64,000 nt of DNA from Negativicoccus massiliensis (GTDB lineage Bacteria; Bacillota; Negativicutes; Veillonellales; Negativicoccaceae): contig LT700188.1 of NCBI GenBank assembly GCA_900155405.1, forward strand, positions 868,001 through 932,000, in the 5' to 3' direction. Under the pieces are notes generated by a model, which made no database searches, was not told the DNA's origin, and saw nothing but the letters and a program-made list of their open reading frames with translations. A program made the translations under genes and the position numbers. This document shows positions 1 to 64,000 of this stretch, in pieces (the stretch's first letter is position 1; each line of letters starts with the position of its first letter).

Positions 1-496
1 CCGTCAAAATCAGATAGATCGACGCCAACGCCGTCGAGCGCACAATGTACACCGCGGGCAAGAGCAGCGCAAGCGACCAAATCGCCCACGCGATCTGATT
101 CCACTCCGATAATTGGTAAATATCTCCCGCGAGCTGCAGCGCTCCGGGAATCGCAATCCCCAAAAACGCGCCGGCCGCCTCGCGCCAAGCGATCGCTTTC
201 GGTTCGAGCACCAACACGGCCGCCACCGCCAACTGCGCCGCCACCGCCAGTGCGACTACCCAGTTAAAGCGCACGCTGTGCGCAAGCGCATACCATTGAT
301 CCGATAAAATCAACAGCGCGCCGAACGCGACCAATATCGCCGCGAGCACCAGCCATATGATCCGCCCCCAGCGCAGACCCGGCGCCCCTACTTCACCGTA
401 GCGGGCGCGCAAACGATCGGCCGCCTCCGGTGTCAAAATTCCTTCGCTTACCCATTTGGAAAGCTCTTCATATAGCCAGCGAATACGTTGCTCCAT
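1..496 (-). CDS. DUF2157 membrane protein, C-terminus beyond window
   Basis: The first 165 codons of a gene that runs off the left edge, read without a stop from ATG at 496. A GGGGGA ribosome-binding site lies four bases upstream. The N-terminus is a soluble charged helix with ILTPEAADRLRARYG, the usual opening of DUF2157 proteins. At least four hydrophobic segments follow (about residues 45-65, 75-97, 104-118, 135-165). Members of this family are multi-pass membrane proteins of unknown function. The stress-protein terminator just upstream makes it a separate transcription unit. Confidence 0.7.
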   Translation of the reverse strand, partial: MEQRIRWLYEELSKWVSEGILTPEAADRLRARYGEVGAPGLRWGRIIWLVLAAILVAFGALLILSDQWYALAHSVRFNWVVALAVAAQLAVAAVLVLEPKAIAWREAAGAFLGIAIPGALQLAGDIYQLSEWNQIAWAIWSLALLLPAVYIVRSTALASIYLILT

Positions 497-522
497 AGCA
501 TCCCCCAAGTATTCTTTCTACT

Positions 523-554
523 AAAAAAGCGGACGGTCGCCCGTCCGCTTTTTT
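523..554 (-). terminator. Rho-independent terminator after usp cluster
   Basis: Inverted repeat GCGGACGG-TCGC-CCGTCCGC flanked by A and T runs. It overlaps the stop codon of the universal stress gene that ends at 553 and separates it from the DUF2157 gene. Confidence 0.85.
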
Positions 555-999
555 ATTTTACAATCAAAACCGGGCATTTCGCGTGGCTGACGATGTAACT
601 CGAAACCGAGCCCATGAAAATGCCTTTCAGCGGTCCCAAACCGCGGCTTCCCATGACGATCAAGTCCACGTTGTATTTTTCGGCGATCGCGGACAAAGTC
701 GGTCCGGGAGAACCTACTTCAAAAATGGTCTTGACAGGAATATCCGCCGGCACCATACGAACCAATTTTTCCAGAATCTCTTTCCCCTTGTTTTCCAGAT
801 CTTCGGCCATCTGTTCACTGACATACCCGGAGCCGCTGGGAATTTGATCAAATCCTGAAATCACCGATACCACATTCGCCACATGGCAAATCAAGAGTGT
901 ACCGCCGGACAATTTCACCAGCTCGATGGCGTGCTGTAACGCGCGCACGCCGTTTTCCGAGCCGTCAGCCGGCAACAGCACTTCATTAAAATGGATCAT
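553..999 (-). CDS. universal stress protein, UspA family
   Basis: A 148-residue single-domain Usp. It starts with the first beta strand and LLPADGSENG (Asp12) and carries the ATP-binding pattern GSRG-9x-GS at residues 117-131, so it should belong to the nucleotide-binding Usp class. A longer reading to 1017 is open, but GGAAGGGGTG sits correctly for ATG 999, so the shorter start is preferred. It is last of three tandem usp genes on the minus strand, each with its own ribosome-binding site. Usp proteins are cytoplasmic stress and survival factors; the exact role here cannot be told from sequence. Confidence 0.9.
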   Translation of the reverse strand: MIHFNEVLLPADGSENGVRALQHAIELVKLSGGTLLICHVANVVSVISGFDQIPSGSGYVSEQMAEDLENKGKEILEKLVRMVPADIPVKTIFEVGSPGPTLSAIAEKYNVDLIVMGSRGLGPLKGIFMGSVSSYIVSHAKCPVLIVK

Positions 1000-1044
1000 A
1001 GTCCGCACCCCTTCCACCGCTTTATGAGTTGATTAGTTTTCCTC

Positions 1045-1053
1045 ATTATAACA
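1045..1053 (-). promoter_or_regulatory. possible extended -10 promoter for last usp gene
   Basis: TGTTATAAT on the minus strand between two usp genes fits an extended -10 element (TGnTATAAT). No convincing -35 is seen, so it is tentative. Confidence 0.35.
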
Positions 1054-1073
1054 CAGCTCACGGTGGCCGGCGT

Positions 1074-1571
1074 TTATTTTACTACCAAAACGGGACGCGT
1101 GGCATGCTGCAATACGTATTGCGATGCCGACCCCAAAACCAAACCTTTGACGGATCCCAAACCGCGACTGCCGATCACGATCAAATCGGCGTCCAGTTCA
1201 TCCGCCACCGTTAAAATCGTTTCCCGTACATCGCCGACGGCGAAAAACATGCGCAACTTGACATCCTGCTTAAGCGTTGCCGCTTCACGGCGCAAACCTT
1301 CGCGAACCTGCGCCATTTGATGCTCCGGTAACCCCGGGGCGACGCGTTCTTCCGCATCCGGCGTGCGGCTTACTTCGACCACGCCCGAATACAAACGCTC
1401 TCCGGCGCCCCGGCCGATCAGATTACCCGCGTACAACCGGTCTTCCAGCACAGTCAATAATTGCAGCTCCGCGCCGAATTTCATCGCTAACTGCGCAGCT
1501 TCGTGGAGTGCCCGACGGGCGTTTTCAGAACCGTCCGTTGGCACAAGAATACGTTGCCAAGAACTTTTCAT
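1074..1571 (-). CDS. universal stress protein, UspA family
   Basis: A 165-residue Usp. ILVPTDGSENAR lies near the N-terminus and the nucleotide-loop GSRG-9x-GS (GSRGLGSVKGLVLGS) near the C-terminus. Two in-frame ATGs exist at 1577 and 1571. GGAGGG abuts the first but is six bases from the second, so 1571 is chosen. Compared with its neighbours it has a longer acidic insert around residues 50-75. It is the middle gene of the three-gene tandem cluster, presumably arising by duplication and co-transcribed from the promoter at 2114-2142. Confidence 0.9.
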   Translation of the reverse strand: MKSSWQRILVPTDGSENARRALHEAAQLAMKFGAELQLLTVLEDRLYAGNLIGRGAGERLYSGVVEVSRTPDAEERVAPGLPEHQMAQVREGLRREAATLKQDVKLRMFFAVGDVRETILTVADELDADLIVIGSRGLGSVKGLVLGSASQYVLQHATRPVLVVK

Positions 1572-1584
1572 TGTCATCCCTCCG

Positions 1585-2070
1585 TCACTGTTTGATAACT
1601 AATACCGGCACCTTCGCGTGTTTCACCACGTAGGAAGAAACCGAACCGACCAACATGCTCGCCAATGTTCCCATGCCGCGGCTACCCATAACGATCAGGT
1701 CCGCATTATATGTGTCCGCCATTTTGAGAAGATCTTCCCGTGGTGAGCCGACCGTATACGCGATTTCATAATCGATTCCCGCCGGTACATGATCTTTCGC
1801 CGCCGCCAAAATCCGGCGTCCGAATTCCCGCTGGTAATCCGTCGTTTCTTTCAATTTGGCTTCCGTATCCGGCTTGTAGTCGACGCGATCATCCGCTTCC
1901 TTGCGATTGCGCGGCGGTTCAAACCAAGCCGTCGTGAAGTACTGGATATCCATGATGTGTGTAAGAATCAACCGACTGCCGAATTTTTCCGCCAGGTCCA
2001 CTGCGGCCTCCAATGCAAACCGGGCGTGCTCCGAACCGTCCAGTGCCACCAGAATCGTCTGATATCTCAT
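1585..2070 (-). CDS. universal stress protein, UspA family
   Basis: A 161-residue Usp and first gene of the tandem cluster. ILVALDGSEHAR marks the N-terminal strand and Asp; GSRGMGTLASMLVGS near the C-terminus is the ATP-loop pattern. The reading frame is open to 2151, but AGGAGG seven bases before ATG 2070 and the promoter at 2114-2142 lying inside the longer reading show that 2070 is the start. It is divergent from the secreted phytase-like gene. Confidence 0.9.
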   Translation of the reverse strand: MRYQTILVALDGSEHARFALEAAVDLAEKFGSRLILTHIMDIQYFTTAWFEPPRNRKEADDRVDYKPDTEAKLKETTDYQREFGRRILAAAKDHVPAGIDYEIAYTVGSPREDLLKMADTYNADLIVMGSRGMGTLASMLVGSVSSYVVKHAKVPVLVIKQ

Positions 2071-2113
2071 TGCTATCCCTCCTTCATATAAATTTAATAA
2101 CCTTTCTCTTTTC

Positions 2114-2142
2114 ATCATATAGCGGTCCGGGTGGAACGTCAA
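2114..2142 (-). promoter_or_regulatory. sigma-A type promoter of usp cluster
   Basis: TTGACG, a 17-base spacer and TATGAT on the minus strand, about 40 bases upstream of the first usp start codon. Confidence 0.75.
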
Positions 2143-2301
2143 GCCGAGCACAGCAGGGCAGCCATTGGCGCTCTGCGCAAAAAAGTCATTTTTATTTTAC
2201 CCGTATGTAAAATTTTTCTTTACCTTGACACAAATCCGTTCGGAAATTGACAACATCGCTCTATGCTTAGAGCATGAAACAAAAGGAGGAAGATCAAGAA
2301 C

Positions 2302-3645
2302 ATGATGAAACGCACTTTTTTATGGAGCGCGGTTGCGCTCAGTCTGCTCGCCGGCAGCGTTGCATTCGCCGCGCCGACGCCCGCCATTGATCGTTATACC
2401 GTAGAACTGCCCGCTCACGAATATCTCACCGCGCCGGGTCAAACGAAGCATGCCATCCCCCTCGGTTATGGTTCGGCATTGACCTACAAAGAAACGACTC
2501 GTGACGGCGCCATTGAATTCTACGGCGTCACGGATCGCGGCCCGAACTTGGACAGCGTCCAATATCGTGACGGCGATCAAAAGCGCAGCAGTAAAATTTT
2601 CCCCGTCCCCGATTACGCGCCTCGTATCGGCATCATTCGCGTCAAAGACGGGAAAGCGACAGTCGTTTCATCATTTTCTTTGAAAAATAAAGCAGGCCAA
2701 GACATCAGCGGTCGTCCGATACCGCAAGGCGCTCTTGGTAATACCGGCGAAATCGGCTTGGATCTTCAATTCCGACCGCTCGCCTATGACAAAAACGGTT
2801 TGGATCCGGAAGGACTTGCCGTCGATGCGCAAGGTCACTTCTGGCTGACCGATGAATACGGTCCGTTCCTCGTCGAATACGACAGACAAGGCCGCGAACT
2901 TCGCCGCCTCGCTCCGGGCCAAGGTTTACCGAAAATTTTACAGGAACGTCAACCCAACCGCGGCGCGGAAGGTTTGGCGATCACGCCCGCCGGTAAATTA
3001 ATGGTGATGATGCAGAGCACGCTCAACGTCGGCGGAAAAACGAAAAACATCGCCAACTTTACCCGTCTCGTTCTCGTCGATCCGAAATCGGGCGACGTCA
3101 AAACATACGCTTACCCGATCACGCCCGGCTCTTATAAAAAGAACTCCGCGATGAAACTCGGCGACATCGCCGCCGTCAATGATCACCAATTCCTGGTCAT
3201 TGAGCAGGGCAAAGACGCACAGGGAACGATGCAAAACCGCATCTACAAAATCGACATAGCGAAAGCGACCGATATTACCGATATGAGTTCCGGTCAGAAC
3301 GCGCTGGAAGCGGATAAAGACGCGCTCGGCAAACTTTTCCAACCGGTGCAAAAAGATCTTTTCCTTGACCTCCGTCAGCATGGCTGGACGGTGGAAAAAG
3401 CGGAAGGCATCGTGCTTTTACCGGATAAAAAGACGCTCGCGATTGCGAACGACAACGACTTCGGCATCGCCCTCAAAATCGAAGGCGCAGCCGCCGGTCA
3501 AGATGATATTACGGAATATACTTACGATGCCGAACAACGAATTCTTCGCGGCGCCGACGGCACGCCGACCCGTATTCGGGCGACGATGACCGAAGGCCCT
3601 GACCCCTCGGTGTTGTGGCTGATCCACCTGCCGCAACCGCTTTGA
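2302..3645 (+). CDS. secreted phytase-like esterase domain protein
   Basis: A 447-residue exported protein. A Sec signal peptide (basic MMKR, hydrophobic core, cleavage near VAFA-A, about residue 23) precedes one domain of the esterase-like activity of phytase family. Family-like patches visible are YGVTDRGPN near residue 73, LDPEGLAVDAQGHFWLTDEYGPF near 155-177 and RGAEGLAITPAG. These proteins are beta-propeller-like and periplasmic or secreted; substrate is not predictable. AGGAGG lies 12 bases before ATG 2302 (9 more conventional spacing is not available), and ATG 2305 is an alternative. It is a single-gene unit followed by hairpins at 3669 and 3747. Confidence 0.8.
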   Translation: MMKRTFLWSAVALSLLAGSVAFAAPTPAIDRYTVELPAHEYLTAPGQTKHAIPLGYGSALTYKETTRDGAIEFYGVTDRGPNLDSVQYRDGDQKRSSKIFPVPDYAPRIGIIRVKDGKATVVSSFSLKNKAGQDISGRPIPQGALGNTGEIGLDLQFRPLAYDKNGLDPEGLAVDAQGHFWLTDEYGPFLVEYDRQGRELRRLAPGQGLPKILQERQPNRGAEGLAITPAGKLMVMMQSTLNVGGKTKNIANFTRLVLVDPKSGDVKTYAYPITPGSYKKNSAMKLGDIAAVNDHQFLVIEQGKDAQGTMQNRIYKIDIAKATDITDMSSGQNALEADKDALGKLFQPVQKDLFLDLRQHGWTVEKAEGIVLLPDKKTLAIANDNDFGIALKIEGAAAGQDDITEYTYDAEQRILRGADGTPTRIRATMTEGPDPSVLWLIHLPQPL

Positions 3646-3668
3646 TATTCAGGCGCTCCCTTGAAAGC

Positions 3669-3700
3669 CCGGCCGCGCGGAATCGACACCGCGCGGCCGG
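3669..3700. other. perfect 12-bp GC hairpin downstream of phytase-like gene
   Basis: CCGGCCGCGCGG, eight-base loop, CCGCGCGGCCGG. There is no T run on either side, so it is not a classical terminator. It may protect the 3' end of the mRNA or pause polymerase. Confidence 0.5.
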
Positions 3701-3746
3701 ATTGCTATGTACGCGCATGTACCTTTCTTTCTCCTTTTCTAAAGGG

Positions 3747-3779
3747 AAATACATCGCCATTGCGGTGTATTTTCTTTTG
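3747..3779 (+). terminator. Rho-independent terminator of phytase-like gene
   Basis: An 11-bp stem with one G-U pair (AAATACATCGC / GCGGTGTATTT) and a four-base loop, followed by TCTTTT. The next promoter starts about 60 bases later. Confidence 0.65.
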
Positions 3780-3837
3780 GGGAATATTCGTGTGCGCTCA
3801 CTCTGCAGTTTCGTCCGGTGACGCTTGATTTTCGGAA

Positions 3838-3866
3838 TTGACACTTTGAATCATTTCCTCTACACT
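3838..3866 (+). promoter_or_regulatory. promoter of orphan small RNA
   Basis: Consensus TTGACA, exactly 17 bases, TACACT. There is no plus-strand gene downstream; the only thing that follows is the structured RNA candidate ending at 3955. Confidence 0.65.
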
Positions 3867-3872
3867 ACGGGT

Positions 3873-3955
3873 ATAGGAAGTTGCTATCGAGGTATCAGTT
3901 ACGGCGGAGCGATGCTCCCCGGCTGGTTTGAGCCAGGTAGCGGCTTCTTTTTGTT
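3873..3955 (+). ncRNA. candidate small structured RNA, class unknown
   Basis: An isolated RNA unit of about 83 nt. A 10-bp closing helix pairs 3877-3886 (GAAGTTGCTA) with 3938-3947 (TAGCGGCTTC), including two G-U pairs, and the 3' strand runs straight into TTTTTG, so the helix doubles as the terminator. Inside are two small hairpins, GGAGC-GAT-GCTCC (3906-3918) and CTGG-TTTGAG-CCAG (3923-3936), giving a three-way junction. A good promoter begins 35 bases upstream. It does not match 6S, SRP, tmRNA or any riboswitch core I know, and no coding gene follows on the same strand before 4112. It could be a trans-acting sRNA or a degenerate leader. Confidence 0.5.
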
Positions 3956-4076
3956 GCCTACCATTTTTTCAAATTATATTTTCCCGTAAGTTTTACCACC
4001 TTGGCGCCGTCATTTATGTACCCGAAAACGCGAGAATACTCCGCGCACTTTCTTCCAATATCGTTTTTGCGCAATC

Positions 4077-4104
4077 AAAAAGCCCCGTTATATCTGGGCT
4101 TTTT
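4077..4104. terminator. bidirectional terminator, end of amino-acid ABC operon
   Basis: AAAAAGCCC, ten-base loop, GGGCTTTTT. It lies immediately after the ATPase stop codon (minus) and would also stop any read-through from the small RNA unit (plus). Confidence 0.8.
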
Positions 4105-4108
4105 ATTT

Positions 4109-4873
4109 TTATCGATTGCCGATCATGGACGCGAGGAACGCCTGCGTGCGTTCACTCCGCGGCGCGGTGAAAACTTGCTCGGGCGCGCCTTCTTCTTCGA
4201 CTACGCCGTCGACCATAAATAAAACATGGTCGGCGACCGAACGGGCGAAGGCCATCTCGTGCGTCACGAGGATCATCGTGAGTTTTTCTTCCGCGAGTCG
4301 CTGAATGGTTTTTAAGACTTCGCCGGTGAGTTCCGGATCCAGCGCGGACGTCGGTTCATCAAAGAGCATGATTTGCGGCTCCATCGCCAAGGCGCGGGCG
4401 ATGGCGACACGCTGTTTCTGGCCGCCGGAGAGTTGGCTCGGATACACGTCTTTTTTCGCGTAAAGGCCCACTCGTTCGAGTTGCGCCTCCGCCATCGGCA
4501 AAATGTCCTGCTTTTTCATACCCTTAACAACTTGCGGCGCGATCATAATGTTATCCAATACCGTCATATGCGGAAAAAGATTAAACTGCTGAAAGACCAT
4601 GCCCATTTTGCCGCAGATGTTTTGAATTTCTTCCGGTTTGGCATACGCGCTGCCAGCTTCGCTGTCGGTCGCGAGCGCTTTACCGTCGACCAAAATCGTG
4701 CCGCGGTCAATGGTTTCCAAGTGGCACAGGCAACGCAGAAACGTGCTTTTGCCGCTGCCTGACGGACCGATGACCGAGGTCACGCCGCCGCGTTCGCGCA
4801 GCAACGTGCAGCCGCGCAAGACTTCCGTCGCACCGAATTTTTTATGGATATTTTTCATTTCAATAAAAGCCAT
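4109..4873 (-). CDS. amino-acid ABC transporter ATP-binding protein
   Basis: A 254-residue cytoplasmic ATPase of the polar amino-acid uptake (GlnQ/HisP) family. Visible are Walker [10 protein letters not shown] (36-44), the Q-loop in [15 protein letters not shown], the signature LSGGQKQR, Walker [13 protein letters not shown] and the switch His in VTHEMAFA. It is last gene of a three-gene importer operon (binding lipoprotein, permease, ATPase) read leftward from 6408, nine bases after the permease. Amino-acid specificity cannot be read from the ATPase. Confidence 0.93.
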
Positions 4874-4882
4874 ACGTGCCTC

Positions 4883-5536
4883 CTATTCGTCGTACACTGC
4901 GAAATGTTTTTCCAGTCGCGTTAAAATTTTCGTCAGGAAGAACGTACAGATAAGGTAAATTACACCCGCCACGAAAAACGCGGTCGTATCAAAATCGCGC
5001 TGCACGACGCTGCGCGTCAGCCGCATCAAATCGTCCATCGCGAGCACATAGACCAAGGACGTATCTTTCAAGAGAGTAATGGTTTCGTTACCGACCGGAG
5101 CGAGAACCCGTTTGACCACCTGCGGCAAAATAATGTAGCGCATCGTTTGCGGGTACGTGAAACCGAGCACCTTGGCCCCTTCGTACTGGCCGCGGCTGAT
5201 GTTTTGAATGCCGCCGCGGAAAATTTCCGCAAAGTACGCCGCATAGTTGGCGACGAACGCGATTAATGCCGCCGTAAAGTCACCGAACTGAACGGAGACG
5301 CCGGGAATGAGCGGCAGTCCGTAATAGATGAACAGGATCTGCAGCATCAGTGGCGTGCCGCGCATGACGTAAATATAGGCCGCCACGAATTCGCGGACCG
5401 GTTTCCAGCTGCGCACGCGAAAAATCGCCAGCAAAACGCCGAGCGGTAACGATAAGATGATCGTCAGGAAAAAAATTTCCGCCGTCACCTTTAAGCCCGA
5501 CAACAAAGTCGGTAAAATTGAAACGATGTAATCCAT
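4883..5536 (-). CDS. amino-acid ABC transporter permease
   Basis: A 217-residue inner-membrane permease of the HisM/GlnP family with about five transmembrane segments. The coupling-helix EAA-like region is FRGGIQNISRGQYEGAKVLG (about residues 104-123), which contacts the ATPase. The gene lies between the ATPase and the binding lipoprotein, with a small GC hairpin (5556-5580) separating it from the latter. A single permease implies a homodimeric channel. Confidence 0.93.
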   Translation of the reverse strand: MDYIVSILPTLLSGLKVTAEIFFLTIILSLPLGVLLAIFRVRSWKPVREFVAAYIYVMRGTPLMLQILFIYYGLPLIPGVSVQFGDFTAALIAFVANYAAYFAEIFRGGIQNISRGQYEGAKVLGFTYPQTMRYIILPQVVKRVLAPVGNETITLLKDTSLVYVLAMDDLMRLTRSVVQRDFDTTAFFVAGVIYLICTFFLTKILTRLEKHFAVYDE

Positions 5537-5555
5537 TTTCTATCCTCTCTCAGCA

Positions 5556-5584
5556 AACAGGCCGGTCATCCCGGCCTGTTTTTA
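5556..5584. other. intercistronic hairpin in ABC operon
   Basis: AACAGGCCGG, five-base loop, CCGGCCTGTT. The better T run is on the plus strand (TTTTTA), the operon reads minus. Such hairpins after a binding-protein gene often stabilise the first cistron and lower permease expression; that role is inferred. Confidence 0.5.
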
Positions 5585-5607
5585 CTTGGTTATGCGGTTT
5601 CCTTCGC

Positions 5608-6408
5608 TCAGTTCATGACATCTTTGCCGAACCATTTTTCGGAGATCTTCGCGCCCGTGCCGTCGGCTTTGATTTCACCGATCGCCCGATCAATCGCTTT
5701 TTTGAGTTCGGCGGAATCTTTACGCATGCCTACGCCATATACTTCGGTAGCTAAAACCTTCGGCAATTCATAGAAAGTATCCGGTTTCTTCGTCATGTAG
5801 TAACGTCCGACAACGCCGTCCACCAACACCGCGTCAATACGGCCGATTTCCAAATCCATCAACGCGTCCGTATAAACCGCATACAGGCGTAATTCTTTGA
5901 AGGAATTTTTCAAATCCGGCAATTTCGCCAGCGCGTCAATTCCCGTGCCACCTTCCTGCGTGCCGACAATTTTACCCGCCAACGAATCCATATCCTTCAA
6001 ATCCGCGCGGGATTTCAATGTAACGATAATCTGATCATTGTGCATATAGGGTTCGGAGAAATCGATTTTTTCTTTACGTTGATCCGTAATCGTCAGCCCG
6101 TTCCAAAGAAGGTCAACGCGTTTGGCGGTAAGTTCCGCTTCCTTGCTCGCCCAATCAATCGGTTTGAATTCCATTTGCATGCCGGTACGTTTGCCGACTT
6201 CTTTCGCCAGTTCAATATCAAAGCCAGTCAATTCGCCTTTTTCATCGCGGAAGCCCATCGGCGGGAAATTATCATCCAAGCCGACAACGACTTTCGTCGG
6301 TAATTTTGTGTCCGCTGCGGCCGGTTTCGCGTCGTTACCGCAACCCGCCAACACGCCGACTACACCGAGACCGATTAATGCTGTGACCGTCATTTTTTTC
6401 CAGTTCAT
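5608..6408 (-). CDS. amino-acid ABC transporter substrate-binding lipoprotein
   Basis: A 266-residue lipoprotein of the SBP_bac_3 family. From ATG 6408 the signal peptide ends in the lipobox LAGC with Cys23. The mature protein begins KVVVGLDDNFPPMGF, followed by GELTGFDIELAKEVGKR, the usual ligand-domain opening, and WNGLTITDQRKEKIDFSEPY. A longer frame exists to 6441, but AGGAGG seven bases before 6408 fixes the start. It should capture a polar amino acid for the permease and ATPase downstream. Expression is likely controlled from the palindromic promoter at 6606-6635. Confidence 0.93.
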   Translation of the reverse strand: MNWKKMTVTALIGLGVVGVLAGCGNDAKPAAADTKLPTKVVVGLDDNFPPMGFRDEKGELTGFDIELAKEVGKRTGMQMEFKPIDWASKEAELTAKRVDLLWNGLTITDQRKEKIDFSEPYMHNDQIIVTLKSRADLKDMDSLAGKIVGTQEGGTGIDALAKLPDLKNSFKELRLYAVYTDALMDLEIGRIDAVLVDGVVGRYYMTKKPDTFYELPKVLATEVYGVGMRKDSAELKKAIDRAIGEIKADGTGAKISEKWFGKDVMN

Positions 6409-6462
6409 GAGAATACCTCCTGTAAGTAACTGTTCTGTCATAAATAATTTTGCATTTTATTT

Positions 6463-6573
6463 TTATATCATTTCGCGGGTCGCATGATGTCGCGCTCCAC
6501 CCGTCATTTCCAACGCTCGCTCGAGCGCGACTACCGTGCCTGAAAAATAATTCAAGGCCATCCGCCATCGCAT
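6463..6573 (-). CDS. possible 36-residue leader peptide of ABC operon
   Basis: ATG 6573 follows AAAGGAG by ten bases, and the transcript predicted from the -10 at 6606-6611 would start about eight bases before that site. The frame closes with TAA at 6463, 54 bases before the lipoprotein start. The peptide is not enriched in one amino acid, contains a His-His pair near its end, and has no family I know. A hairpin CGGGT/ACCCG spans its 3' part. It could be a regulatory uORF or chance. Confidence 0.3.
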   Translation of the reverse strand: MRWRMALNYFSGTVVALERALEMTGGARHHATREMI

Positions 6574-6605
6574 GTGACCACACTCCTTTACCTGATGATA
6601 TGACT

Positions 6606-6635
6606 ATAATACTTTACTTTGATAAAAAAGTAAAG
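6606..6635 (-). promoter_or_regulatory. promoter with overlapping operator palindrome for ABC operon
   Basis: On the minus strand TTTACT, 17 bases, TATTAT. The -35 and spacer are filled by a perfect inverted repeat, CTTTACTTT, six bases, AAAGTAAAG (6612-6635). A protein bound there would block polymerase. The regulator is unknown; the motif is not a Fur, ArgR, Rex or LexA consensus. Confidence 0.55.
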
Positions 6636-6683
6636 AGATAAATTAATTTTTCTGAAATTTTTTGCATTTAAATTTTTTTGCAC

Positions 6684-6713
6684 AAAAAAAGAATGCCGTA
6701 CGGCATTCTTTTA
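6684..6713 (-). terminator. terminator of purine operon
   Basis: GAATGCC-GTAC-GGCATTC flanked by seven A and a T run. It overlaps the stop codon of the DUF456 gene and ends the operon that starts at 15836. Confidence 0.85.
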
Positions 6714-7238
6714 ATGGATCGTCGCGCCTGTCTGCGCAACAATGGCGAGAAAAACTACTGTTGTTAAAACAAAAAGTGAGATCACCACTTTGAGTCCCGT
6801 CCCGATCAGTTGCGCTATCGCGGCGCTGATCGCTACCGATTTCGCCGCCTGCTGATCTTGATGCTCATAGTAGACGGCCGCGTAGGTCGCGAGGAACACG
6901 CCGATGACGACACCGATCAGCGAACCGACAATCGGCAAAATGCCGCTGCCGATGATGCCGCCCAAAATACCGCCGCCCACGGCGATCATTTGCGTTTTCC
7001 AGCCGCGCCGCTTGCGACGCACGCCGATCATGCCCGCGAGAAATTCGATGACTTCCCCCAAGACGAGCGCGCCGACCAGCAAGGCGACCGCCGTCACGGA
7101 AAACAAACGAAAACCGTCCAGCAGACCGAAGCCCACCAGCACCAGCATCATGGCGTAATTGCCCGGCAACCCCGCCGCCGTCGCCGCGATGCAGCAAATC
7201 AGGAGAAAGACGAGGATAAATACCAGCATTGTGTTCAC
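6711..7238 (-). CDS. DUF456 small membrane protein
   Basis: A 175-residue protein with about five hydrophobic segments and the glycine-rich stretch GGGILGGIIGSG in the middle, typical of DUF456 proteins (function unknown, inner membrane). GTG 7238 is chosen because GGGAGGGA stands six bases upstream; ATG 7229 would be 15 bases away. It follows purD by 25 bases and precedes the operon terminator, so it is co-transcribed with the purine genes. A link to purine metabolism is not otherwise supported. Confidence 0.75.
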   Translation of the reverse strand: MNTMLVFILVFLLICCIAATAAGLPGNYAMMLVLVGFGLLDGFRLFSVTAVALLVGALVLGEVIEFLAGMIGVRRKRRGWKTQMIAVGGGILGGIIGSGILPIVGSLIGVVIGVFLATYAAVYYEHQDQQAAKSVAISAAIAQLIGTGLKVVISLFVLTTVVFLAIVAQTGATIH

Positions 7239-7263
7239 AGTTCGTCCCTCCCGTCACGCGCAC

Positions 7264-8541
7264 TTATTTAGTCGCGCGCAACAATTCTTTATCGGCAATG
7301 TCCGTACGAAATTGCATGCCGTCAAATTCAATTTCCGAAAGCGCCTGATACGCCGCCTCTTTCGCTTCCGCCAACGAGGGGCGTACGGCGACGACGTTCA
7401 AGACTCGACCGCCGTCGGTAAAATACGCGTCATCGATATGACGCGTTCCCGCGTGAAAGACGAGCGCATCCCGAGCGACCGCCTCGGCAAGCCCCGTGAT
7501 GCGATCACCGCGGTACGTTTTGCGCGGATACCCGAACGACGCCGCCACTACGCAAACCGCGTGCGCGTCCAACCAACGCAAACGCACCTGATCAATATGT
7601 CCCGTGCAAATTTTTTCCATGATATCCGCAAGATCACTGTCCAAAAGCGGCAACAATACCTGCGTTTCCGGATCGCCGAAACGGCAGTTAAATTCCACCA
7701 CTTTCGGTCCGTCCGCCGTGATCATCAACCCCGCGTATAATACGCCGCGGAACGGTGATCCTTCCGCCACGAGAGCGGCCGCCGTCGGTTTCAAAATTTG
7801 TTCCACCGCGGCTTCGTACACCGCGTCCGTCACCACCGCGGCCGGCGCGAACGCGCCCATGCCGCCGGTGTTCGGACCGCGATCATCGGTCAACAAACGT
7901 TTATGATCCTGCGCGGGAATCATGGGGATGACCGTTTCCCCGTCGACGAATGCCAACAGGCTCGCTTCTTCGCCGACCATAAATTCTTCAATAATAATTT
8001 TTTCACCGGCGCTGCCGAACGCGTCGCCGGTCAACATGGAGCGAATCGCCTCCACCGCGTCTTCATACGTTTCCGCAATGACGACGCCTTTACCGGCCGC
8101 CAGACCATCCGCTTTGATTACATACGGCGCTTGCATTTCATCCAAAAAGGCAATGGCTTTATCGGCATCGGTAAAACTGCCGTACGCCGCCGTCGGAATA
8201 TGGTAACGGGCGAAAAGATCTTTGGCGAACACCTTGGAACTTTCAATGCGCGCCGCCGCCTGTGTCGGGCCGAAAACGAGAATTTCCCGTTTTGTGAGCA
8301 CATCGACGATACCGTCGGCCAACGGTCCTTCACTGCCGACCACGACGAGATCCGGCGCCTGCATCGTAATGATATCCGCCAGTTCTGCCGTGCTGTTCCA
8401 ATCCAACGGCAAGTATTCCGCCACTTCATGCATGCCGTAGCGACCGGGAACCGCCACGATTTCGCTGACGCGTTCACTTTGCGCAAGCTTCCAGGCGAGT
8501 GCGTGTTCACGACCGCCGTTACCTACCAAGACGATTTTCAT
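7264..8541 (-). CDS. purD: phosphoribosylamine--glycine ligase
   Basis: A 425-residue cytosolic GAR synthetase; joins glycine to phosphoribosylamine using ATP, second step of purine synthesis. MKIVLVGNGGREHALAWKL opens the N-domain; the ATP-grasp loop GLAAGKGVVIAE, PNTGGMGAF and FNCRFGDPETQ are all present. An in-frame extension to 8805 has no coding character and overlaps purH, so ATG 8541 after AAGGAGC is the start. Usual family length is about 420-430. It is the eighth gene of the purine operon, 28 bases after purH. Confidence 0.97.
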   Translation of the reverse strand: MKIVLVGNGGREHALAWKLAQSERVSEIVAVPGRYGMHEVAEYLPLDWNSTAELADIITMQAPDLVVVGSEGPLADGIVDVLTKREILVFGPTQAAARIESSKVFAKDLFARYHIPTAAYGSFTDADKAIAFLDEMQAPYVIKADGLAAGKGVVIAETYEDAVEAIRSMLTGDAFGSAGEKIIIEEFMVGEEASLLAFVDGETVIPMIPAQDHKRLLTDDRGPNTGGMGAFAPAAVVTDAVYEAAVEQILKPTAAALVAEGSPFRGVLYAGLMITADGPKVVEFNCRFGDPETQVLLPLLDSDLADIMEKICTGHIDQVRLRWLDAHAVCVVAASFGYPRKTYRGDRITGLAEAVARDALVFHAGTRHIDDAYFTDGGRVLNVVAVRPSLAEAKEAAYQALSEIEFDGMQFRTDIADKELLRATK

Positions 8542-8569
8542 ACCATTGCTCCTTATATTTGTGTTCGTA

Positions 8570-10135
8570 TCAGCCGTGTCGGAAATGCCGCGTGCCCGTG
8601 CAAACCATCGCGATGCCGGCGGCATCCGCCGCTTCCACGGACTCCTGATCGCGGATGGAACCGCCCGGTTGAATGATCGCCGTGATGCCGGCTTTCGCCG
8701 CCGTTTCCACGGTATCACCGAACGGGAAAAACGCATCGGAAGCGAGTACTGCGCCGGCCGCCTTCGCGCCCGCCTGTTCCAAGGCGATCTTCGCCGCGCC
8801 GACACGGTTCATCTGTCCCGCGCCAATCCCGAGCGTCGCGTTCGCGTCGGTCACGACAATCGCATTCGATTTGACGTGCCGCACGACCGCCCAAGCGAGG
8901 CGCAGGGCCTGCATTTCTTCCGCCGTCGGTGGCCGCTTGGTGACGACCTGCCATGCCGCTTCGTCATCCTGCCGGTCATCGGCGTCCTGCAACAAGAGGC
9001 CGCCGGAGATGTGTTTCAGCTGCCAATCGCCTTCTTGCGGAGCGTCGGCTTCCAATAAGCGAATATTTTTCTTTTCCGACAATAACGCCAACGCGTCGGG
9101 GCTGAACTTCGGCGCGATGACGACTTCAAAAAAGATCGGGCGCATTTTTTCCGCTGCCGCCAGATCCACTTCACGATTGCAGGCGACAATGCCACCGTAC
9201 GCGGAAACATCATCCGCGGCAAACGCCCGCGCAAACGCGTCGGCCATATCTTCGCCGACGGCAAAACCGCACGGATTCGTATGTTTTATAATAGCACAAC
9301 TCGGCGCGTCAAGGGAACACGCGAGCTGCCAAGCCGCTTCCGTGTCGACCAGGTTATTATAGGAAAGTTCTTTGCCGTGAAGCTGTTTGGCATTGGCTAC
9401 GCCGCCTTTGCTGTCGGGCGCCCGGTAAAAGGCCGCCTGCTGATGCGGATTTTCGCCGTAACGCAGATCCATGACCTTTTCCATATGCAGCTCAAATTGT
9501 TCCGGAAATACCGATTCCGGCGCTTTTGTCTGCGTCGCGACCGTTTCCTCGCTCGGCGACTGCGCCGCCAAATATTGCGCGATTTTCGCATCATACGCGG
9601 CGGTATGCGCAAACGCGGCCTGCGCCAATCCGAACCGATAATGATCGCTGACCGTGCCTTCCCCGACATGTTGCGCCAGATCTTCGTACTGCGCGGGGCT
9701 GGTGACGACGAGCACATCGCGCCAGTTTTTCGCGGCCGCGCGGATCATCGACGGCCCGCCGATATCGATCTGCTCAATCGCGTCCGCCAATGTCACACCG
9801 GGTTTGGCGATCGTTTCCGCAAACGGATACAAATTGACGACGACTATATCGATCGGCGTAATGCCGTGTTGCGCCAGCGCCTCCATATGATCGGGATGAT
9901 CGCGTCGCGCCAGGATACCGCCATGCACCATGGGGTGAAGTGTTTTGACCCGACCGTCGAGCATTTCGGGAAATTGCGTCACCGTTTCGACCGGCGTCAC
10001 ATCCACTCCCGCCTGTTGCAAAGCGGCCAATGTTCCGCCCGTGGAAATTAATTCATACCCCGCGCCCGAAAGTTGCTGCGCAAGTTCCACAACCCCCGTT
10101 TTATCGGAAACGCTCAATAAAGCTCGTTTGGCCAT
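8570..10135 (-). CDS. purH: bifunctional AICAR formyltransferase / IMP cyclohydrolase
   Basis: A 521-residue enzyme for the last two steps to IMP. The N-terminal MGS-like cyclohydrolase domain starts MAKRALLSVSDKTGVVELA and includes LDGRVKTLHP; the C-terminal AICAR transformylase carries GENPHQQAAFYR and IIKHTNPCG with the catalytic Lys-His pair. Two ATGs are possible: 10141 overlaps the purN stop as ATGA, 10135 has GGAGG seven bases upstream and the more usual N-terminus. I chose 10135. Confidence 0.96.
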   Translation of the reverse strand: MAKRALLSVSDKTGVVELAQQLSGAGYELISTGGTLAALQQAGVDVTPVETVTQFPEMLDGRVKTLHPMVHGGILARRDHPDHMEALAQHGITPIDIVVVNLYPFAETIAKPGVTLADAIEQIDIGGPSMIRAAAKNWRDVLVVTSPAQYEDLAQHVGEGTVSDHYRFGLAQAAFAHTAAYDAKIAQYLAAQSPSEETVATQTKAPESVFPEQFELHMEKVMDLRYGENPHQQAAFYRAPDSKGGVANAKQLHGKELSYNNLVDTEAAWQLACSLDAPSCAIIKHTNPCGFAVGEDMADAFARAFAADDVSAYGGIVACNREVDLAAAEKMRPIFFEVVIAPKFSPDALALLSEKKNIRLLEADAPQEGDWQLKHISGGLLLQDADDRQDDEAAWQVVTKRPPTAEEMQALRLAWAVVRHVKSNAIVVTDANATLGIGAGQMNRVGAAKIALEQAGAKAAGAVLASDAFFPFGDTVETAAKAGITAIIQPGGSIRDQESVEAADAAGIAMVCTGTRHFRHG

Positions 10136-10137
10136 AG

Positions 10138-10758
10138 TCATTCCTCCTCCGACGCCGTACGCCGTACCACTTTACGTTCCGCTATGCGAAGTTCGTCACG
10201 GCATAACGCCGCCATCGCCTCTACATAGGTCGGATGTTCTACTGTTAAAATACGTTCGGCAAGTGACGCTTCATCATCACTTGCAAATACCGGTACCGCC
10301 GTCTGCATAATAATCGGCCCGCTGTCCATGCCCGCATCGACAAAATGCACGGTGCAACCGCTCACTTTAACGCCGGCCTCAATCGCCTGACGTTGCGCAT
10401 GCAATCCGGGGAATGACGGTAAAAGCGCCGGATGAATATTGACGATCCGTCCCTCATACACCGCCAAAATCGGCGCGCCGACAATCCGCATATAGCCCGC
10501 GAGGCAAATATAATCAGGCGCGTACGGACGCAGCATTTCCACCACCGCGTTTTCGTAAGCGTCTTTATCCGCAAATTCCCGCGGCGCAAACGCGTGGCAA
10601 TCTATTCCCGCCGCTCGCGCCATCGTAAGCGCGGGGGCGTCGGGATGATCACTGAACAAAACGACCGGCCGCGCCGCGATCAAACCGCGGCGGCACGCGT
10701 CGATCAGCGCCCGAGCATTTGAACCGCGCCCGGACGCGAAAATGGCTAACTTCTTCAT
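10138..10758 (-). CDS. purN: phosphoribosylglycinamide formyltransferase
   Basis: A 206-residue GAR transformylase using 10-formyl-THF. FASGRGSNARAL (substrate phosphate loop), NIHPALLPSFPG with the catalytic Asn-x-His, and VHFVDAGMDSGPII with the catalytic Asp are intact. ATG 10758 comes one base after the purM stop; a GTG at 10767 inside purM is the alternative. No strong ribosome-binding site is seen, so translational coupling to purM is likely. It lies in the middle of the purine operon. Confidence 0.95.
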   Translation of the reverse strand: MKKLAIFASGRGSNARALIDACRRGLIAARPVVLFSDHPDAPALTMARAAGIDCHAFAPREFADKDAYENAVVEMLRPYAPDYICLAGYMRIVGAPILAVYEGRIVNIHPALLPSFPGLHAQRQAIEAGVKVSGCTVHFVDAGMDSGPIIMQTAVPVFASDDEASLAERILTVEHPTYVEAMAALCRDELRIAERKVVRRTASEEE

Positions 10759-10759
10759 A

Positions 10760-11806
10760 CTAGACACCGCTGACGACGACTTCGCCGTCCGTTGTGACTT
10801 CCCCTACGCGATACGCGGTTTCGCCGCGATCCGCCAAGTTCTGCAAGGTTTTTTCCGCGTCTTCGGGCGCGACGATAACGAGCATGCCGAGCCCCATGTT
10901 GAACGTGCGGTACATCTCATGCTGCGAGACATTGCCCCATGACGCAAGCGAGCTGAAAATCGGCGGCACCGGATAACTCGCGCCGTCAATATGCGCGCCC
11001 AAACCTTTCGGCAACACGCGCGGAATATTATCGTAAAATCCGCCACCGGTAATATGCACCATACCTTTTACATCGACGGCGTCCAAGAGCGGCAAAATCG
11101 CTTTCGGATATAAGCGCGTCGGCGTGAGCAATTCCTCACCGAGCGGACGTTCCAAACCCGGATAGACTTGGTCCAATTGGAGCTCTTCCCGTGAAATAAT
11201 ACGCCGCACGAGCGAATAACCGTTCGAATGCACGCCGCTCGATGGCAAACCGATAATGACATCGCCCGCCGCAATGCGTTCGCCGGTGATAATTTTTTCA
11301 CGATCGACGAGGCCGACGGCGAATCCCGCCAAGTCATAGTCGCCCGGCGTATAGAAGCCGGCCATTTCCGCCGTTTCCCCGCCCAAAAGCGCGCAACCGG
11401 ATTCCTGACAGGCCGCCGCGACGCCCTTCACAATGGTTGCGATCTGTTCGGGAACGAGTTCACCGGTCGCAATATAATCGAGGAAAAAAAGCGGACGCGC
11501 GCCCTGCACGAGCACGTCATTCACGCACATCGCCACGCAGTCCTGCCCGATCGTGGTATGTTCGCCGCGATCAATGGCCAACCGCAACTTGGTACCGACG
11601 CCATCCGTACCGGCCACCAATACCGGCTCTTTCATGGTGATCGCGCCCAGCGAAAAAAGTCCGCCGAAACCGCCGACATCGCCCAATACTCCATCGGTAT
11701 AAGTCGCCTTCACGGCGTCTTTCATCAGTTCCACCGCCCGATTTCCCGCGTCGATGTTGACGCCGGCGGCGGCATACGTCAGTGCTTCCCGTTCGTTTAC
11801 GGACAT
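10760..11806 (-). CDS. purM: phosphoribosylformylglycinamidine cyclo-ligase
   Basis: A 348-residue AIR synthetase; closes the imidazole ring of FGAM with ATP. DGVGTKLRLA near residue 69, GLPSSGVHSNGYSLVRRI and HITGGGFYDNIPRVLP are family signatures. It starts at ATG 11806 with AGGAGG upstream and overlaps purF by ten bases. Family length is 330-350. Confidence 0.97.
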   Translation of the reverse strand: MSVNEREALTYAAAGVNIDAGNRAVELMKDAVKATYTDGVLGDVGGFGGLFSLGAITMKEPVLVAGTDGVGTKLRLAIDRGEHTTIGQDCVAMCVNDVLVQGARPLFFLDYIATGELVPEQIATIVKGVAAACQESGCALLGGETAEMAGFYTPGDYDLAGFAVGLVDREKIITGERIAAGDVIIGLPSSGVHSNGYSLVRRIISREELQLDQVYPGLERPLGEELLTPTRLYPKAILPLLDAVDVKGMVHITGGGFYDNIPRVLPKGLGAHIDGASYPVPPIFSSLASWGNVSQHEMYRTFNMGLGMLVIVAPEDAEKTLQNLADRGETAYRVGEVTTDGEVVVSGV

Positions 11807-13203
11807 ACTTCCTCCTGTTCCGGGATCGGTCCCCGATAATCCCCGTCAAAGCAGGCAAAGCAAAGATCCTCTTTACGCAAACCCGCAATCGCTTTGGCCA
11901 AACCTTCCTGCGACAGGAAATGCAAACGGTCGGCGCCGATATGTTCGCGAATTTCTTCCACCGTATGCGTGACCGCGATCAGCTGATTCCGCTCCGAAGT
12001 ATCGATGCCGAAATAGCAAGGATACTCCACCGTCGGTGAAGAAACGCAAAGCGCGATTTCTTTGGCCCCCGCGTTGCGCAGTAAATTGATAATAATCCCG
12101 CTCGTCGTGCCGCGCACGATCGAATCGTCGACCAGGACGACTCGCTTGCCGGCGACGTTGTTGATAACCGGGTTAAGTTTCATTTTGACGGAACGTTCCC
12201 GCATCTCCTGCGTCGGCTGAATAAAGGTGCGTCCCATGTAGCGGTTTTTAATCAGGCCTTCCGCGTAGGGAATACCCGACGCGCGCGCATAGCCGATCGC
12301 CGCGACATTGCCGGAGTCCGGCACACTCATGACGAGATCACCGGTGAAACCGGATTCTTCCCATAACCGGGCACCCATGTTGAGACGCGCATCGTACACG
12401 CTTTCCCCGTCCAAAACGGAATCGGGACGCGCGAAATACACGTATTCAAACGAGCAGCGCGCTTGCCGACGCTTGCTTTGCGGCGTGACCAGAGAGCTGA
12501 AATGCGGACCGTCCGCGGCGATGCGCACGATTTGTCCCGGCGCGATGTCACGGACGAATTTCGCGCCGACCGAATCCAGCGCGCAGGTTTCGGACGCCAA
12601 AACCCAGCCGGTATCCGTCGCCCCGAGGCACAACGGACGATAGCCCTGCGGATCGCGCACGCCGTACAGTTCCGTCGCCGTCGCGACCACTAAGCAGTAC
12701 GCGCCGTCAATTTGCTGACACACGTCCTGCAAACGTTCCGTGACGTCGCCGCCTTCGGAACGCGCGAGCAAATTGACGATGACTTCCGTGTCCATCGTCG
12801 TGCGAAATGTCGTGCCGAGCTTAATTTGTTTTTCCCGCAACAAGCGAGCGTTCACAAGATTGCCGTTATGCGCGATCGCGACCGGACCGAGATCCGTTTC
12901 CACTTGCAACGGCTGCACGTTTTCTTTAATGCTGGCGCCGGTCGTAGAGTACCGCACATGACCGATCGCGATTTTGCCGTTATCCGCGGGCAAATCCCGG
13001 AACACTTCCGTGACCAGGCCCATGCCCGCCTGCGTCGTCATCGTTTGGCCGTCGGTGACCGTGATGCCGGCGCTTTCCTGACCGCGATGCTGCAACGCAA
13101 ATAAACCGTAGTAGGCGGAAAGAGGCACCGAGGTGTCGGGGTCATAGATCCCGAACACCCCGCACTCTTCCTCGATGCGGTCCCAAATAGAGTCGTACGC
13201 CAT
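11797..13203 (-). CDS. purF: amidophosphoribosyltransferase
   Basis: A 468-residue enzyme of the first committed purine step. The N-terminal Ntn glutaminase has its nucleophile at Cys14 in CGVFGIYDP, so a 13-residue propeptide must be removed, as in Bacillus subtilis PurF. The PRPP loop VVLVDDSIVRGTTS and a C-terminal CFAC pair, matching the iron-sulfur ligands of the Bacillus class, are visible. The start codon overlaps the purC stop (TGATG). An oxygen-labile Fe-S PurF fits an anaerobe. Confidence 0.97.
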   Translation of the reverse strand: MAYDSIWDRIEEECGVFGIYDPDTSVPLSAYYGLFALQHRGQESAGITVTDGQTMTTQAGMGLVTEVFRDLPADNGKIAIGHVRYSTTGASIKENVQPLQVETDLGPVAIAHNGNLVNARLLREKQIKLGTTFRTTMDTEVIVNLLARSEGGDVTERLQDVCQQIDGAYCLVVATATELYGVRDPQGYRPLCLGATDTGWVLASETCALDSVGAKFVRDIAPGQIVRIAADGPHFSSLVTPQSKRRQARCSFEYVYFARPDSVLDGESVYDARLNMGARLWEESGFTGDLVMSVPDSGNVAAIGYARASGIPYAEGLIKNRYMGRTFIQPTQEMRERSVKMKLNPVINNVAGKRVVLVDDSIVRGTTSGIIINLLRNAGAKEIALCVSSPTVEYPCYFGIDTSERNQLIAVTHTVEEIREHIGADRLHFLSQEGLAKAIAGLRKEDLCFACFDGDYRGPIPEQEEVCP

Positions 13204-13919
13204 CAGTTTTCTTTTCCCGTCAGGCGGCGCAGCATTTCATGATACGCCTCTTCCACATTGCCGAGATCGCGACGGAAACGATCTTTATCGAGTTTTTCCA
13301 AGGTGTTGGCATCCCAGAAACGGCAGGTGTCCGGAGAAATTTCATCACCGAGCAGAATGTTGCCTTCCGTGTCTTTGCCGAATTCTAATTTGAAGTCGAC
13401 CAAAATCACTTCTTTTTCCGCCAGGAATTGTTTCAGAACATCGTTGACTTTGAACGCGAGTTTCGTGATGGTGTCCAAGTCTTCCTGCGACGCGATGTTG
13501 AGCGCGCGAATGTGGTACGTATTGATCAGCGGATCGTCGAGATCATCATCTTTCAGGCAGAATTCAATCGTCGGGAAAGCGAGTTCTTCGCCTTCTTCAC
13601 GGCCGTAGCGTTTCGCCATCGAACCGGCGCAACGGTTGCGGATAATGACTTCCAACGGAACGATCGAAAGTTTTTTGACGCGCTGTTCACGATCATCCAA
13701 GCGTTCGATAAAATGCGTCGGCACGCCGTTTTTCGCCAAAAGATCAAAGAAGAATGTCGTAATCTTATTATTTAATACGCCTTTGTCGGTAATGGTGCCT
13801 TTTTTCGCGCCGTTGAATGCCGTCGCGTCATCTTTATAACGAACGATAACTTCGTCGTCGCGATCCGTTTTGAATACCTGTTTCGCTTTGCCTTCGTACA
13901 TCATTTCCAATTTTTCCAT
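13203..13919 (-). CDS. purC: SAICAR synthetase
   Basis: A 238-residue phosphoribosylaminoimidazole-succinocarboxamide synthase. [12 protein letters not shown] with the nucleotide loop, [16 protein letters not shown] and [12 protein letters not shown] are present. Two adjacent ATGs (13922, 13919) are possible; spacing from AGAGGG favours the second. It is the small single-domain form. It sits 48 bases after purE and overlaps purF by one base. Confidence 0.96.
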
Positions 13920-13970
13920 CATGACCCTCTTTCTCCGTCGTTCGGCGGAATCAATAAATGACTGTTCTGA

Positions 13971-14453
13971 TTATAATTCAGCTTGCAGTTTCTGATCTTT
14001 CTTTTCCACTTTTTCGGCCTGTTCTTTGCGATAATCGGCAAATTGTCGCGCGAGTTTTTCATCGCTTGCCGCGCCGATTTGGATCGCGAGCAACGCCGCG
14101 TTTTTCGCGCCGCCGATGGCGACCGTCGCCACCGGCATGCCGCTCGGCATCTGCACAATGGCCAACAGCGCATCCAATCCGCCTAAGCTTGCCGCCAGCG
14201 GTACGCCGATTACGGGGCGGCAGGTCAAGCTTGCCACTACACCCGGTAAATGCGCGGCCGCGCCCGCGCCCGCGATAAAGCAAGTCGCACCGGCCGCTTC
14301 TTCATCATGCACAAATTGCGCCAATTTTTCCGGCGTGCGATGCGCCGACGCAATCGCTACACGATGTTCGACACCGAATTCTTTCAAAATGTTGACAGCG
14401 CCCTGCATTACTTTCCAGTCGGAGTCGCTGCCCATAACTACCGCTACTCTCAT
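13971..14453 (-). CDS. purE: N5-carboxyaminoimidazole ribonucleotide mutase
   Basis: A 160-residue class I PurE. MGSDSDWKVM (residues 7-16), SAHRTPEKL with the catalytic His, and AGAGAAAHLPGV are present. No purK is found beside it or elsewhere in the window. A charged C-terminal tail of about 20 residues extends beyond the usual end. AAGGAGGATCT precedes ATG 14453; the purine permease ends nine bases upstream. Confidence 0.96.
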   Translation of the reverse strand: MRVAVVMGSDSDWKVMQGAVNILKEFGVEHRVAIASAHRTPEKLAQFVHDEEAAGATCFIAGAGAAAHLPGVVASLTCRPVIGVPLAASLGGLDALLAIVQMPSGMPVATVAIGGAKNAALLAIQIGAASDEKLARQFADYRKEQAEKVEKKDQKLQAEL

Positions 14454-14462
14454 AGATCCTCC

Positions 14463-15836
14463 TTATTCGCTTAAAAAGACATAGCGAGCCACAATGAGCA
14501 CCGCCAAGACATAGACAATCGGATGAACTTCCCGCGCTTTGCCCGTCACTATTTTCATCAACGGATAGGCGACCAGACCGGCTGAAATACCGTTGGCGAT
14601 ACTGTACGTAAACGGCATCATGACAATGGTCAAAAACGCCGGGAACACTTCCGTGAAATCGGAAAAATCAATTTGCTGCACGCCTTCGAGCATCAACGCG
14701 CCGACCAAAATCAGCGCCGGGCTCGTCGCGACATCCGGAATCAAAAGCATGACCGGTGTTAAGAACAAACTGATAATAAATAAAATGCCGCAAGTGACCG
14801 CGGTCAGACCCGTGCGTCCGCCCGCGCCGACGCCGGCCGCGCTTTCGACGAACGCCGTGACCGTGCTCGCGCCCAAAAGCGAACCGAGCGATACGCCGCA
14901 CGCATCGACAAATAACGCCTTGCCCATGCCGGGGAAGCGTCCCGTTTTCGGATCGACGAGACCCGCTTTTGTCGCCGTGCCGATCATCGTGCCCATCGAG
15001 TCAAACAGTTCCACAAAGGTAAACGTAAAGATGATCGTAATCAGACCCATGTGAACCGCGCCTAAAATATCCAACTGGAAGAACGCGTTATTGCTGAAAT
15101 CCGGCAACATGAACGGCGTGAAATTCGGCGGCAACTGCGCCACGCCCGTCGCGTACGCGACCACCGTCGTCGTCAAAATGCCGATCAAAATCGAACCGTT
15201 AATCCCGCGGCCCATTAAAAGCGCGGTAAACAAAAGTCCGAACACCGTCACCAAGTGGCGCGGATTATCCAGCGCGCCCAGTGTAAACAACGTGTCATTC
15301 GTCGTTGCGACCGTATGTCCGGCGCCGGCCACCGCCGCCGCCAGCGTATCCGGCGCAAGCGATAAGACGACTGTCATCAGACCGCTCATTTTCAAACCGA
15401 TGATCGTGATGAAAAGACCGATCCCGACGGTAATCGCCGCTTTCAAACCGTTGGGGATGCCTTCAATAATCATTTGCCGCACATGCGTGAGCGTCAATAC
15501 CAAAAAGACGAGTCCGGAAATAAAAACGGCGCCCAATGCGGTTTGCCAAGGCACGCCCATGCCCAGCACCACGGTAAACGCGTAAAAGGCGATCAAGCCG
15601 ACGCCCGGCGCCAAACAAATCGGGTAATTTACGAACAATCCCATCGCGATCGTAATGATGCCCGACGCGAGACAAGTCGCGATCAGCACCGCGTTTTTAT
15701 CCATCCCCGCCGCACCCATGACGCTCGGTGCGACAAAGAGGATGTACGCCATGGTGATGAACGTCGTAATCCCCGCCATGATCTCCGTCTTAACATCCGT
15801 ATTGCGCTCTGTCAGCGCAAATAATTTCTCCAGCAT
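14463..15836 (-). CDS. NCS2 family purine permease (AzgA/PbuG type)
   Basis: A 457-residue inner-membrane transporter with about 13 hydrophobic segments. The N-terminus ITTFITMAYILFVAPSVM and the motif VNYPICLAPGVGLIAFYAF are characteristic of the AzgA-like branch, which takes up hypoxanthine, guanine or adenine by proton symport. ATG 15836 is preferred to the open frame reaching 15917, because the promoter at 15894-15922 lies within that extension. First gene of the purine operon, so import and synthesis are made together. Confidence 0.92.
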   Translation of the reverse strand: MLEKLFALTERNTDVKTEIMAGITTFITMAYILFVAPSVMGAAGMDKNAVLIATCLASGIITIAMGLFVNYPICLAPGVGLIAFYAFTVVLGMGVPWQTALGAVFISGLVFLVLTLTHVRQMIIEGIPNGLKAAITVGIGLFITIIGLKMSGLMTVVLSLAPDTLAAAVAGAGHTVATTNDTLFTLGALDNPRHLVTVFGLLFTALLMGRGINGSILIGILTTTVVAYATGVAQLPPNFTPFMLPDFSNNAFFQLDILGAVHMGLITIIFTFTFVELFDSMGTMIGTATKAGLVDPKTGRFPGMGKALFVDACGVSLGSLLGASTVTAFVESAAGVGAGGRTGLTAVTCGILFIISLFLTPVMLLIPDVATSPALILVGALMLEGVQQIDFSDFTEVFPAFLTIVMMPFTYSIANGISAGLVAYPLMKIVTGKAREVHPIVYVLAVLIVARYVFLSE

Positions 15837-15893
15837 AATTCCCTGCTTTCCGCCGCATTCACAGCTATAATTTCGAGGATAAATCCTGACTTT

Positions 15894-15922
15894 ATTGTAC
15901 AAAGCCGAACGAGCCATGTCAA
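15894..15922 (-). promoter_or_regulatory. purine operon promoter with CCGAAC motif in spacer
   Basis: TTGACA, 17 bases, TACAAT on the minus strand; leader about 50 nt. The spacer holds CCGAAC (15905-15910, plus strand, preceded by AAAG), and a second CCGAAC followed by ATTT is at 15973-15978. Both resemble half of the Bacillus PurR box. No purine riboswitch fits in the short leader. Confidence 0.75.
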
Positions 15923-15985
15923 CGAAAAATCAGAATATAGATTTTTATTTATTGTTTATCGTTCTCTATGCTCCGAACATTTATC

Positions 15986-16543
15986 CTATTTCCATTGCGA
16001 AGCGATTGTTCCCAAATCCTCGCTGATGGTTAAAATCGCTTGCTCATCCGCCGGTAAAAATCCCGACTGCAGCACGCGCTCGAAAAGTCGCGCCGCGCCG
16101 TCGTAAAAGCCGCCGACATTGTACATGGAGACGCTGCCGTCCACCAGCGCCAAGTGGCGCCACGAGAGCACTTCATAAATTTCTTCCAGCGTGCCGACGC
16201 CGCCGGGGAGCGCCACAAAATGATCCCCAAGCTCGATCATGCGCGCTTTGCGCTCGTGCATCGTCGCGACGATTTCAAGCCTGTCCAAACCGCGATGCGC
16301 CTGCTCTTTATCGACGAGAAAACGCGGCATGATGCCCCAGGTTTTACCGCCCGCCGACATGACGCTGTCAGCGACAACGCCCATAAGACCGATTTTGCCG
16401 CCGCCAAAAACAAGCGTCGCGCCGAGCTCGCCGATGCGCGTTCCCAACGCCATCGCCGCGTCACGGTACATATCGTCATTACCGAAACGCGAACCGCAAT
16501 ACACAACAATTTTCAAGTTGTTTTCCCAACTCTCCGCTGTCAT
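15986..16543 (-). CDS. LOG family Rossmann-fold protein
   Basis: A 185-residue TIGR00730-type protein. VYCGSRFGNDDMY, GGGKIGLMGVVADS and the signature PGGVGTLEEIYEV are present, the last two being the nucleotide and catalytic loops of cytokinin-activating phosphoribohydrolases (release of base from nucleoside monophosphates). In bacteria the physiological role is mostly unknown. Its ATG overlaps the ridA stop as ATGA, so the two are translated together. Confidence 0.9.
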   Translation of the reverse strand: MTAESWENNLKIVVYCGSRFGNDDMYRDAAMALGTRIGELGATLVFGGGKIGLMGVVADSVMSAGGKTWGIMPRFLVDKEQAHRGLDRLEIVATMHERKARMIELGDHFVALPGGVGTLEEIYEVLSWRHLALVDGSVSMYNVGGFYDGAARLFERVLQSGFLPADEQAILTISEDLGTIASQWK

Positions 16544-16923
16544 TGCGCACCTTCATCATACGCGATCACATCGACAACGACGGCCCCGCCCTTCGGCAGA
16601 GCGGACACTTCGACGCAGGTGCGCGCCGGTTTGCTCGCTCCGAAAAATTCCGCGTACGCTTCATTGAGCGTTTGAAACGCGCCCATATCGGTAATATAGA
16701 GCGTTACTTTGACGATATCTTCTTTTGAAAGTCCGGCCGCCGCCAAAATCGCCGCCGCATTAGTAAGCGCTTGTACGAGTTGAGAGGTCGCGTCCTTTCG
16801 CAATTCACCCGTGGCGGGATCCAATCCCAACTGTCCCGACACATAGCACCAGCCGTTCGCCGTTTTCCCCTGCACGTACGGGCCGACCGCCGCCGGCGCC
16901 TGATCGGTAATAATATTCGCCAT
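16540..16923 (-). CDS. ridA: RidA family reactive-intermediate deaminase
   Basis: A 127-residue trimeric enzyme that hydrolyses 2-aminoacrylate and related enamines made by PLP enzymes. GPYVQG, the strand YVSGQLGLDP and the catalytic Arg in KPARTCVEVSALPKGG are intact. ATG 16923 after AAGGAGG is clear although the frame is open further. It forms a two-gene unit with the LOG gene from the promoter at 16973-17001. Confidence 0.93.
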   Translation of the reverse strand: MANIITDQAPAAVGPYVQGKTANGWCYVSGQLGLDPATGELRKDATSQLVQALTNAAAILAAAGLSKEDIVKVTLYITDMGAFQTLNEAYAEFFGASKPARTCVEVSALPKGGAVVVDVIAYDEGAQ

Positions 16924-16972
16924 ATTGATTTCCTCCTTATAGTTTCCTGCGCAAAATTTGCTTTCCATTTGT

Positions 16973-17001
16973 ATCATAGCGGAAAGAATGATCGGCTGCA
17001 A
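16973..17001 (-). promoter_or_regulatory. promoter of ridA-LOG unit
   Basis: TTGCAG, 17 bases, TATGAT on the minus strand, about 50 bases before the ridA start. Confidence 0.6.
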
Positions 17002-17204
17002 ACACCGAGACAGCCCTTGTTCCGTCAGTAATAATCCGTTTGCGTTACCGCTCTCAGGTTGCAGTAAGATTAGCGGTTTGCTAAAATAAATACAAATCAT
17101 TTTGGTGGACTCTGATTTTTTACCGCATTTCATTTTCTCATTTCGTTGTTCATGAGTTACGTCCGGACTTATTTTCTACGGACAGCCGTGTGAGGAGACG
17201 TATT

Positions 17205-17831
17205 ATGAATCGCAAATTAACAGGCAAAGGCTTACGAGTTCGCGACCGTATGATCCAGGAGACCGCGCGCATCATCCGTGAACAAGGATTCAAACAGGCG
17301 ACTGTCCGCGCCATTTCCGAGCGCGCCGGCGTGAATATCGCTTCGATCCGCTACTATTTCGGTTCGAAAGATGAGTTAATCGGAGCCGCCATCGACTATT
17401 TGATGAACAATTTCGAAAATATTGTTCACTACTTGGAAAAAGGGGATGTCGCTCCGGAAGACCGGTTATTTTCGTTTATGCGCAATTATTTACGCTTAGC
17501 GAATATCCACCCCGCGCTGTACCGCTCAATTTCGTATTCGCCGACGGAAGAACATCAGAATACGTATTTCATCTACACCAATTTATTGCATGACCGTTGC
17601 TGGGATCCCATTTTGCGGACGATTTCCGAATACACCGGCATACGTGATCAGGCGCTTTTGCAAATTAAAACGCTCCAGCTTTTCGCTTCCCTCGAATACC
17701 CGCTGATTCTCCATTCCAATCAATCGGATATGCCGGGCGTCAACTACATTTATCCGGATCATTTGGATGACTACATTCGCGTACTGATCGCGTCTCTGAA
17801 GAATACCAAAGATATTCCGACAGGCAAATAA
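17205..17831 (+). CDS. TetR/AcrR family transcriptional regulator
   Basis: A 208-residue regulator. The N-terminal helix-turn-helix spans about residues 12-55 (ATVRAISERAGVNIASIRYYF, a typical TetR recognition region); the C-terminal ligand domain has no recognisable ligand signature. ATG 17205 follows GAGGAG by eight bases. It is divergent from ridA. GTCCG (17161-17165) and CGGAC (17179-17183) just upstream form an inverted repeat that might be its own operator. Ligand and targets unknown. Confidence 0.88.
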   Translation: MNRKLTGKGLRVRDRMIQETARIIREQGFKQATVRAISERAGVNIASIRYYFGSKDELIGAAIDYLMNNFENIVHYLEKGDVAPEDRLFSFMRNYLRLANIHPALYRSISYSPTEEHQNTYFIYTNLLHDRCWDPILRTISEYTGIRDQALLQIKTLQLFASLEYPLILHSNQSDMPGVNYIYPDHLDDYIRVLIASLKNTKDIPTGK

Positions 17832-17847
17832 ACGCAAATCAATCAAT

Positions 17848-17877
17848 AAAAAACACCTCGCAAAGCGAGGTGTTTTT
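17848..17877. terminator. bidirectional terminator between TetR gene and ileS
   Basis: AACACCTCGC-AAA-GCGAGGTGTT with A and T runs on both sides. It serves the TetR gene (plus) and ileS (minus). Confidence 0.9.
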
Positions 17878-17880
17878 CGT

Positions 17881-20688
17881 TTATTCGTGAACCGATTCTT
17901 CGGCAAGCACGCGAGCGCAACGCGCGCATACGGTCGGGTGTTCCGCCGAGTCGCCGACGGTTTCGCTGTGAATCCAGCAACGCTCACATTTCGGAGCCGT
18001 TGATTTTTGAATTTCACAAATAAGATCCGGCGTCGTTTCGGCTTGCATGCCGGCAGCGCCCGCCGTTCCTTTAACGACTTCGACTTCCGAAACGATGGCG
18101 AGCGCCGCGAGTTCGTCGGCGATCCGCATCAATTCGTCATACGTTTCGCCGGCGGCGTGCAGGACGACTTTGGCATCGAGCGGATGACCGATGACTTTAT
18201 CTTGGCGCGCCGCTTCCAGCGCTTTTAAGATATCCGTGCGCAAGGTGAGACGTTTTTCCCAGCGTTGACCGAGTTCGGCGTCACGATGTTCCGCCGCCGC
18301 TTTCGGCCAATCGGTCAAATGCACGCTTTCCGCTTTGGCGTCCACCGCCGGCATCGCCTGCCAAATTTCTTCGGCGGTGAAGCTCAACACCGGCGCGATC
18401 AGACGCACAAGTGTTTGCAAAATCCGATAGAGCACCGTCTGCGCGGCGCGACGCGTGGCGGAAGTCGCCGTTTCCGCGTACAGACGATCTTTGACGATGT
18501 CGAGATACATCGCGGAGAGATCGACCGTGCAGTAGTTATGAATGACGTGGTACATCACATGAAATTCATAATTCTCATACGCCTGCGTCACTTTTTCACG
18601 CACTTCTTCCAAACGCAGGAGCGCCCAGCGATCAATTTCTTCCAGTTGTTCATACGCCACGTCGTCGACGCCCGGTCGAAAATCACTCAGGTTACCGAGC
18701 AGAAAACGGAACGTGTTGCGGATTTTGCGATACACATCGCTCATCTGCTTGACGATTTTCGGCGACAAGCGCACATCGCTCTGGTAGTCCGCGCTGGATA
18801 CCCAAAGACGCATCACGTCCGCGCCGAATTGGTTGATGATTTCCTGCGGCGCCACCGTATTGCCGAGCGACTTACTCATCTTGCGACCTTCGCCGTCCAT
18901 CGTAAAGCCGTGCGTCAATACCGTTTTATACGGCGCGTGTCCGTTGACGGCGACCGACGTCAGCAAAGACGACTGGAACCAGCCGCGATGCTGGTCACTG
19001 CCTTCGAGGTACATCGAGGCCGGATACAACTCCGAGCCCTCCTGTTCGAGCACGCCGCTCCAAGTCGATCCGGAATCGAACCACACGTCCATGATGTTCG
19101 ATTCTTTGGTAAACTCATGACCGCCGCAATGCGGGCAGGCAAAGTTTTCCGGCAACAGATCTTTCGCCTCGTATTTCCACCAGGCGTCCGTCCCTTCTTC
19201 CCGCACTTTGGCGCGAACGGTCGCCATCGTTTCATCGGTGATGACGGCTTCATGGCAATCGTTGCAATAGAAAATCGGAATCGGCACGCCCCAAACGCGT
19301 TGGCGCGAGATGCACCAATCCTGGCGATCGGCGACCATGTTGTAGAGGCGTTCACGGCCCCAGCTCGGGATAAATTCCGTATCGTTGACCGCTTTTAACG
19401 CGTCGCCGCGGAAATCATCGACGGAGGCGAACCATTGTTCCGTCGCCCGATAGATCACCGGATTTTTACTGCGCCAGCAATGGGCGAATTGGTGATGCAA
19501 CGTACTCTTGCCGAGAAGCTTGCCGGCATGCGCGAGTTTTTTGATAACCGCCACATCGGCTCCGTCCAAAACATTTAAGCCCGCGAGATCTTCGCCCGCT
19601 TCGGCGGTGAGATTGCCCTTGTCGTCGACCGGCGAAAGAATGTCCAAGCCGTACTTTTTGCCGACTTCAAAGTCTTCGACACCGTGGCCCGGCGCGGTAT
19701 GGACGCAGCCCGTGCCGGCGTCAAGCGTAACATGGTCACCCAAGATTACGGACGACGTGCGTTCGAGGAAGGGGTGATGGAAGATCATGCCTTCCAGTTC
19801 CTGTCCTTTTTTCGCTTCGCTGACCACTTCGTAGTCGGCGATTTTGCACGCGCCCAGCGCGGATTCCACCAAATCCTGCGCCATCAGGTAGTATTCGTCT
19901 CCCGCTTTAACCCAGACGTAGTCGATTTCCGGATGCATGGCGATCGCCATATTGGCCGGCAAAGTCCACGGCGTCGTCGTCCAAATGACGCAGAACGCAT
20001 TGTCTTCGTTCGCGCCTTCCGGCAGGAATCCGCGCGCGTCGATCAGCGGGAATTTCACGAAGATCGAAAACGATTTTTTATCCGCGTATTCGATTTCCGC
20101 TTCGGCCAGCGCCGTTTCGCACACCGGACACCAGTACACGGTCTTGCGGCCTTTATAAATGTAACCTTTTTTCGCCATCTCTCCGAACACGGCGAGTTCG
20201 CGATCTTCCAATTTCGGATCGAACGTCAAGTACGGATGATCCCAGTCACCCATGACGCCGAAGCGAATGAAGTCTTTCTTTTGAATTTCGATAAATTCTT
20301 TCGCGTAGGCAAGGCATTTAGCGCGCAATTCCAACGGCGACATTTCCGCGCGATTGAGACCCGTGTTTTTGATCACGGCGTGTTCAATCGGCAAACCGTG
20401 CGTATCCCAACCCGGACGATACGGCGTATAGTAGCCGCGCATCGTCTTGTATTTCATGATGATGTCTTTCAGCGTTTTATTCATCGCGTGACCGATGTGC
20501 AGGTAGCCGTTGGCGTACGGCGGGCCGTCATGCAATACGAACGACTCCGCGCCTTCCCGTTGCGCTAACCGTTTTTTATAAATATCATGCTCCTGCCAAA
20601 AATCCAACCATTGCGGTTCCCGTTTCGGCAAATTGCCGCGCATCGGAAATTCTGTTTTCGGCAGATGTAATGTTTTTCCGTAATCCAT
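17881..20688 (-). CDS. ileS: isoleucyl-tRNA synthetase
   Basis: A 935-residue class I synthetase. HIGH is at residues 64-67 (GYLHIGHAMN), KMSKS in GRKMSKSLGN around residue 600, the editing domain lies between, and a C-terminal zinc module CERC...CARC closes the protein, so this is the Bacillus/E. coli-like form. The frame is open to 20844, but that stretch is the T-box leader; ATG 20688 follows GGAGG by six bases. Monocistronic and controlled by tRNA-Ile charging through the leader. Confidence 0.98.
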   Translation of the reverse strand: MDYGKTLHLPKTEFPMRGNLPKREPQWLDFWQEHDIYKKRLAQREGAESFVLHDGPPYANGYLHIGHAMNKTLKDIIMKYKTMRGYYTPYRPGWDTHGLPIEHAVIKNTGLNRAEMSPLELRAKCLAYAKEFIEIQKKDFIRFGVMGDWDHPYLTFDPKLEDRELAVFGEMAKKGYIYKGRKTVYWCPVCETALAEAEIEYADKKSFSIFVKFPLIDARGFLPEGANEDNAFCVIWTTTPWTLPANMAIAMHPEIDYVWVKAGDEYYLMAQDLVESALGACKIADYEVVSEAKKGQELEGMIFHHPFLERTSSVILGDHVTLDAGTGCVHTAPGHGVEDFEVGKKYGLDILSPVDDKGNLTAEAGEDLAGLNVLDGADVAVIKKLAHAGKLLGKSTLHHQFAHCWRSKNPVIYRATEQWFASVDDFRGDALKAVNDTEFIPSWGRERLYNMVADRQDWCISRQRVWGVPIPIFYCNDCHEAVITDETMATVRAKVREEGTDAWWKYEAKDLLPENFACPHCGGHEFTKESNIMDVWFDSGSTWSGVLEQEGSELYPASMYLEGSDQHRGWFQSSLLTSVAVNGHAPYKTVLTHGFTMDGEGRKMSKSLGNTVAPQEIINQFGADVMRLWVSSADYQSDVRLSPKIVKQMSDVYRKIRNTFRFLLGNLSDFRPGVDDVAYEQLEEIDRWALLRLEEVREKVTQAYENYEFHVMYHVIHNYCTVDLSAMYLDIVKDRLYAETATSATRRAAQTVLYRILQTLVRLIAPVLSFTAEEIWQAMPAVDAKAESVHLTDWPKAAAEHRDAELGQRWEKRLTLRTDILKALEAARQDKVIGHPLDAKVVLHAAGETYDELMRIADELAALAIVSEVEVVKGTAGAAGMQAETTPDLICEIQKSTAPKCERCWIHSETVGDSAEHPTVCARCARVLAEESVHE

Positions 20689-20689
20689 A

Positions 20690-20937
20690 ATGTCCTCCCT
20701 GTAATAAAAAAACGCCTCATCCCCAAGGGACGAGAACGTTGTTTCCCGCGGTACCACCCTACTGGTCATTGCTGACCGCTCAAGCGCGATAACGGTGCGA
20801 CCGGCGAACACTTGCGGCATTCGCGGCTCCCGAGTGATCCGCATCTATCGCATCCGCTCGGCTTCCACCGCCCCGAGCTCTCTATGGTCTGCTGATACAT
20901 GCCGTCTCGTTCATTGCTTTCTGTTAGAAAATAGTTA
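20690..20937 (-). promoter_or_regulatory. T-box leader of ileS
   Basis: Minus-strand leader of about 250 nt. Present are the stem I apical motif (AGAGAG and GGCGGTGGAAGCC), specifier ATC (Ile) at 20837-20835 followed by ACTCGGGAGCC, the T-box core AGGGTGGTACCGCGGG (20760-20745) and a terminator stem with seven T (20740-20705) just before the ileS ribosome-binding site. Uncharged tRNA-Ile should stabilise the antiterminator. Confidence 0.95.
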
Positions 20938-20943
20938 TAAATT

Positions 20944-20972
20944 ATTATACGCAAAAAAAAGAACAGCGTCAA
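20944..20972 (-). promoter_or_regulatory. ileS promoter
   Basis: TTGACG, 17 bases, consensus TATAAT on the minus strand, immediately before the T-box leader. Confidence 0.85.
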
Positions 20973-20995
20973 GAAGTTACCAAGTAACGCAAAAT

Positions 20996-21026
20996 AAAAA
21001 GCGACCTCACAAGAGGCCGCTTTTTT
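20996..21026 (-). terminator. terminator of 509-residue repeat protein gene
   Basis: AAAGCGGCCTC, four-base loop, GAGGTCGCTTT with T run, just after the stop codon at 21033. Confidence 0.85.
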
Positions 21027-21032
21027 CATTCC

Positions 21033-22562
21033 TTATTTGCCGTAATTTTTATCGGCTTTGACTTCGATGCGGAATGCGTTTTCACCCAACGATACGCGGT
21101 CGACATCATATACGTCTTTGCCGTATTTCTGATCGAGGTAGTATTCCACCGCGTTTTCCGCCTGATCGGAAAGCGAATCGGGGGTCGCGCCATACGTGTA
21201 TTTACCGAGGATTTCCGTGATCGCCGCACGGTCTTCCGCCGGCAACGCTTTCGTGTAATCCATCAGTTCCAGAACCGTATGATCTTTAACAGCGGCCGGT
21301 TGTTCCGCCGCTACCTGCCGTTCGATAAAGCTCGAACCCATACGAATCTCCATCCGATACGCGTTCGTTTCCAAACGATTAACGGCGGCTTTGTAAGTTT
21401 CTTCACCGTACGTTTGGTTCAAATAGTGTTGCACTTCATTGCGAGCGCGTTCCACAAGGTTGGCCGTCGTATCGCCGGCGACATACTGATTCAGGATATG
21501 CGTAATGTTGTTGCGGTCAGTGTCGGTCATTTGGCTCGTGAAGTCCGTCAATTCATATACGAATGCGGCTTCCTGCGCGGTCGGTTGCTCCGGAGCGACT
21601 GCCGCGCCCGGTGCTTTGTAGTTGTCGTCGCCTTTGATTTGAACGTCGTAAGCGCCGTTTTCCAATTTTTTCAAGTCGACATCATAGAAGTCGTCGCCGT
21701 ATTTCTGATCCATGTATTGTTGAACGGCGTCTTCCGCGCGGTCCGCCAAGTTCGCCGCGCTGTCGCCATGCGTATATTGTCCGAGAATCGCCGTGATCTG
21801 TTCACGATCGGCCGCGGCCATTTCGTGCGTGAAGTCCGTCAACTGCAAGACAATGCTCGCCGCGGCCGGTGCTACGGTCGGTTGCTCCGGAGCGACTGCC
21901 GCGCCCGGCGTTTTGTAATTGTCGTCGCCTTTGATCTGCACATCATAAGCGCCATCTGCCACTTTTTTCACATCGACATCATAGAAGTCGTCGCCGTATT
22001 TCTGATCCATGTATTTTTGAACGGCGTCTTCCGCGCGTTCCGCCAAGTTAGCGGCGCTGTCGCCGTACGTATATTGACCGAGAATCGCCGTGATCTGTTC
22101 ACGATCGGCCGCGGCCATTTCGTGCGTGAAGTCCGTCAACTGTAAAACGATACCGCCGTCAGCCAATACGGTCGACGCAGGCACTGCAGCCGGTTCCGTC
22201 GGAGCTGTAGCTACGGTCGGTTCCGCCGGCGCGGGCGCAGGAACTTGGTTGGCATCGTTGGTAACGTAAATGTTCATGTGGTAGTCACTGACATCTTTGT
22301 CCGTATAAACAAAGTATTGACCTTCCCCATATTTTTGGTTCAAGAAATTCTGAATATCAGCTACCGCCTGATCCACCGCGCCTTCACTGACGCCGCGTCC
22401 CAAGTAGGGTACCGCAATATCACCGGTGTGCTGTTTATCTTCGACGGTCAGCGTCTTGCTCTGGTCACGGAGATAATACATGTCAACATCGTAATAGTTC
22501 ATCGCCATGGCGCTTGTGCCGATGGCCGCCAATACGGTTAATGCTAACGCTGTCTTTCTCAT
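21033..22562 (-). CDS. secreted protein with five ~80-residue modules, unknown family
   Basis: A 509-residue exported protein. The signal peptide ends near AMA (residue 20). The mature protein begins NYYDVDMYYL and contains five related modules at about 22-105, 138-217, 237-316, 335-412 and 429-508, joined by Ala/Pro/Glu-rich linkers. Consensus of one module: hydrophobic-x-L-x-D-[FY]-T, then DR-x-x-I-x-x-IL-x-x-Y, an amphipathic helix AV-x-x-Y[ML]DQKYG, YDVD and a closing strand AY-x-[VI]-x-I-K-x-D-x-NY. Modules 2 and 3 differ at only a few positions. I do not recognise the family. Acidic and tyrosine-rich; no anchor, so periplasmic or released. It is monocistronic with its own promoter and terminator, and two paralogues follow upstream on the same strand. 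Confidence 0.85.
   Translation of the reverse strand: MRKTALALTVLAAIGTSAMAMNYYDVDMYYLRDQSKTLTVEDKQHTGDIAVPYLGRGVSEGAVDQAVADIQNFLNQKYGEGQYFVYTDKDVSDYHMNIYVTNDANQVPAPAPAEPTVATAPTEPAAVPASTVLADGGIVLQLTDFTHEMAAADREQITAILGQYTYGDSAANLAERAEDAVQKYMDQKYGDDFYDVDVKKVADGAYDVQIKGDDNYKTPGAAVAPEQPTVAPAAASIVLQLTDFTHEMAAADREQITAILGQYTHGDSAANLADRAEDAVQQYMDQKYGDDFYDVDLKKLENGAYDVQIKGDDNYKAPGAAVAPEQPTAQEAAFVYELTDFTSQMTDTDRNNITHILNQYVAGDTTANLVERARNEVQHYLNQTYGEETYKAAVNRLETNAYRMEIRMGSSFIERQVAAEQPAAVKDHTVLELMDYTKALPAEDRAAITEILGKYTYGATPDSLSDQAENAVEYYLDQKYGKDVYDVDRVSLGENAFRIEVKADKNYGK
21579..22151 (-). repeat. near-identical 297-bp direct repeat (modules 2 and 3)
   Basis: 22151-21876 and 21854-21579 encode modules 2 and 3 with the start of the linker APEQPT. 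Period is 297 bp, 99 codons. The high DNA identity suggests recent duplication or gene conversion. Confidence 0.85.
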
Positions 22563-22583
22563 CTTTCAGCCTCCTTTGGCAAT

Positions 22584-22694
22584 GTCTGTCACTGTAATAT
22601 AAAATTTTTCAGCTGATCGCAGGAACGATCAATGGCAAACAACGGACAGACCTGCTGCTACTTTTATTATACGTTTCGTACCGAAAAGCGTCAA
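22584..22694 (-). promoter_or_regulatory. promoter and leader shared with the 23950 paralogue
   Basis: TTGACG (22694-22689), 17 bases, TATAAT (22671-22666). About eight bases after the start site comes GGTCTGTCCG, whose GTCTGTC (22651-22645) is complementary to GACAGAC (22590-22584) just before the ribosome-binding site; a hairpin TGATCG/CGATCA lies between. The promoter, the leader start and the leader end recur almost unchanged upstream of 23950. Confidence 0.65.
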
Positions 22695-22891
22695 ATATAC
22701 GTTTTAATTACGTTATTTTTGAACTAAAAACAAACTAAAAACTTACGTCGAACGAGTTCGCCGATAGCCGACGCGCCGGTCGGAATACTCCTAAAATATC
22801 ATTTTGACCGGAAGCATTGGCGTAAAAATGTTTTACTTTTGACCGAGGGACTCATTTATTTCCCAATGATATAAATCGTAAAATTTTACAC

Positions 22892-22921
22892 AAAAAACAG
22901 CTCCTTGCGGAGCCGTTTTTA
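22892..22921 (-). terminator. terminator of split repeat gene
   Basis: AACGGCTCC-GCAA-GGAGCTGTT with flanking A and T runs, directly after the stop codon at 22926. Confidence 0.85.
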
Positions 22922-22925
22922 TTTG

Positions 22926-23363
22926 TCATTGCTGTTCTTTCGCAGCCTTTGTATTCAGACGATGCTTCAAGTAGTTACGCCCGACCATAACCCGATACTG
23001 AACCTTACCGTTATCCGACGTGACGAATACGACTTCAAATACATGATCGCCGTATTTTCGAGCCAAATATTTCGCCGCCGCTTCGCGAGCCTCTTTCGGC
23101 TGATAGCCTTCAAAATAGCCGCGCAACTCTTGCTGATCCTGCGCGCTCAGACGTTTCGTGCAGTCCACGAGCATGCCGCGCGAATCGGGTTGCGGCAGTA
23201 CAATTTCCGCGTCGTAAGCGCCGTTAAAATAGTTGGCATCGGCTTGCATGTACTGGCCCATGCGCACGCCGTACTCATTGTAGTAGGCGCGACCGTCGGT
23301 GTAACCGTTCGGCGTTTCACCGGCTTGGCGCGGCTGTACGCCTTTCGCCGCCGGAATTACTTG
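22926..23363 (-). CDS. -1 frame continuation of secreted repeat protein
   Basis: Open frame entered from the 23950 gene by one step back at the A7 tract (first codon CAA at 23363). It continues the parent repeat exactly (AAKGVQP, then NGYTDGRAYYNEYGVRMGQYM) and then carries one copy of the ~80-residue module found in the flanking genes (CTKRLSAQDQQELRGYF, AAKYLARKYGDHVFEV). It has no signal peptide and no ribosome-binding site at its first internal ATG (23267), so independent expression is unlikely. The fused product would be 341 residues: signal peptide, three YTDG repeats and one module. Alternatives are a true frameshift mutation, length variation of the A tract, or a sequencing error. Confidence 0.7.
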   Translation of the reverse strand, partial: QVIPAAKGVQPRQAGETPNGYTDGRAYYNEYGVRMGQYMQADANYFNGAYDAEIVLPQPDSRGMLVDCTKRLSAQDQQELRGYFEGYQPKEAREAAAKYLARKYGDHVFEVVFVTSDNGKVQYRVMVGRNYLKHRLNTKAAKEQQ

Positions 23364-23383
23364 TTTTTTTCGGAATTCTCCTG
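23320..23383 (-). promoter_or_regulatory. putative programmed -1 ribosomal frameshift signal
   Basis: In the zero frame of the 23950 gene the codons GAA AAA AAC form the slippery heptamer A_AAA_AAC (23369-23363). Upstream AGGAG ends seven bases before it. After an eight-base spacer containing the zero-frame stop TAA (23359-23357) comes a hairpin: CCGGC-GGCG pairing with CGCC-AA-GCCGG (23354-23320), with an inner GGC/GCC stem. A second run, A8 at 23391-23384, could also slip into the same frame. The layout mirrors the E. coli dnaX signal. Confidence 0.6.
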
Positions 23384-23950
23384 TTTTTTTTCCGGTGCTA
23401 CCTGCGGCGGCACGTTCGGATAAAGATCTTTATTTTCCGCCATCTTGTCCGTCATCGGTCTTGCATCCGGATCAAAGTAACGAGCGTCCGCCTGCATGTA
23501 TTGTCCCATGCGTACGCCGTATTCGTTGTAATACGCCTGACCGTCGGTATAACCGTTGATGGTTTGACCCGGAGCATACGGTTGTACGCCTTTTGCCATC
23601 GGTTTTACTTCCGGTTTTACTTCCTCTTTAGCTGTTCCGTCTTGTTTTTCTTGCGGCGCTACCTGCGGCGGTACGTTCGGATAAAGATACTCGTTTTCCG
23701 CCATCTTGTCCGTCATCGGTCGTGCGTCCGGATCAAAGTAACGAGCGTCCGCCTGCATGTATTGTCCCATGCGTACGCCGTATTCATTGTAATACGCCTG
23801 ACCGTCGGTATAACCGTTGACGGTTTGACCCGCGGCATACGGTTGTACACCTTGCGCCGCCGGCGTAGCCGGTACCTGAGCGTTGTCCGCGGCCAATACG
23901 CTGCCGCTGATTGCTGCCAATGCAGCCATTGCGAGTAATGTCTTTTTCAT
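23357..23950 (-). CDS. secreted repeat protein, zero-frame product
   Basis: A 197-residue exported protein. The signal peptide ends at about SVLA-A (residues 20-21). Two repeats of 66 residues follow (34-99 and 121-186, period 87): GVQPYA-x-GQT-x-NGYTDGQAYYNEYGVRMG and QYMQADARYFDPDARPMTDK, ending YPNVPPQVAP. A lysine/glutamate linker separates them. It stops at TAA 23359, 14 codons after an A8 run, in the middle of a third repeat that continues in the -1 frame. AAAGGAGG precedes ATG 23950. The repeat unit is unknown to me; the tyrosines and YTDGQAYYNEYG core suggest a surface or envelope role, but that is guesswork. Confidence 0.8.
   Translation of the reverse strand: MKKTLLAMAALAAISGSVLAADNAQVPATPAAQGVQPYAAGQTVNGYTDGQAYYNEYGVRMGQYMQADARYFDPDARPMTDKMAENEYLYPNVPPQVAPQEKQDGTAKEEVKPEVKPMAKGVQPYAPGQTINGYTDGQAYYNEYGVRMGQYMQADARYFDPDARPMTDKMAENKDLYPNVPPQVAPEKKQENSEKNK
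23393..23851 (-). repeat. 261-bp direct repeat in split gene
   Basis: Two highly similar copies (23851-23654 and 23590-23393) encode the 66-residue YTDG repeats; a third, partial and diverged copy starts near 23345 in the -1 frame. Confidence 0.8.
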
Positions 23951-23969
23951 CTTGCTTCCTCCTTTGTAC

Positions 23970-24083
23970 GTCTGTCACAGGAATAAAGATTCCTTTCGGT
24001 TGACCGCCAATGCAGTCTATTTTTTTAGAACCGGACAGACCTTCTACTCTCTTCATTATACGTTTCGCGTCAAAAAGCGTCAA
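23970..24083 (-). promoter_or_regulatory. promoter and leader of split repeat gene
   Basis: TTGACG (24083-24078), 17 bases, TATAAT (24060-24055). ATATTTGACGCTTTT and CGAAACGTATAAT are the same as in the 22562 promoter. GTCTGTC (24040-24034) can pair with GACAGAC (23976-23970); inside are hairpins GACTG/CGGTC and AGGAAT/ATTCCT. Confidence 0.65.
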
Positions 24084-24148
24084 ATATTCGTGAAATTAAA
24101 AGTAAACATATTGTTTTAAGCGGCCGCTGATAAGCAATCCTTTTCCGC

Positions 24149-25417
24149 TCAGTCGTCACCACGATCGCGTCCCGGCCAGCCGTTAACGCCTTCCAGGATA
24201 TCCCAAATGATTCGGCCGACACCGTCGTCCAGCCATTCCGGGCGGCGGTCGTCCGCACGATCACTTTCGATTTCGATACGATAGACATGCGCATTCACGC
24301 GTTCGTAACTGACATCGTAGTCCCGATAGCGGTACGCGCGTTCCAAGTAGCGCTCCACATCCGCCGCCGCATGTTGCGCCAGCCGCTCCGCATCCCGACC
24401 TGTCGCGTAGCTGTCCAAGATGCGACGAATCTCACTGCGATCGCGATTTGTCAGATCCGACGTGCGATCGCGCAATTCAAAGATGACATCGACTTTCTGC
24501 CGATCGCCTTGTTTGGCTTTCACATCAATTCGAAATTCGAAGCGATTTTTATGCCCGGTCTGTACGCGCACCACATCGACATCGAAATGATCGCTACCGT
24601 ACGTTTGGTCCAGGTATTCTGCGACGGCCTGTTTAGCCGCTGCGGCATAACGGCGCGCGAAGCGTTCTTCATGGGCGCCCGTCCTCAGACCGTCGGTCGC
24701 GTCCTGAATACGTTCCGCGATGAGCCATTGATCGCGATGCGTCAATTGGCCGGAGAAATCACGCAAATCATAGTTGGCAGAGAAGTAATATTCCCGCTGC
24801 GTGTCTTGGTAGTTTTTGTCGCCCCGCACGATGACCCGATACGCATTGCTTGCGAGCCACTTCGTTTCCACGCGGTAGTGGCGGCTGCCATAAGCGCGAT
24901 CCAAATAATGCTGGACGGATTGACGCGCCTGTTCCGCAAGTTTCGCGGTCGTGTCGCCGGCCGTGTAGCGGCCGAGCAAACCGCGAATGTCGGAACGCTG
25001 CGTTTCCGTCAGCGAATTCGTTTCATCTTCAAATTCAAGAATCATGTACGCGGGCGCGTTCTGATCTTTCGCATCTTTCGCATGCGCGCGCCGGTTATCA
25101 TCGTAACGTACATACAGATCCAACCGCCCCGAACGCGTCCGATCCGCCGCAGCGACGTCATACACGTCACGACCGTAAGCGGAATCCAGATACCTTTCGA
25201 GTTCGTCTTCCAAACGATTCATATCGCTTTCGGACATACGGCCGCCCGCATACGGACGCGCCGCGCGGTTCAAATGCACGCGATCACGGACCGACAGGCT
25301 GCCCGTCTGATCGACTACGGAAAACGCACGAACATCATAGTAATCCGCGGCAAACGCGCTGCCCGTGACGCAAAGAAGAGTCAACATCGATACTAACGTT
25401 TTTTTCGTTCGTTTCAT
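24149..25417 (-). CDS. secreted protein with four ~80-residue modules, unknown family
   Basis: A 422-residue exported protein of the same family as the 509-residue neighbour. Signal peptide to about SAFA-A; the mature start ADYYDVRAF mirrors NYYDVDMYY of the paralogue. Four modules (about residues 25-105, 120-198, 210-300, 306-385) keep DR-x-x-I, the helix with YLD-x-[AT]YG and YDV/FDV. They are more diverged than in the 509-residue protein, with many Arg residues instead of Ala/Glu. A tail WLDDGVGRIIWDILEGVNGW is unique to this gene. GAGGAGG precedes ATG 25417; the TTG just before is not needed. No clear promoter or terminator was found. Confidence 0.82.
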   Translation of the reverse strand: MKRTKKTLVSMLTLLCVTGSAFAADYYDVRAFSVVDQTGSLSVRDRVHLNRAARPYAGGRMSESDMNRLEDELERYLDSAYGRDVYDVAAADRTRSGRLDLYVRYDDNRRAHAKDAKDQNAPAYMILEFEDETNSLTETQRSDIRGLLGRYTAGDTTAKLAEQARQSVQHYLDRAYGSRHYRVETKWLASNAYRVIVRGDKNYQDTQREYYFSANYDLRDFSGQLTHRDQWLIAERIQDATDGLRTGAHEERFARRYAAAAKQAVAEYLDQTYGSDHFDVDVVRVQTGHKNRFEFRIDVKAKQGDRQKVDVIFELRDRTSDLTNRDRSEIRRILDSYATGRDAERLAQHAAADVERYLERAYRYRDYDVSYERVNAHVYRIEIESDRADDRRPEWLDDGVGRIIWDILEGVNGWPGRDRGDD

Positions 25418-25611
25418 CAAAATCCCTCCTCACCGAGAATACGGTCTCACAGGATCGTCACCATTAGGAAATGTCCTTGTCTTTGTCTATATTTTAGCAC
25501 TCTTCGGTAAAAAGCTCACAAAAACGCGCCATTTTTGAGCCTTTTCTAATGTTTAAAGCGCACTCCATCCTTTTACTTCCAGACTTCTTTGCCATGTCAG
25601 ACGCCGACAAC

Positions 25612-25640
25612 TTGACGGACTTTTTATATTTTGTGATAAT
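25612..25640 (+). promoter_or_regulatory. promoter of xpt operon
   Basis: TTGACG, 17 bases, GATAAT. The leader to the xpt start is about 55 nt, too short for a purine riboswitch. Confidence 0.75.
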
Positions 25641-25702
25641 CTGAATTAACATCATGTGCGTATAGCAGGCGCGCGTCACCAATGCAGTGGAAAGAGGTCA
25701 GC

Positions 25703-26275
25703 ATGAATCAGTTAGAAACAAAAATCCAAACCGAAGGGCGCATCATAGACAACCGCATTTTGAAGGTCGACAGCTTTATCAATCAGCAGCTCGATCCCGA
25801 TATCTATCGGGAAATCGGCGTGCGCATGGCGGCGCAGTTCGCGCAAAGCAATGTCACCCGTATTTTGACGATTGAAGCCAGCGGCATCGCGGTGGCGCTC
25901 GCGACCGCGTACGAATTGCATTGCCCCGTCGTCTTCGCCAGAAAGCAAAAGCAAAGCGCATTCAGCGATGAGCTCTATGTGACGAAAATTCATTCGTACA
26001 CTAAAAATACCGATTACCATGTGACCGTCTCCAAAGAATTTTTACCCGCCGGAGAATCGGTGCTGATTGTCGATGATTTTCTCGCGCGCGGGGAAGCGAG
26101 CTTCGGTCTGGCGCGTTTGGTCGAGGCCTCCGGCTCCCAGGTCGCCGGCATCGGCATCGTGATCGAAAAAAGTTTCCAGCCGGGCGGCCGACTGCTGCGC
26201 GAGGCCGGTTACGATTTACATTCGCTCGTGAAAATTAAAGCTTTTACGAATAACCAAGTTGTTTTTGACGATTAA
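25703..26275 (+). CDS. xpt: xanthine phosphoribosyltransferase
   Basis: A 190-residue salvage enzyme converting xanthine and PRPP to XMP. The N-terminus GRIIDNRILKVDSFINQQLDP, TIEASGIAVA, ARKQKQSAF and the PRPP loop VLIVDDFLARGEA are typical of Xpt. ATG 25703 follows AGAGGT; a frame open to 25682 has no site. First gene of a plus-strand unit with the hemolysin III and tadA genes. Confidence 0.95.
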   Translation: MNQLETKIQTEGRIIDNRILKVDSFINQQLDPDIYREIGVRMAAQFAQSNVTRILTIEASGIAVALATAYELHCPVVFARKQKQSAFSDELYVTKIHSYTKNTDYHVTVSKEFLPAGESVLIVDDFLARGEASFGLARLVEASGSQVAGIGIVIEKSFQPGGRLLREAGYDLHSLVKIKAFTNNQVVFDD

Positions 26276-26307
26276 CGGAATACACAGTTTTTTGCGGGGA
26301 GGTTTCC

Positions 26308-26958
26308 ATGACACGTGAACTTCGCGCGGAAATCGGTAATATCGCCACCCATGCGCTCGGCATCATCATAAGTATTATCGCGCTCGGTATCGGCGTTTGG
26401 TCGCTTTGGCACTTCCACGCCGCGCCGCTTGCGCACGCCGCGCTTTGGGTGTACGGTCTGTGCGCGGTCGCGTTGTACACCGCCAGCACCGTGTATCACA
26501 GTTTATTCGCCGCGCCGTTGGCGCGCAAAGTGGCACGACGCTTTGACCATGCCGCGATTTATCTGATGATCGCCGGCTCGTACACGCCGTTTTTGTGGAT
26601 TGCGATGCACAACCGCGGCGGTTTCACCTGGAGTATTGTCATTTGGGGAATCGCCATCGTCGGGATCATTTTCAAAGTCTTTTACGCGGGACGCTTCAAA
26701 ACGATCTCCACGCTTTTATATCTGGCGATGGGTTGGCTCGCCGTCGTCATGTGGCCGGATCTGACCGCGTCCCTGCCGCCCGCCGCGATGCATTTATTGC
26801 TCGCCGGCGGCGTCGTCTATACGGTGGGAAGTATTTTTTATCTCTGGCAAAAACTTCCTTACCAGCACGTCATCTGGCACGTCTGCGTGTTGGCGGGAAG
26901 CATTCTTCAGTGGCTCGCCATTCAGCTGTATGTACTGCCTTTGGGAGGACTGCTTTGA
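26308..26958 (+). CDS. hemolysin III (PAQR/TrhA) family membrane protein
   Basis: A 216-residue protein with seven predicted membrane segments. The family metal-site pattern is intact: STVYHSLF, RRFDHAAIYLMIAGSYTPF and a final HVIWHVCVLAGS. Homologues are linked to membrane homeostasis; hemolytic activity is not established for most. GGGGAGG precedes ATG 26308, 32 bases after xpt. The stop overlaps the tadA start. Confidence 0.9.
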   Translation: MTRELRAEIGNIATHALGIIISIIALGIGVWSLWHFHAAPLAHAALWVYGLCAVALYTASTVYHSLFAAPLARKVARRFDHAAIYLMIAGSYTPFLWIAMHNRGGFTWSIVIWGIAIVGIIFKVFYAGRFKTISTLLYLAMGWLAVVMWPDLTASLPPAAMHLLLAGGVVYTVGSIFYLWQKLPYQHVIWHVCVLAGSILQWLAIQLYVLPLGGLL

Positions 26959-27425
26959 TCGACGAACAGTTTATGCGCCAAGCGCTGGCGCTCGCGGATC
27001 GCGCCGCGGCCGTGGGGGAAATTCCCATCGGCGCTATTGTCGTCTGTGACGGCAAGGTGGTCGGCAGTGGTTATAATTTGCGCGAATCCATTCCCGACGC
27101 CACCGCGCACGCGGAAATGATCGCGCTGCGGGAAGCTTGCAAAAACTTGCAACGCTGGCGTCTTTCCGACTGCACGCTCTACGTCACGATTGAACCTTGC
27201 CCCATGTGCGCGGGCGCGATCGTCAACAGCCGCATCAAGCGGCTTGTCTACGGCGCTGCTGACAGCAAGGCGGGAGGCGTCGAAAGTATTTTTCGCATCG
27301 CGGATCATGACGCGCTTAACCACCAAGTCGAAATCCGCGCGGGTGTGTTGGAAGACGAGTGCCGGCAAAAAATGAAGGATTTCTTCCGCGCCCGTCGCGC
27401 CGCAAAAAGCATTGACGCTAAATAG
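26955..27425 (+). CDS. tadA: tRNA-specific adenosine-34 deaminase
   Basis: A 156-residue enzyme making inosine at the wobble base of tRNA-Arg(ACG). The zinc site is complete: HAEM with the proton-shuttling Glu, and PCPMCAGAI. The start is TTG 26955, overlapping the stop of the hemolysin III gene as TTGA. GGAGG ends six bases upstream, whereas the next ATG (26973) is 24 bases away, and the extra residues IDEQF match the family N-terminus. Confidence 0.93.
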   Translation: MIDEQFMRQALALADRAAAVGEIPIGAIVVCDGKVVGSGYNLRESIPDATAHAEMIALREACKNLQRWRLSDCTLYVTIEPCPMCAGAIVNSRIKRLVYGAADSKAGGVESIFRIADHDALNHQVEIRAGVLEDECRQKMKDFFRARRAAKSIDAK

Positions 27426-27460
27426 ACGAACGGTCGCATTATACTGCCACGAAACAAAAA

Positions 27461-27490
27461 TTGACTTCATTCTTACCGTTATGGTAGAAT
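27461..27490 (+). promoter_or_regulatory. tRNA-Ser promoter
   Basis: TTGACT, 18 bases, TAGAAT, about 37 bases before the tRNA. Confidence 0.65.
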
Positions 27491-27526
27491 ATTTTTATCG
27501 TTTGGTGCAGATGTGCTGAACGATAT

Positions 27527-27618
27527 GGAGAGGTGTCCGAGCTGGCCGAAGGAGCCTGACTCGAAATCAGGTAGGCGGCAACCCCGTCTCGTGGGTTCAA
27601 ATCCCACCCTCTCCGCCA
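27527..27618 (+). tRNA. tRNA-Ser (anticodon CGA)
   Basis: A 92-nt class II tRNA. Acceptor GGAGAGG/CCTCTCC, anticodon loop CTCGAAA, long variable arm, GGTTCAAATCC T-loop, discriminator G and encoded CCA. It reads UCG. Confidence 0.96.
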
Positions 27619-27625
27619 CGAAGAC

Positions 27626-27650
27626 AAGCGCGACGATGTCGCGCTTTTTT
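27626..27650 (+). terminator. terminator of tRNA-Ser
   Basis: AAGCGCGAC-GAT-GTCGCGCTT followed by TTTT. Confidence 0.88.
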
Positions 27651-27673
27651 AATTTATAAAAATGAGCGCACAC

Positions 27674-27703
27674 AAAAACGCACGGCCGCGGCCGTGCGTT
27701 TTT
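27674..27703. terminator. bidirectional terminator palindrome
   Basis: A perfect palindrome, ACGCACGGCC-GCGGCCGTGCGT flanked by five A and five T. It serves the minus-strand gene ending at 27742 and backs up the tRNA terminator. Confidence 0.85.
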
Positions 27704-27741
27704 CAGGGGGTACTGCCGAGCAAATTATAAGCCCTTTCCTT

Positions 27742-28023
27742 TTAGGGCAAAAAGTCTTTTAAGTGATTCAAGGTTTCGCTTTTACCGAGTGCGGCGCCGA
27801 ATTGCTGGCCCGATGTTATGACCATTTGCGTCATTTCCTGCGCCTGCTCTTCCGTGAGCGGCGCGCCGGTTACTTTCGCGCCGACCGTTTCGACCAGGGA
27901 ACGAACTTGCGCTTCGTAATCCGACTGATTGATTTCGCCGGCTTTAAAACGACGATACAAATCCTGCACCTGTTCCATATCGATTTGATCGGTCAGTTGA
28001 CGCAACATCTCCATTTTCTCCAT
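27742..28023 (-). CDS. small helical protein of unknown function
   Basis: A 93-residue cytoplasmic protein, all predicted helix, rich in Glu and Gln. ATG 28023 after AAAGGAG is chosen over the open frame to 28089, which has no site. No motif I recognise; DLYRRFKAGEINQSDYEAQV may be a helical hairpin. Monocistronic, with the palindromic terminator at 27674. A TGGTATAAT extended -10 stands near 28105 on the minus strand. Confidence 0.65.
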   Translation of the reverse strand: MEKMEMLRQLTDQIDMEQVQDLYRRFKAGEINQSDYEAQVRSLVETVGAKVTGAPLTEEQAQEMTQMVITSGQQFGAALGKSETLNHLKDFLP

Positions 28024-28135
28024 ACGCCTCACTCCTTTGTAGAACGGCCGCCCCGATGCCGCGTTCGGGCGACAGATAATACAGACCACGCGGCTTCATT
28101 TGTATTATACCACCGACAGCGGATTCGCAGTGCAA

Positions 28136-28164
28136 CTTGCCGTTTCATACGGGTAAGGTTACAA
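28136..28164 (+). promoter_or_regulatory. promoter of 28204 gene
   Basis: TTGCCG, 17 bases, TACAAT, 40 bases before the start codon. Confidence 0.65.
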
Positions 28165-28203
28165 TAAAGAAAAAGCAAATTTTTACAGCCAAAAGGAGAT
28201 ATT

Positions 28204-28659
28204 ATGCTTCATTTTTCAAAATGGACCGGCGTAGTGTTGGCGGCTCTGCTTTGGGTAGGCGCAAGCGCGCAGGCGATGAATGAACCCTGGCAGGGAAATC
28301 CCGACTATCCGTTCATTGTCGCTCATGATAATGTGGTCGTCTATCAGGACAACGCGTCACTGAAATTCCTGCAATTTACGCCGGAAGGCGTGATGTGGCG
28401 CATCGACTTGGTGACGGTTTTACCGGCCGCCGATCCGAATTCGATTGCGCGTGTCGATCGGATTTGGTATCGCAAAATGAATGATGAGCCGTTGGATCGA
28501 GTCTACGTCAAACTCAAAGAGGATGCCCCTTGGGGCCTGCTTGATCTCACAAACACCGGCGCTTATAATTTATTGTTGCGCGAAGGTTTTCTTACCAGCT
28601 GGAATTTGGTGTACGGTTATCCGTATCCGATTCCGCGCGCCGTGTTTGACGGCAAGTAA
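28204..28659 (+). CDS. small secreted protein of unknown function
   Basis: A 151-residue protein with a signal peptide cleaved near AQA-M (residue 24). The mature part looks beta-rich, with VVVYQDNASLKFLQF and RVDRIWYRKMND; no domain recognised. AAAAGGAG precedes ATG 28204. A single-gene unit with its own promoter and terminator. Similar small secreted proteins recur at 32621, 50813 and 51367, without detectable common sequence. Confidence 0.7.
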   Translation: MLHFSKWTGVVLAALLWVGASAQAMNEPWQGNPDYPFIVAHDNVVVYQDNASLKFLQFTPEGVMWRIDLVTVLPAADPNSIARVDRIWYRKMNDEPLDRVYVKLKEDAPWGLLDLTNTGAYNLLLREGFLTSWNLVYGYPYPIPRAVFDGK

Positions 28660-28674
28660 ATCGGGATATGAAAT

Positions 28675-28707
28675 AAAAAAAGCACCTCGAGCGAGGTGCT
28701 TTTTTTA
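28675..28707. terminator. bidirectional terminator
   Basis: AAAGCACCTCG-AG-CGAGGTGCTTT with long A and T runs, between the convergent genes ending at 28659 and 28723. Confidence 0.9.
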
Positions 28708-28722
28708 TTTCATGTTTTATGA

Positions 28723-29619
28723 TTATTTGTCTGCCGGTGCCAAGGCCCGCCAAATGTCTTCGATGACTTGCGCCGGTGCATACGTCGTACCGTCTTCGAC
28801 CACAATGTGATCGACGGTGGTGGTTTCACCGTTCGCCATAAATTGCGCCTGTTCGGCCGCCGGATGCAAGACGATTTCCACGACCTTAGCGTCACGCGTG
28901 ACACTGATAGTGCGCGTTTCATCGTTCCAGCCGATATCGGCGCCCGCTTTCGTCAAGGCGTCGCGCAGGGCGTACACTTGCGTGCCGTCAGAGAGTGTTT
29001 TCGCCGTGCCGAGATCGATTTTGTCTGCGTCCGCTTTGGCCGTGTCCGCGGAGTCGGCCGGCGTCTCCATCGTGACTCTGCCGAAGATCCAAACCCGTTC
29101 CGGATTGGTCTGCGGAGGAAGGCTCAACGTCGCTGTCGTGTAAAGCGCAAGCAACGGATTTCCCAATACATACTTGGTCGGGACCGTCTGCCCTGTAAGA
29201 TCGGTCACTTTGTCAGGCACACTGAGGAGCACCAGACGTTCATGAGCACCGCTGCCGTTTTTCGCAAAATAATCCAAATCTACCGCGTACTTGCTGTCCG
29301 GATTGGCGACCAGCAAAGCCGGTTTCTCGGCCGCCTCTTTTTTGTCCGCAGCCCGCGTGAAAAATTGGATATCGTCCCCCTTTTTCCACGCGACTTTGTC
29401 GGCCGCAACGAATTCCCCCGTCGCGGCATCCATGACGCGAATACCTTGCGTCGGAACTTGCACTTTTTCTTTTTCCCCTTGTACCGTCAGCACGCCGCCG
29501 TCTTTCACTTCCACGATCTGCGCGCGCTGCATCATGTAGCCCAACGCTTGCGCCTGCGATACCGCCGGCATGGCGAACGCTACCACCAAGGCCATAACTA
29601 ACCAACCGATTCGTTTCAT
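28723..29619 (-). CDS. secreted protein with copper amine oxidase N-terminal-like domain
   Basis: A 298-residue exported protein, signal peptide to about SQA-Q (residue 23). The N-terminal half is a beta-rich region (VVEVKDGGVLTVQGE-like strands) with GNPLLALYTTATL. The last 85 residues, from DGTQVYALRDALTKAGADIGWND to TYAPAQVIEDIWRAL, fit the Cu_amine_oxidN1 (stalk) domain, common in Firmicutes envelope proteins and not itself an oxidase. No copper ligands or catalytic Tyr are seen. Substrate or partner unknown. Confidence 0.72.
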   Translation of the reverse strand: MKRIGWLVMALVVAFAMPAVSQAQALGYMMQRAQIVEVKDGGVLTVQGEKEKVQVPTQGIRVMDAATGEFVAADKVAWKKGDDIQFFTRAADKKEAAEKPALLVANPDSKYAVDLDYFAKNGSGAHERLVLLSVPDKVTDLTGQTVPTKYVLGNPLLALYTTATLSLPPQTNPERVWIFGRVTMETPADSADTAKADADKIDLGTAKTLSDGTQVYALRDALTKAGADIGWNDETRTISVTRDAKVVEIVLHPAAEQAQFMANGETTTVDHIVVEDGTTYAPAQVIEDIWRALAPADK

Positions 29620-29706
29620 AGTATCCTCCTTTTGCGATTTTATCGCTTTATGTTATCGTACCATACCCGCTTCATAAAGCGCTTAGGAAGACGTTAAAAA
29701 TACTTC

Positions 29707-30306
29707 TCAGACGCGTGTCGTCGCGGCGGCGCTTTTTTGCATTTTACTGCGATCGCGAATCAGCGCCTGCGTCAATTCCGGCAAAGCGCGACGCACGGCG
29801 GGATACAAAACCGCCAGCAGAATAAATGTCGCCGGCGCGCACAAGACGCTGGCAATGAATACGTTACCGGCGGAACCGACCGCCATCGGAAACGGATAGC
29901 CCAGCACAAAATATTTGAATGTCGAGCGAATCAGCGGCTCTACAAATGCGAAAATCGTGAACGCCACCGCCGAAACCGTCAGCGCCATCCATTTCGTTTC
30001 GCCATAGCGCGCCCGCCACCAGTCCGCGCCCGCGCCGGCCAAGTATCCGAGCAACGCGAACGACAGAAATGTCGGCAACGCGCTCGTTACGTAACCCGCC
30101 AGCAGATCCGCCATCGTCAGCCCGACCGCGCCGGCGAGCGCGCCGTACCAACGCCCGGTGAGCAACGCGCCGATCAAAATAAAGGTATAGCCGAAATAGA
30201 CTTTACCGGTCAGGCCGAAGGCCATCGGCACCTCAATGCGCAAGTACACGAAACAAATCAATGCGGCCGCCGCCATCAACGCCGCCACGGTCATACGTCG
30301 ATGCAT
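29707..30306 (-). CDS. probable ECF transporter S component
   Basis: A 199-residue membrane protein with five or six hydrophobic segments. LRIEVPMAFGLTGKVYFGYTFILIGALLTG and the polar pattern LADLLAGYVTSALPTF resemble substrate-specific subunits of energy-coupling factor vitamin transporters. The ATPases and EcfT are not in this window, as is usual for group II systems. No riboswitch fits the roughly 37-nt leader, so the vitamin cannot be inferred. Confidence 0.7.
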   Translation of the reverse strand: MHRRMTVAALMAAAALICFVYLRIEVPMAFGLTGKVYFGYTFILIGALLTGRWYGALAGAVGLTMADLLAGYVTSALPTFLSFALLGYLAGAGADWWRARYGETKWMALTVSAVAFTIFAFVEPLIRSTFKYFVLGYPFPMAVGSAGNVFIASVLCAPATFILLAVLYPAVRRALPELTQALIRDRSKMQKSAAATTRV

Positions 30307-30349
30307 ACAAACTACCCCTTTTCGTAAAAGTTTACCGTTTCTTTACTTA

Positions 30350-30378
30350 ACTATAAAGGGCAAACTGACCGCAGACAA
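30350..30378 (-). promoter_or_regulatory. promoter of ECF S-component gene
   Basis: TTGTCT, 17 bases, TATAGT on the minus strand. Confidence 0.55.
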
Positions 30379-30455
30379 GGACAGACAGCGCACGCTTTTC
30401 ATGACAGATTTTATTTAGCGGCGTTTTTTACTGCAAGCAAATAAAATGAACGAAT

Positions 30456-30484
30456 AAAAAAAGACCGCTGCAGCGGTCTTTTTT
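30456..30484 (-). terminator. terminator of EF-G paralogue gene
   Basis: GACCGCTGCAGCGGTC palindrome with A7 and T6 flanks, directly after the stop at 30489. Confidence 0.88.
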
Positions 30485-30488
30485 ATTT

Positions 30489-32552
30489 TTATTCTTCTTT
30501 TTCTGCCGTGTACGCGTCGATGATTTCCTGCGCTTCTTGGAACGGCACCTGTTCGTACTGGTAAAATTCCATATTGAACGTGCCGCGTCCCTGCGTTTGC
30601 GAACGCAGTTCCGTCACGTAGGAGAACATTTTGCCCAACGCGACCTGCGCGCGCACCACGGATTCGCCTTCGCGCTCGCCCGGTTCCATGCCGAGGATCC
30701 GGCCGCCTTTCGCGGAAAGATCGCCGACGATCGCGCCCATGTATTCATCGGGCACGAATACGTTCACATTGTACACCGGCTGCAACAATACCGGTTGCGC
30801 CTGCGGAATAATCTTGCGCAGCGCCAGCGAGGCCGCCACTTTGAACGCCATTTCCGACGAGTCGACCGAGTGGTACGAGCCGTCGTAGAGCGTAACGCGC
30901 ACGCCGATCATCGGGTAGCCCGCGATCATGCCTTCCTCCAAGGTTTCCCGCGCGCCCTTTTCGACCGCCGGAATATATTGACGCGGTACGGCGCCGCCAA
31001 AAATGTCGTCGACGAATTCAAAATCTTCCGTCGTCGGTTCGACGCGCAGGAATACGTGACCGTATTGACCATGACCGCCGCTTTGTTTCTTGTGCTTGCC
31101 TTCGCCTTCCGCCTTACCGAGGATCGTTTCCCGATACGGCACTTTAGGCTCGACGACGCGCGCTTTGGTGCCGTACTTGCGTTCGAGTTTGCCGAGATTA
31201 TGCTGCAGATGAATTTCACCCATCGAGTACACCAAAGTTTGCCGCGTTTCCGGATCTTTTTGCGCGACAAAGGTCGGGTCTTCTTCCGCCAACCGGAGCA
31301 AGCCGGCGGCGAGTTTTTCTTCATCGCCCTTGCTTTCCGGTTCGACCGCTACGATGTACAGCGATTTCGGGAAGCGCACCGGTTCATACACGACCGGAAA
31401 GCCCGCGTCGGAGAAGGTGTCGCCCGTTTTCGCTTCGAGTTTGGGGATCGCGATGATGTCGCCCGCCGTCGCCTGCGCTAACGGAATCTGCTGTTTGCCG
31501 ACGGTCATGTACATCTTCGTAAAACGTTCCGTCAAATCCTGCGTCTGGTTGATCAGCTTGTCGCCTTCACGCAAGGTGCCCGAGATAATCCGAATATAGG
31601 ATAATTTACCGGCAAACGGATCGATGACGGTCTTGAAGACAAACGCGCTGAACGGATTGTCCGCGTGCACCGTGACGCTCGTTTCCGTCTTGGGATTCGT
31701 GCCTTCCATCGTCCGCGCGGAAGCGTCCGGCATGTAGCGGATAATGCGATCCAGCATTTTATCCAAGCCGATCTTCGCCAGCGCTGAACCGATCATGACC
31801 GGCACAACGCGACCGCTCTTCATGCCTTCGCGCAAACCGAGGCGAATTTCTTCGACCGTCAGTTCGCCGCCATCCAAATATTTTTCCAGCAGGATGTCGT
31901 CGCCTTCCGCGGCCGCTTCAATCGCCATGTCGCGTACTTCCGTCGCGCGCGCCTGCCATTCTTCCGGAATGTCGATTTCCGTTTCCTGACCGTTTTCCCA
32001 AACGGTCGCTTTCATTTTTACGATATCGATGATGCCGTGGAAATCTTTGCCTTCACCTAACGGCAAGTGCAATGGCATGACGGTTTTACCGAAACGTTCG
32101 CGCATTTCGGCAAGGGTTTTGTCGTAATTCGCCTGTTCCGCGTCCATTTTATTGATAAAAATCATCCGCGGCAGCGCCAGTTCGTCACCGTAATCCCACG
32201 CGCGCTGCGTGTCCACTTCCACGCCCGATTCGGCGGAAACGATGATGAGGATGCCGTCGCAGGCGCGCAAGGCCGCCCGCACTTCACCGGAAAATTCACC
32301 GTAGCCCGGCGTATCGATGAAATTCAGCTTATAGCCTTTCCATTCACAGGGCGCGAGACCCAATTGAATCGTGACATTGCGCTTGATTTCTTCGGGCTCA
32401 AAATCGAGAACATGTTTATTATCGGCGCCTGTGCCGACACCTTCGATCGCTCCGGTCGTTGCGAGCAAATTTTCGACCACGGCTGTTTTACCTGCCCCGT
32501 CGTGCGACAGGACCGCCACATTACGAATCTGAGAACCTGCATAATCTTTCAC
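30489..32552 (-). CDS. elongation factor G-like GTPase (EF-G paralogue)
   Basis: A 687-residue translational GTPase with the full EF-G domain order. The P-loop is SHDGAGKTA (16-24) instead of the canonical AHIDAGKTT; DTPGYGEF (G3) and NKMD (G4) are present, and domain IV has GGHGQYGHV. It lacks ribosomal protein neighbours (S12, S7, EF-Tu), so it is the EF-G2-like paralogue found in many Firmicutes, whose role is unclear. It starts at GTG 32552 after GAGGAGG. Monocistronic. Confidence 0.88.
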   Translation of the reverse strand: MKDYAGSQIRNVAVLSHDGAGKTAVVENLLATTGAIEGVGTGADNKHVLDFEPEEIKRNVTIQLGLAPCEWKGYKLNFIDTPGYGEFSGEVRAALRACDGILIIVSAESGVEVDTQRAWDYGDELALPRMIFINKMDAEQANYDKTLAEMRERFGKTVMPLHLPLGEGKDFHGIIDIVKMKATVWENGQETEIDIPEEWQARATEVRDMAIEAAAEGDDILLEKYLDGGELTVEEIRLGLREGMKSGRVVPVMIGSALAKIGLDKMLDRIIRYMPDASARTMEGTNPKTETSVTVHADNPFSAFVFKTVIDPFAGKLSYIRIISGTLREGDKLINQTQDLTERFTKMYMTVGKQQIPLAQATAGDIIAIPKLEAKTGDTFSDAGFPVVYEPVRFPKSLYIVAVEPESKGDEEKLAAGLLRLAEEDPTFVAQKDPETRQTLVYSMGEIHLQHNLGKLERKYGTKARVVEPKVPYRETILGKAEGEGKHKKQSGGHGQYGHVFLRVEPTTEDFEFVDDIFGGAVPRQYIPAVEKGARETLEEGMIAGYPMIGVRVTLYDGSYHSVDSSEMAFKVAASLALRKIIPQAQPVLLQPVYNVNVFVPDEYMGAIVGDLSAKGGRILGMEPGEREGESVVRAQVALGKMFSYVTELRSQTQGRGTFNMEFYQYEQVPFQEAQEIIDAYTAEKEE

Positions 32553-32620
32553 GATACCGCCTCCTCAAAGCATTCTGTTAGTGACTTATTTCGCCGTTCG
32601 CTGCGCTTTTCCTTTATTTC

Positions 32621-33148
32621 TTAGAAAAAGTCGCCGTAACGGTTTTTATAATGTTCGCTCATTTCGCGATCATTGCGATAGGTACGGAATGTCTGTTCCT
32701 CCGCATCCTGGTAACGGATGCGGTACAGCGTCTCGGGTGAAAATCCGTCCACGCGCAAGCGATACAGCTTATCTTCGCCCGGCACCGGCAACGGCGCGGA
32801 AATAATTTTCACATTATCGCTGATGTGGAAATTCCGCTGCGCGAGCGCGACGGCGTCCGGCTGTGTCATGTCCGCGGGAAGAGGTTTCGCCATGCGGACT
32901 TCGACTGTCATGAAGTCGACCGCCATGACCCAACGGATCTGATTATCCGCCTGCACTACAGTCGCTTCAGCAGACGGCGTCGCGACCGCTTCCGGCGCGA
33001 CTACGACCACCGGCGCGTAGGTCTCTGCATGTTGTTGTGGCAACGGCGGTAACGGCGGCAGTAATCTATGATTGCTCGGTCCCGCCTGCGCAAACGCGGC
33101 GGTAACGGCAAAGGTCAATCCCAATGTCAAAACGGGTAATTTTCGCAT
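32621..33148 (-). CDS. small secreted proline-rich protein, unknown
   Basis: A 175-residue exported protein. Signal peptide to about FAQA-G; then a short PPLPPLP run and an Ala/Val-rich linker, then a domain of about 110 residues starting near IRWVMAVDFMTVEVRM and ending RNDREMSEHYKNRYGDFF. No family recognised. GGAGG precedes ATG 33148; the TTG codon before it is not needed. It lies 68 bases upstream of the EF-G paralogue on the same strand, but may be independent. Confidence 0.68.
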   Translation of the reverse strand: MRKLPVLTLGLTFAVTAAFAQAGPSNHRLLPPLPPLPQQHAETYAPVVVVAPEAVATPSAEATVVQADNQIRWVMAVDFMTVEVRMAKPLPADMTQPDAVALAQRNFHISDNVKIISAPLPVPGEDKLYRLRVDGFSPETLYRIRYQDAEEQTFRTYRNDREMSEHYKNRYGDFF

Positions 33149-33264
33149 CAATAATGCCTCCTTTTCTGTAATTATACCAAAGACCTGAAAACATCGCTTT
33201 TACGTGCTTTATGCGCGAATATGAACCCTGTACAAACAACGCCCGGGAAATATTTCCGGACAAT

Positions 33265-33291
33265 AAAAAACGCACCGCAGTGCGTTTTTTA
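33265..33291 (-). terminator. terminator of uracil permease gene
   Basis: AAAACGCAC-CGCA-GTGCGTTTT with T run, just after the stop at 33293. Confidence 0.88.
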
Positions 33292-33292
33292 T

Positions 33293-34549
33293 TTATTCTT
33301 GCGGGCGCAGACCGCGGAACAAGCGCAGAACGATCGCAATCACCATCGCGACGACCGTCGCCAACGCCATACCCTTCAAATGGAACGGACCGAAGTCCAA
33401 CACCGCGCCGGAAAGGCCGGTAATCAGCGTGACCGCAGTTAAAATCAGATTTTCCGGTTGGGTATAGTCCACTTTCTGTTCGATCAACATGCGCAAACCG
33501 GTGGTCGCGATGATACCGAAGAGAAGGATGCAGACGCCGCCCATGACCGGGGTCGGTATGCCGTGAATGACCGCGGAAATTTTACCGATGAAAGAGCAGA
33601 GGATCGCGATGATGGCCGCGCCGCGAATGACCCACACGCTGTACACGCGCGTGATCGCCATGACGCCGATATTTTCACCGTACGTCGTATTCGGCGTCGC
33701 CCCTACGAATCCGGAGAGAATATTCGCGAGACCGTCGCCCAAAAGCGAGCGGGACAGGCCCGGATCCGTCATTAAATCGCGGCCGACGACATGGCTCGTC
33801 ACCACAAGGTGACCGATGTGTTCGGCGAAAACGACAAAGACCGCGGGTAAAATAATAATCACGGCCTGCCAGTTCCATTCCGGCATATACAGCGTCGGCA
33901 CGGCGAACCACGGCGCCGCCGCGATCGCGTCGATATCAACGATGCCGAGGAAAAGCGAGAGGATGTACCCCGCGACTACGCCCATCAGCACGGGAATGAC
34001 GCCCAAAAAACCGCGACCGAATAGCGATACTAAAACGGTTACGACCAAAGTGAAAATCGAAACGATCACGGCCAGTTGCGGATCGATGCCCGGAACGGGG
34101 TCGCCGACCAGTCCCGCCATATTCATCGCGCTCGGCGCCAATTCCAAACCAATGATCGCGACGATAGCGCCCATCGCCGCCGGCGGGAACAAGGTATCAA
34201 TCCAGCCGACGCCGACCTTTTTCACTAAAAAGGACAGCAAGACGAAACACAGACCGAAAACGATGAAGCCGCTCTGCGCGGCGCCGTAACCGAGCCCCAT
34301 GGAAACGATCAGGGTGACCGGCGAGATAAACGCAAAACTCGAACCGAGGTACGCGGGTAAGCGCCCCTTACAAATCGCCATGTACAAAAGCGTGCCGATC
34401 CCGTTCATCAAAAGCGCGATCGAAGGATCAACCTTCAACAAAAACGGTACGAGCACCGTCGCGCCGAACATGGCGAACAAATGCTGAATGCTCAGGGGCA
34501 ACGTTTCCCAAATCGGTAATTTCTCGTCTACGTCCACATATTTTTTCAT
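33293..34549 (-). CDS. uraA: uracil permease (NCS2 family)
   Basis: A 418-residue inner-membrane uracil:proton symporter with 14 expected segments. LPLSIQHLFAMFGATVLVP at the N-terminus, VFAEHIGHL with the substrate Glu, and GATPNTTYGENIG with the second Glu are UraA/PyrP signatures. Monocistronic; a leader with an attenuator hairpin precedes it, so uptake should respond to pyrimidine supply. Confidence 0.94.
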   Translation of the reverse strand: MKKYVDVDEKLPIWETLPLSIQHLFAMFGATVLVPFLLKVDPSIALLMNGIGTLLYMAICKGRLPAYLGSSFAFISPVTLIVSMGLGYGAAQSGFIVFGLCFVLLSFLVKKVGVGWIDTLFPPAAMGAIVAIIGLELAPSAMNMAGLVGDPVPGIDPQLAVIVSIFTLVVTVLVSLFGRGFLGVIPVLMGVVAGYILSLFLGIVDIDAIAAAPWFAVPTLYMPEWNWQAVIIILPAVFVVFAEHIGHLVVTSHVVGRDLMTDPGLSRSLLGDGLANILSGFVGATPNTTYGENIGVMAITRVYSVWVIRGAAIIAILCSFIGKISAVIHGIPTPVMGGVCILLFGIIATTGLRMLIEQKVDYTQPENLILTAVTLITGLSGAVLDFGPFHLKGMALATVVAMVIAIVLRLFRGLRPQE

Positions 34550-34567
34550 TGGTCTCCCCGTTTCATG

Positions 34568-34647
34568 AAAAAAGCTCTCTGTGCACAGAGAGCTTCGGAT
34601 GTTGCGCCGGACCTGCTCCGACTCACAGGACTGTATAATATGTACTA
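34568..34647 (-). promoter_or_regulatory. attenuator leader of uraA, probably PyrR-type
   Basis: The leader ends in a perfect terminator, AGCTCTCTGTG/CACAGAGAGCT with six T (34594-34568), placed 18 bases before the uraA start codon. Upstream CAGTCCTGTGAG resembles the PyrR-binding consensus CAGUCCAGAGAGG. The terminator must be bypassed for uraA expression; the identity of the regulator is inferred. Confidence 0.6.
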
Positions 34648-34653
34648 CGCATC

Positions 34654-34682
34654 AGTATAGCAAGTTTTGAAACGCTTGCCAA
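34654..34682 (-). promoter_or_regulatory. uraA promoter
   Basis: TTGGCA, 17 bases, TATACT on the minus strand, directly after the end of ftsW. Confidence 0.7.
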
Positions 34683-34688
34683 TATATT

Positions 34689-35996
34689 TCAGCGCGGCGG
34701 CTGCCAGCGCCGATTCGGCGGAATCCCTTCCGAGAGCGCGCGGACTTTGGCCCAATGCGCTTCCCGTTCTTCCAGCTCGCGCGTTTTGCGTTCCACGCCC
34801 AAAATCATGCCGACGGAAATCAAATTCACGACCATCGCGGAACCGCCGTAACTGATGAAGGGCAGCGGCACACCCGTGACGGGTAATACGCCGAGCGTCA
34901 TCGCGGTATTGTACAAACCCTGACCGACCAGCAGCGTCACCAATCCGTAGACCAAGTACGAGCCATATTGATCGCGCGCGCGGCCGGCGATTTTAAAGCC
35001 GGTGAACAAAAGCGCGAGAAAGGCGAACAGCACAAGGACCGCCCACAAAAAGCCCGCTTCCTGCGCAAAGACGGCATACGCGAAGTCCGTGTGTTGCTCC
35101 GGCAGGTACGCGAACTTACTCAAGCCTCGCCCTAAACCTTGTCCCAAAAAACCGCCGGAACCGACGGCAATGATGCTTTGCACGACCTGGTACCCGAGAT
35201 CGCGCGCGTAACTGAACGGATCATACCAGGCGATAAGACGTTGCATGCGATACGGCGCAGCGACAACGCCCGCGGCGAACAAGATCGCCGCCGCGATCAA
35301 CGTGCCGACAATTTCCAGATTCGGCAAGCCCGCCAAAAAATACAGCAGGAGCGGCACGCCCAAGACCAAAATCACGGTGCCGAAGTCCGGCTGCAGAAAG
35401 ATGAGCGCGCCGAACACCAACGGCCACAGCAGCGGCTGCCATTCTGCAAGAAAGAGCTTCACTCGCTCCCACTGCCCTTTTCCGAGGGCCAACACCGCGC
35501 CTCCCAGCGACTGCCAAAGCCGCACCGGTTCGCCGCGCTCAACACGCAGGGCAAGACCGGAGGCGGTGCACATAATACCAACGAGTTTCGCCACTTCGGA
35601 CGGTTGAAACGTAAATCCGCCCAAAGCGATCCAGCGACGCGCTCCGTTGACGGTCAATCCCGCCACCTGCACGAGAAGCAACATCAGCACCGTGATCCCG
35701 ATCCACAGCGTCATGCTCTTGCGCAAGTTCTGATAATTAAATCGGTAAACCAAAGCGCCGCCAATCGCGCCGAGCGCTAAAAACAACGCATGGCGAAACA
35801 GATCGGAGGCGATCCCCGCGGAGCTGCGCAAATTCATATAAAAAGTGGAACTGAAAACATTCACCGTGCCCACGATCAGCAAAAACAGCACCGCGACGAA
35901 AAACCAGTCGCCATAGCCGAACTTACGCATCTGAAGTCGGTGGCCGAGCGCGCTCCAAAAGCGCCGCCGGTTTTGCTTACGCCTTCTCTTCGTCAT
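34689..35996 (-). CDS. ftsW: FtsW-type SEDS peptidoglycan glycosyltransferase
   Basis: A 435-residue SEDS protein with ten membrane segments that polymerises septal lipid II. ARRWIALGGFTFQPSEVAKL, LQPDFGTVI and VTGVPLPFISYGGSAM are the family signatures. A basic N-terminal extension precedes the first segment. It overlaps trmB by 20 bases and is last in the shape cluster. A second SEDS gene, rodA, at 40680 supports calling this one the division member. Confidence 0.9.
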   Translation of the reverse strand: MTKRRRKQNRRRFWSALGHRLQMRKFGYGDWFFVAVLFLLIVGTVNVFSSTFYMNLRSSAGIASDLFRHALFLALGAIGGALVYRFNYQNLRKSMTLWIGITVLMLLLVQVAGLTVNGARRWIALGGFTFQPSEVAKLVGIMCTASGLALRVERGEPVRLWQSLGGAVLALGKGQWERVKLFLAEWQPLLWPLVFGALIFLQPDFGTVILVLGVPLLLYFLAGLPNLEIVGTLIAAAILFAAGVVAAPYRMQRLIAWYDPFSYARDLGYQVVQSIIAVGSGGFLGQGLGRGLSKFAYLPEQHTDFAYAVFAQEAGFLWAVLVLFAFLALLFTGFKIAGRARDQYGSYLVYGLVTLLVGQGLYNTAMTLGVLPVTGVPLPFISYGGSAMVVNLISVGMILGVERKTRELEEREAHWAKVRALSEGIPPNRRWQPPR

Positions 35997-36651
35997 GGCC
36001 TTTTCTCTCCGGCGCTACGGCTACCAGGCGGTAAATCGGCTGCCCTTTAGCGGAAAATTTCTGTTCATATTCCGTGCGGACATTGTCCGCCGGCTCGTTT
36101 TGATGCAAATCGTCCGTCACATCGCGCAGCGTCCAGCCGAGCGCTTGAAACTCTTCGATGGAAAAGTAAAATAAATCGTGATTGTCCGTCTTGAAATGAA
36201 TTTCTCCCTGCGGCGCCAAGAGCATCGCATATTTTTCGAGAAAACCGCGGTGGGTAAGCCGCCGTTTGGCGTGCCGCGCTTTCGGCCACGGATCACAAAA
36301 ATTAAGATAAAAACGATCGACTTCGCCCGGCGCGAACACGTCTAACAGTTCGCTGATATCACCTTCAACCAGGCGCACATTGGCAAGCTCCGCCGCCGCT
36401 ACCTTCTGTCCGGCATAGTATAGTACGCCGCGCTGCAACTCGATACCGATGATATTCACATCTTCGTGTTGCGCCGCCAAGCCGGCAATAAATTGCCCTT
36501 TGCCGGTGCCGAGCTCGACCCACAGCGGACGTTCACCGCGCGCGAAAATGTCCTGCCAGCGCCCGCGGCAATTTTCCGGCCAGCCGATCGACAAAAAATC
36601 GGCGTAGTCGAGAATCGCTTCATCGATCCAGGGTTTTCTTCGTAAACGCAT
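35977..36651 (-). CDS. trmB: tRNA (guanine-N7-)-methyltransferase
   Basis: A 224-residue SAM-dependent enzyme for m7G46 in tRNA. VELGTGKGQF (SAM loop), GIELQRGVL, LNFCDPWPKARHAKRRL and the late TEYEQKF are typical. AAAGGAG precedes ATG 36651. Confidence 0.95.
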   Translation of the reverse strand: MRLRRKPWIDEAILDYADFLSIGWPENCRGRWQDIFARGERPLWVELGTGKGQFIAGLAAQHEDVNIIGIELQRGVLYYAGQKVAAAELANVRLVEGDISELLDVFAPGEVDRFYLNFCDPWPKARHAKRRLTHRGFLEKYAMLLAPQGEIHFKTDNHDLFYFSIEEFQALGWTLRDVTDDLHQNEPADNVRTEYEQKFSAKGQPIYRLVAVAPERKGHDEEKA

Positions 36652-36665
36652 GTTGACTCCTTTCG

Positions 36666-38093
36666 CTAGTCCTCCTGCGGCGCCGCCGCAAGTTGGTACT
36701 GCGTTCGCGACGGCCGTTGGTGCGTCGCGATGATAAATTCTTTATGAAAACGGGCCTGCCATTGCGCCGCCCAATTTTCTTCCCGTAAATAGTCCGCGAC
36801 CGCCGGATGCACCTGCACCAGTACGCGTTCAGCCAATCCCCTCTCTGCTTTTTGCCGCAGCTCTTCGGTGATTTGTTCCACGATCGCGGCGGCCGTCATC
36901 ACGTACCCCGTACCCGCGCATTCCGGACAACGCGTATAGCGACTTTCCTGCAACGTGGGGCCGGTCTTGTGACGCGTCATTTCGACCAGTCCGAGCGCCG
37001 TCATTTCCACGACCGTCGTGCGTACGCGATCTTCTTTGACCGCCGCCCGCAATTCTGTGAGCACGAGTTCGCGATCTTCTTTGCGATGCATATCAATAAA
37101 ATCAACGATGATAATGCCGCCGATATTGCGCAAGCGAATCTGTCGCGCCACTTCCTGCGCCGCGGCGAGATTGACGCGCAACGCCAAATCGTCCCGACCG
37201 TGTCCGCTCCGAAATGTTCCGGAATTGACATCGATCGCGGTCAGCGCTTCGGTCGGATCAATCACGATGTACGCACCGCCCGCCACCTCCACGCGGCGTT
37301 CGAGCAGCGGAGCGATCGCGTCCTGAATGCCGTGCTGCACCAGCAAATCGTTCGCCGCGACATAGGACACTTCCACTTGCGGCTGTTCGGAAACCAAATC
37401 AACAAGCCGTTCATACGCGGCGCGATCGTTCGTGATAATCTGTTCGGTCGACGGCGTCACGTAATCGCGCGCGGCGCGCAACACAATATCCGCCTCCCGA
37501 TAAAGACACGCCGGCGCGGATGCGATCTTCGCCCGCCGCCGGATACTTTCCCAGGTGCGCCGCAGGAACGCGAGGTCATGCGTTAATTCCGCCGCATCCA
37601 CACCTTGTGCTGCCGTCCGCAGAATAAAACCGCACGCCTCGTCTCCCGAGCCTAATTGGGCGCCGACGAGTCCGCGCAAGCGTTCCCGTTCCGCCGCCTC
37701 CTGTATTTGTTTCGACACGCCGACGTAACGGCCCTTGGTTAAAAGCACCGCATACCGTCCCGCCAGCGAGGGTTTTGTCGTGAGCATCGGTCCTTTCGTG
37801 CCGCGCGCTTCTTTCGTCACTTGCACGAGCACGCGCGCGCCGACGCTGATTTTATGTCCTTCGAGATCGCGCGATTTGCCGCCAAGAAGCGGCAAGTAAC
37901 CGTTTTCGCCGGTGCCGATATCGACAAACGCCGCATCGAGCGCCGCGACCACATTTTTGACGACTCCTTTATAAATACGATGCAGCAGCGCTTCTCCGTC
38001 GGTCGGCTGAATCACCAAGTCCGTCAGAGTATCTTCCTGCGTCACCGCGATAATCGTCTCCCGCGGCGTCGTATTCATCAGTAAGCGGCTCAT
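36666..38093 (-). CDS. rng: ribonuclease G/E family protein
   Basis: A 475-residue endoribonuclease. An S1-like RNA-binding region (IYKGVVKNVVAALDAAFVDIG) comes first, the catalytic region contains AIDVNSGTF and IVDFIDM with the metal-binding Asp residues, and RCPECAGTGYV is the zinc-link. Length equals RNase G, without an RNase E scaffold. ATG 38093 overlaps the previous stop as ATGA; the longer frame to 38267 is a shadow. No rplU follows, unlike many relatives. Confidence 0.93.
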   Translation of the reverse strand: MSRLLMNTTPRETIIAVTQEDTLTDLVIQPTDGEALLHRIYKGVVKNVVAALDAAFVDIGTGENGYLPLLGGKSRDLEGHKISVGARVLVQVTKEARGTKGPMLTTKPSLAGRYAVLLTKGRYVGVSKQIQEAAERERLRGLVGAQLGSGDEACGFILRTAAQGVDAAELTHDLAFLRRTWESIRRRAKIASAPACLYREADIVLRAARDYVTPSTEQIITNDRAAYERLVDLVSEQPQVEVSYVAANDLLVQHGIQDAIAPLLERRVEVAGGAYIVIDPTEALTAIDVNSGTFRSGHGRDDLALRVNLAAAQEVARQIRLRNIGGIIIVDFIDMHRKEDRELVLTELRAAVKEDRVRTTVVEMTALGLVEMTRHKTGPTLQESRYTRCPECAGTGYVMTAAAIVEQITEELRQKAERGLAERVLVQVHPAVADYLREENWAAQWQARFHKEFIIATHQRPSRTQYQLAAAPQED

Positions 38094-38809
38094 AATTTTT
38101 CCTGCGCCGCCGCATCGAGCGGCAAAATATACGTGCCGTCTTCTGTACGGCGCGCCACCTTCACACGCGACACAAGGCACTGTCCCGCGGCAACGGGCAA
38201 GGCGAAATCGTTCGCCAAAATCTCCCAGAGTTCCGTCGGTTTGATGCTGCCGGCAAGCGTGCGCCAAAGACCGACCGTAACGGTTACGAAATCATCTTCG
38301 ATCCGGCCGCTCAACGGTTCGGGCACAATGTCGCGCACATCGAGTTGGCGCGTTTTCTTCGGCGTGACTTTCGTATAGGGAATCGTCGTCGCCTTGTTAA
38401 AGCGCGTCAAAACGTCCTGCAATTGCGCGTCGGTAAACTCCGCCGTGAGCGGACCGGTCACCTTGTATTGCTCATAATTGATCAACGCCATCAGCTTCGG
38501 GGCGCGCTGTTCGATATACGCGCCCGCCGTCAAGCGCACGCCCGGCGGCAACACGGCCGCCAACGCGCGCGCCGCGTCTTCATACGGCACGTCTTCGCTC
38601 AATTCGACATCCATGTATAACGGATCGGCCGTCACGCCGACCGCGAGCGCCGAATCGTAGCTGACTTTCATATGCGCATGGAAGCCTTCCGAGTACGCGA
38701 TCGGCAAATCGGAGCGGCGCAACGCGCGTTCCATCGAGCGCATGAAATCAAGATGCCCTAAAAAACGCAAAGGCTCATCTTTCGCGATAGATAAACGTAG
38801 TCTTGGCAC
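38090..38809 (-). CDS. TIGR03936 / DUF2344 radical SAM-associated protein
   Basis: A 239-residue protein always found beside the TIGR03960 radical SAM gene, sometimes fused to it. KDEPLRFLGHLDFMRSMERALRRS and the following AYSEGFHAHMK are family-typical. Function unknown. GTG 38809 has GGAGGG six bases upstream and lies 35 bases inside the radical SAM gene. Confidence 0.9.
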   Translation of the reverse strand: MPRLRLSIAKDEPLRFLGHLDFMRSMERALRRSDLPIAYSEGFHAHMKVSYDSALAVGVTADPLYMDVELSEDVPYEDAARALAAVLPPGVRLTAGAYIEQRAPKLMALINYEQYKVTGPLTAEFTDAQLQDVLTRFNKATTIPYTKVTPKKTRQLDVRDIVPEPLSGRIEDDFVTVTVGLWRTLAGSIKPTELWEILANDFALPVAAGQCLVSRVKVARRTEDGTYILPLDAAAQEKL

Positions 38810-40667
38810 GATTTCCCTCCATTCCGTCGAGAACGCTGACGCCGAGCTGCGGGCAAACGCCGCAACCCGCGCAGGAGAGGCGACGACAATCGTGTGTCAG
38901 CGCGGCGTTCACGCCCTGTCGCCATTCGCGGTGCAGAAAATCTTTCGTCACACCACAATCGATATGATCCCAGGGCAAGGGTTCATTGAAATCGCGTTGC
39001 CGCTCCGCATAGTAGCGAGGATCGATACCGGTCTCTTGAAACGCTTTATCCCAGTATTCCGGCTTAAACCAGTCCGTCCAGCCGTCAAACTTCGCGCCTT
39101 GCTTCCACGCGGCGTAAATGACTTGCGCGACGCGCCGATCACCGCGCGCCAAGACCGCTTCCAGCAAACTGGTCGGCGCATCGTGGTAGCGGTAGTGAAT
39201 ATTGCGGCTTTTGATTTGACTTTTCAAATACTGTTGCCGCCGCTCAATTTCTGTTTTCGGAATTTGGCCGAACCACTGGAACGGCGTGAACGGCTTCGGC
39301 ACGAAACTCGATACGCTGATCGTCACATGCGCGTTCATGCGGCCCGTGATCGATCGGTACAGATCGCTCACGCGGTAGCCGAGTTCCGCGATGCCCGCTA
39401 AATCTTCATCGGTTTCCGTCGGCAAGCCCAGCATGAAATATAGCTTCACGCGATTCCATCCGGACGTAAACGCGTTGGTGCAGGCTTGCATTAAATCTTC
39501 TTCCGTCACGCCTTTATTGATCACATCGCGCAGGCGCTGCGTTCCCGCCTCCGGAGCGAGCGTCAGACCGCTTTTACGCACCTGCTGCACTTTTTTTGCG
39601 ATATCGACGGAAAAGCTGTCGATGCGCAGTGACGGCAAGCTGATGCTCACGCCGCGATCGGCGAACTCCGCGAACAACGCGTCGACCAACGAGGCGAGCT
39701 GCGAATAGTCGGCCGAGGAAAGCGACATCAGCGAAATTTCATCATAGCCGCTGTTTTTAATCAGTTCGCGCGCGATCGCCATCAACTGCTCCTGCGTTTT
39801 TTCCCGCACCGGACGATAAATCATGCCCGCCTGACAAAACCGACAGCCGCGCGTGCAGCCGCGAAACAGTTCGAGCACAGCACGATCGTGCACGGACTCG
39901 ATATGCGGCAAAATCGGGTGCAAGGGCACGGGCAGCGCGTCCACATTTTCCACCACGCGTTTTCGCACCTTCGCCGGCGCCACGGTCGTATTCGGCACGA
40001 GCCGCGCGAAATTTCCCGCGCGATCGTAATGCGCGTCATAAAACGCGGGCACATAGTTACCCGAAATTTGCGCCATGCGTTCCAAAAGGCCGCGCCGTCC
40101 GTCGGGCCGTCCCGCCGCTTTCCACGCTCTGACGGCATCCACCAGTTCGACAACCGATTCTTCCGATTCACCGACAAAAAAGACATCGATAAACGGCGCG
40201 AGCGGCTCCGGATTGTAGACGCAGGGACCGCCCGCGATCACGAGCGGCATATCATCCGTACGTTCTTCGCTCCAGACCGGCAATCCCGCCAAATCGAGCA
40301 TATTCAACACATTCGTGCAGGACATTTCATACTGCAAGGTAAAACCGAACACATCGTATTCGTTTACCGGCGTTTTGGTTTCCAGCGTATAGAGCGGCAA
40401 CCCGTTTTGACGCATGGCCGCTTCCATATCCGGCCACGGCGCGTAAACGCGCTCAGCGACCGCATCTTCCTGCCGATTAATCACTTCATATAAAATTTTC
40501 AAACCGAGATGGCTCATCGCCACCTCATACACATCGGGGAACGCGAGCGCCACCGACACCGCCATCTGACGGTGATCTTTGACGATGCTGTTGTATTCGC
40601 CGCCGATGTAACGCGCGGGTTTTTGCACGGTATTGAGCAAAAACGGCGAGACGCTGACTGTAGACAT
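38775..40667 (-). CDS. TIGR03960 family B12-binding-like radical SAM protein
   Basis: A 630-residue enzyme. An N-terminal B12-binding-like Rossmann region (to about residue 190) is followed by the radical SAM core with CTRGCRFCQAG. Near the C-terminus a cysteine cluster, CRRLSCAGCGVC, may hold another Fe-S cluster. It is paired with DUF2344 next to rng, as in Clostridia. The reaction is not established. Confidence 0.92.
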   Translation of the reverse strand: MSTVSVSPFLLNTVQKPARYIGGEYNSIVKDHRQMAVSVALAFPDVYEVAMSHLGLKILYEVINRQEDAVAERVYAPWPDMEAAMRQNGLPLYTLETKTPVNEYDVFGFTLQYEMSCTNVLNMLDLAGLPVWSEERTDDMPLVIAGGPCVYNPEPLAPFIDVFFVGESEESVVELVDAVRAWKAAGRPDGRRGLLERMAQISGNYVPAFYDAHYDRAGNFARLVPNTTVAPAKVRKRVVENVDALPVPLHPILPHIESVHDRAVLELFRGCTRGCRFCQAGMIYRPVREKTQEQLMAIARELIKNSGYDEISLMSLSSADYSQLASLVDALFAEFADRGVSISLPSLRIDSFSVDIAKKVQQVRKSGLTLAPEAGTQRLRDVINKGVTEEDLMQACTNAFTSGWNRVKLYFMLGLPTETDEDLAGIAELGYRVSDLYRSITGRMNAHVTISVSSFVPKPFTPFQWFGQIPKTEIERRQQYLKSQIKSRNIHYRYHDAPTSLLEAVLARGDRRVAQVIYAAWKQGAKFDGWTDWFKPEYWDKAFQETGIDPRYYAERQRDFNEPLPWDHIDCGVTKDFLHREWRQGVNAALTHDCRRLSCAGCGVCPQLGVSVLDGMEGNRAKTTFIYRER

Positions 40668-40679
40668 TCTAACTCCTAT

Positions 40680-41801
40680 CTAAGCGGACGCATCAAACAA
40701 AACGGTTTTGCGCCGCAGGTAAATATTTAATAACAACGCGACGCTGCACAAATTAAGCGTCAACGAACTGACTCCGTAACTTAAGAACGGAAGCGGGATG
40801 CCGGTGACCGGCATGATGCCGATCGTCATCCCGACATTAATGAAAATCTGAAACAACCACATCGCCACGATCCCGGTCGCGATATAGCGTCCGAACCGAT
40901 CGGCGGCCGTGCTGGCAATCCAAATACCGCGGTACAGCAGCACGAAGTACAGCAGCAACAGCAATAACGCGCCAACCAGACCCGTTTCCTCTCCGACCAC
41001 CGCGAAAATAAAGTCCGTGTGGTTTTCCGGCAGGAAATTCAGCTGGCTCTGCGTGCCGGCAAATAAACCTTTGCCGATCAGACCGCCCGAGCCGATCGCG
41101 ATTTTCGACTGGATCACGTGGTACCCGGTATTGAATGGATCGCGTTCCGGATTAAATAACACGAGAATACGATTCTTCTGGTACTCTTTGAGCAGGAAAA
41201 ACCACGCCAGCGGTAAGACCGCCAGCCCCGCCAGGCAAACTTTGCGAATGTAGTCCATGCGCACGCCCGCGATATACAAACCGCCGAGCGTAATCGCGCC
41301 GAACACCAAACTCGTGCCCAAGTCCGGCTGCAGCAAGACCAGCGCGAACGGCGGCAGCAGAAAGAGCGCCGTATAAAAAAGTCCGCTCCATTTTTTCAAA
41401 TCCAGCGACGGCCGACACAAAAACCGCGCCAAACAGACGATATAAATAATTTTGGCAAATTCCGACGGCTGAATACTGATCGGTCCGATCGTGATCCAAC
41501 GCTGCGCGCCGAGCGCGCTCGTGCCCACCAGCATAACCGCGATCAAAACGATTAAATTGGCCGCATATAGCGCCGGCGCGTATTGATATAACTTCCGGTA
41601 GTCAAAGCGCAACAAGTACACGAAAATGGCGATATCTGCCACCAAAAACGCTGCCTGCTTCGCCAAGTAATCCGAAACATGAAGGCCCGCCTGATTGATG
41701 TGCGACGCCGACCCGATGAAAAGCAATCCGAGCAGCGTCAACGCCAGCGTGACCAGCACCAGCGCCCGATCCGTCGAGCGCCACCAACGTTCGATGCTCA
41801 T
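40680..41801 (-). CDS. rodA: rod shape-determining SEDS glycosyltransferase RodA
   Basis: A 373-residue SEDS polymerase of lateral-wall peptidoglycan. AQRWITIGPISIQPSEFAK, LLQPDLGTSLVFG, LPENHTDFIFAVVGEE and VTGIPLPFLSYG are present, as is the catalytic Asp loop. It would work with PBP2 encoded at 42658. It starts one base after the minD stop codon. Confidence 0.94.
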   Translation of the reverse strand: MSIERWWRSTDRALVLVTLALTLLGLLFIGSASHINQAGLHVSDYLAKQAAFLVADIAIFVYLLRFDYRKLYQYAPALYAANLIVLIAVMLVGTSALGAQRWITIGPISIQPSEFAKIIYIVCLARFLCRPSLDLKKWSGLFYTALFLLPPFALVLLQPDLGTSLVFGAITLGGLYIAGVRMDYIRKVCLAGLAVLPLAWFFLLKEYQKNRILVLFNPERDPFNTGYHVIQSKIAIGSGGLIGKGLFAGTQSQLNFLPENHTDFIFAVVGEETGLVGALLLLLLYFVLLYRGIWIASTAADRFGRYIATGIVAMWLFQIFINVGMTIGIMPVTGIPLPFLSYGVSSLTLNLCSVALLLNIYLRRKTVLFDASA

Positions 41802-41802
41802 A

Positions 41803-42639
41803 CTAGCCTCGGCGCCGGCGCCATGCCGCGCTTTGCGATTGACGGCGGGCGATGCGCGAGCGTTTGCCTTCGCTCGAACGGTAGTGCCGATCGATAAACC
41901 GCGACCACTCTTCGATGCCGCGTTCCCGCCCCGCTAAAAAGTCATCGACCATTTGCGTCATCGCTTTGCCGAACGCGCCCAGCTGCGCCATATTCGTGAC
42001 GTTACCCGCCTGCGACTGCGCCACAACTTCCGGCGCATGCGGCAAGATGCCGCCGAGATGTTCCGGCTGCATCTGATTCGCCATTTCTTCCGCCGTCAAA
42101 TATCCCGGCGTCTGCGCATTATGAAAATTATTGAAAATCAACGCGTAATGAAACATCCGATCTTCATGCATATAGTGCATGACGCGGTCGGCGTCTCGCA
42201 AAGACACCCAAGTCGGTTCCACGACGAGAAAAATCCGATCCGCCATCGCAAGCGTATACATAAGCCCTTTACCGATGCCCGCCGGACTGTCGATTAAAAG
42301 GTAATCATAGCGATCACGCAGATCTTCCAAAACGGTCAACACCGCGTCCCCTTCCAGCTCTTCCCAGCGGTATTGCTGGCTGGCCGGCATGAAATCAAGA
42401 TTCGGCGCGATATGTAAAATCGCGTCTTCTTCGAAGCAACGTCCCGTTGCGACATCGAAAATATCAAACAGCACGCGATCTTCGACGCCCAGCACCAGGT
42501 CGAGATCGCGCAGACCCATGTCGCCGTCCAGCAGCAACACGCGTTTGCCGCGCTCCGCCAGCGCCGCGCCGAAGGTCGCGGTGACTACGGTTTTACCGAC
42601 GCCGCCCTTGCCGGATGCCAGTGTGATGATTTGTCCCAT
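41803..42639 (-). CDS. minD: MinD-type septum-site ATPase
   Basis: A 278-residue ParA/MinD ATPase. The deviant Walker A is KGGVGKT (residues 11-17) with the signature Lys11, Walker B region YDYLLIDSPAGIGKG, and LLLDGDMGLRDLDLVLG. Two oddities: no minC or minE lies beside it, and the last 25 residues are Arg/Ser-rich (KRSRIARRQSQ and WRRRRG) instead of the usual amphipathic membrane helix. It could be a MinD-like protein with another partner. Confidence 0.85.
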   Translation of the reverse strand: MGQIITLASGKGGVGKTVVTATFGAALAERGKRVLLLDGDMGLRDLDLVLGVEDRVLFDIFDVATGRCFEEDAILHIAPNLDFMPASQQYRWEELEGDAVLTVLEDLRDRYDYLLIDSPAGIGKGLMYTLAMADRIFLVVEPTWVSLRDADRVMHYMHEDRMFHYALIFNNFHNAQTPGYLTAEEMANQMQPEHLGGILPHAPEVVAQSQAGNVTNMAQLGAFGKAMTQMVDDFLAGRERGIEEWSRFIDRHYRSSEGKRSRIARRQSQSAAWRRRRG

Positions 42640-42657
42640 GTATGTATTTCCTTTCTG

Positions 42658-44454
42658 TTATTTCGCTGTCGGAATGTGAAAATACGCATCCAACATTTGT
42701 TTGACGATCGGCGCCGCCGACTCAATCCCGTAGCCGGCGTGTTCCGCCAATACCACAATTACAATTTGCGGATTGTCATACGGTGCGAACGCCGCGAACC
42801 AAGCGTGATCCGGACCGTCGCCCGTTTCCGCCGTCGCGGTTTTGCCGCCAACTTCAATCGGATACCCGTAAAATAAAGCGCCCGCGGTGCCGCCTTCCTG
42901 CGTGACCGCCCACATGGAGCGCTTCACGGTATCGAGTACCGATTTCGGAACGACAAGTCGTCCCGTCACTTGCGGCTGATGGATTTGGTACGGCGAGCCG
43001 TCCAAATGATTGATGCGACTCACGAGGTACGGTTTGTACCGCGTGCCGCCGTTGGCAATCTGACTGACGACGGAGGCCATTTGCAGCGGCGTCGCCAAGT
43101 GAAAACTTTGACCGATCGCGGCGTCAAATGTTTCGCCCAAATACCAGTCGTCATGAAATACTTCTTTTTTATACTGTTCGGTCGCTACCAGCCCGGACGC
43201 TTCCCCGTATAAATCAATGCCGGTCGCTTCGCCCAAACCGAACGCGCGCGCCATCTCGGCGATCCGGTCGATGCCCAGGCGGTTGCCCAATTCGTAAAAG
43301 TAAACATTATCCGATTTGGCCATGGCCTCCTGGAAATTAATCCAGCCGAACGCTTCGCCTGCCGCATTGCGTTTATCAATCAGCCAGTGCCGACCGTTAT
43401 CGTAAATCCGTTCTTCCGGCGTGACGACTTTCGCGTTGAGCGCCGCGGTGCCGGTGATTACCTTAAAAATGGAACCCGGCGGATACGTGCCTGAAATCAC
43501 GCGATCATCAAACGGACGCAAACTGTTTTCATTGAGATCCCGCCATTCTTTGGCGGTAATGCCGACCGCAAACGAATTCGGATTAAACGACGGCCAGTTG
43601 GCCATCGCCAACACCGCGCCCGTATTCGGATCGAGCGCGACGGCCGCTACTCCCGTCGGCCAAATGTGCGACTTCGCCAGTTCGGACAGATGCTCCCGAA
43701 TCGCCGTTTCCGTCGCTCGTTGCAGCGGCAAATCCAAGGTCAGTCGTAAATTATGACCGGGCGTAATCGGCGCTTCCTCAATGTTTTTGACCGGCCGCCC
43801 CGTGGCGTCGACTTCTACCTGCCGACCGCCGGTTTTTCCCTGTAACAGATCGTTATAATATAACTCCAAACCGGAACGACCGACAATCGTTCCGGGCGCG
43901 TATTCGCTGCCGTCGGGTTTGCGATCATCCGGGCCCGCTTCGCCGACGTAACCGATGACGTTCGCCGCCAACGATCCGTACGGATAGTAACGCAACGGCT
44001 GTACCTCAATCGTTACGCCGGGATACTCGGCGCGGTACTCTTCAATTTTCGCCACGATATCGGGACCGATATCCACTTTAATCGGAACCGGTCCGAACGA
44101 CGCGCCGTGGTCTTTAATTTTCTTTTGAATGTCCGCCGGCGTCATTTCCAACACATTCGCCAAACGCGCTTCCAGCGCCGCATCCATCGGCTTTTGCTGC
44201 GGCGTATACGAAACGATATAGACCGGTCGCGAACCGACGATAATTTCGCCGTTGCGATCGAGCAATACGCCGCGCGTCGCCTGAATGGTCATTTGCCGAA
44301 TGCGGTTGCCGTCCGCGAGTTCCCGGTAATGCTCCCCGTCAATCAGCTGCAACACGAACAAGCGCAGCACGAGCAGAAGGAAAAGGCCCGCGATAACATA
44401 GATGAACGAATTGTACCGGCGATCGGTAACTTTTTTATATAAACTTTCCAGCAT
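42658..44454 (-). CDS. mrdA: penicillin-binding protein 2 (elongation transpeptidase)
   Basis: A 598-residue bitopic PBP2. One membrane anchor (about 19-40), a dimerisation/pedestal region with RGVLLDRNG, and the transpeptidase domain with SxxK as SIFK (PPGSIFKVITG), SxN as SDN (AKSDNVYFYELG) and KTA in VGGKTATAET. It cross-links lateral wall peptidoglycan with RodA. It starts one base after mreD. Confidence 0.94.
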   Translation of the reverse strand: MLESLYKKVTDRRYNSFIYVIAGLFLLLVLRLFVLQLIDGEHYRELADGNRIRQMTIQATRGVLLDRNGEIIVGSRPVYIVSYTPQQKPMDAALEARLANVLEMTPADIQKKIKDHGASFGPVPIKVDIGPDIVAKIEEYRAEYPGVTIEVQPLRYYPYGSLAANVIGYVGEAGPDDRKPDGSEYAPGTIVGRSGLELYYNDLLQGKTGGRQVEVDATGRPVKNIEEAPITPGHNLRLTLDLPLQRATETAIREHLSELAKSHIWPTGVAAVALDPNTGAVLAMANWPSFNPNSFAVGITAKEWRDLNENSLRPFDDRVISGTYPPGSIFKVITGTAALNAKVVTPEERIYDNGRHWLIDKRNAAGEAFGWINFQEAMAKSDNVYFYELGNRLGIDRIAEMARAFGLGEATGIDLYGEASGLVATEQYKKEVFHDDWYLGETFDAAIGQSFHLATPLQMASVVSQIANGGTRYKPYLVSRINHLDGSPYQIHQPQVTGRLVVPKSVLDTVKRSMWAVTQEGGTAGALFYGYPIEVGGKTATAETGDGPDHAWFAAFAPYDNPQIVIVVLAEHAGYGIESAAPIVKQMLDAYFHIPTAK

Positions 44455-44455
44455 C

Positions 44456-44932
44456 TCAATCTCCTTGGCGGCGCGGCCGCAAAAGCGGGTGCATCGCCAG
44501 GGCCAACAGCGCGTTCAAAAGCGCCTGCGGCAACGCGACGCTGAGAAAACTTCGCGTCATATTAATCGGTATGCCGCCCAGCCACCAAATGCAATAGTAC
44601 ACAAGCGCCGCGAAAAGGCTTGCCACAAGCACCGCGAGAAAGGACATTTCCCAACGGATCTGAAAGCGCGACCAGGCGAGCCACAACGGCAACACGAGCA
44701 GCAAATATCCCGCCAGATGCGGTCCGAAAAAGTTGGCGGCCAGCACATCGGCGATCAGCCCCGCCAAAGCCGCGACGAAAAAACCGTACCGCGGTCCGTA
44801 GAAGAGTGTAGTCAGGACCACCGCCACCAGCCAGAGATCGGGGCGCACCTCCGCCTGCCACCAAAACGGCAGTACGGCCGTCTGCAGGAAAAAAACAAGC
44901 AGCGCGCTTACCCATCGGCGGGTCGTTGTCAT
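44456..44932 (-). CDS. mreD: rod shape-determining membrane protein MreD
   Basis: A 158-residue protein with about five membrane segments, RPDLWLVAVVLTTLFYGPRYG and GLIADVLAANFFG being MreD-like. Overlaps mreC by four bases (ATGA). Part of the rod complex. Confidence 0.88.
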   Translation of the reverse strand: MTTTRRWVSALLVFFLQTAVLPFWWQAEVRPDLWLVAVVLTTLFYGPRYGFFVAALAGLIADVLAANFFGPHLAGYLLLVLPLWLAWSRFQIRWEMSFLAVLVASLFAALVYYCIWWLGGIPINMTRSFLSVALPQALLNALLALAMHPLLRPRRQGD

Positions 44933-45822
44933 CCCTTCGCTCCTTCCTGCGGCGCGTCGGGAACGAGATTCGGCATCTGCTCAACCGGCACGGCCGCCGT
45001 GGACGCGTTCAAAATCACCAGCACTTCTTCCAATTTGGTAAAATCAACGGCCGGCGTCAATACGGCGCGCTTTACGACACCCGAAGGATCCGGCACGATT
45101 TCTTTCACCGTACCGATCAAAAGCCCTTTGGGATACAGGCCGCCGTACCCCGATGTCACAACCGCATCGCCCGCCACGATATCGCCTTCTTTGACGATAT
45201 CGATCATCTCCGGATGCGCCACATCGTTGCCGTTGCCGGAGACGAGCGCCGCCACGCGCGACTGCGGGCGCTGCACGATACCGCCCACCGCGGTGCGGGG
45301 ATCCAAAATAAATTGGATCCGCGCCGAGTGCGGATACACGTCGCTGACGAAGCCGACTACGCCCTGTGGCAACATCACCGCCATATATTTCGTCAAACCT
45401 TCCGCTTTGCCGCGGTCAATCACCGCGCTCTGCGTCCAGCCGCCGTCATCGCGAGTAATCACGCGCGCGGCCAGCACCTGATATTGCGGATAGGTCGCTT
45501 CAAATTGCAACAGCGCTCGCAAGCGTTCATTTTCCGCGACAATTTCGCGTTGCGCCGTCAATGCGCCGCGCAGCGCGTCATTTTCCGCACGCAGCTGTTG
45601 CAGTTCCGCATAGCCTGTTACCGCTCCGCGCAAGATCGTCGCGCCGCCGAGCACCTCCTGCGCCACACGCGCCGTGCCGTATTCAAACGGCGTCGCGGTC
45701 GCGACCAGCGGTTGCGTGACAAAAGGCACCGCCTCACGATGCCGCCAGGCCCAACCGACCAAACCGATCAAAAGCAGGATGGCAATCGCCCAAACCAACG
45801 TGCGTCGTTCGATTCCCCGCAC
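44929..45822 (-). CDS. mreC: rod shape-determining protein MreC
   Basis: A 297-residue periplasmic scaffold. N-terminal membrane anchor, a coiled coil rich in Leu/Glu (about residues 60-100), then the beta-barrel domain with ARVITRDDGGWTQSAVIDRG and VVTSGYGGLYPKGLLIG. GTG 45822 overlaps the previous stop (TAGTG) and has GGAGG eight bases upstream. Confidence 0.93.
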   Translation of the reverse strand: MRGIERRTLVWAIAILLLIGLVGWAWRHREAVPFVTQPLVATATPFEYGTARVAQEVLGGATILRGAVTGYAELQQLRAENDALRGALTAQREIVAENERLRALLQFEATYPQYQVLAARVITRDDGGWTQSAVIDRGKAEGLTKYMAVMLPQGVVGFVSDVYPHSARIQFILDPRTAVGGIVQRPQSRVAALVSGNGNDVAHPEMIDIVKEGDIVAGDAVVTSGYGGLYPKGLLIGTVKEIVPDPSGVVKRAVLTPAVDFTKLEEVLVILNASTAAVPVEQMPNLVPDAPQEGAKG

Positions 45823-46850
45823 TATTCATTCCTCCCCACGTTGCCACCGACTAATAAATACGGCCATTCCGCACGGCGCTTCAACGCCAGCATGCCGCCT
45901 CGCGCCACTGTCCCGAACGGTTCCTTCGCGACCTGCACGGGGATGCCGATCGTTTCCGCGAGCGCCAAATCAAATCCTTTGACCAATGCCGCGCCGCCGG
46001 TCAGTCGTACGCCGTTTTCCAAAAGATCCGCCTGCGCCTGCGCGGAAAGTCCGCGTACCAGACGACGAAAACGTTGCAACCAGACATTCGTCACTTCCCG
46101 CACGAGCGGCAATAACTCCGTCGACGTCACGGTAAACTCCGTCAATGTGCCGTCGGCTAACAAGCGTCCCGTACATTCCTGACGGGTTTCGCCGACGCTC
46201 TGTACGCAGACCGCCACTTCACGCACGAGTGTTTGAATCGTAGCCGTCTCGACCATCACTCCGTAGGTTTCACGCAAGTACGCCCGCAACGCCGCGCTCA
46301 AAGCGCGGCCGCCGGCCGGCAGATAATCGTTGGCGAGATAACCTCCGCCCGAAAGCGCGGTCAACGTAAATCCTTCGCCGCAATCCGCCGCCATCGCCGC
46401 TTCCGCGCGCAACGGGTCCCACCCGGCTCCCAGCGCCGCCGCCGCGCCGCGATCCGCCAGAAACGTTTCCAATACGCCAGCCTTGCGCGTCGTCTGCAGC
46501 CATGCCCGGACCGCCACCTGCGACGGCAACGAAGGCACGGCAAGACACACGGTCGGTCGCGTCACGGCGCCGCGTTGGACTTTATCCAAAATCGTTTGTA
46601 GCAGTAATTGTGCGGCGGCCTGTTGCGCCACGACGCCGCCGACGAACGGTCGCACAGCGACAAGACCGCGCGGCTCCGCGCGCAAGCGGATCGCCGCCTC
46701 GGTTCCGACAGCGACGACCTCGCCCTGCGTGGTTACCGCCGCCAGCGACGGCTCGGATATTTCCTGCTGAGCATCCGCCACCACCACACGTGTATATAAC
46801 GAGCCCGGGTCGATCCCGACCAGCAGACTGCGCATTGAAATTCGTTTCAT
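45822..46850 (-). CDS. divergent MreB-like actin-family protein
   Basis: A 342-residue protein at the position of mreB. It keeps the actin-ATPase plan: GIDPGSLYTRVV (phosphate 1), DCGEGFTLTAL (phosphate 2), AGGRALSAALRAYLRETYGV and GGAALVKGFDLALAETIGIPV. But GIDLGT and DIGGGT(T) are altered, and the sequence is far more diverged than MreC or MreD. It may be a degenerate or specialised MreB with weak ATPase; a canonical mreB may lie elsewhere. First gene of the 11-gene cluster. Confidence 0.65.
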   Translation of the reverse strand: MKRISMRSLLVGIDPGSLYTRVVVADAQQEISEPSLAAVTTQGEVVAVGTEAAIRLRAEPRGLVAVRPFVGGVVAQQAAAQLLLQTILDKVQRGAVTRPTVCLAVPSLPSQVAVRAWLQTTRKAGVLETFLADRGAAAALGAGWDPLRAEAAMAADCGEGFTLTALSGGGYLANDYLPAGGRALSAALRAYLRETYGVMVETATIQTLVREVAVCVQSVGETRQECTGRLLADGTLTEFTVTSTELLPLVREVTNVWLQRFRRLVRGLSAQAQADLLENGVRLTGGAALVKGFDLALAETIGIPVQVAKEPFGTVARGGMLALKRRAEWPYLLVGGNVGRNE

Positions 46851-47039
46851 CTCTTCGCTCCGTCACGATTATTATTTCCTTAATTGCCTATCTTGTTATT
46901 TTAACATATTTCCTATAGTAGCGCGCACCGGAAAACGCACGCCGGCAATGCTTTTACCAATGCCTAATCTCTTTTTGCGTGCGCTTAATACAGTTTATGC
47001 TAAAATGAAACTGATCTGTTTTGTTTTCAAGGAGGTTTC

Positions 47040-47993
47040 ATGGATAAAAAGAAAAAGCGCTGGGTGATCGGCGCCATCATCCTTTTATGTATTGTATTTG
47101 CTGTTTTTTTACAACCTTCACGTCCTGCCAAAAAGACGGTCAGCACCGATAACGGTTACGTGGCTGTGATCCGCGTCGAAGGTCCGATCGTCGGCGCGGC
47201 CGATATACCGTCCAACCTTTTCAGCGGCGGCACAACGGCCTCCTCGGGCCGACTCATGAAAGAAATTCGCCAAGCGGCCGCGGATCCCGCCGCCAAAGCG
47301 GTCTTGTTGCGTATTAACAGCCCCGGCGGTTCGGCCACCGCGTCACAGGAAATCGGTGACGAAATCGATCGGCTGAAAACAAGCGGCAAGCCGGTGGTCG
47401 TTTCGATGGGCGACATGTGCGCGTCGGGCGGATACTGGCTCGCCGCGAAAGGCGATCGGGTGTTTGCCAACCCATCATCGATGACAGGCAGTATCGGCGT
47501 GTACATCGGCTATACGAACTATGAAGAATTGATGGGTAAACTCGGTATCAACAACGATAAAATCAAATCCGGCGCGCATAAAGATATTCTCTCGCCGGAT
47601 CGCCCGATGACGCCGGAAGAGCGCGCCCTCGTGCAAGGCATGGTCGATGACATTTATGAGCAATTCGTAGACGTCGTCGCAACCGGCCGGCAAATGGATC
47701 CGCAACACGTGCGTGAACTGGCCGACGGACGTATTTTCACGGGTCGTCAGGCGCAGGCCGCCGGTCTCGTGGACGCGATGGGCAATTACTATGACGCGCT
47801 CAATTATACGGCCAACCTCGTCGGTTTGCCGACAACGGACGTGCCCACGCGCGAATACGGCGATGATTCCGTTTCCTGGCAACGTCTCTTCGGCGCGGAA
47901 CTCCGCGGCGCGTTTCGTGAAAGCATCGGAAGCTTAGCTCGTCGCGAAGGCTTGAACGCTCGCACTGAATGGGAGGCGCCCCATGCTCAGTAA
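47040..47993 (+). CDS. sppA: signal peptide peptidase SppA
   Basis: A 317-residue membrane-anchored serine protease degrading cleaved signal peptides. One N-terminal anchor (about 8-24), LLRINSPGGSATASQEI, catalytic Ser129 in CASGGYW and catalytic Lys181 in SGAHKDIL, spaced as in Bacillus SppA. AAGGAGG precedes ATG 47040. Overlaps the YIP1 gene by 11 bases. Confidence 0.95.
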   Translation: MDKKKKRWVIGAIILLCIVFAVFLQPSRPAKKTVSTDNGYVAVIRVEGPIVGAADIPSNLFSGGTTASSGRLMKEIRQAAADPAAKAVLLRINSPGGSATASQEIGDEIDRLKTSGKPVVVSMGDMCASGGYWLAAKGDRVFANPSSMTGSIGVYIGYTNYEELMGKLGINNDKIKSGAHKDILSPDRPMTPEERALVQGMVDDIYEQFVDVVATGRQMDPQHVRELADGRIFTGRQAQAAGLVDAMGNYYDALNYTANLVGLPTTDVPTREYGDDSVSWQRLFGAELRGAFRESIGSLARREGLNARTEWEAPHAQ

Positions 47994-48579
47994 CGCGTTG
48001 GAACTTCTCTATGATGTGATCACGCGGCCGCAATGGGCGTTTTATCGTATCACCCATACCGATGTTCGAGGCGAAGCCGTCATCGTGTTTATTTTGAGCA
48101 CGCTGATCACTTCGCTCGCTTCGGTCGGGCCGATGCCGAATGCTCTGGTCGCCGTGTTCGCCGGCTCGTTCATCGGCGGCGCATTGTATTTTTTGATCGG
48201 CGGCGCTCTCATGCATTTCTGCGCGTCTCTTTTGGGCGGCGAAGGGACCGTGCAAGGGCTCTTGCAGGCCTTGCCGTTCGCGTTGTTTCCCAACGCCCTG
48301 ACAGCCTTGGGTGTGATCCTTAATTTCTTGCCGGCGGCTGTTAATGCGGCGCTGTTTGACGCGCTCACGTTGGTGGTGACGTGCTGGACGATCTTCCTAT
48401 TGGTCACGGCGCTGCAAAAAAACTACGGAATCAGTCTCGGGCGCGCCGTCTGCGCTTTACTGTTTCCGTTTATCGGCCTCTTGCTCCTTGTCACCTTCCT
48501 GATCTTTGCTTTCTTTTGGTTATTTCTCGCGAATATGCCGCTTTGGTCAGGGGCTCTGGAAGAGCTCGGCCGCTTTTAG
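47983..48579 (+). CDS. YIP1 family membrane protein
   Basis: A 198-residue protein with five predicted membrane segments and the N-terminal soluble helix ELLYDVITRPQWAFYRI, which fits bacterial YIP1 proteins. The role is unknown. Translationally coupled to sppA. Confidence 0.78.
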   Translation: MLSNALELLYDVITRPQWAFYRITHTDVRGEAVIVFILSTLITSLASVGPMPNALVAVFAGSFIGGALYFLIGGALMHFCASLLGGEGTVQGLLQALPFALFPNALTALGVILNFLPAAVNAALFDALTLVVTCWTIFLLVTALQKNYGISLGRAVCALLFPFIGLLLLVTFLIFAFFWLFLANMPLWSGALEELGRF

Positions 48580-48620
48580 CGAGATCGGTTATTTTTCACA
48601 CAAAAACTTATTTGCGCAAT

Positions 48621-48650
48621 AAAAAAAACTGCCATGCGGCAGTTTTTTTA
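48621..48650. terminator. bidirectional terminator
   Basis: AAAACTGCC-ATGC-GGCAGTTTT with A8/T7 flanks, between the convergent YIP1 and acyl-CoA ligase genes. Confidence 0.9.
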
Positions 48651-50144
48651 TTTATCTCGCTCATTTTGCGCGTTATTTTTATCGTCCGACTCGGCGCCGG
48701 AAAAGGTATCGCTTTCCTGCAGCACCCGTTTTAAAATTTTTCCCGTGCTGTTTTTCGGGAGCGCATCCAAAACGACGTATTTGCGCGGCAATTTGAACGC
48801 GGCGAGACGTTGCGCCAAATATTTGCGTAAAGCCTGCGTATCGAGTTCCGCGTCTTCCTGCAACACGATGTACGCGCACACGAATTGTCCGCGCAAGCCG
48901 TCGGGATGGCCGACCACCGCGACTTCCGCCACGCCCGGATACCGATAGATTTCGTCTTCCACTTCACGCGGGTACACATTTTCCCCGTTGACGATAATCA
49001 TGTCTTTGGAACGGTCGACGATGTAGATATACCCGTCTTCATCCATATAAGCGAGATCGCCCGTATGCAACCAGCCATCCTGCAAGGCCTCCGCCGTCGC
49101 TTCGGGTAAATGCCAATATCCCTGCATGACGTTGGCGCCCTGCACTAAAAGTTCACCGATCGTTCCCGGCTCATACGTCGTCGCGTCGTACCCGTCAATT
49201 TTAACGCGCACGCCCGGAAGCGCCGGACCGATCGAATAGTATTTATGCTTGTCTTCCGGATTGACCGCAACGACCGGCGACGCTTCCGAAAGTCCGTAAC
49301 CTTCGATGATCGGCCGACCGTAAATGTTTTCGAATTTCTTCGCGACCGGTTCGGGCAAACTGGCTCCGCCCGAGACGAAAAGACGGACCGATTTCAACCG
49401 TTCGGGAGTGGCCAGGCGCACCAGCAGATGGTACAACGGTGGCACTAAGAAAGATACCGTTACCGCGTACGTTTCGATCGCCTGCAAGATTTCGCCCGGA
49501 CGGAACGTGTTGACGGGAACGACGCTGCCCCCTCGGATAAGCGGATTCACAACGCAAGTCGTCCAACCGAAGCAATGGTACATCGGCAACACGCAAAGAA
49601 CGTGATCCTCCGGCTCGTGCGGCAACACCGCATTGAATTGCTTAACGTTTTCCGCCAGATTACGATGCGTGAGCATCGCGCCCTTGGGTCGACCGGTCGT
49701 GCCCGACGTGTAAATGAACGTGGTCACATCCGTATCTTCCCGTTGCGCTTCGGCGGGAACGCATTCCGCTACGGCGATGTCCTGCGCCTCTTCAACAAGC
49801 GTCGCCACCAAAAGCAGCGGCGCCGCCGTGTGTAATTCTTTGTGCGCGACCAACAACACCAAGCCCGCGTCTTTGGCGATATAGTCCACTTCCGCTTCGG
49901 TCAACATGCAATTGACCGGAACGACGATCGCGCCCAGACTGACGATCGCGAAGTAAATGTAAATAAACGCGGGACTGTTTTGTTCATACAAACCGACGCG
50001 ATCGCCTCGCTTCACGCCCTTTGTTTGCAAGACGGTGCGATACTGCGCGATATGTTCTTTCAATTGACCATACGTGACATTTTCGGGACCGCGAATGGCA
50101 ATACTCTCCGGATCATGGCCGGTGATCAGTTCATCCAGTAACAT
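48648..50144 (-). CDS. long-chain fatty acid--CoA ligase (AMP-binding)
   Basis: A 498-residue ANL enzyme. P-loop TFIYTSGTTGRPKGAMLTH, YGLSEASPV (A5), GWLHTGDLAYMDEDGYIYIVDRSKDMI (A7-A8) and the late catalytic Lys in KNSTGKILKR are all intact, so adenylation and thioesterification should both occur. Chain length not predictable. AAGGAGG precedes ATG 50144. Confidence 0.9.
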   Translation of the reverse strand: MLLDELITGHDPESIAIRGPENVTYGQLKEHIAQYRTVLQTKGVKRGDRVGLYEQNSPAFIYIYFAIVSLGAIVVPVNCMLTEAEVDYIAKDAGLVLLVAHKELHTAAPLLLVATLVEEAQDIAVAECVPAEAQREDTDVTTFIYTSGTTGRPKGAMLTHRNLAENVKQFNAVLPHEPEDHVLCVLPMYHCFGWTTCVVNPLIRGGSVVPVNTFRPGEILQAIETYAVTVSFLVPPLYHLLVRLATPERLKSVRLFVSGGASLPEPVAKKFENIYGRPIIEGYGLSEASPVVAVNPEDKHKYYSIGPALPGVRVKIDGYDATTYEPGTIGELLVQGANVMQGYWHLPEATAEALQDGWLHTGDLAYMDEDGYIYIVDRSKDMIIVNGENVYPREVEDEIYRYPGVAEVAVVGHPDGLRGQFVCAYIVLQEDAELDTQALRKYLAQRLAAFKLPRKYVVLDALPKNSTGKILKRVLQESDTFSGAESDDKNNAQNERDK

Positions 50145-50213
50145 GGTTTCCTCCTTGGCCGAAATTTCGGCAGCTCATTTCTTATATTCTACATGAAATT
50201 TTTAATCATGGGC

Positions 50214-50236
50214 AAAAAAAAAGACACGGTCGTGTC
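50214..50236 (-). terminator. terminator of tRNA-Ser(GCT)
   Basis: GACACG-AC-CGTGTC followed by nine T on the minus strand. Confidence 0.8.
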
Positions 50237-50248
50237 GGATAAATAAAC

Positions 50249-50339
50249 TGGCGGAGCGGGTGGGATTCGAACCCACGCACGGGGTAAACCGTCTAACGAT
50301 TTAGCAAACCGTCCTCTTCAGCCTCTTGAGTACCGCTCC
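50249..50339 (-). tRNA. tRNA-Ser (anticodon GCT)
   Basis: A 91-nt class II tRNA. Acceptor GGAGCGG/CCGCTCC, anticodon loop TTGCTAA, long variable arm, GGTTCGAATCC T-loop and encoded CCA. Confidence 0.96.
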
Positions 50340-50454
50340 AAGTAAAAGCTTCCACTATTTTACGTAAAATTCGCCTTTTTGTCAAGGAAATTTGACGTCA
50401 TGACATCTTTATCATATGTACGAATGCCGCGCGGCAAACGGAAATTTACGCAAT

Positions 50455-50481
50455 AAAAAAGAGACCCGCGGTCTCTTTTTT
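50455..50481 (-). terminator. terminator of Asn-Glu-Val tRNA unit
   Basis: AAAGAGACC-GCG-GGTCTCTTT, flanked by A and T runs, directly after tRNA-Val. Confidence 0.85.
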
Positions 50482-50484
50482 AGA

Positions 50485-50560
<76 letters not shown>

Positions 50561-50564
50561 ATAT

Positions 50565-50639
50565 TGGTGACCCGTGGGGGATTCGAACCCCCGATACCGC
50601 CGTGAAAGGGCGGTGTCTTAACCACTTGACCAACGGGCC
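50565..50639 (-). tRNA. tRNA-Glu (anticodon TTC)
   Basis: A 75-nt cloverleaf. Acceptor GGCCCGT/ACGGGTC with one G-U pair, anticodon loop CTTTCAC, GTTCGAATCC T-loop, encoded CCA. Confidence 0.96.
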
Positions 50640-50642
50640 TTC

Positions 50643-50718
50643 TGGCTCCCTGAGTAGGACTCGAACCTACGACCGATCGGTTAACAGCCGATTGCTCTAC
50701 CAACTGAGCTATCAGGGA
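50643..50718 (-). tRNA. tRNA-Asn (anticodon GTT)
   Basis: A 76-nt cloverleaf. Acceptor TCCCTGA/TCAGGGA, anticodon loop CTGTTAA, GTTCGAGTCC T-loop, discriminator G, encoded CCA. First tRNA of the three-gene unit. Confidence 0.96.
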
Positions 50719-50732
50719 ATATAACAAAAGTA

Positions 50733-50761
50733 ATTATAGCCGATGAAATAAAAAAAAGCAA
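50733..50761 (-). promoter_or_regulatory. promoter of Asn-Glu-Val tRNA unit
   Basis: TTGCTT, 17 bases, TATAAT on the minus strand. The -35 sits inside the terminator hairpin of the upstream gene (50751-50785). Confidence 0.65.
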
Positions 50762-50785
50762 GCGCAAACCTGCGCTTGCTTTTTT
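50751..50785 (-). terminator. terminator of purL unit
   Basis: AAGCAAGCGCA-GGTT-TGCGCTTGCTT followed by a T run, ending the unit that includes the 50813 gene. Confidence 0.85.
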
Positions 50786-50812
50786 CTGCGTCTCCGTATC
50801 CGCTGTGACACG

Positions 50813-51355
50813 TTACGCCGACACGCGCGGTCGATGTGTCGGTATGCGCTGATAAGGAAATTCTGCCAATACGCGGTCCGTCATTTCCTTGACGACCGCT
50901 CGCGGCGCATTCAAAACCGATTCTTCCGCCGTGTCGCTGTACCTGCTTTGCCACAACTGCAGCTCATCGTTCGGTCGGTAATACGCGTACACGCGCAAGT
51001 CACCAAATGTGGTAACCCACCAGTCGCCGTCCCAGTCGGTACGTGTAAACTGCGCCAGACGCACCAGCTCCGCGCCGACGACGATATCCGCATCGTACGC
51101 CTCGGCGACGGCCGCGAAATCGTAACGCGTGAACGGCATTGTCGTTTGCGGTCCGTTCGTTATTTCATAGTACGGATAGCGAAACGGCTCGGCCAAACGT
51201 CGCTCCACATAGTCCCCGAGTTCCGCATGTCGTTCCGCCGTTACCGTCGGCAGAATAACGACTTTCTCCGCCGTAATCGGTTCGGCGGCAAACACCGACA
51301 GCACGCCGATGAAAACGCCAATTACAAGCAAGCACCATTGCCTTTTGTTTCCCAT
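50813..51355 (-). CDS. small exported protein of unknown function
   Basis: A 180-residue protein with an N-terminal hydrophobic export signal (cleavage near FAA-E). The body, with AEKVVILPTVTAERH, a ...DADIVVGAELVRL strand and VYAYYRPNDEL, resembles lipoprotein-like outer-membrane assembly or LpoB-like folds only vaguely; I make no family call. AGGAGG precedes ATG 51355. It ends a run of genes starting at purL. Confidence 0.65.
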   Translation of the reverse strand: MGNKRQWCLLVIGVFIGVLSVFAAEPITAEKVVILPTVTAERHAELGDYVERRLAEPFRYPYYEITNGPQTTMPFTRYDFAAVAEAYDADIVVGAELVRLAQFTRTDWDGDWWVTTFGDLRVYAYYRPNDELQLWQSRYSDTAEESVLNAPRAVVKEMTDRVLAEFPYQRIPTHRPRVSA

Positions 51356-51366
51356 ATTGCGCCTCC

Positions 51367-51825
51367 TTACTCGCGCGCGGGCAGCGTGCGCGCGGTATCC
51401 AATGACCGCGTGACCAGCGCCGCTTCCGGTAAAACCTCCGCGCTGATTTTATGAAATCGAAAATGACGAATGCTGATACTCTCGTCCGCGTCCTTGCGCC
51501 CGAGCCGCGTCAAATCGCCGCGACCGTCTTTCGTCTGCGGCGGCAAGTACAAGGTGTCGCCGCGAATCACGGCCGGCAACGGTTCCGCCTCGGCGATACG
51601 CACCGCGGGATCGCGGTACACCAAACCGAATTCGCAGCGCACCGCGAATTCACACGCGTTCAGTCGTTGGTACGGCGCGAGCCCCAGCGTGCAAACATAG
51701 CGTTCTCCGCTTTGCGGGTCAACCCCCGTCGCCTGCCAAGTGCCGTACCATGTTTGCGCGGCTCGTTCCGCATACCACAGAAATCCTTGCCAACCCGCCC
51801 AAACCAAAAACGAAACCAACGTCAC
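51367..51825 (-). CDS. membrane-anchored protein of unknown function, start uncertain
   Basis: At least 152 residues from GTG 51825. One N-terminal hydrophobic segment, then a domain with GTWQATGVDPQSGERYVC and IRGDTLYLPPQ. The frame stays open upstream of the GTG through KRRTLLAV, a sensible positively charged start of a membrane segment, but no ATG or good ribosome-binding site is seen there. The true start may be a rare codon near 51850. No family recognised. Confidence 0.55.
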   Translation of the reverse strand: MTLVSFLVWAGWQGFLWYAERAAQTWYGTWQATGVDPQSGERYVCTLGLAPYQRLNACEFAVRCEFGLVYRDPAVRIAEAEPLPAVIRGDTLYLPPQTKDGRGDLTRLGRKDADESISIRHFRFHKISAEVLPEAALVTRSLDTARTLPARE

Positions 51826-51857
51826 CGCGAGCAGCGTCCGCCGTTTTTCCGTTCCGC

Positions 51858-52073
51858 TTAACCGAATAATTTTTGCTTCAGCTCCCGCCAGTACAAAACG
51901 ATTCCCGTCACGACCGGCGTCAATACCGGCAAAATATTCATCACATAATTGCCGAAGTTGGCGATGTGCGCTTCATACATGCCCAGCAGGCAAAACGGAC
52001 ATGCTTCCGCCGTGCGGCAACTCAGCAGTAATATGAGCGCCGCCAGCATCGCAATTTTTTGTGCGCGTCGCAT
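51858..52073 (-). CDS. 71-residue membrane protein with CPFC motif
   Basis: Two hydrophobic segments (about 6-20 and 44-62). Between them is ACPFCLLGMYE with a CxxC pair right after the first segment, then a basic tail. It could be a small redox-active or metal-binding membrane protein; sequence alone does not decide. It starts ten bases after purL. Confidence 0.6.
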   Translation of the reverse strand: MRRAQKIAMLAALILLLSCRTAEACPFCLLGMYEAHIANFGNYVMNILPVLTPVVTGIVLYWRELKQKLFG

Positions 52074-52083
52074 TTATTTTTTG

Positions 52084-55000
52084 TTATCTCCCTGTGAAAT
52101 AATCTACACCGGCCTGGAAAATTTTCTGTTTTTTCTGCCCGATAATATTTTTCGCTACATACGGACCATAGCGCTCGCTGTGACCCATCTTGCCCAAAAT
52201 TCGTCCGTTCGGACTGAGCAGGCCTTCGATCGCCGCGACCGATCCGTTCGGGTTCGCCGGCATCGTTTCGTGGACACCGCCCCATTCATCGCAATACTGT
52301 GTCGCGATCTGACCGTTCGCCGCCAAAGCCTGAACGACGTCCGGCGCCGCGTATAAACGTCCTTCGCCGTGACTGAACGGAATGCGATGGAGTTCGCCCG
52401 GTTCAAAATACATGAGCCACGGGGATTTCGTCGAGACGATCTTCGTCATCGCGTAGTGCGAAATGTGGCGTCCGATGGTATTGTAGGTGAGCGTCGGCGC
52501 GCTCGGCGCCAATTCGCGGATTTCTCCGTACGGCAGCAGGCCGAGTTTGATCAACGCCTGGAAACCGTTGCAGATGCCCAAGATCAAACCGTCGCGATGC
52601 GTCAAGAGATCGTTCACCGCGTCGGCCAATGCCGGATGCCGGAACAGCGCGGCGATAAACTTGCCCGAACCTTCCGGTTCATCGCCGGCGGAAAATCCGC
52701 CCGGAAATGCTAAAATTTGTGTCATTTTCACCGCTTTGACAAGCGCTTCGACCGATTCATTCAACGCCTGCGGCGTCAGGTTGCGCACGACGACGGTCGA
52801 CACATCCGCGCCCGCATTTTCAAATGCGCGGGCCGTGTCCACTTCACAGTTCGTACCCGGCATTACCGGAATGACGACCTGCGGCGTGCCGATGGTAATC
52901 CGCGCGCGGCGTGTCGGGTTGCCCGCCACCGGCGAAACGGGATACAGCGGCGCCGGTTGAAGCGTTTTCGTCGGGAACACTTTTTCCAGCGGTTCTTCCC
53001 AACGCGCTTGCAATTCATCGAGCGATACCGTAGTGCCGGCAAGAGAAATGCTGTCACCGGCGGTTTCACCGATGATCGTAATATGTTCGTTAAGCGCCCA
53101 TTGTTCCGCGACCTCTCTGTCCAATTCGACCAGCCATGAAACCGGTCGCGCCGCGAACCATTCTGTCGGAGTGAGCACATCGCTCAGCCGTGCTCCGATA
53201 TGGTTGCCGAATGCCGCTTTCGCGCACGCAGCCGCGAGACCGCCCGCATCAATCGCCTGCGCGCTTTTCAGCAACCCTTTTTCCGCCGCCGCGAACAACC
53301 GATCCGCATGATCGATAAAGACTTCAAAGTCCGGCATGGCGTATTCATCCAACGGCGTTTCCAGCAAGACCAACGCGTGGCCGCGTTCCTTCCATTCGGG
53401 ACTGAGGATATCGTCCGCATCCCCCGGCGCCACCGCGAACGAAATCAGCGTCGGCGGCACATGCAAATCAAGGAAACTGCCGCTCATCGAATCTTTGCCG
53501 CCGATCGCGCCGATTTCCAGTTCCGACTGCGCGACAAACGCCCCCAACAGCGCCGCTACCGGCTTACCCCAAGAGGCCGTGTCGCCTAATTTTTCAAAAT
53601 ATTCCTGCAAGGATAAATAGGCGCGTTTCCAGTTGCCGCCCAGCGCCGCGATTTTCGCCAGCGACTGCAACACGGCGAACAGACCGCCGTGGAACGGACT
53701 CCACGACGCCAAGTACGGATCAAACGCGTGAGTCATGATGCTCACGGTTGACGTTTCCCCGTGACGCAACGGAATTTTCGCGACCATGCCGTCGACCGGC
53801 GTGCACATGCGCGCGCCGCCGTAGGGCATCAGCACCGTGCCCGCGCCGATCGTCCCGTCAAACCGTTCGCCCAAACCGCGCTGCGAAGCGACATTCAAAT
53901 CACCGAGCGTTTGCGCCCAAGCGGCGCGCACGTCCGTCACCGGTTGCGGGGTAAAATAATTTTCTTCCGCCGGCGCCTTGATAACGGCGGCGCTGGCTCG
54001 ACCGGCGCCGTTGGTGTCAAGGAACGAGCGTTCCAAATTGACGATGGTTTCACCGCGCCACTGCATCATCAGGCGACGCTCTTTCGTGACGACCGCAATC
54101 GGCGTCGCTTCCAGATTTTCTTCATCCGCATAGCGGCAGAACTCGTCCGCATCATCCGCGGCGACGACCACCGCCATACGTTCCTGCGATTCGGACAGCG
54201 CCAATTCCGTGCCGTCCAATCCTTCATATTTTTTCGGTACGGCATCCAAATTAATCGTCAAGCCGTCCGCCAATTCGCCGACAGCGACCGCCACGCCGCC
54301 CGCGCCGAAATCGTTGCAGCGGCGAATCAGGCGCGAGGCCTCCGGACGCCGGAATAAGCATTGTAATTTACGTTCCGTCGGCGCGTTACCTTTTTGCACT
54401 TCCGCGCCCGCGGTGGTTAATGAACTTTCCGTATGTTCTTTGGAAGAACCGGTCGCACCGCCGATGCCGTCACGACCGGTACGGCCGCCAACCAGCAACA
54501 CGATATCGCCCGGTTGCGGCACGCGACGAATAACCTGATCCGCCGGCACCGCGCCGACGACCGCGCCGACTTCCATGCGTTTGGCGACGTAGCCGGGGTG
54601 GTAGTATTCACGCACCTGACCGGTCGCGAGACCGATCTGGTTGCCGTAAGAACTGTAACCGGCCGCCGCTTGCGTCGTAATCGTGCGCTGCGGCAATTTT
54701 CCGGTGAGCGTTTCCGAAAACGGCGTACGCGGATCGCCGCTGCCGGTCACGCGCATCGCCTGGTAAACGTACGCGCGTCCGCTCAAGGGATCGCGAATGC
54801 AGCCGCCCAAACAGGTGGCCGCTCCGCCGAACGGTTCAATTTCCGTCGGGTGGTTATGCGTTTCGTTCTTAAAGAGCAACAGCCATTCTTCCGTGCCGTT
54901 TTGGGTTTTGACCGGAATCTTGATCGTGCAGGCGTTGATTTCTTCCGACTCGTCCAACTCCTGCAAAAGTCCCTGCGCGCGCAACGATTTCACCGCAATC

Positions 55001-55827
55001 GTCGCCAGATCCATCAGCGATTGCGGCCGCGGATTGTCACTGTACAAGCCGTTGTGCACTTCACTGTACCAGTCGTACGCTTCAACGATCGGCTCGGTAA
55101 AGTGACCCGCCTCGATATCGACATGCGTCAGTTCCGTGCCGAATGTCGTGTGACGACAATGATCGGACCAGTATGTATCCAAGACGCGCAATTCGGTCAA
55201 CGTCGGATCGCGATCCGCCTGATCGCGGAAATATTCCTGCACGACGGCCAGGTCCGCTTCATCCATGGCCAAACCGTACTGCGTCAGCATCGCTAAAAGT
55301 TCCGAACGCGTCGCGGAAATGAATCCGTCCAATACCGGTACCGGTTGCGGTTGATGCGCCGGCGCGATGAGTTCACGCGGCATCTCCCAAGCCGCTTCGC
55401 GCGCTTCGATCGGGTTGATCACGTATTCTTTTAATTTGACGATGTCGACCGGTCGATCAATACCGGTGACGACATACACCGTCGCATACGCGACGCGCGC
55501 ATCGACGCTCGGATCCAACAAGCGCAAACATTGCTCCGCCGAGTCGGCGCGCTGATCATATTGACCGGGCAACAACTCGACGGCAAAGGCCGTTTCCTGC
55601 GGACCGATTTGCAAATGTTCCGTCCATGTATCCACGGGAGGTTCCGCAAAAATCGTCGTCATCGCGCGAGCAAACAATTCTTCACTGACACCATCCACGG
55701 TGTACCGATGCCAAACCTGCACATCGGCTAACGACGTCAGGCCCAGTTGCTCCCGCCATTCCCGTAAAAGGCGTTGCGCCGTGTCGGCCAGCGCCGTTTT
55801 TTTGGCGACAAAAACTCGTTGTAACAT
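52084..55827 (-). CDS. purL: phosphoribosylformylglycinamidine synthase, single-chain
   Basis: A 1247-residue enzyme converting FGAR and glutamine to FGAM. N-terminal PurS-like and linker domain, two AIRS-type synthetase halves (FKNETHNHPTEIEPFGGAATC, GGRTGRDGIGGATGSS) and a C-terminal class I glutaminase with the nucleophile in PGTNCEVDTARAF and HGEGRLY. It belongs to the long form used by Clostridia and streptococci. ATG 55827 after GGAGG is chosen; five extra codons upstream are unlikely. It is separate from the main purine operon, 36 kb away in this window. Confidence 0.97.
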   Translation of the reverse strand: MLQRVFVAKKTALADTAQRLLREWREQLGLTSLADVQVWHRYTVDGVSEELFARAMTTIFAEPPVDTWTEHLQIGPQETAFAVELLPGQYDQRADSAEQCLRLLDPSVDARVAYATVYVVTGIDRPVDIVKLKEYVINPIEAREAAWEMPRELIAPAHQPQPVPVLDGFISATRSELLAMLTQYGLAMDEADLAVVQEYFRDQADRDPTLTELRVLDTYWSDHCRHTTFGTELTHVDIEAGHFTEPIVEAYDWYSEVHNGLYSDNPRPQSLMDLATIAVKSLRAQGLLQELDESEEINACTIKIPVKTQNGTEEWLLLFKNETHNHPTEIEPFGGAATCLGGCIRDPLSGRAYVYQAMRVTGSGDPRTPFSETLTGKLPQRTITTQAAAGYSSYGNQIGLATGQVREYYHPGYVAKRMEVGAVVGAVPADQVIRRVPQPGDIVLLVGGRTGRDGIGGATGSSKEHTESSLTTAGAEVQKGNAPTERKLQCLFRRPEASRLIRRCNDFGAGGVAVAVGELADGLTINLDAVPKKYEGLDGTELALSESQERMAVVVAADDADEFCRYADEENLEATPIAVVTKERRLMMQWRGETIVNLERSFLDTNGAGRASAAVIKAPAEENYFTPQPVTDVRAAWAQTLGDLNVASQRGLGERFDGTIGAGTVLMPYGGARMCTPVDGMVAKIPLRHGETSTVSIMTHAFDPYLASWSPFHGGLFAVLQSLAKIAALGGNWKRAYLSLQEYFEKLGDTASWGKPVAALLGAFVAQSELEIGAIGGKDSMSGSFLDLHVPPTLISFAVAPGDADDILSPEWKERGHALVLLETPLDEYAMPDFEVFIDHADRLFAAAEKGLLKSAQAIDAGGLAAACAKAAFGNHIGARLSDVLTPTEWFAARPVSWLVELDREVAEQWALNEHITIIGETAGDSISLAGTTVSLDELQARWEEPLEKVFPTKTLQPAPLYPVSPVAGNPTRRARITIGTPQVVIPVMPGTNCEVDTARAFENAGADVSTVVVRNLTPQALNESVEALVKAVKMTQILAFPGGFSAGDEPEGSGKFIAALFRHPALADAVNDLLTHRDGLILGICNGFQALIKLGLLPYGEIRELAPSAPTLTYNTIGRHISHYAMTKIVSTKSPWLMYFEPGELHRIPFSHGEGRLYAAPDVVQALAANGQIATQYCDEWGGVHETMPANPNGSVAAIEGLLSPNGRILGKMGHSERYGPYVAKNIIGQKKQKIFQAGVDYFTGR

Positions 55828-55890
55828 AGGTTCCTCCCTCATACTATGCAGCGCGCCAAGTGGCGCGGATAACCGCCATTGATTGAGTTT

Positions 55891-55919
55891 ATTCTACCAT
55901 TACAGGCCGGATTTTTCCA
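55891..55919 (-). promoter_or_regulatory. purL promoter, PurBox-like motif upstream
   Basis: TGGAAA, 17 bases, TGG-TAGAAT (extended -10) on the minus strand. About 80 bases further upstream, 55997-56009 reads AAATCCGAACGAT on the minus strand, 12 of 13 positions of the Bacillus PurBox AWWWCCGAACWWT. Confidence 0.5.
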
Positions 55920-56029
55920 TATTTATGGCGTACGAAAACATCTTTATTTAAAAAAGAATTCGCTGCGTATCGTATTTATATTTGAACATAAATTCAATCG
56001 TTCGGATTTTATCCGGCATTTTTTTGCTA

Positions 56030-56061
56030 AATAAAAAATAAAAGATGCGTATTCACGCATC
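56030..56061 (-). terminator. terminator of addB-YezG operon
   Basis: GATGCGT-GAAT-ACGCATC followed by TTTTATTTTTTATT; the stop codon of the 56053 gene lies in the loop. Confidence 0.8.
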
Positions 56062-56700
56062 TTCTATCGTCTCGTTTGCTTTCGCTGTTTCGACCGCTTT
56101 TTTCTCTCTCGGAAGCGCGTGCACGCGGACGCGACGAGTGCCGCGATACGCGGGCGTTTCTCCGGGCAGCCGTTCCCAATAGCCGCGCGGACGTCGACGC
56201 CACAAGCGATGCCGCTGCTTGCGCAAGGGCCGATGCCATGCGCTGTACGCCGCCGCAAGCAGTCGACGCAAACGCAACGGCAAATAAACGGCGCCGAAAC
56301 GTTCGTATTCCCACGCAAATTGCTCTTCAATCGGATCGACCTGGTAATGATGCCGATGACCGTAAATCGCGCTCTCCAAACCGCGCGGCGAAAATTCCAG
56401 CGTCGCGCTTGTCCAAGGGGAACGTCCCGGGTTCTCCGCGATCCACGCTTTCCAAAGTTCGCGCACCGCCGTGTCGGCCGCCGCCATTTGCAACCACAGG
56501 TCTTCTTCCGAACCGCCCGTCCGCCAAACAGAATCCGTCCAGTAGACATACTCCGCGCGCGTTTTCGGGCGGTAATAAAAATAATGAAGCGGCTCGGTCG
56601 CCATGAGCGTTCGCCAAACGACGCGTCCCCACGGCTCTTTAATCAGCGCCGCAATCGTCTGCATTACGTCGGCGTACGCCGCCTGCATTTGTTCGTTCAC
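56053..56700 (-). CDS. YezG/DUF600-like protein with basic C-terminal tail
   Basis: A 215-residue protein. Residues about 1-135 fit the YezG (DUF600) immunity/antitoxin pattern: a leading helix, KEPWGRVVWRTLM, LHYFYYRP, SPWTSATLEFSPRGL, and the closing DPIEEQFAWEYERFG. The last 75 residues are Arg-rich and unrelated. YezG-like proteins protect against YeeF-type toxins, but no toxin gene is here. GTG 56700 with GGAAG upstream. Last gene of the operon. Confidence 0.55.
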   Translation of the reverse strand: MNEQMQAAYADVMQTIAALIKEPWGRVVWRTLMATEPLHYFYYRPKTRAEYVYWTDSVWRTGGSEEDLWLQMAAADTAVRELWKAWIAENPGRSPWTSATLEFSPRGLESAIYGHRHHYQVDPIEEQFAWEYERFGAVYLPLRLRRLLAAAYSAWHRPLRKQRHRLWRRRPRGYWERLPGETPAYRGTRRVRVHALPREKKAVETAKANETIEDA

Positions 56701-56713
56701 GCTGCTTCCTTTC

Positions 56714-57511
56714 TCAGCGGTGCTCCCGCCATGGTGTCATATATCGTTGCCACTGCGCCAACAGCGCCTGGACCATTAATCCCGCTACACACAACACAAA
56801 GATGCACGCCAACATCGGCGCGGTCAACATCAGGTCCCCGAAATGCAAAATCAGCGCGCCGATGCCCGTCTGCGCCGCGATCATTTCCGCCGCGACGACG
56901 AGCACGAGCGCCGTGCCGCAACCGAGTTGCAAGCCCGCGAACAATTCCGGCAGCACCGCCGGCAGCGCGACGGTACGTAAATACCGCCCGCGACTCACGG
57001 GATACATCGCGGCGACCTCACGGTAAAGGCGCGGCAAACGCACCAGTCCCGCCATCGTGTTAATAAAAACCGGGAAAAAGACACCGAGCGCAATCAATAC
57101 GTATTTCGGCAATTCACCGATGCCGAGCCAGAGCACGAAAAGCGGCAAAATGGCAATTTTCGGCAAGGGATAAAAGAAATAAATATACGGTTCGATCAAG
57201 CGTCGAAACGTCGGCGAAAGTTCTCCCGCGAGCGCCAACAACAACGCCGCAAGACCGCCCGCGATCACGCCGACCAGCCAACGTAACGCGCTCGCCGCCA
57301 GCGCCGGTCCTAACGTGCCGTTTTGCACCAACGCCGCCAACGCGCTCGCGATTTGCGACGGCGCGGGGAGATATACCGGTGAAATCCACCCCTGACGCAC
57401 GCTCCACTCCCACAGACCGAGCAGCAGCAACACGCCCGCCAGCGCCCACCAGCGCGCGAGACCGCTGTCTTTTGGCGCCAAACGGTACCGTACTTCGCGT
57501 TCAGTCGTCAT
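56714..57511 (-). CDS. ABC transporter permease, SsuC/TauC family
   Basis: A 265-residue permease with six membrane segments. EPYIYFFYPLPKIAILPLFVLW and the EAA region MYPVSRGRYLRTVALPAVLPELFAGL match the nitrate/sulfonate/taurine family. Overlaps the ATPase gene by 11 bases. Substrate could be a sulfonate, pyrimidine precursor or thiamine precursor. Confidence 0.9.
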   Translation of the reverse strand: MTTEREVRYRLAPKDSGLARWWALAGVLLLLGLWEWSVRQGWISPVYLPAPSQIASALAALVQNGTLGPALAASALRWLVGVIAGGLAALLLALAGELSPTFRRLIEPYIYFFYPLPKIAILPLFVLWLGIGELPKYVLIALGVFFPVFINTMAGLVRLPRLYREVAAMYPVSRGRYLRTVALPAVLPELFAGLQLGCGTALVLVVAAEMIAAQTGIGALILHFGDLMLTAPMLACIFVLCVAGLMVQALLAQWQRYMTPWREHR

Positions 57512-58286
57512 GGCGACCTCCCTGCGTCAACGCCGCCGTCGCGCCCGCTTTAATTTCCTGCCAAATGGTTTCTTCCAACGCCGCCAACTGCGTCCGCGCG
57601 CTGAGCTGATGCCGTTCCTTGCGCGGTATATCCACCGTCAAACATTCCACAATGCGGCCGGGGCGCGGCGAAAACACCCAAATCACATCGGCGAGCCGCA
57701 CCGCCTCGGCGATGTTGTGCGTGACATACAAGGTCGCCGGACGCAATTCTTCCCAATATTGCACCAAATCATCTTCCAACAGCCGACGCGTCTGCGCGTC
57801 GAGCGCGGAAAAGGGTTCATCCATTAATAATAAATCCGGCTCGGTCACCAGGGCGCGCGCGATCCCGACGCGTTGCCGCATGCCGCCCGAAAGCGAACCC
57901 GGATACGCATCCGCGAATTCGCTCAACTGCATGCGCGCCAATTTTTGCGCTACCCGTTCGGCAATTTCCTGCTGAGAAAACTCGCGATCCTGCAAACTGA
58001 ACGCCACATTGTCCGCGACGGTCAGCCAGGGAAATAAACCGCCCTGCTGAAACACCATCGCCGTCTGCGGTTGCTTTTCCGCGCCGCGCCAGTACAAACG
58101 TCCCGATGTCGGCAACAACAATCCCGCCGCCAAGTATAAAAGCGTCGATTTGCCGCAACCGGAAGGACCGATCAGCGCCACGAATTCTCCCGGCGCGACC
58201 GTTTTGGTAAGCGGCGCCAGCGCTTGGATCTGCACGCCGTTTTTCTCCGTATAGGTCTTCGTGACCGCGTCCAAACAAAATTCCAT
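57501..58286 (-). CDS. ABC transporter ATP-binding protein, SsuB/TauB family
   Basis: A 261-residue ATPase. Walker A GPSGCGKST (40-48), Q-loop MVFQQGGLFPWLTV, signature LSGGMRQR, Walker B LLLMDEPFSALD and the His in VTHNIAEA. ATG 58286 is one base after the upstream stop, with no strong site, so translation is probably coupled. No substrate-binding protein gene is next to it. Confidence 0.92.
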   Translation of the reverse strand: MEFCLDAVTKTYTEKNGVQIQALAPLTKTVAPGEFVALIGPSGCGKSTLLYLAAGLLLPTSGRLYWRGAEKQPQTAMVFQQGGLFPWLTVADNVAFSLQDREFSQQEIAERVAQKLARMQLSEFADAYPGSLSGGMRQRVGIARALVTEPDLLLMDEPFSALDAQTRRLLEDDLVQYWEELRPATLYVTHNIAEAVRLADVIWVFSPRPGRIVECLTVDIPRKERHQLSARTQLAALEETIWQEIKAGATAALTQGGRHDD

Positions 58287-58287
58287 A

Positions 58288-58542
58288 TTATTCAAACAGG
58301 GCGGTCTGCTCGTAGTGCTGCTGTGCGTTTTTCTCCGCGCCGAACACCCGCTCCATGGCACTTTGCGTAATGAGTACCGTGCCTTCCGATTTACGGGTTT
58401 CCGTCGCCGTGAAAATCGGCTCCACCAACGTTCCGTCCGGTCTGCGATAGCCGCCCGCGTAGTGGCGCAATGTGGATGCGGGCACTTCCCAACGCACCGC
58501 CGCCTCCATCAAAGTCATGACTTCCGTTAACGCATCCTGCAT
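58288..58542 (-). CDS. small helix-turn-helix protein
   Basis: An 84-residue protein. TLMEAAVRWEVPASTLRHYAGG is a plausible MerR/excisionase-like helix-turn-helix, followed by a wing with FTATETRKSEGTVLIT and SAMERVFG. Similar short proteins occur in Negativicutes and are likely DNA-binding; here it may regulate or accompany the ABC genes. AAAGGAGG precedes ATG 58542. Confidence 0.65.
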   Translation of the reverse strand: MQDALTEVMTLMEAAVRWEVPASTLRHYAGGYRRPDGTLVEPIFTATETRKSEGTVLITQSAMERVFGAEKNAQQHYEQTALFE

Positions 58543-58569
58543 ATCCGCCCTCCTTTCTATTCGGTCTCA

Positions 58570-61500
58570 TTATAGCACGGCGCCGCCGTCGTCTTGCCAC
58601 GCGATCGCCTCATGCAGGGCCAGTGAATAAATGATTTTTTTCACGACCGGGCGCCGCCAAATGCGCGTGGCCGCATGAGCGTATAAATCGAGTTGGCGAT
58701 GGTAGCGTTCGTAAAGCACATTGGCCGTATTCACGCGATCGGTTTTATAATCCAAAATCGCAAGATCGCCGTTGGCCGTCGCGTACAGGCAGTCGATCAC
58801 GCCCTGTAAAAACACTTCATCATCGCCCGCCGGCACGCCGAGCGCCACCGAAGCCGGCAACAACATTCCGAACGGACATTCCCGCAATACAAACGATGAT
58901 TGACGAATCTCCGCCGCCGTGTCGCAGGTTAACCACAAGTCGAGATCACGACGATGGGCCAACTTCGCTTCGGTCGGCGTTATTTTTTGCGCCTGCTGAA
59001 GTTGATCAAGATACGCCTGCGCCGTCGTGGTACCGTCGCCCGCGCCGATCTCGGCCAAAATGCGATGCATGAGCGTGCCGTAACGCGCCCCGCCGTCCGG
59101 TCGCATATCCGGCGTGACAAATTGCGGCGGACGCACCCAAGCGTCATTCACCGGTTCGCTTTCCGCAGCGGCATCTTCCTCGGTCGCTACTAAACGCACC
59201 GCTTTTGTCGCGGCCATCTCATCTGCCGTCTGCGCCGGTTGCACCGTTAATATCGGCAACGGATAATCCGTCGCCGGTCGTTCCGTTTTTGGCAACGGCG
59301 GCAAGGCCGCCGTAATTTCACCCAAATGATGCGTTACTTCCGTCACGGTGACTTTCGCGGGAATCTGCGTGGCAAGCGGTTTGTCATATTGCCAAGAGAG
59401 ACGTTCCGAGATTTCCGTCGGCAGCGGCGTGCCTGTCAATGTGCCTTGCCGCACGTTTTCCAAACGCGGATCCGACACCGTTGTGACCGCTTCGTTCCAC
59501 GTCGGCGTCACCGTCTGCACATCCCAGCGCGGCAATGCACCGTTTTCCAAATGCGGCCACAACCAATCCAGGTAGGAACGCGCCGCTTCCGGAGCCACAT
59601 GCGCGCCGGTCGGTGACAGCCCCGCGTAAAGATACAGTTTATCCCGCGCGCGCGTCATGGCCACGTATAAAAGCCGCTGCTCTTCCGCCAGCGTTTCCCG
59701 CCGCAAAATTTCACGCAGCAAATGCCAGCGCACCGTCGGGTACGTCAGACGACGCTTTGCATCGTAGCGAGACAGTCCGATCCCATGACGGCGATGCAAT
59801 AAAAGACGCGCCTGCGTATCTTTCCAGTTGAATTCTTTGTCGATATTCGCCAAAAACACAACCGGAAATTCCAGCCCCTTGCTTTTGTGAATCGTCATAA
59901 TGCGTACCGCGTCTTCGTTTTCGCCCATGGTCGACGGTACCGACAAATCCTGCTTCTGCCGCTGCAATTCTTCCAAATATTCCAAAAAGCGCGAAATCCC
60001 GCCGCCGGCCCCGTCATCAAACTCGACCGCGCGCGCGTACAAGGCTTCCAGGTTCGCGCGCCGTAACGATCCCGACGGCAAACCGCCGACGTACGCATGA
60101 TACCCGCTTTCTTCGTAGATGCGCCGCACCAGTTGACCGATGCCGGCTTGCCGCGCCAACAACTGCCAACCGGTAAGCAAGGCGTAAAACTCTCCGACAC
60201 GGCCGCGCTTTTCCTCATCAGTGAGGCGCGCAAGCCATGTGGGCAAAACATCCCACAGCGCCGGCGCTTCCTCATTGCGCAGCAGCGCCATTTCCGCCAG
60301 ATCGCGTTCATCGCAACCGACGAGCGGCGAGCGCAACACGGCCGCCGCCTCCAAATCGCGCCGGGAATTGTCGAGCCAACGCAAAAGCGAAAGCATCGTC
60401 TGCACTTCGGTCGCCGCGAAATAACCGCCGGCTTGTTCCGCATACACGGGAATACCCGCCGCGCGCAATACTTCGACAAAGACATCAATCCTAGACGCGA
60501 CCGAACGCATCAAAACTACCGCGTCGCGCCAGCGGAACGGACGAAACGCGCCGTCGTTTTCCTGCACGACGGCCGTCTCGTGCAAATGCAACAACTCATC
60601 CGCGATCGCCTGCGCCTGCGCTTCCATCGCCGATAACGGTTCTTCCTCCGCATCATCGTCGGCGGGCGGAATGTCCGCCGCGTCCGCCGTCATTGCGTCG
60701 TCGGAAGGCGTGACAAAGCGCACGCTGACCGAACCGCCGACCCAGTTTTCCGGCGCGTCGGTGATCGTCCGCCCGGGAATGAACGCCGCGTTTTCATCGT
60801 AAGAAAATTCGGCGGCGGGCGGTTGCATAATTCGGGCAAACACTTCATTCACCGCGTCCAACACGGTGCGATCGCTGCGGAAGTTTTCCCGTAAATCAAT
60901 GCGTCGCGAAGGAGCTTGCGCATCTCGCGAAAAACGTTCGTACTGACCGAGGAAAATAGTCGGATCCGCCAGCCGAAAACGGTAAATACTTTGCTTGACA
61001 TCGCCCACCATGAACCGATTATCCGCGCGCGCGATCAGGCTTGCGATCAGTTCCTGCACGCCGTTCGTGTCCTGGTATTCGTCAACCATGATTTCATCGT
61101 ACTCGCGGGCGAGTTCCCGCGCGATATCCGACGGCAACGGCGCGTCCGGCGTGGATTCCGGCGCGAGCAACAGCGTGAGCGCGTAATGTTCCAAATCGCT
61201 GAAATCGATCAGACGCTCCGATTTTTTCCACGTAGTGTACGCGGTCGCGAACGTTTCCGTCACCTTGACGAGTGCCGCGACAAGCGGCGCGGTCGCTTGC
61301 AAATCTTCTCGCCAGGTCGCGGGCGCGGCGGCTAAAACACCTTCCATCCATCCCTTCAACCATGCTTTCCCGGCGTCGCGAATCTCTTTGGCCGCCGTCT
61401 TGGCCGCTTTCGCCGCTTCGTCCTTCAGCTTGCCGCCCGGCCAACGCATCGGCGCGTAGGCCTGCGCCGCGTCATAAATCGCGTCCCAGTCTTCCCCTTC

Positions 61501-62297
61501 ACAAAGTGCCGTCGCGGTCGCGTAATCCGCCGCCAAAACCTCCCGCGCGTTTTGCAGTTGCGGGTACAACGCCAATTCATCCAGCGCGTTCTGTAATTGC
61601 GTTCGCCATTGCGTGACGCCCGCGCGCCACTCTTCCCAAAGCGGCGTCAGATCCGCCAAGTCCGCTTCGGCATACGGCGCGGCGAGCGCCTCCAACCACG
61701 CTTCGGGAAACGGCATGCTGCGGCTGTATTCGTACAATCGCAACACCGCGGCGCGCAGCTGCGCGTCATTCGTTTTTGTGCGGAAAAAATCCGCCAATTG
61801 CAAAAATTCCGGCGACGCCTCTTCATAGGCTTCAAACAGCGTCTGCTCCAAAGCTTCCAGCCGCCCGAGCGACAGCTCCTGCTCGCCGCCCTGTCGAAAG
61901 CCCGCGTCCAAATCCAAACGGTAAAAATATTGGCGAATGATTTGCTGGCAAAACGCGTGAATCGTTGAAATCTGCGCCGACCCCAGCAGCGCCAATTGCC
62001 GATCGATGTGCGCCGAAGGCGTCGTCGCGGCGGCCGCGGCGAGCGCCGTGCCGATGCGCGTCCGCATTTCCTGCGCCGCAGCGCCGTGCCGATGCGCGTC
62101 CGCATTTCCTGCGCCGCCGCCCGCGTAAACGTCATAACGAGAATACGGGTGATGTCCGCGGGATCGTGCGGATCCAAAAGCCGCCGAATGATGCGTTCGA
62201 CGAGCACCGCCGTTTTACCCGAGCCTGCCGCGGCGGCGACCAAAAGATTTTGGCGACGACTCGTGATCGCCGCTTCCTGTTCAGTTGTCCATTGCAT
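58570..62297 (-). pseudogene. addA: addA, ATP-dependent helicase/nuclease subunit A, frameshifted
   Basis: The N-terminus starts at ATG 62297 (AAGGAG upstream) with Walker [13 protein letters not shown] (about residues 22-33) and [12 protein letters not shown]. At 62117-62042 a perfect 38-bp tandem duplication shifts the frame by two, and this frame runs on as nonsense to 61647. The remaining 1165 residues (62067-58570) lie in another frame and hold [12 protein letters not shown], Walker B IMVDEYQDTN, helicase motifs such as MTIHKSKGLEFPVVF and VAMTRARDKLYLY, and the C-terminal nuclease motif AILDYKTDRVNT. With one copy removed the protein would be 1229 residues, normal for AddA. As written, the cell would lack a helicase-competent AddA, unless the duplication is variable or an assembly error. 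Confidence 0.9.
62042..62117. repeat. perfect 38-bp tandem duplication inside addA
   Basis: Copy 1 at 62042-62079 and copy 2 at 62080-62117 are identical. Each encodes MRTRIGTAL in a different frame. 38 is not a multiple of three, so the gene is broken. Confidence 0.97.
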
Positions 62298-64000
62298 CGC
62301 CGGTCTCCTTTGCGACTGTCGCGGTCATTTTTTCCAGAGCTTCTTCATCATTCAAACTCGGCAAGTAGCGGTAGCGGTTACCGGCAAGTGTCGGATCAAA
62401 CCCGCAAACCGCACGGTACGGGCAGTACTTGCAGGCCACGTTTTGGCCTTGGCGATACGGCATGACATCGATCCGTCCCGCCAAAATTTGCGCGCTGATT
62501 TGCGGCAAAAGCGTCGCTATATACGCGACAATCAACCGCATCGCGGCCGCGTTCTCCGCCTTGGCATCCTTGCGCAGGCTGCCGTCTTTATTAATACGAA
62601 TCGGTAAAAAGGAAATTTCCTCGCCGACTTCGCTGTCGATTTTTTCTAAAATTTCGCGTTCCGAAAGGAAATAGCCCTGCGTCTGCAATTGCTGCTTGAG
62701 CGCTTTGCGAATCGTCGCGTCATCGCGCGGCGGCGCCTTCAAATCGGCGCGCTCATCCTGCACATACACATACATAATGCCCGCCGGCAACGCTTCGCCG
62801 TCATCCCGCCGCAACGCCGCGTACAAATACGTCGCCAGCTGCAAACGCAAACCGTAGTACAAATCGCCGAGCGAAATCTTCGTATCGCCCGTTTTATAAT
62901 CGATGATCAGGTAGTACGTCTTTCCCGTTTCGGGATCGCGATAATAATCCAGTCGGTCGATCGTGCCGACCAACGTGAATTCCGTGTCGCCGATACTGCC
63001 GACCGGCAACGTGAACACTTCTTCCAAGCCGGCGGTTTGGAACGCGCCGCGTTGCGACCATTTCGCCAGACGCGTCAACGTTTCCCGTAAAGTTCGATCC
63101 AGCTGCGTACGGATATACGAGTAAAACGGATTCGTCGCGAAGCGGTCATTTTGCACGCGCGGCGCGATAAGTTCCGCAATGGCCCGACTGCGATCGGTGA
63201 TTTCCGCCGAATCGGCATCGCGAAATTCACGCGTCTCCGTCAGCAATTCCGCGCCGAATTGGTGCAACGCCGCGTGCATGTACGAACCGTAATCCGCCGG
63301 GGTCAATTCGCCGCGCGCGGGTTCGTCCAAATGCAAACCGTAGCGCGCGAAAAAGCGGAACGGACAAGCGCGATACATTTCAAACGCGGTGACCGAGGCG
63401 TGAAACGTGCCTTGCGGCGCGTAGAGCTTGCGGCTGAGCGCGGGACCTAACACCGCCGCCCGATTCGTGTAGAACAGACTGCGCGTCCACGCGTACGCCG
63501 CGCCGTCATGCGACGGTTGCCGCATCGCCCAGTCGTACAGGCCGAACCATTCTTCCGCAGGCGATTCTTCGCGCAGCGCCTGCGGTAATCCCGCCAAACT
63601 TTGGCGCGGTCGCACCCAACCATCCCCCGGGCAAGAGCTGACCGCCGGATGAACGGAATCCGTCCAGCCGAGCGTGACCAAGCGTCGCAGTAAAAAGGCC
63701 GGCTCCAACGCGGTGCCGTCTTCATCGGCGCGCGCGTAACTCAGATACAGTTTTTCTTCGGCGCGCGTCCACGCCAAATATTGCCATTGCCGTTCCTGTA
63801 AAGCGAGCGTGACCGAGTCCGTACCAAACGCCAAATCCAGTCGCGCCAGTTCCGTACGATCGCGATCCGACCACAGACTCAACGGTTGCGGACGCGCGGG
63901 AAAGACGCCTTCATTTTGTCCGAGCACAAAGACCGCGCGCGCGTTGAGCGGGTAGCCGCGGTCAATCGTCGTGAAAGTGACGTGATCGAGCGTCGGCGGA
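62281..64000 (-). CDS. addB: ATP-dependent nuclease subunit B, N-terminus beyond window
   Basis: 573 codons of AddB open to the right edge. The helicase-like region [13 protein letters not shown] is followed by [19 protein letters not shown], a nuclease domain with [19 protein letters not shown] and a C-terminal Cys cluster [10 protein letters not shown] expected to hold 4Fe-4S (the fourth Cys is likely in FRACPF-like [14 protein letters not shown]). It partners AddA in double-strand break repair. Its stop overlaps the addA start by 17 bases, so both are coupled. Confidence 0.92.

Follow-up and report, generated by a model that had tools for sequence, protein, structure and literature searches.

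Our analysis of a 64,000-nucleotide stretch of DNA (the window) revealed a minus-strand gene at 23950-22926 that is divided over two reading frames and encodes 341 residues in total when a 197-aa ORF is joined to its continuation in the -1 frame. The comparison was made between two genomes, namely the source genome and one other genome of the genus (the sister species, G001). The zero-frame ORF (23357..23950, minus strand) encodes a signal peptide (MKKTLLAMAALAAISGSVLAA) and two YTDG repeats that are almost identical, has a Lys-rich end and closes with a TAA at 23359-23357. Its 3′ end reads ...AGGAG AATTCCG AAAAAAAC AAG TAA, the last codons being GAA AAA AAC AAG TAA. The continuation in the -1 frame (22926..23363, minus strand) comprises 145 codons and a stop, which is TGA here and TAA in the sister species; the end of the ORF and the terminator behind it are conserved. 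Reading in the -1 frame past the slip site gives QVIPAAKGVQPRQAGETPNGYTDG..., followed by a third YTDG repeat (23226..23309, minus strand) and by one module with a POTRA-like predicted fold (22929..23183, minus strand; a weak match). Translation thereby bore out the initial annotation, which had described an intact third repeat and a module of the neighbouring family in this frame and a total of 341 residues.

A sigma-70-like promoter, TTGACG-N17-TATAAT, was identified at 24055..24083 on the minus strand (11 of 12 positions match), and a terminator-like hairpin with a T run lies directly 3′ of the stop of the -1 ORF (22892..22919, minus strand; -17.2 kcal/mol, z -5.7) and is kept in the sister species. 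These are the single promoter 5′ of the gene and the single terminator 3′ of the -1 stop. A start-codon scan of the continuation detected no ATG, GTG, TTG or CTG ahead of the middle of the repeat, and none with a Shine-Dalgarno (SD) sequence. Reinitiation or a separate second gene was considered for the -1 ORF and was rejected on the grounds that it has no usable SD-preceded start and no signal peptide; a free-standing second gene is unlikely because no independent start serves this ORF. Two exported-protein genes in the window carry an almost identical promoter TTGACG-N17-TATAAT in their upstream regions (22563-22694 and 23951-24083, minus strand), and in both regions there is a structured leader that is closed by GGTCTGTC...GACAGAC and followed by a ribosome binding site. 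These leaders did not match any Rfam family and are possibly a shared regulatory element. In the sister species, a further copy of the promoter, the leader and the first YTDG repeats is located just upstream of the gene (L007 4597-4322); it is truncated, its reading frame being stopped after roughly 91 codons.

The C-terminal module is homologous to modules encoded at 21033-22562 and 24149-25420, which are genes for exported proteins without known family that contain four to five tandem POTRA-like modules each. A structure model of the -1 segment was confident for the module only (residues 61-145, block pLDDT 72-92), for which it predicts a beta-alpha-alpha-beta-beta fold with an additional helix. 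Among solved structures this came closest to BamA POTRA domains, with Z up to 6.9 over 72 residues, which is below the decisive level, and a Foldseek comparison with the PDB returned no match at E below 0.001. Pfam, NCBIfam and PHROGs offered no convincing family for these proteins. The resemblance to POTRA domains is suggestive. Relatives of these genes with two or three modules were found at the same chromosomal place, beside the same neighbour genes, in two sister genera, where no YTDG gene accompanies them. Scans of genomes and viral contigs did not detect a YTDG gene in any further genus sampled from the family and order.

At the junction of the two frames lies the slippery heptamer A_AAA_AAC (23363..23369, minus strand), which is identical in the sister species. 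The initial annotation had placed it at 23369-23363 within the zero-frame codons GAA AAA AAC, and both position and letters proved correct. The heptamer belongs to an A7 run (23370-23364, minus strand), has the form X_XXY_YYZ in the zero-frame register and is followed by AAG and the zero-frame stop TAA. A second A tract, of eight residues, is located upstream (A8, 23384..23391, minus strand) and contains the zero-frame heptamer A_AAA_AAA at 23390-23384, which the initial annotation had not considered as a slippery site. The -1 frame is open from there. A slip at this candidate second site would lead into the same frame, and the product would be equally long but have another short junction. A single substitution turns the heptamer into A_AAA_AAG in the sister species, where the run is only an A7. 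The upstream A_AAA_AAA is at best an auxiliary slip site, because no SD is listed for it and 29 nt separate it from the hairpin. In E. coli, A_AAA_AAG is the shiftiest of these A heptamers and A_AAA_AAC is far less shifty than the A_AAA_AAG of dnaX (PMC5009743), AAC in the A site being poor for bacterial slippage (PMC4066793, PMC5009743). Even without stimulators, frameshifting above 0.1% has been described for A_AAA_AAC, and stimulators considerably raise frameshifting at most motifs (PMC4066793). Both genomes encode the queuosine enzyme Tgt, and tRNA-Asn is therefore probably Q-modified, which does not settle the question of frameshifting.

The heptamer is flanked by two candidate stimulators. 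A Shine-Dalgarno-like AGGAG (23378..23382, minus strand), identical in the sister species, ends 8 nt before A_AAA_AAC and 7 nt before the A7 run, the latter being the distance of seven bases that had been noted earlier. Downstream, a hairpin of 35 nt with the stem CCGGCGGCG...CGCC-AA-GCCGG (23320..23354, minus strand; -19.7 kcal/mol, z -3.2) begins 8 nt past the heptamer and leaves the zero-frame TAA in the spacer, again in agreement with the earlier description. According to Sharma et al., bacterial -1 sites have an SD-like element at a distance of 6-17 nt ahead of the motif and a hairpin 4-10 nt downstream that starts with G-C pairs, has a stability of at least 7.6 kcal/mol and is more stable than its surroundings (PMC4066793). 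The AGGAG at 23382-23378 lies within this range, and the hairpin agrees as well, with its G-C start, its spacing of 8 nt and its 19.7 kcal/mol; its energy excess over the 197-nt surroundings amounts to 0.32 kcal/mol per nt, compared with a floor of 0.09 for the known IS3-family cases (PMC4066793).

Several comparisons show that this arrangement is more than chance. Equally good folding was found for about 0.07% of 35-nt coding windows (3000 random windows), and only the present one among the 68 in-register X_XXY_YYZ heptamers in the genes of the window is conserved and has both an SD and a hairpin below -16 kcal/mol. Genome-wide statistics were derived from pattern searches together with a subset of sampled loci. 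An equally strong and correctly placed hairpin was absent from all 49 further SD+A6 sites that were inspected, and SD+A6 pairs as such were not enriched (63 versus 68 in a reversed control). The hairpin is in part a by-product of coding for PAA-GVQP. An equally stable hairpin was obtained in 3% of synonymous recodings of the same peptide, and a folding energy of -18.2 kcal/mol was obtained for repeat 1, which is without a slip site.

Synteny with the sister species extends over the whole window, at about 94% identity. One region, 56053-58361, has a silent divergence of only 0.02-0.04 compared with about 0.16 elsewhere, which suggests recent exchange or strong constraint in this patch. The sister species shows the same frame break, A7C, TAA, SD and hairpin, with no indels across the 1025-nt gene. 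A comparison of A-tract length and hairpin in relatives had been proposed with the initial annotation, and in this one sister species the A7 has the same length and the hairpin structure is kept: the only difference is an A to C change at the apical loop that extends the 3-bp apical stem to 4 bp. The cassette is thus identical in the single available homologue in terms of slip site, SD and hairpin structure, where the GeneTack scheme seeks five or more members for a conserved frameshift family (PMC3711429). The cassette together with the third repeat block differs at one position in 163 nt. In a sliding-window comparison 2.3% of windows matched or beat this value, and we dropped low divergence around the cassette as a sign of strong RNA-level constraint since about 2% of windows are equal; the near-identical block is for the same reason only suggestive.

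The -1 segment looks coding-like by sequence. Its codon usage scores 0.31 per codon for the -1 frame versus -0.22 and -0.65 for the other frames, a bias as strong as that toward the zero frame in the first part of the gene. Repeat 3 differs from repeat 2 by an excess of silent changes (13 silent to 5 replacement, P about 0.001). Between the species, the zero-frame ORF has a dN/dS of 0.19, and replacements in the -1 segment amount to 0.035 per site, where the local synonymous rate is 0.19; 12 replacements were observed versus 66 expected if neutral. The C module diverges by 6.7% and is free of indels, compared with 16-18% and indels in the flanking intergenic DNA. Within the -1 segment itself, the synonymous rate is low and the changes between the species (14 replacement to 5 silent) are at the neutral expectation.

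Programmed -1 ribosomal frameshifting is, in our judgement and with moderate confidence, the best explanation of these observations. One mRNA from 23950-22926 would give two exported proteins. The majority of ribosomes would terminate at the TAA at 23359 and release the 197-aa protein with two YTDG repeats, and a minority would shift back by one base. The site of this slip would be A_AAA_AAC and perhaps also the upstream A tract, with the preceding AGGAG and the following GC hairpin as stimulators. The slipped ribosomes would complete the 341-aa protein, which gains the third repeat and the POTRA-like module. We infer from the sequence that the slippage takes place on the ribosome, how efficient it might be and that both products are useful; the long form is perhaps a low-yield product of around 1%, and the ratio of 197- to 341-residue protein, as the initial annotation had proposed, would be set by frameshifting. 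The dnaX-like cassette of that annotation stands with respect to the shared break, the SD and hairpin criteria (PMC4066793) and the coding-like tail, and is weakened by the poor A_AAA_AAC heptamer, the neutral replacement to silent ratio and a comparison of two genomes only. A more elaborate version, which we put forward tentatively, involves two slippery tracts in tandem, A_AAA_AAA or A_AAA_AAG and, 21 nt later, A_AAA_AAC, the latter equipped with an SD and a hairpin. Both would lead into the same -1 frame and fix the ratio of a short and a long exported protein, only the long one having the POTRA-like domain; the frameshift would then be a regulatory one in an envelope gene of the host, as opposed to dnaX or a mobile element.

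Among the other explanations, a frameshift mutation fixed in the common ancestor of both species comes closest, as a lesser but serious possibility. The 197-aa protein would then be functional, and the -1 tail would be an untranslated or little-used relic that preserves past codon usage and the past repeat. This explanation keeps its standing because the replacement to silent ratio in the -1 part is neutral-like and shows no selection. Moreover, the low synonymous rate within the -1 segment, together with low-divergence patches elsewhere (56-58 kb), hints that recombination could have reset divergence, with relaxed evolution thereafter. The chance that any stop would have arisen from 19 neutral changes is only about 0.5, and the gene family is confined to one genus, a situation in which the GeneTack scheme favours the pseudogene classes (PMC3711429). 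However, the -1 segment has diverged much less than the local neutral rate predicts, the tail has acquired neither a stop nor an indel, its end codon and terminator are conserved, and a good cassette sits exactly at the break.

Slippage of RNA polymerase, adding one A to the A7 or A8 tract in some transcripts and thereby fusing the frames, appears unlikely. Two tracts lie within 30 nt, and one added A in either would join the frames, but efficient bacterial cases have been described for runs of about 9 (PMC5009743), the A8 is only an A7 in the sister species, and the SD and hairpin would be left without purpose. Phase variation, in which the tract length in the DNA switches between the 197-aa and 341-aa forms, had been raised as an alternative in the initial annotation and is now very improbable: a homopolymer in an exported-protein gene is a common setting for it (PMC3711429), but an A7 is short for a phase-variable tract, its length and frame are the same in both species, and the A8 tract differs between them by a substitution and not by an indel. 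Homopolymers are also error-prone in sequencing, yet a true second tract of A8 and a plain 341-aa ORF is a highly improbable reading, because the sister species has the identical break; two separate assemblies, one single-contig and one in ten contigs, agree on A7, and in neither genome is any other gene of the window disrupted.

Programmed frameshifting at this gene would have its closest parallel in E. coli dnaX (tau/gamma), which has the same three-part layout of SD-like element, slippery A tract and hairpin a few bases downstream. The heptamer of dnaX is A_AAA_AAG, and its product becomes shorter through the shift, whereas here the heptamer is A_AAA_AAC and the product would become longer; furthermore, the proteins are unrelated and the present case is a prediction from sequence. 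The IS1 and IS3-family cassettes likewise produce a longer fusion of two ORFs by a shift, and the hairpin strength and spacing observed here fall in the range of the IS3 family, but those cassettes belong to mobile elements, whereas the exported protein described here is one of the host and is encoded between genes for homologous exported proteins. A_AAA_AAC is itself the site of a proven frameshifting IS cluster (PMC4066793). That cluster has no established stimulator, unlike the SD and hairpin at the present site. We take it to be IS1. Pilus genes of Bifidobacterium breve are also surface or exported genes that need one frameshift for the full product, but they encode other proteins in another organism, and frameshifting is discussed there as a possibility and not as proof (PMC5009743).

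The mechanism is thus already known, and the gene, as a candidate recognised by its sequence, is new for such frameshifting. To our knowledge, few well-supported programmed -1 frameshifts have been described from bacterial chromosomal genes beyond dnaX and insertion sequences. If true, this would be a host gene whose exported product has its domain composition determined by frameshifting, and the weak A_AAA_AAC site would be in use in a Veillonellales-like lineage.
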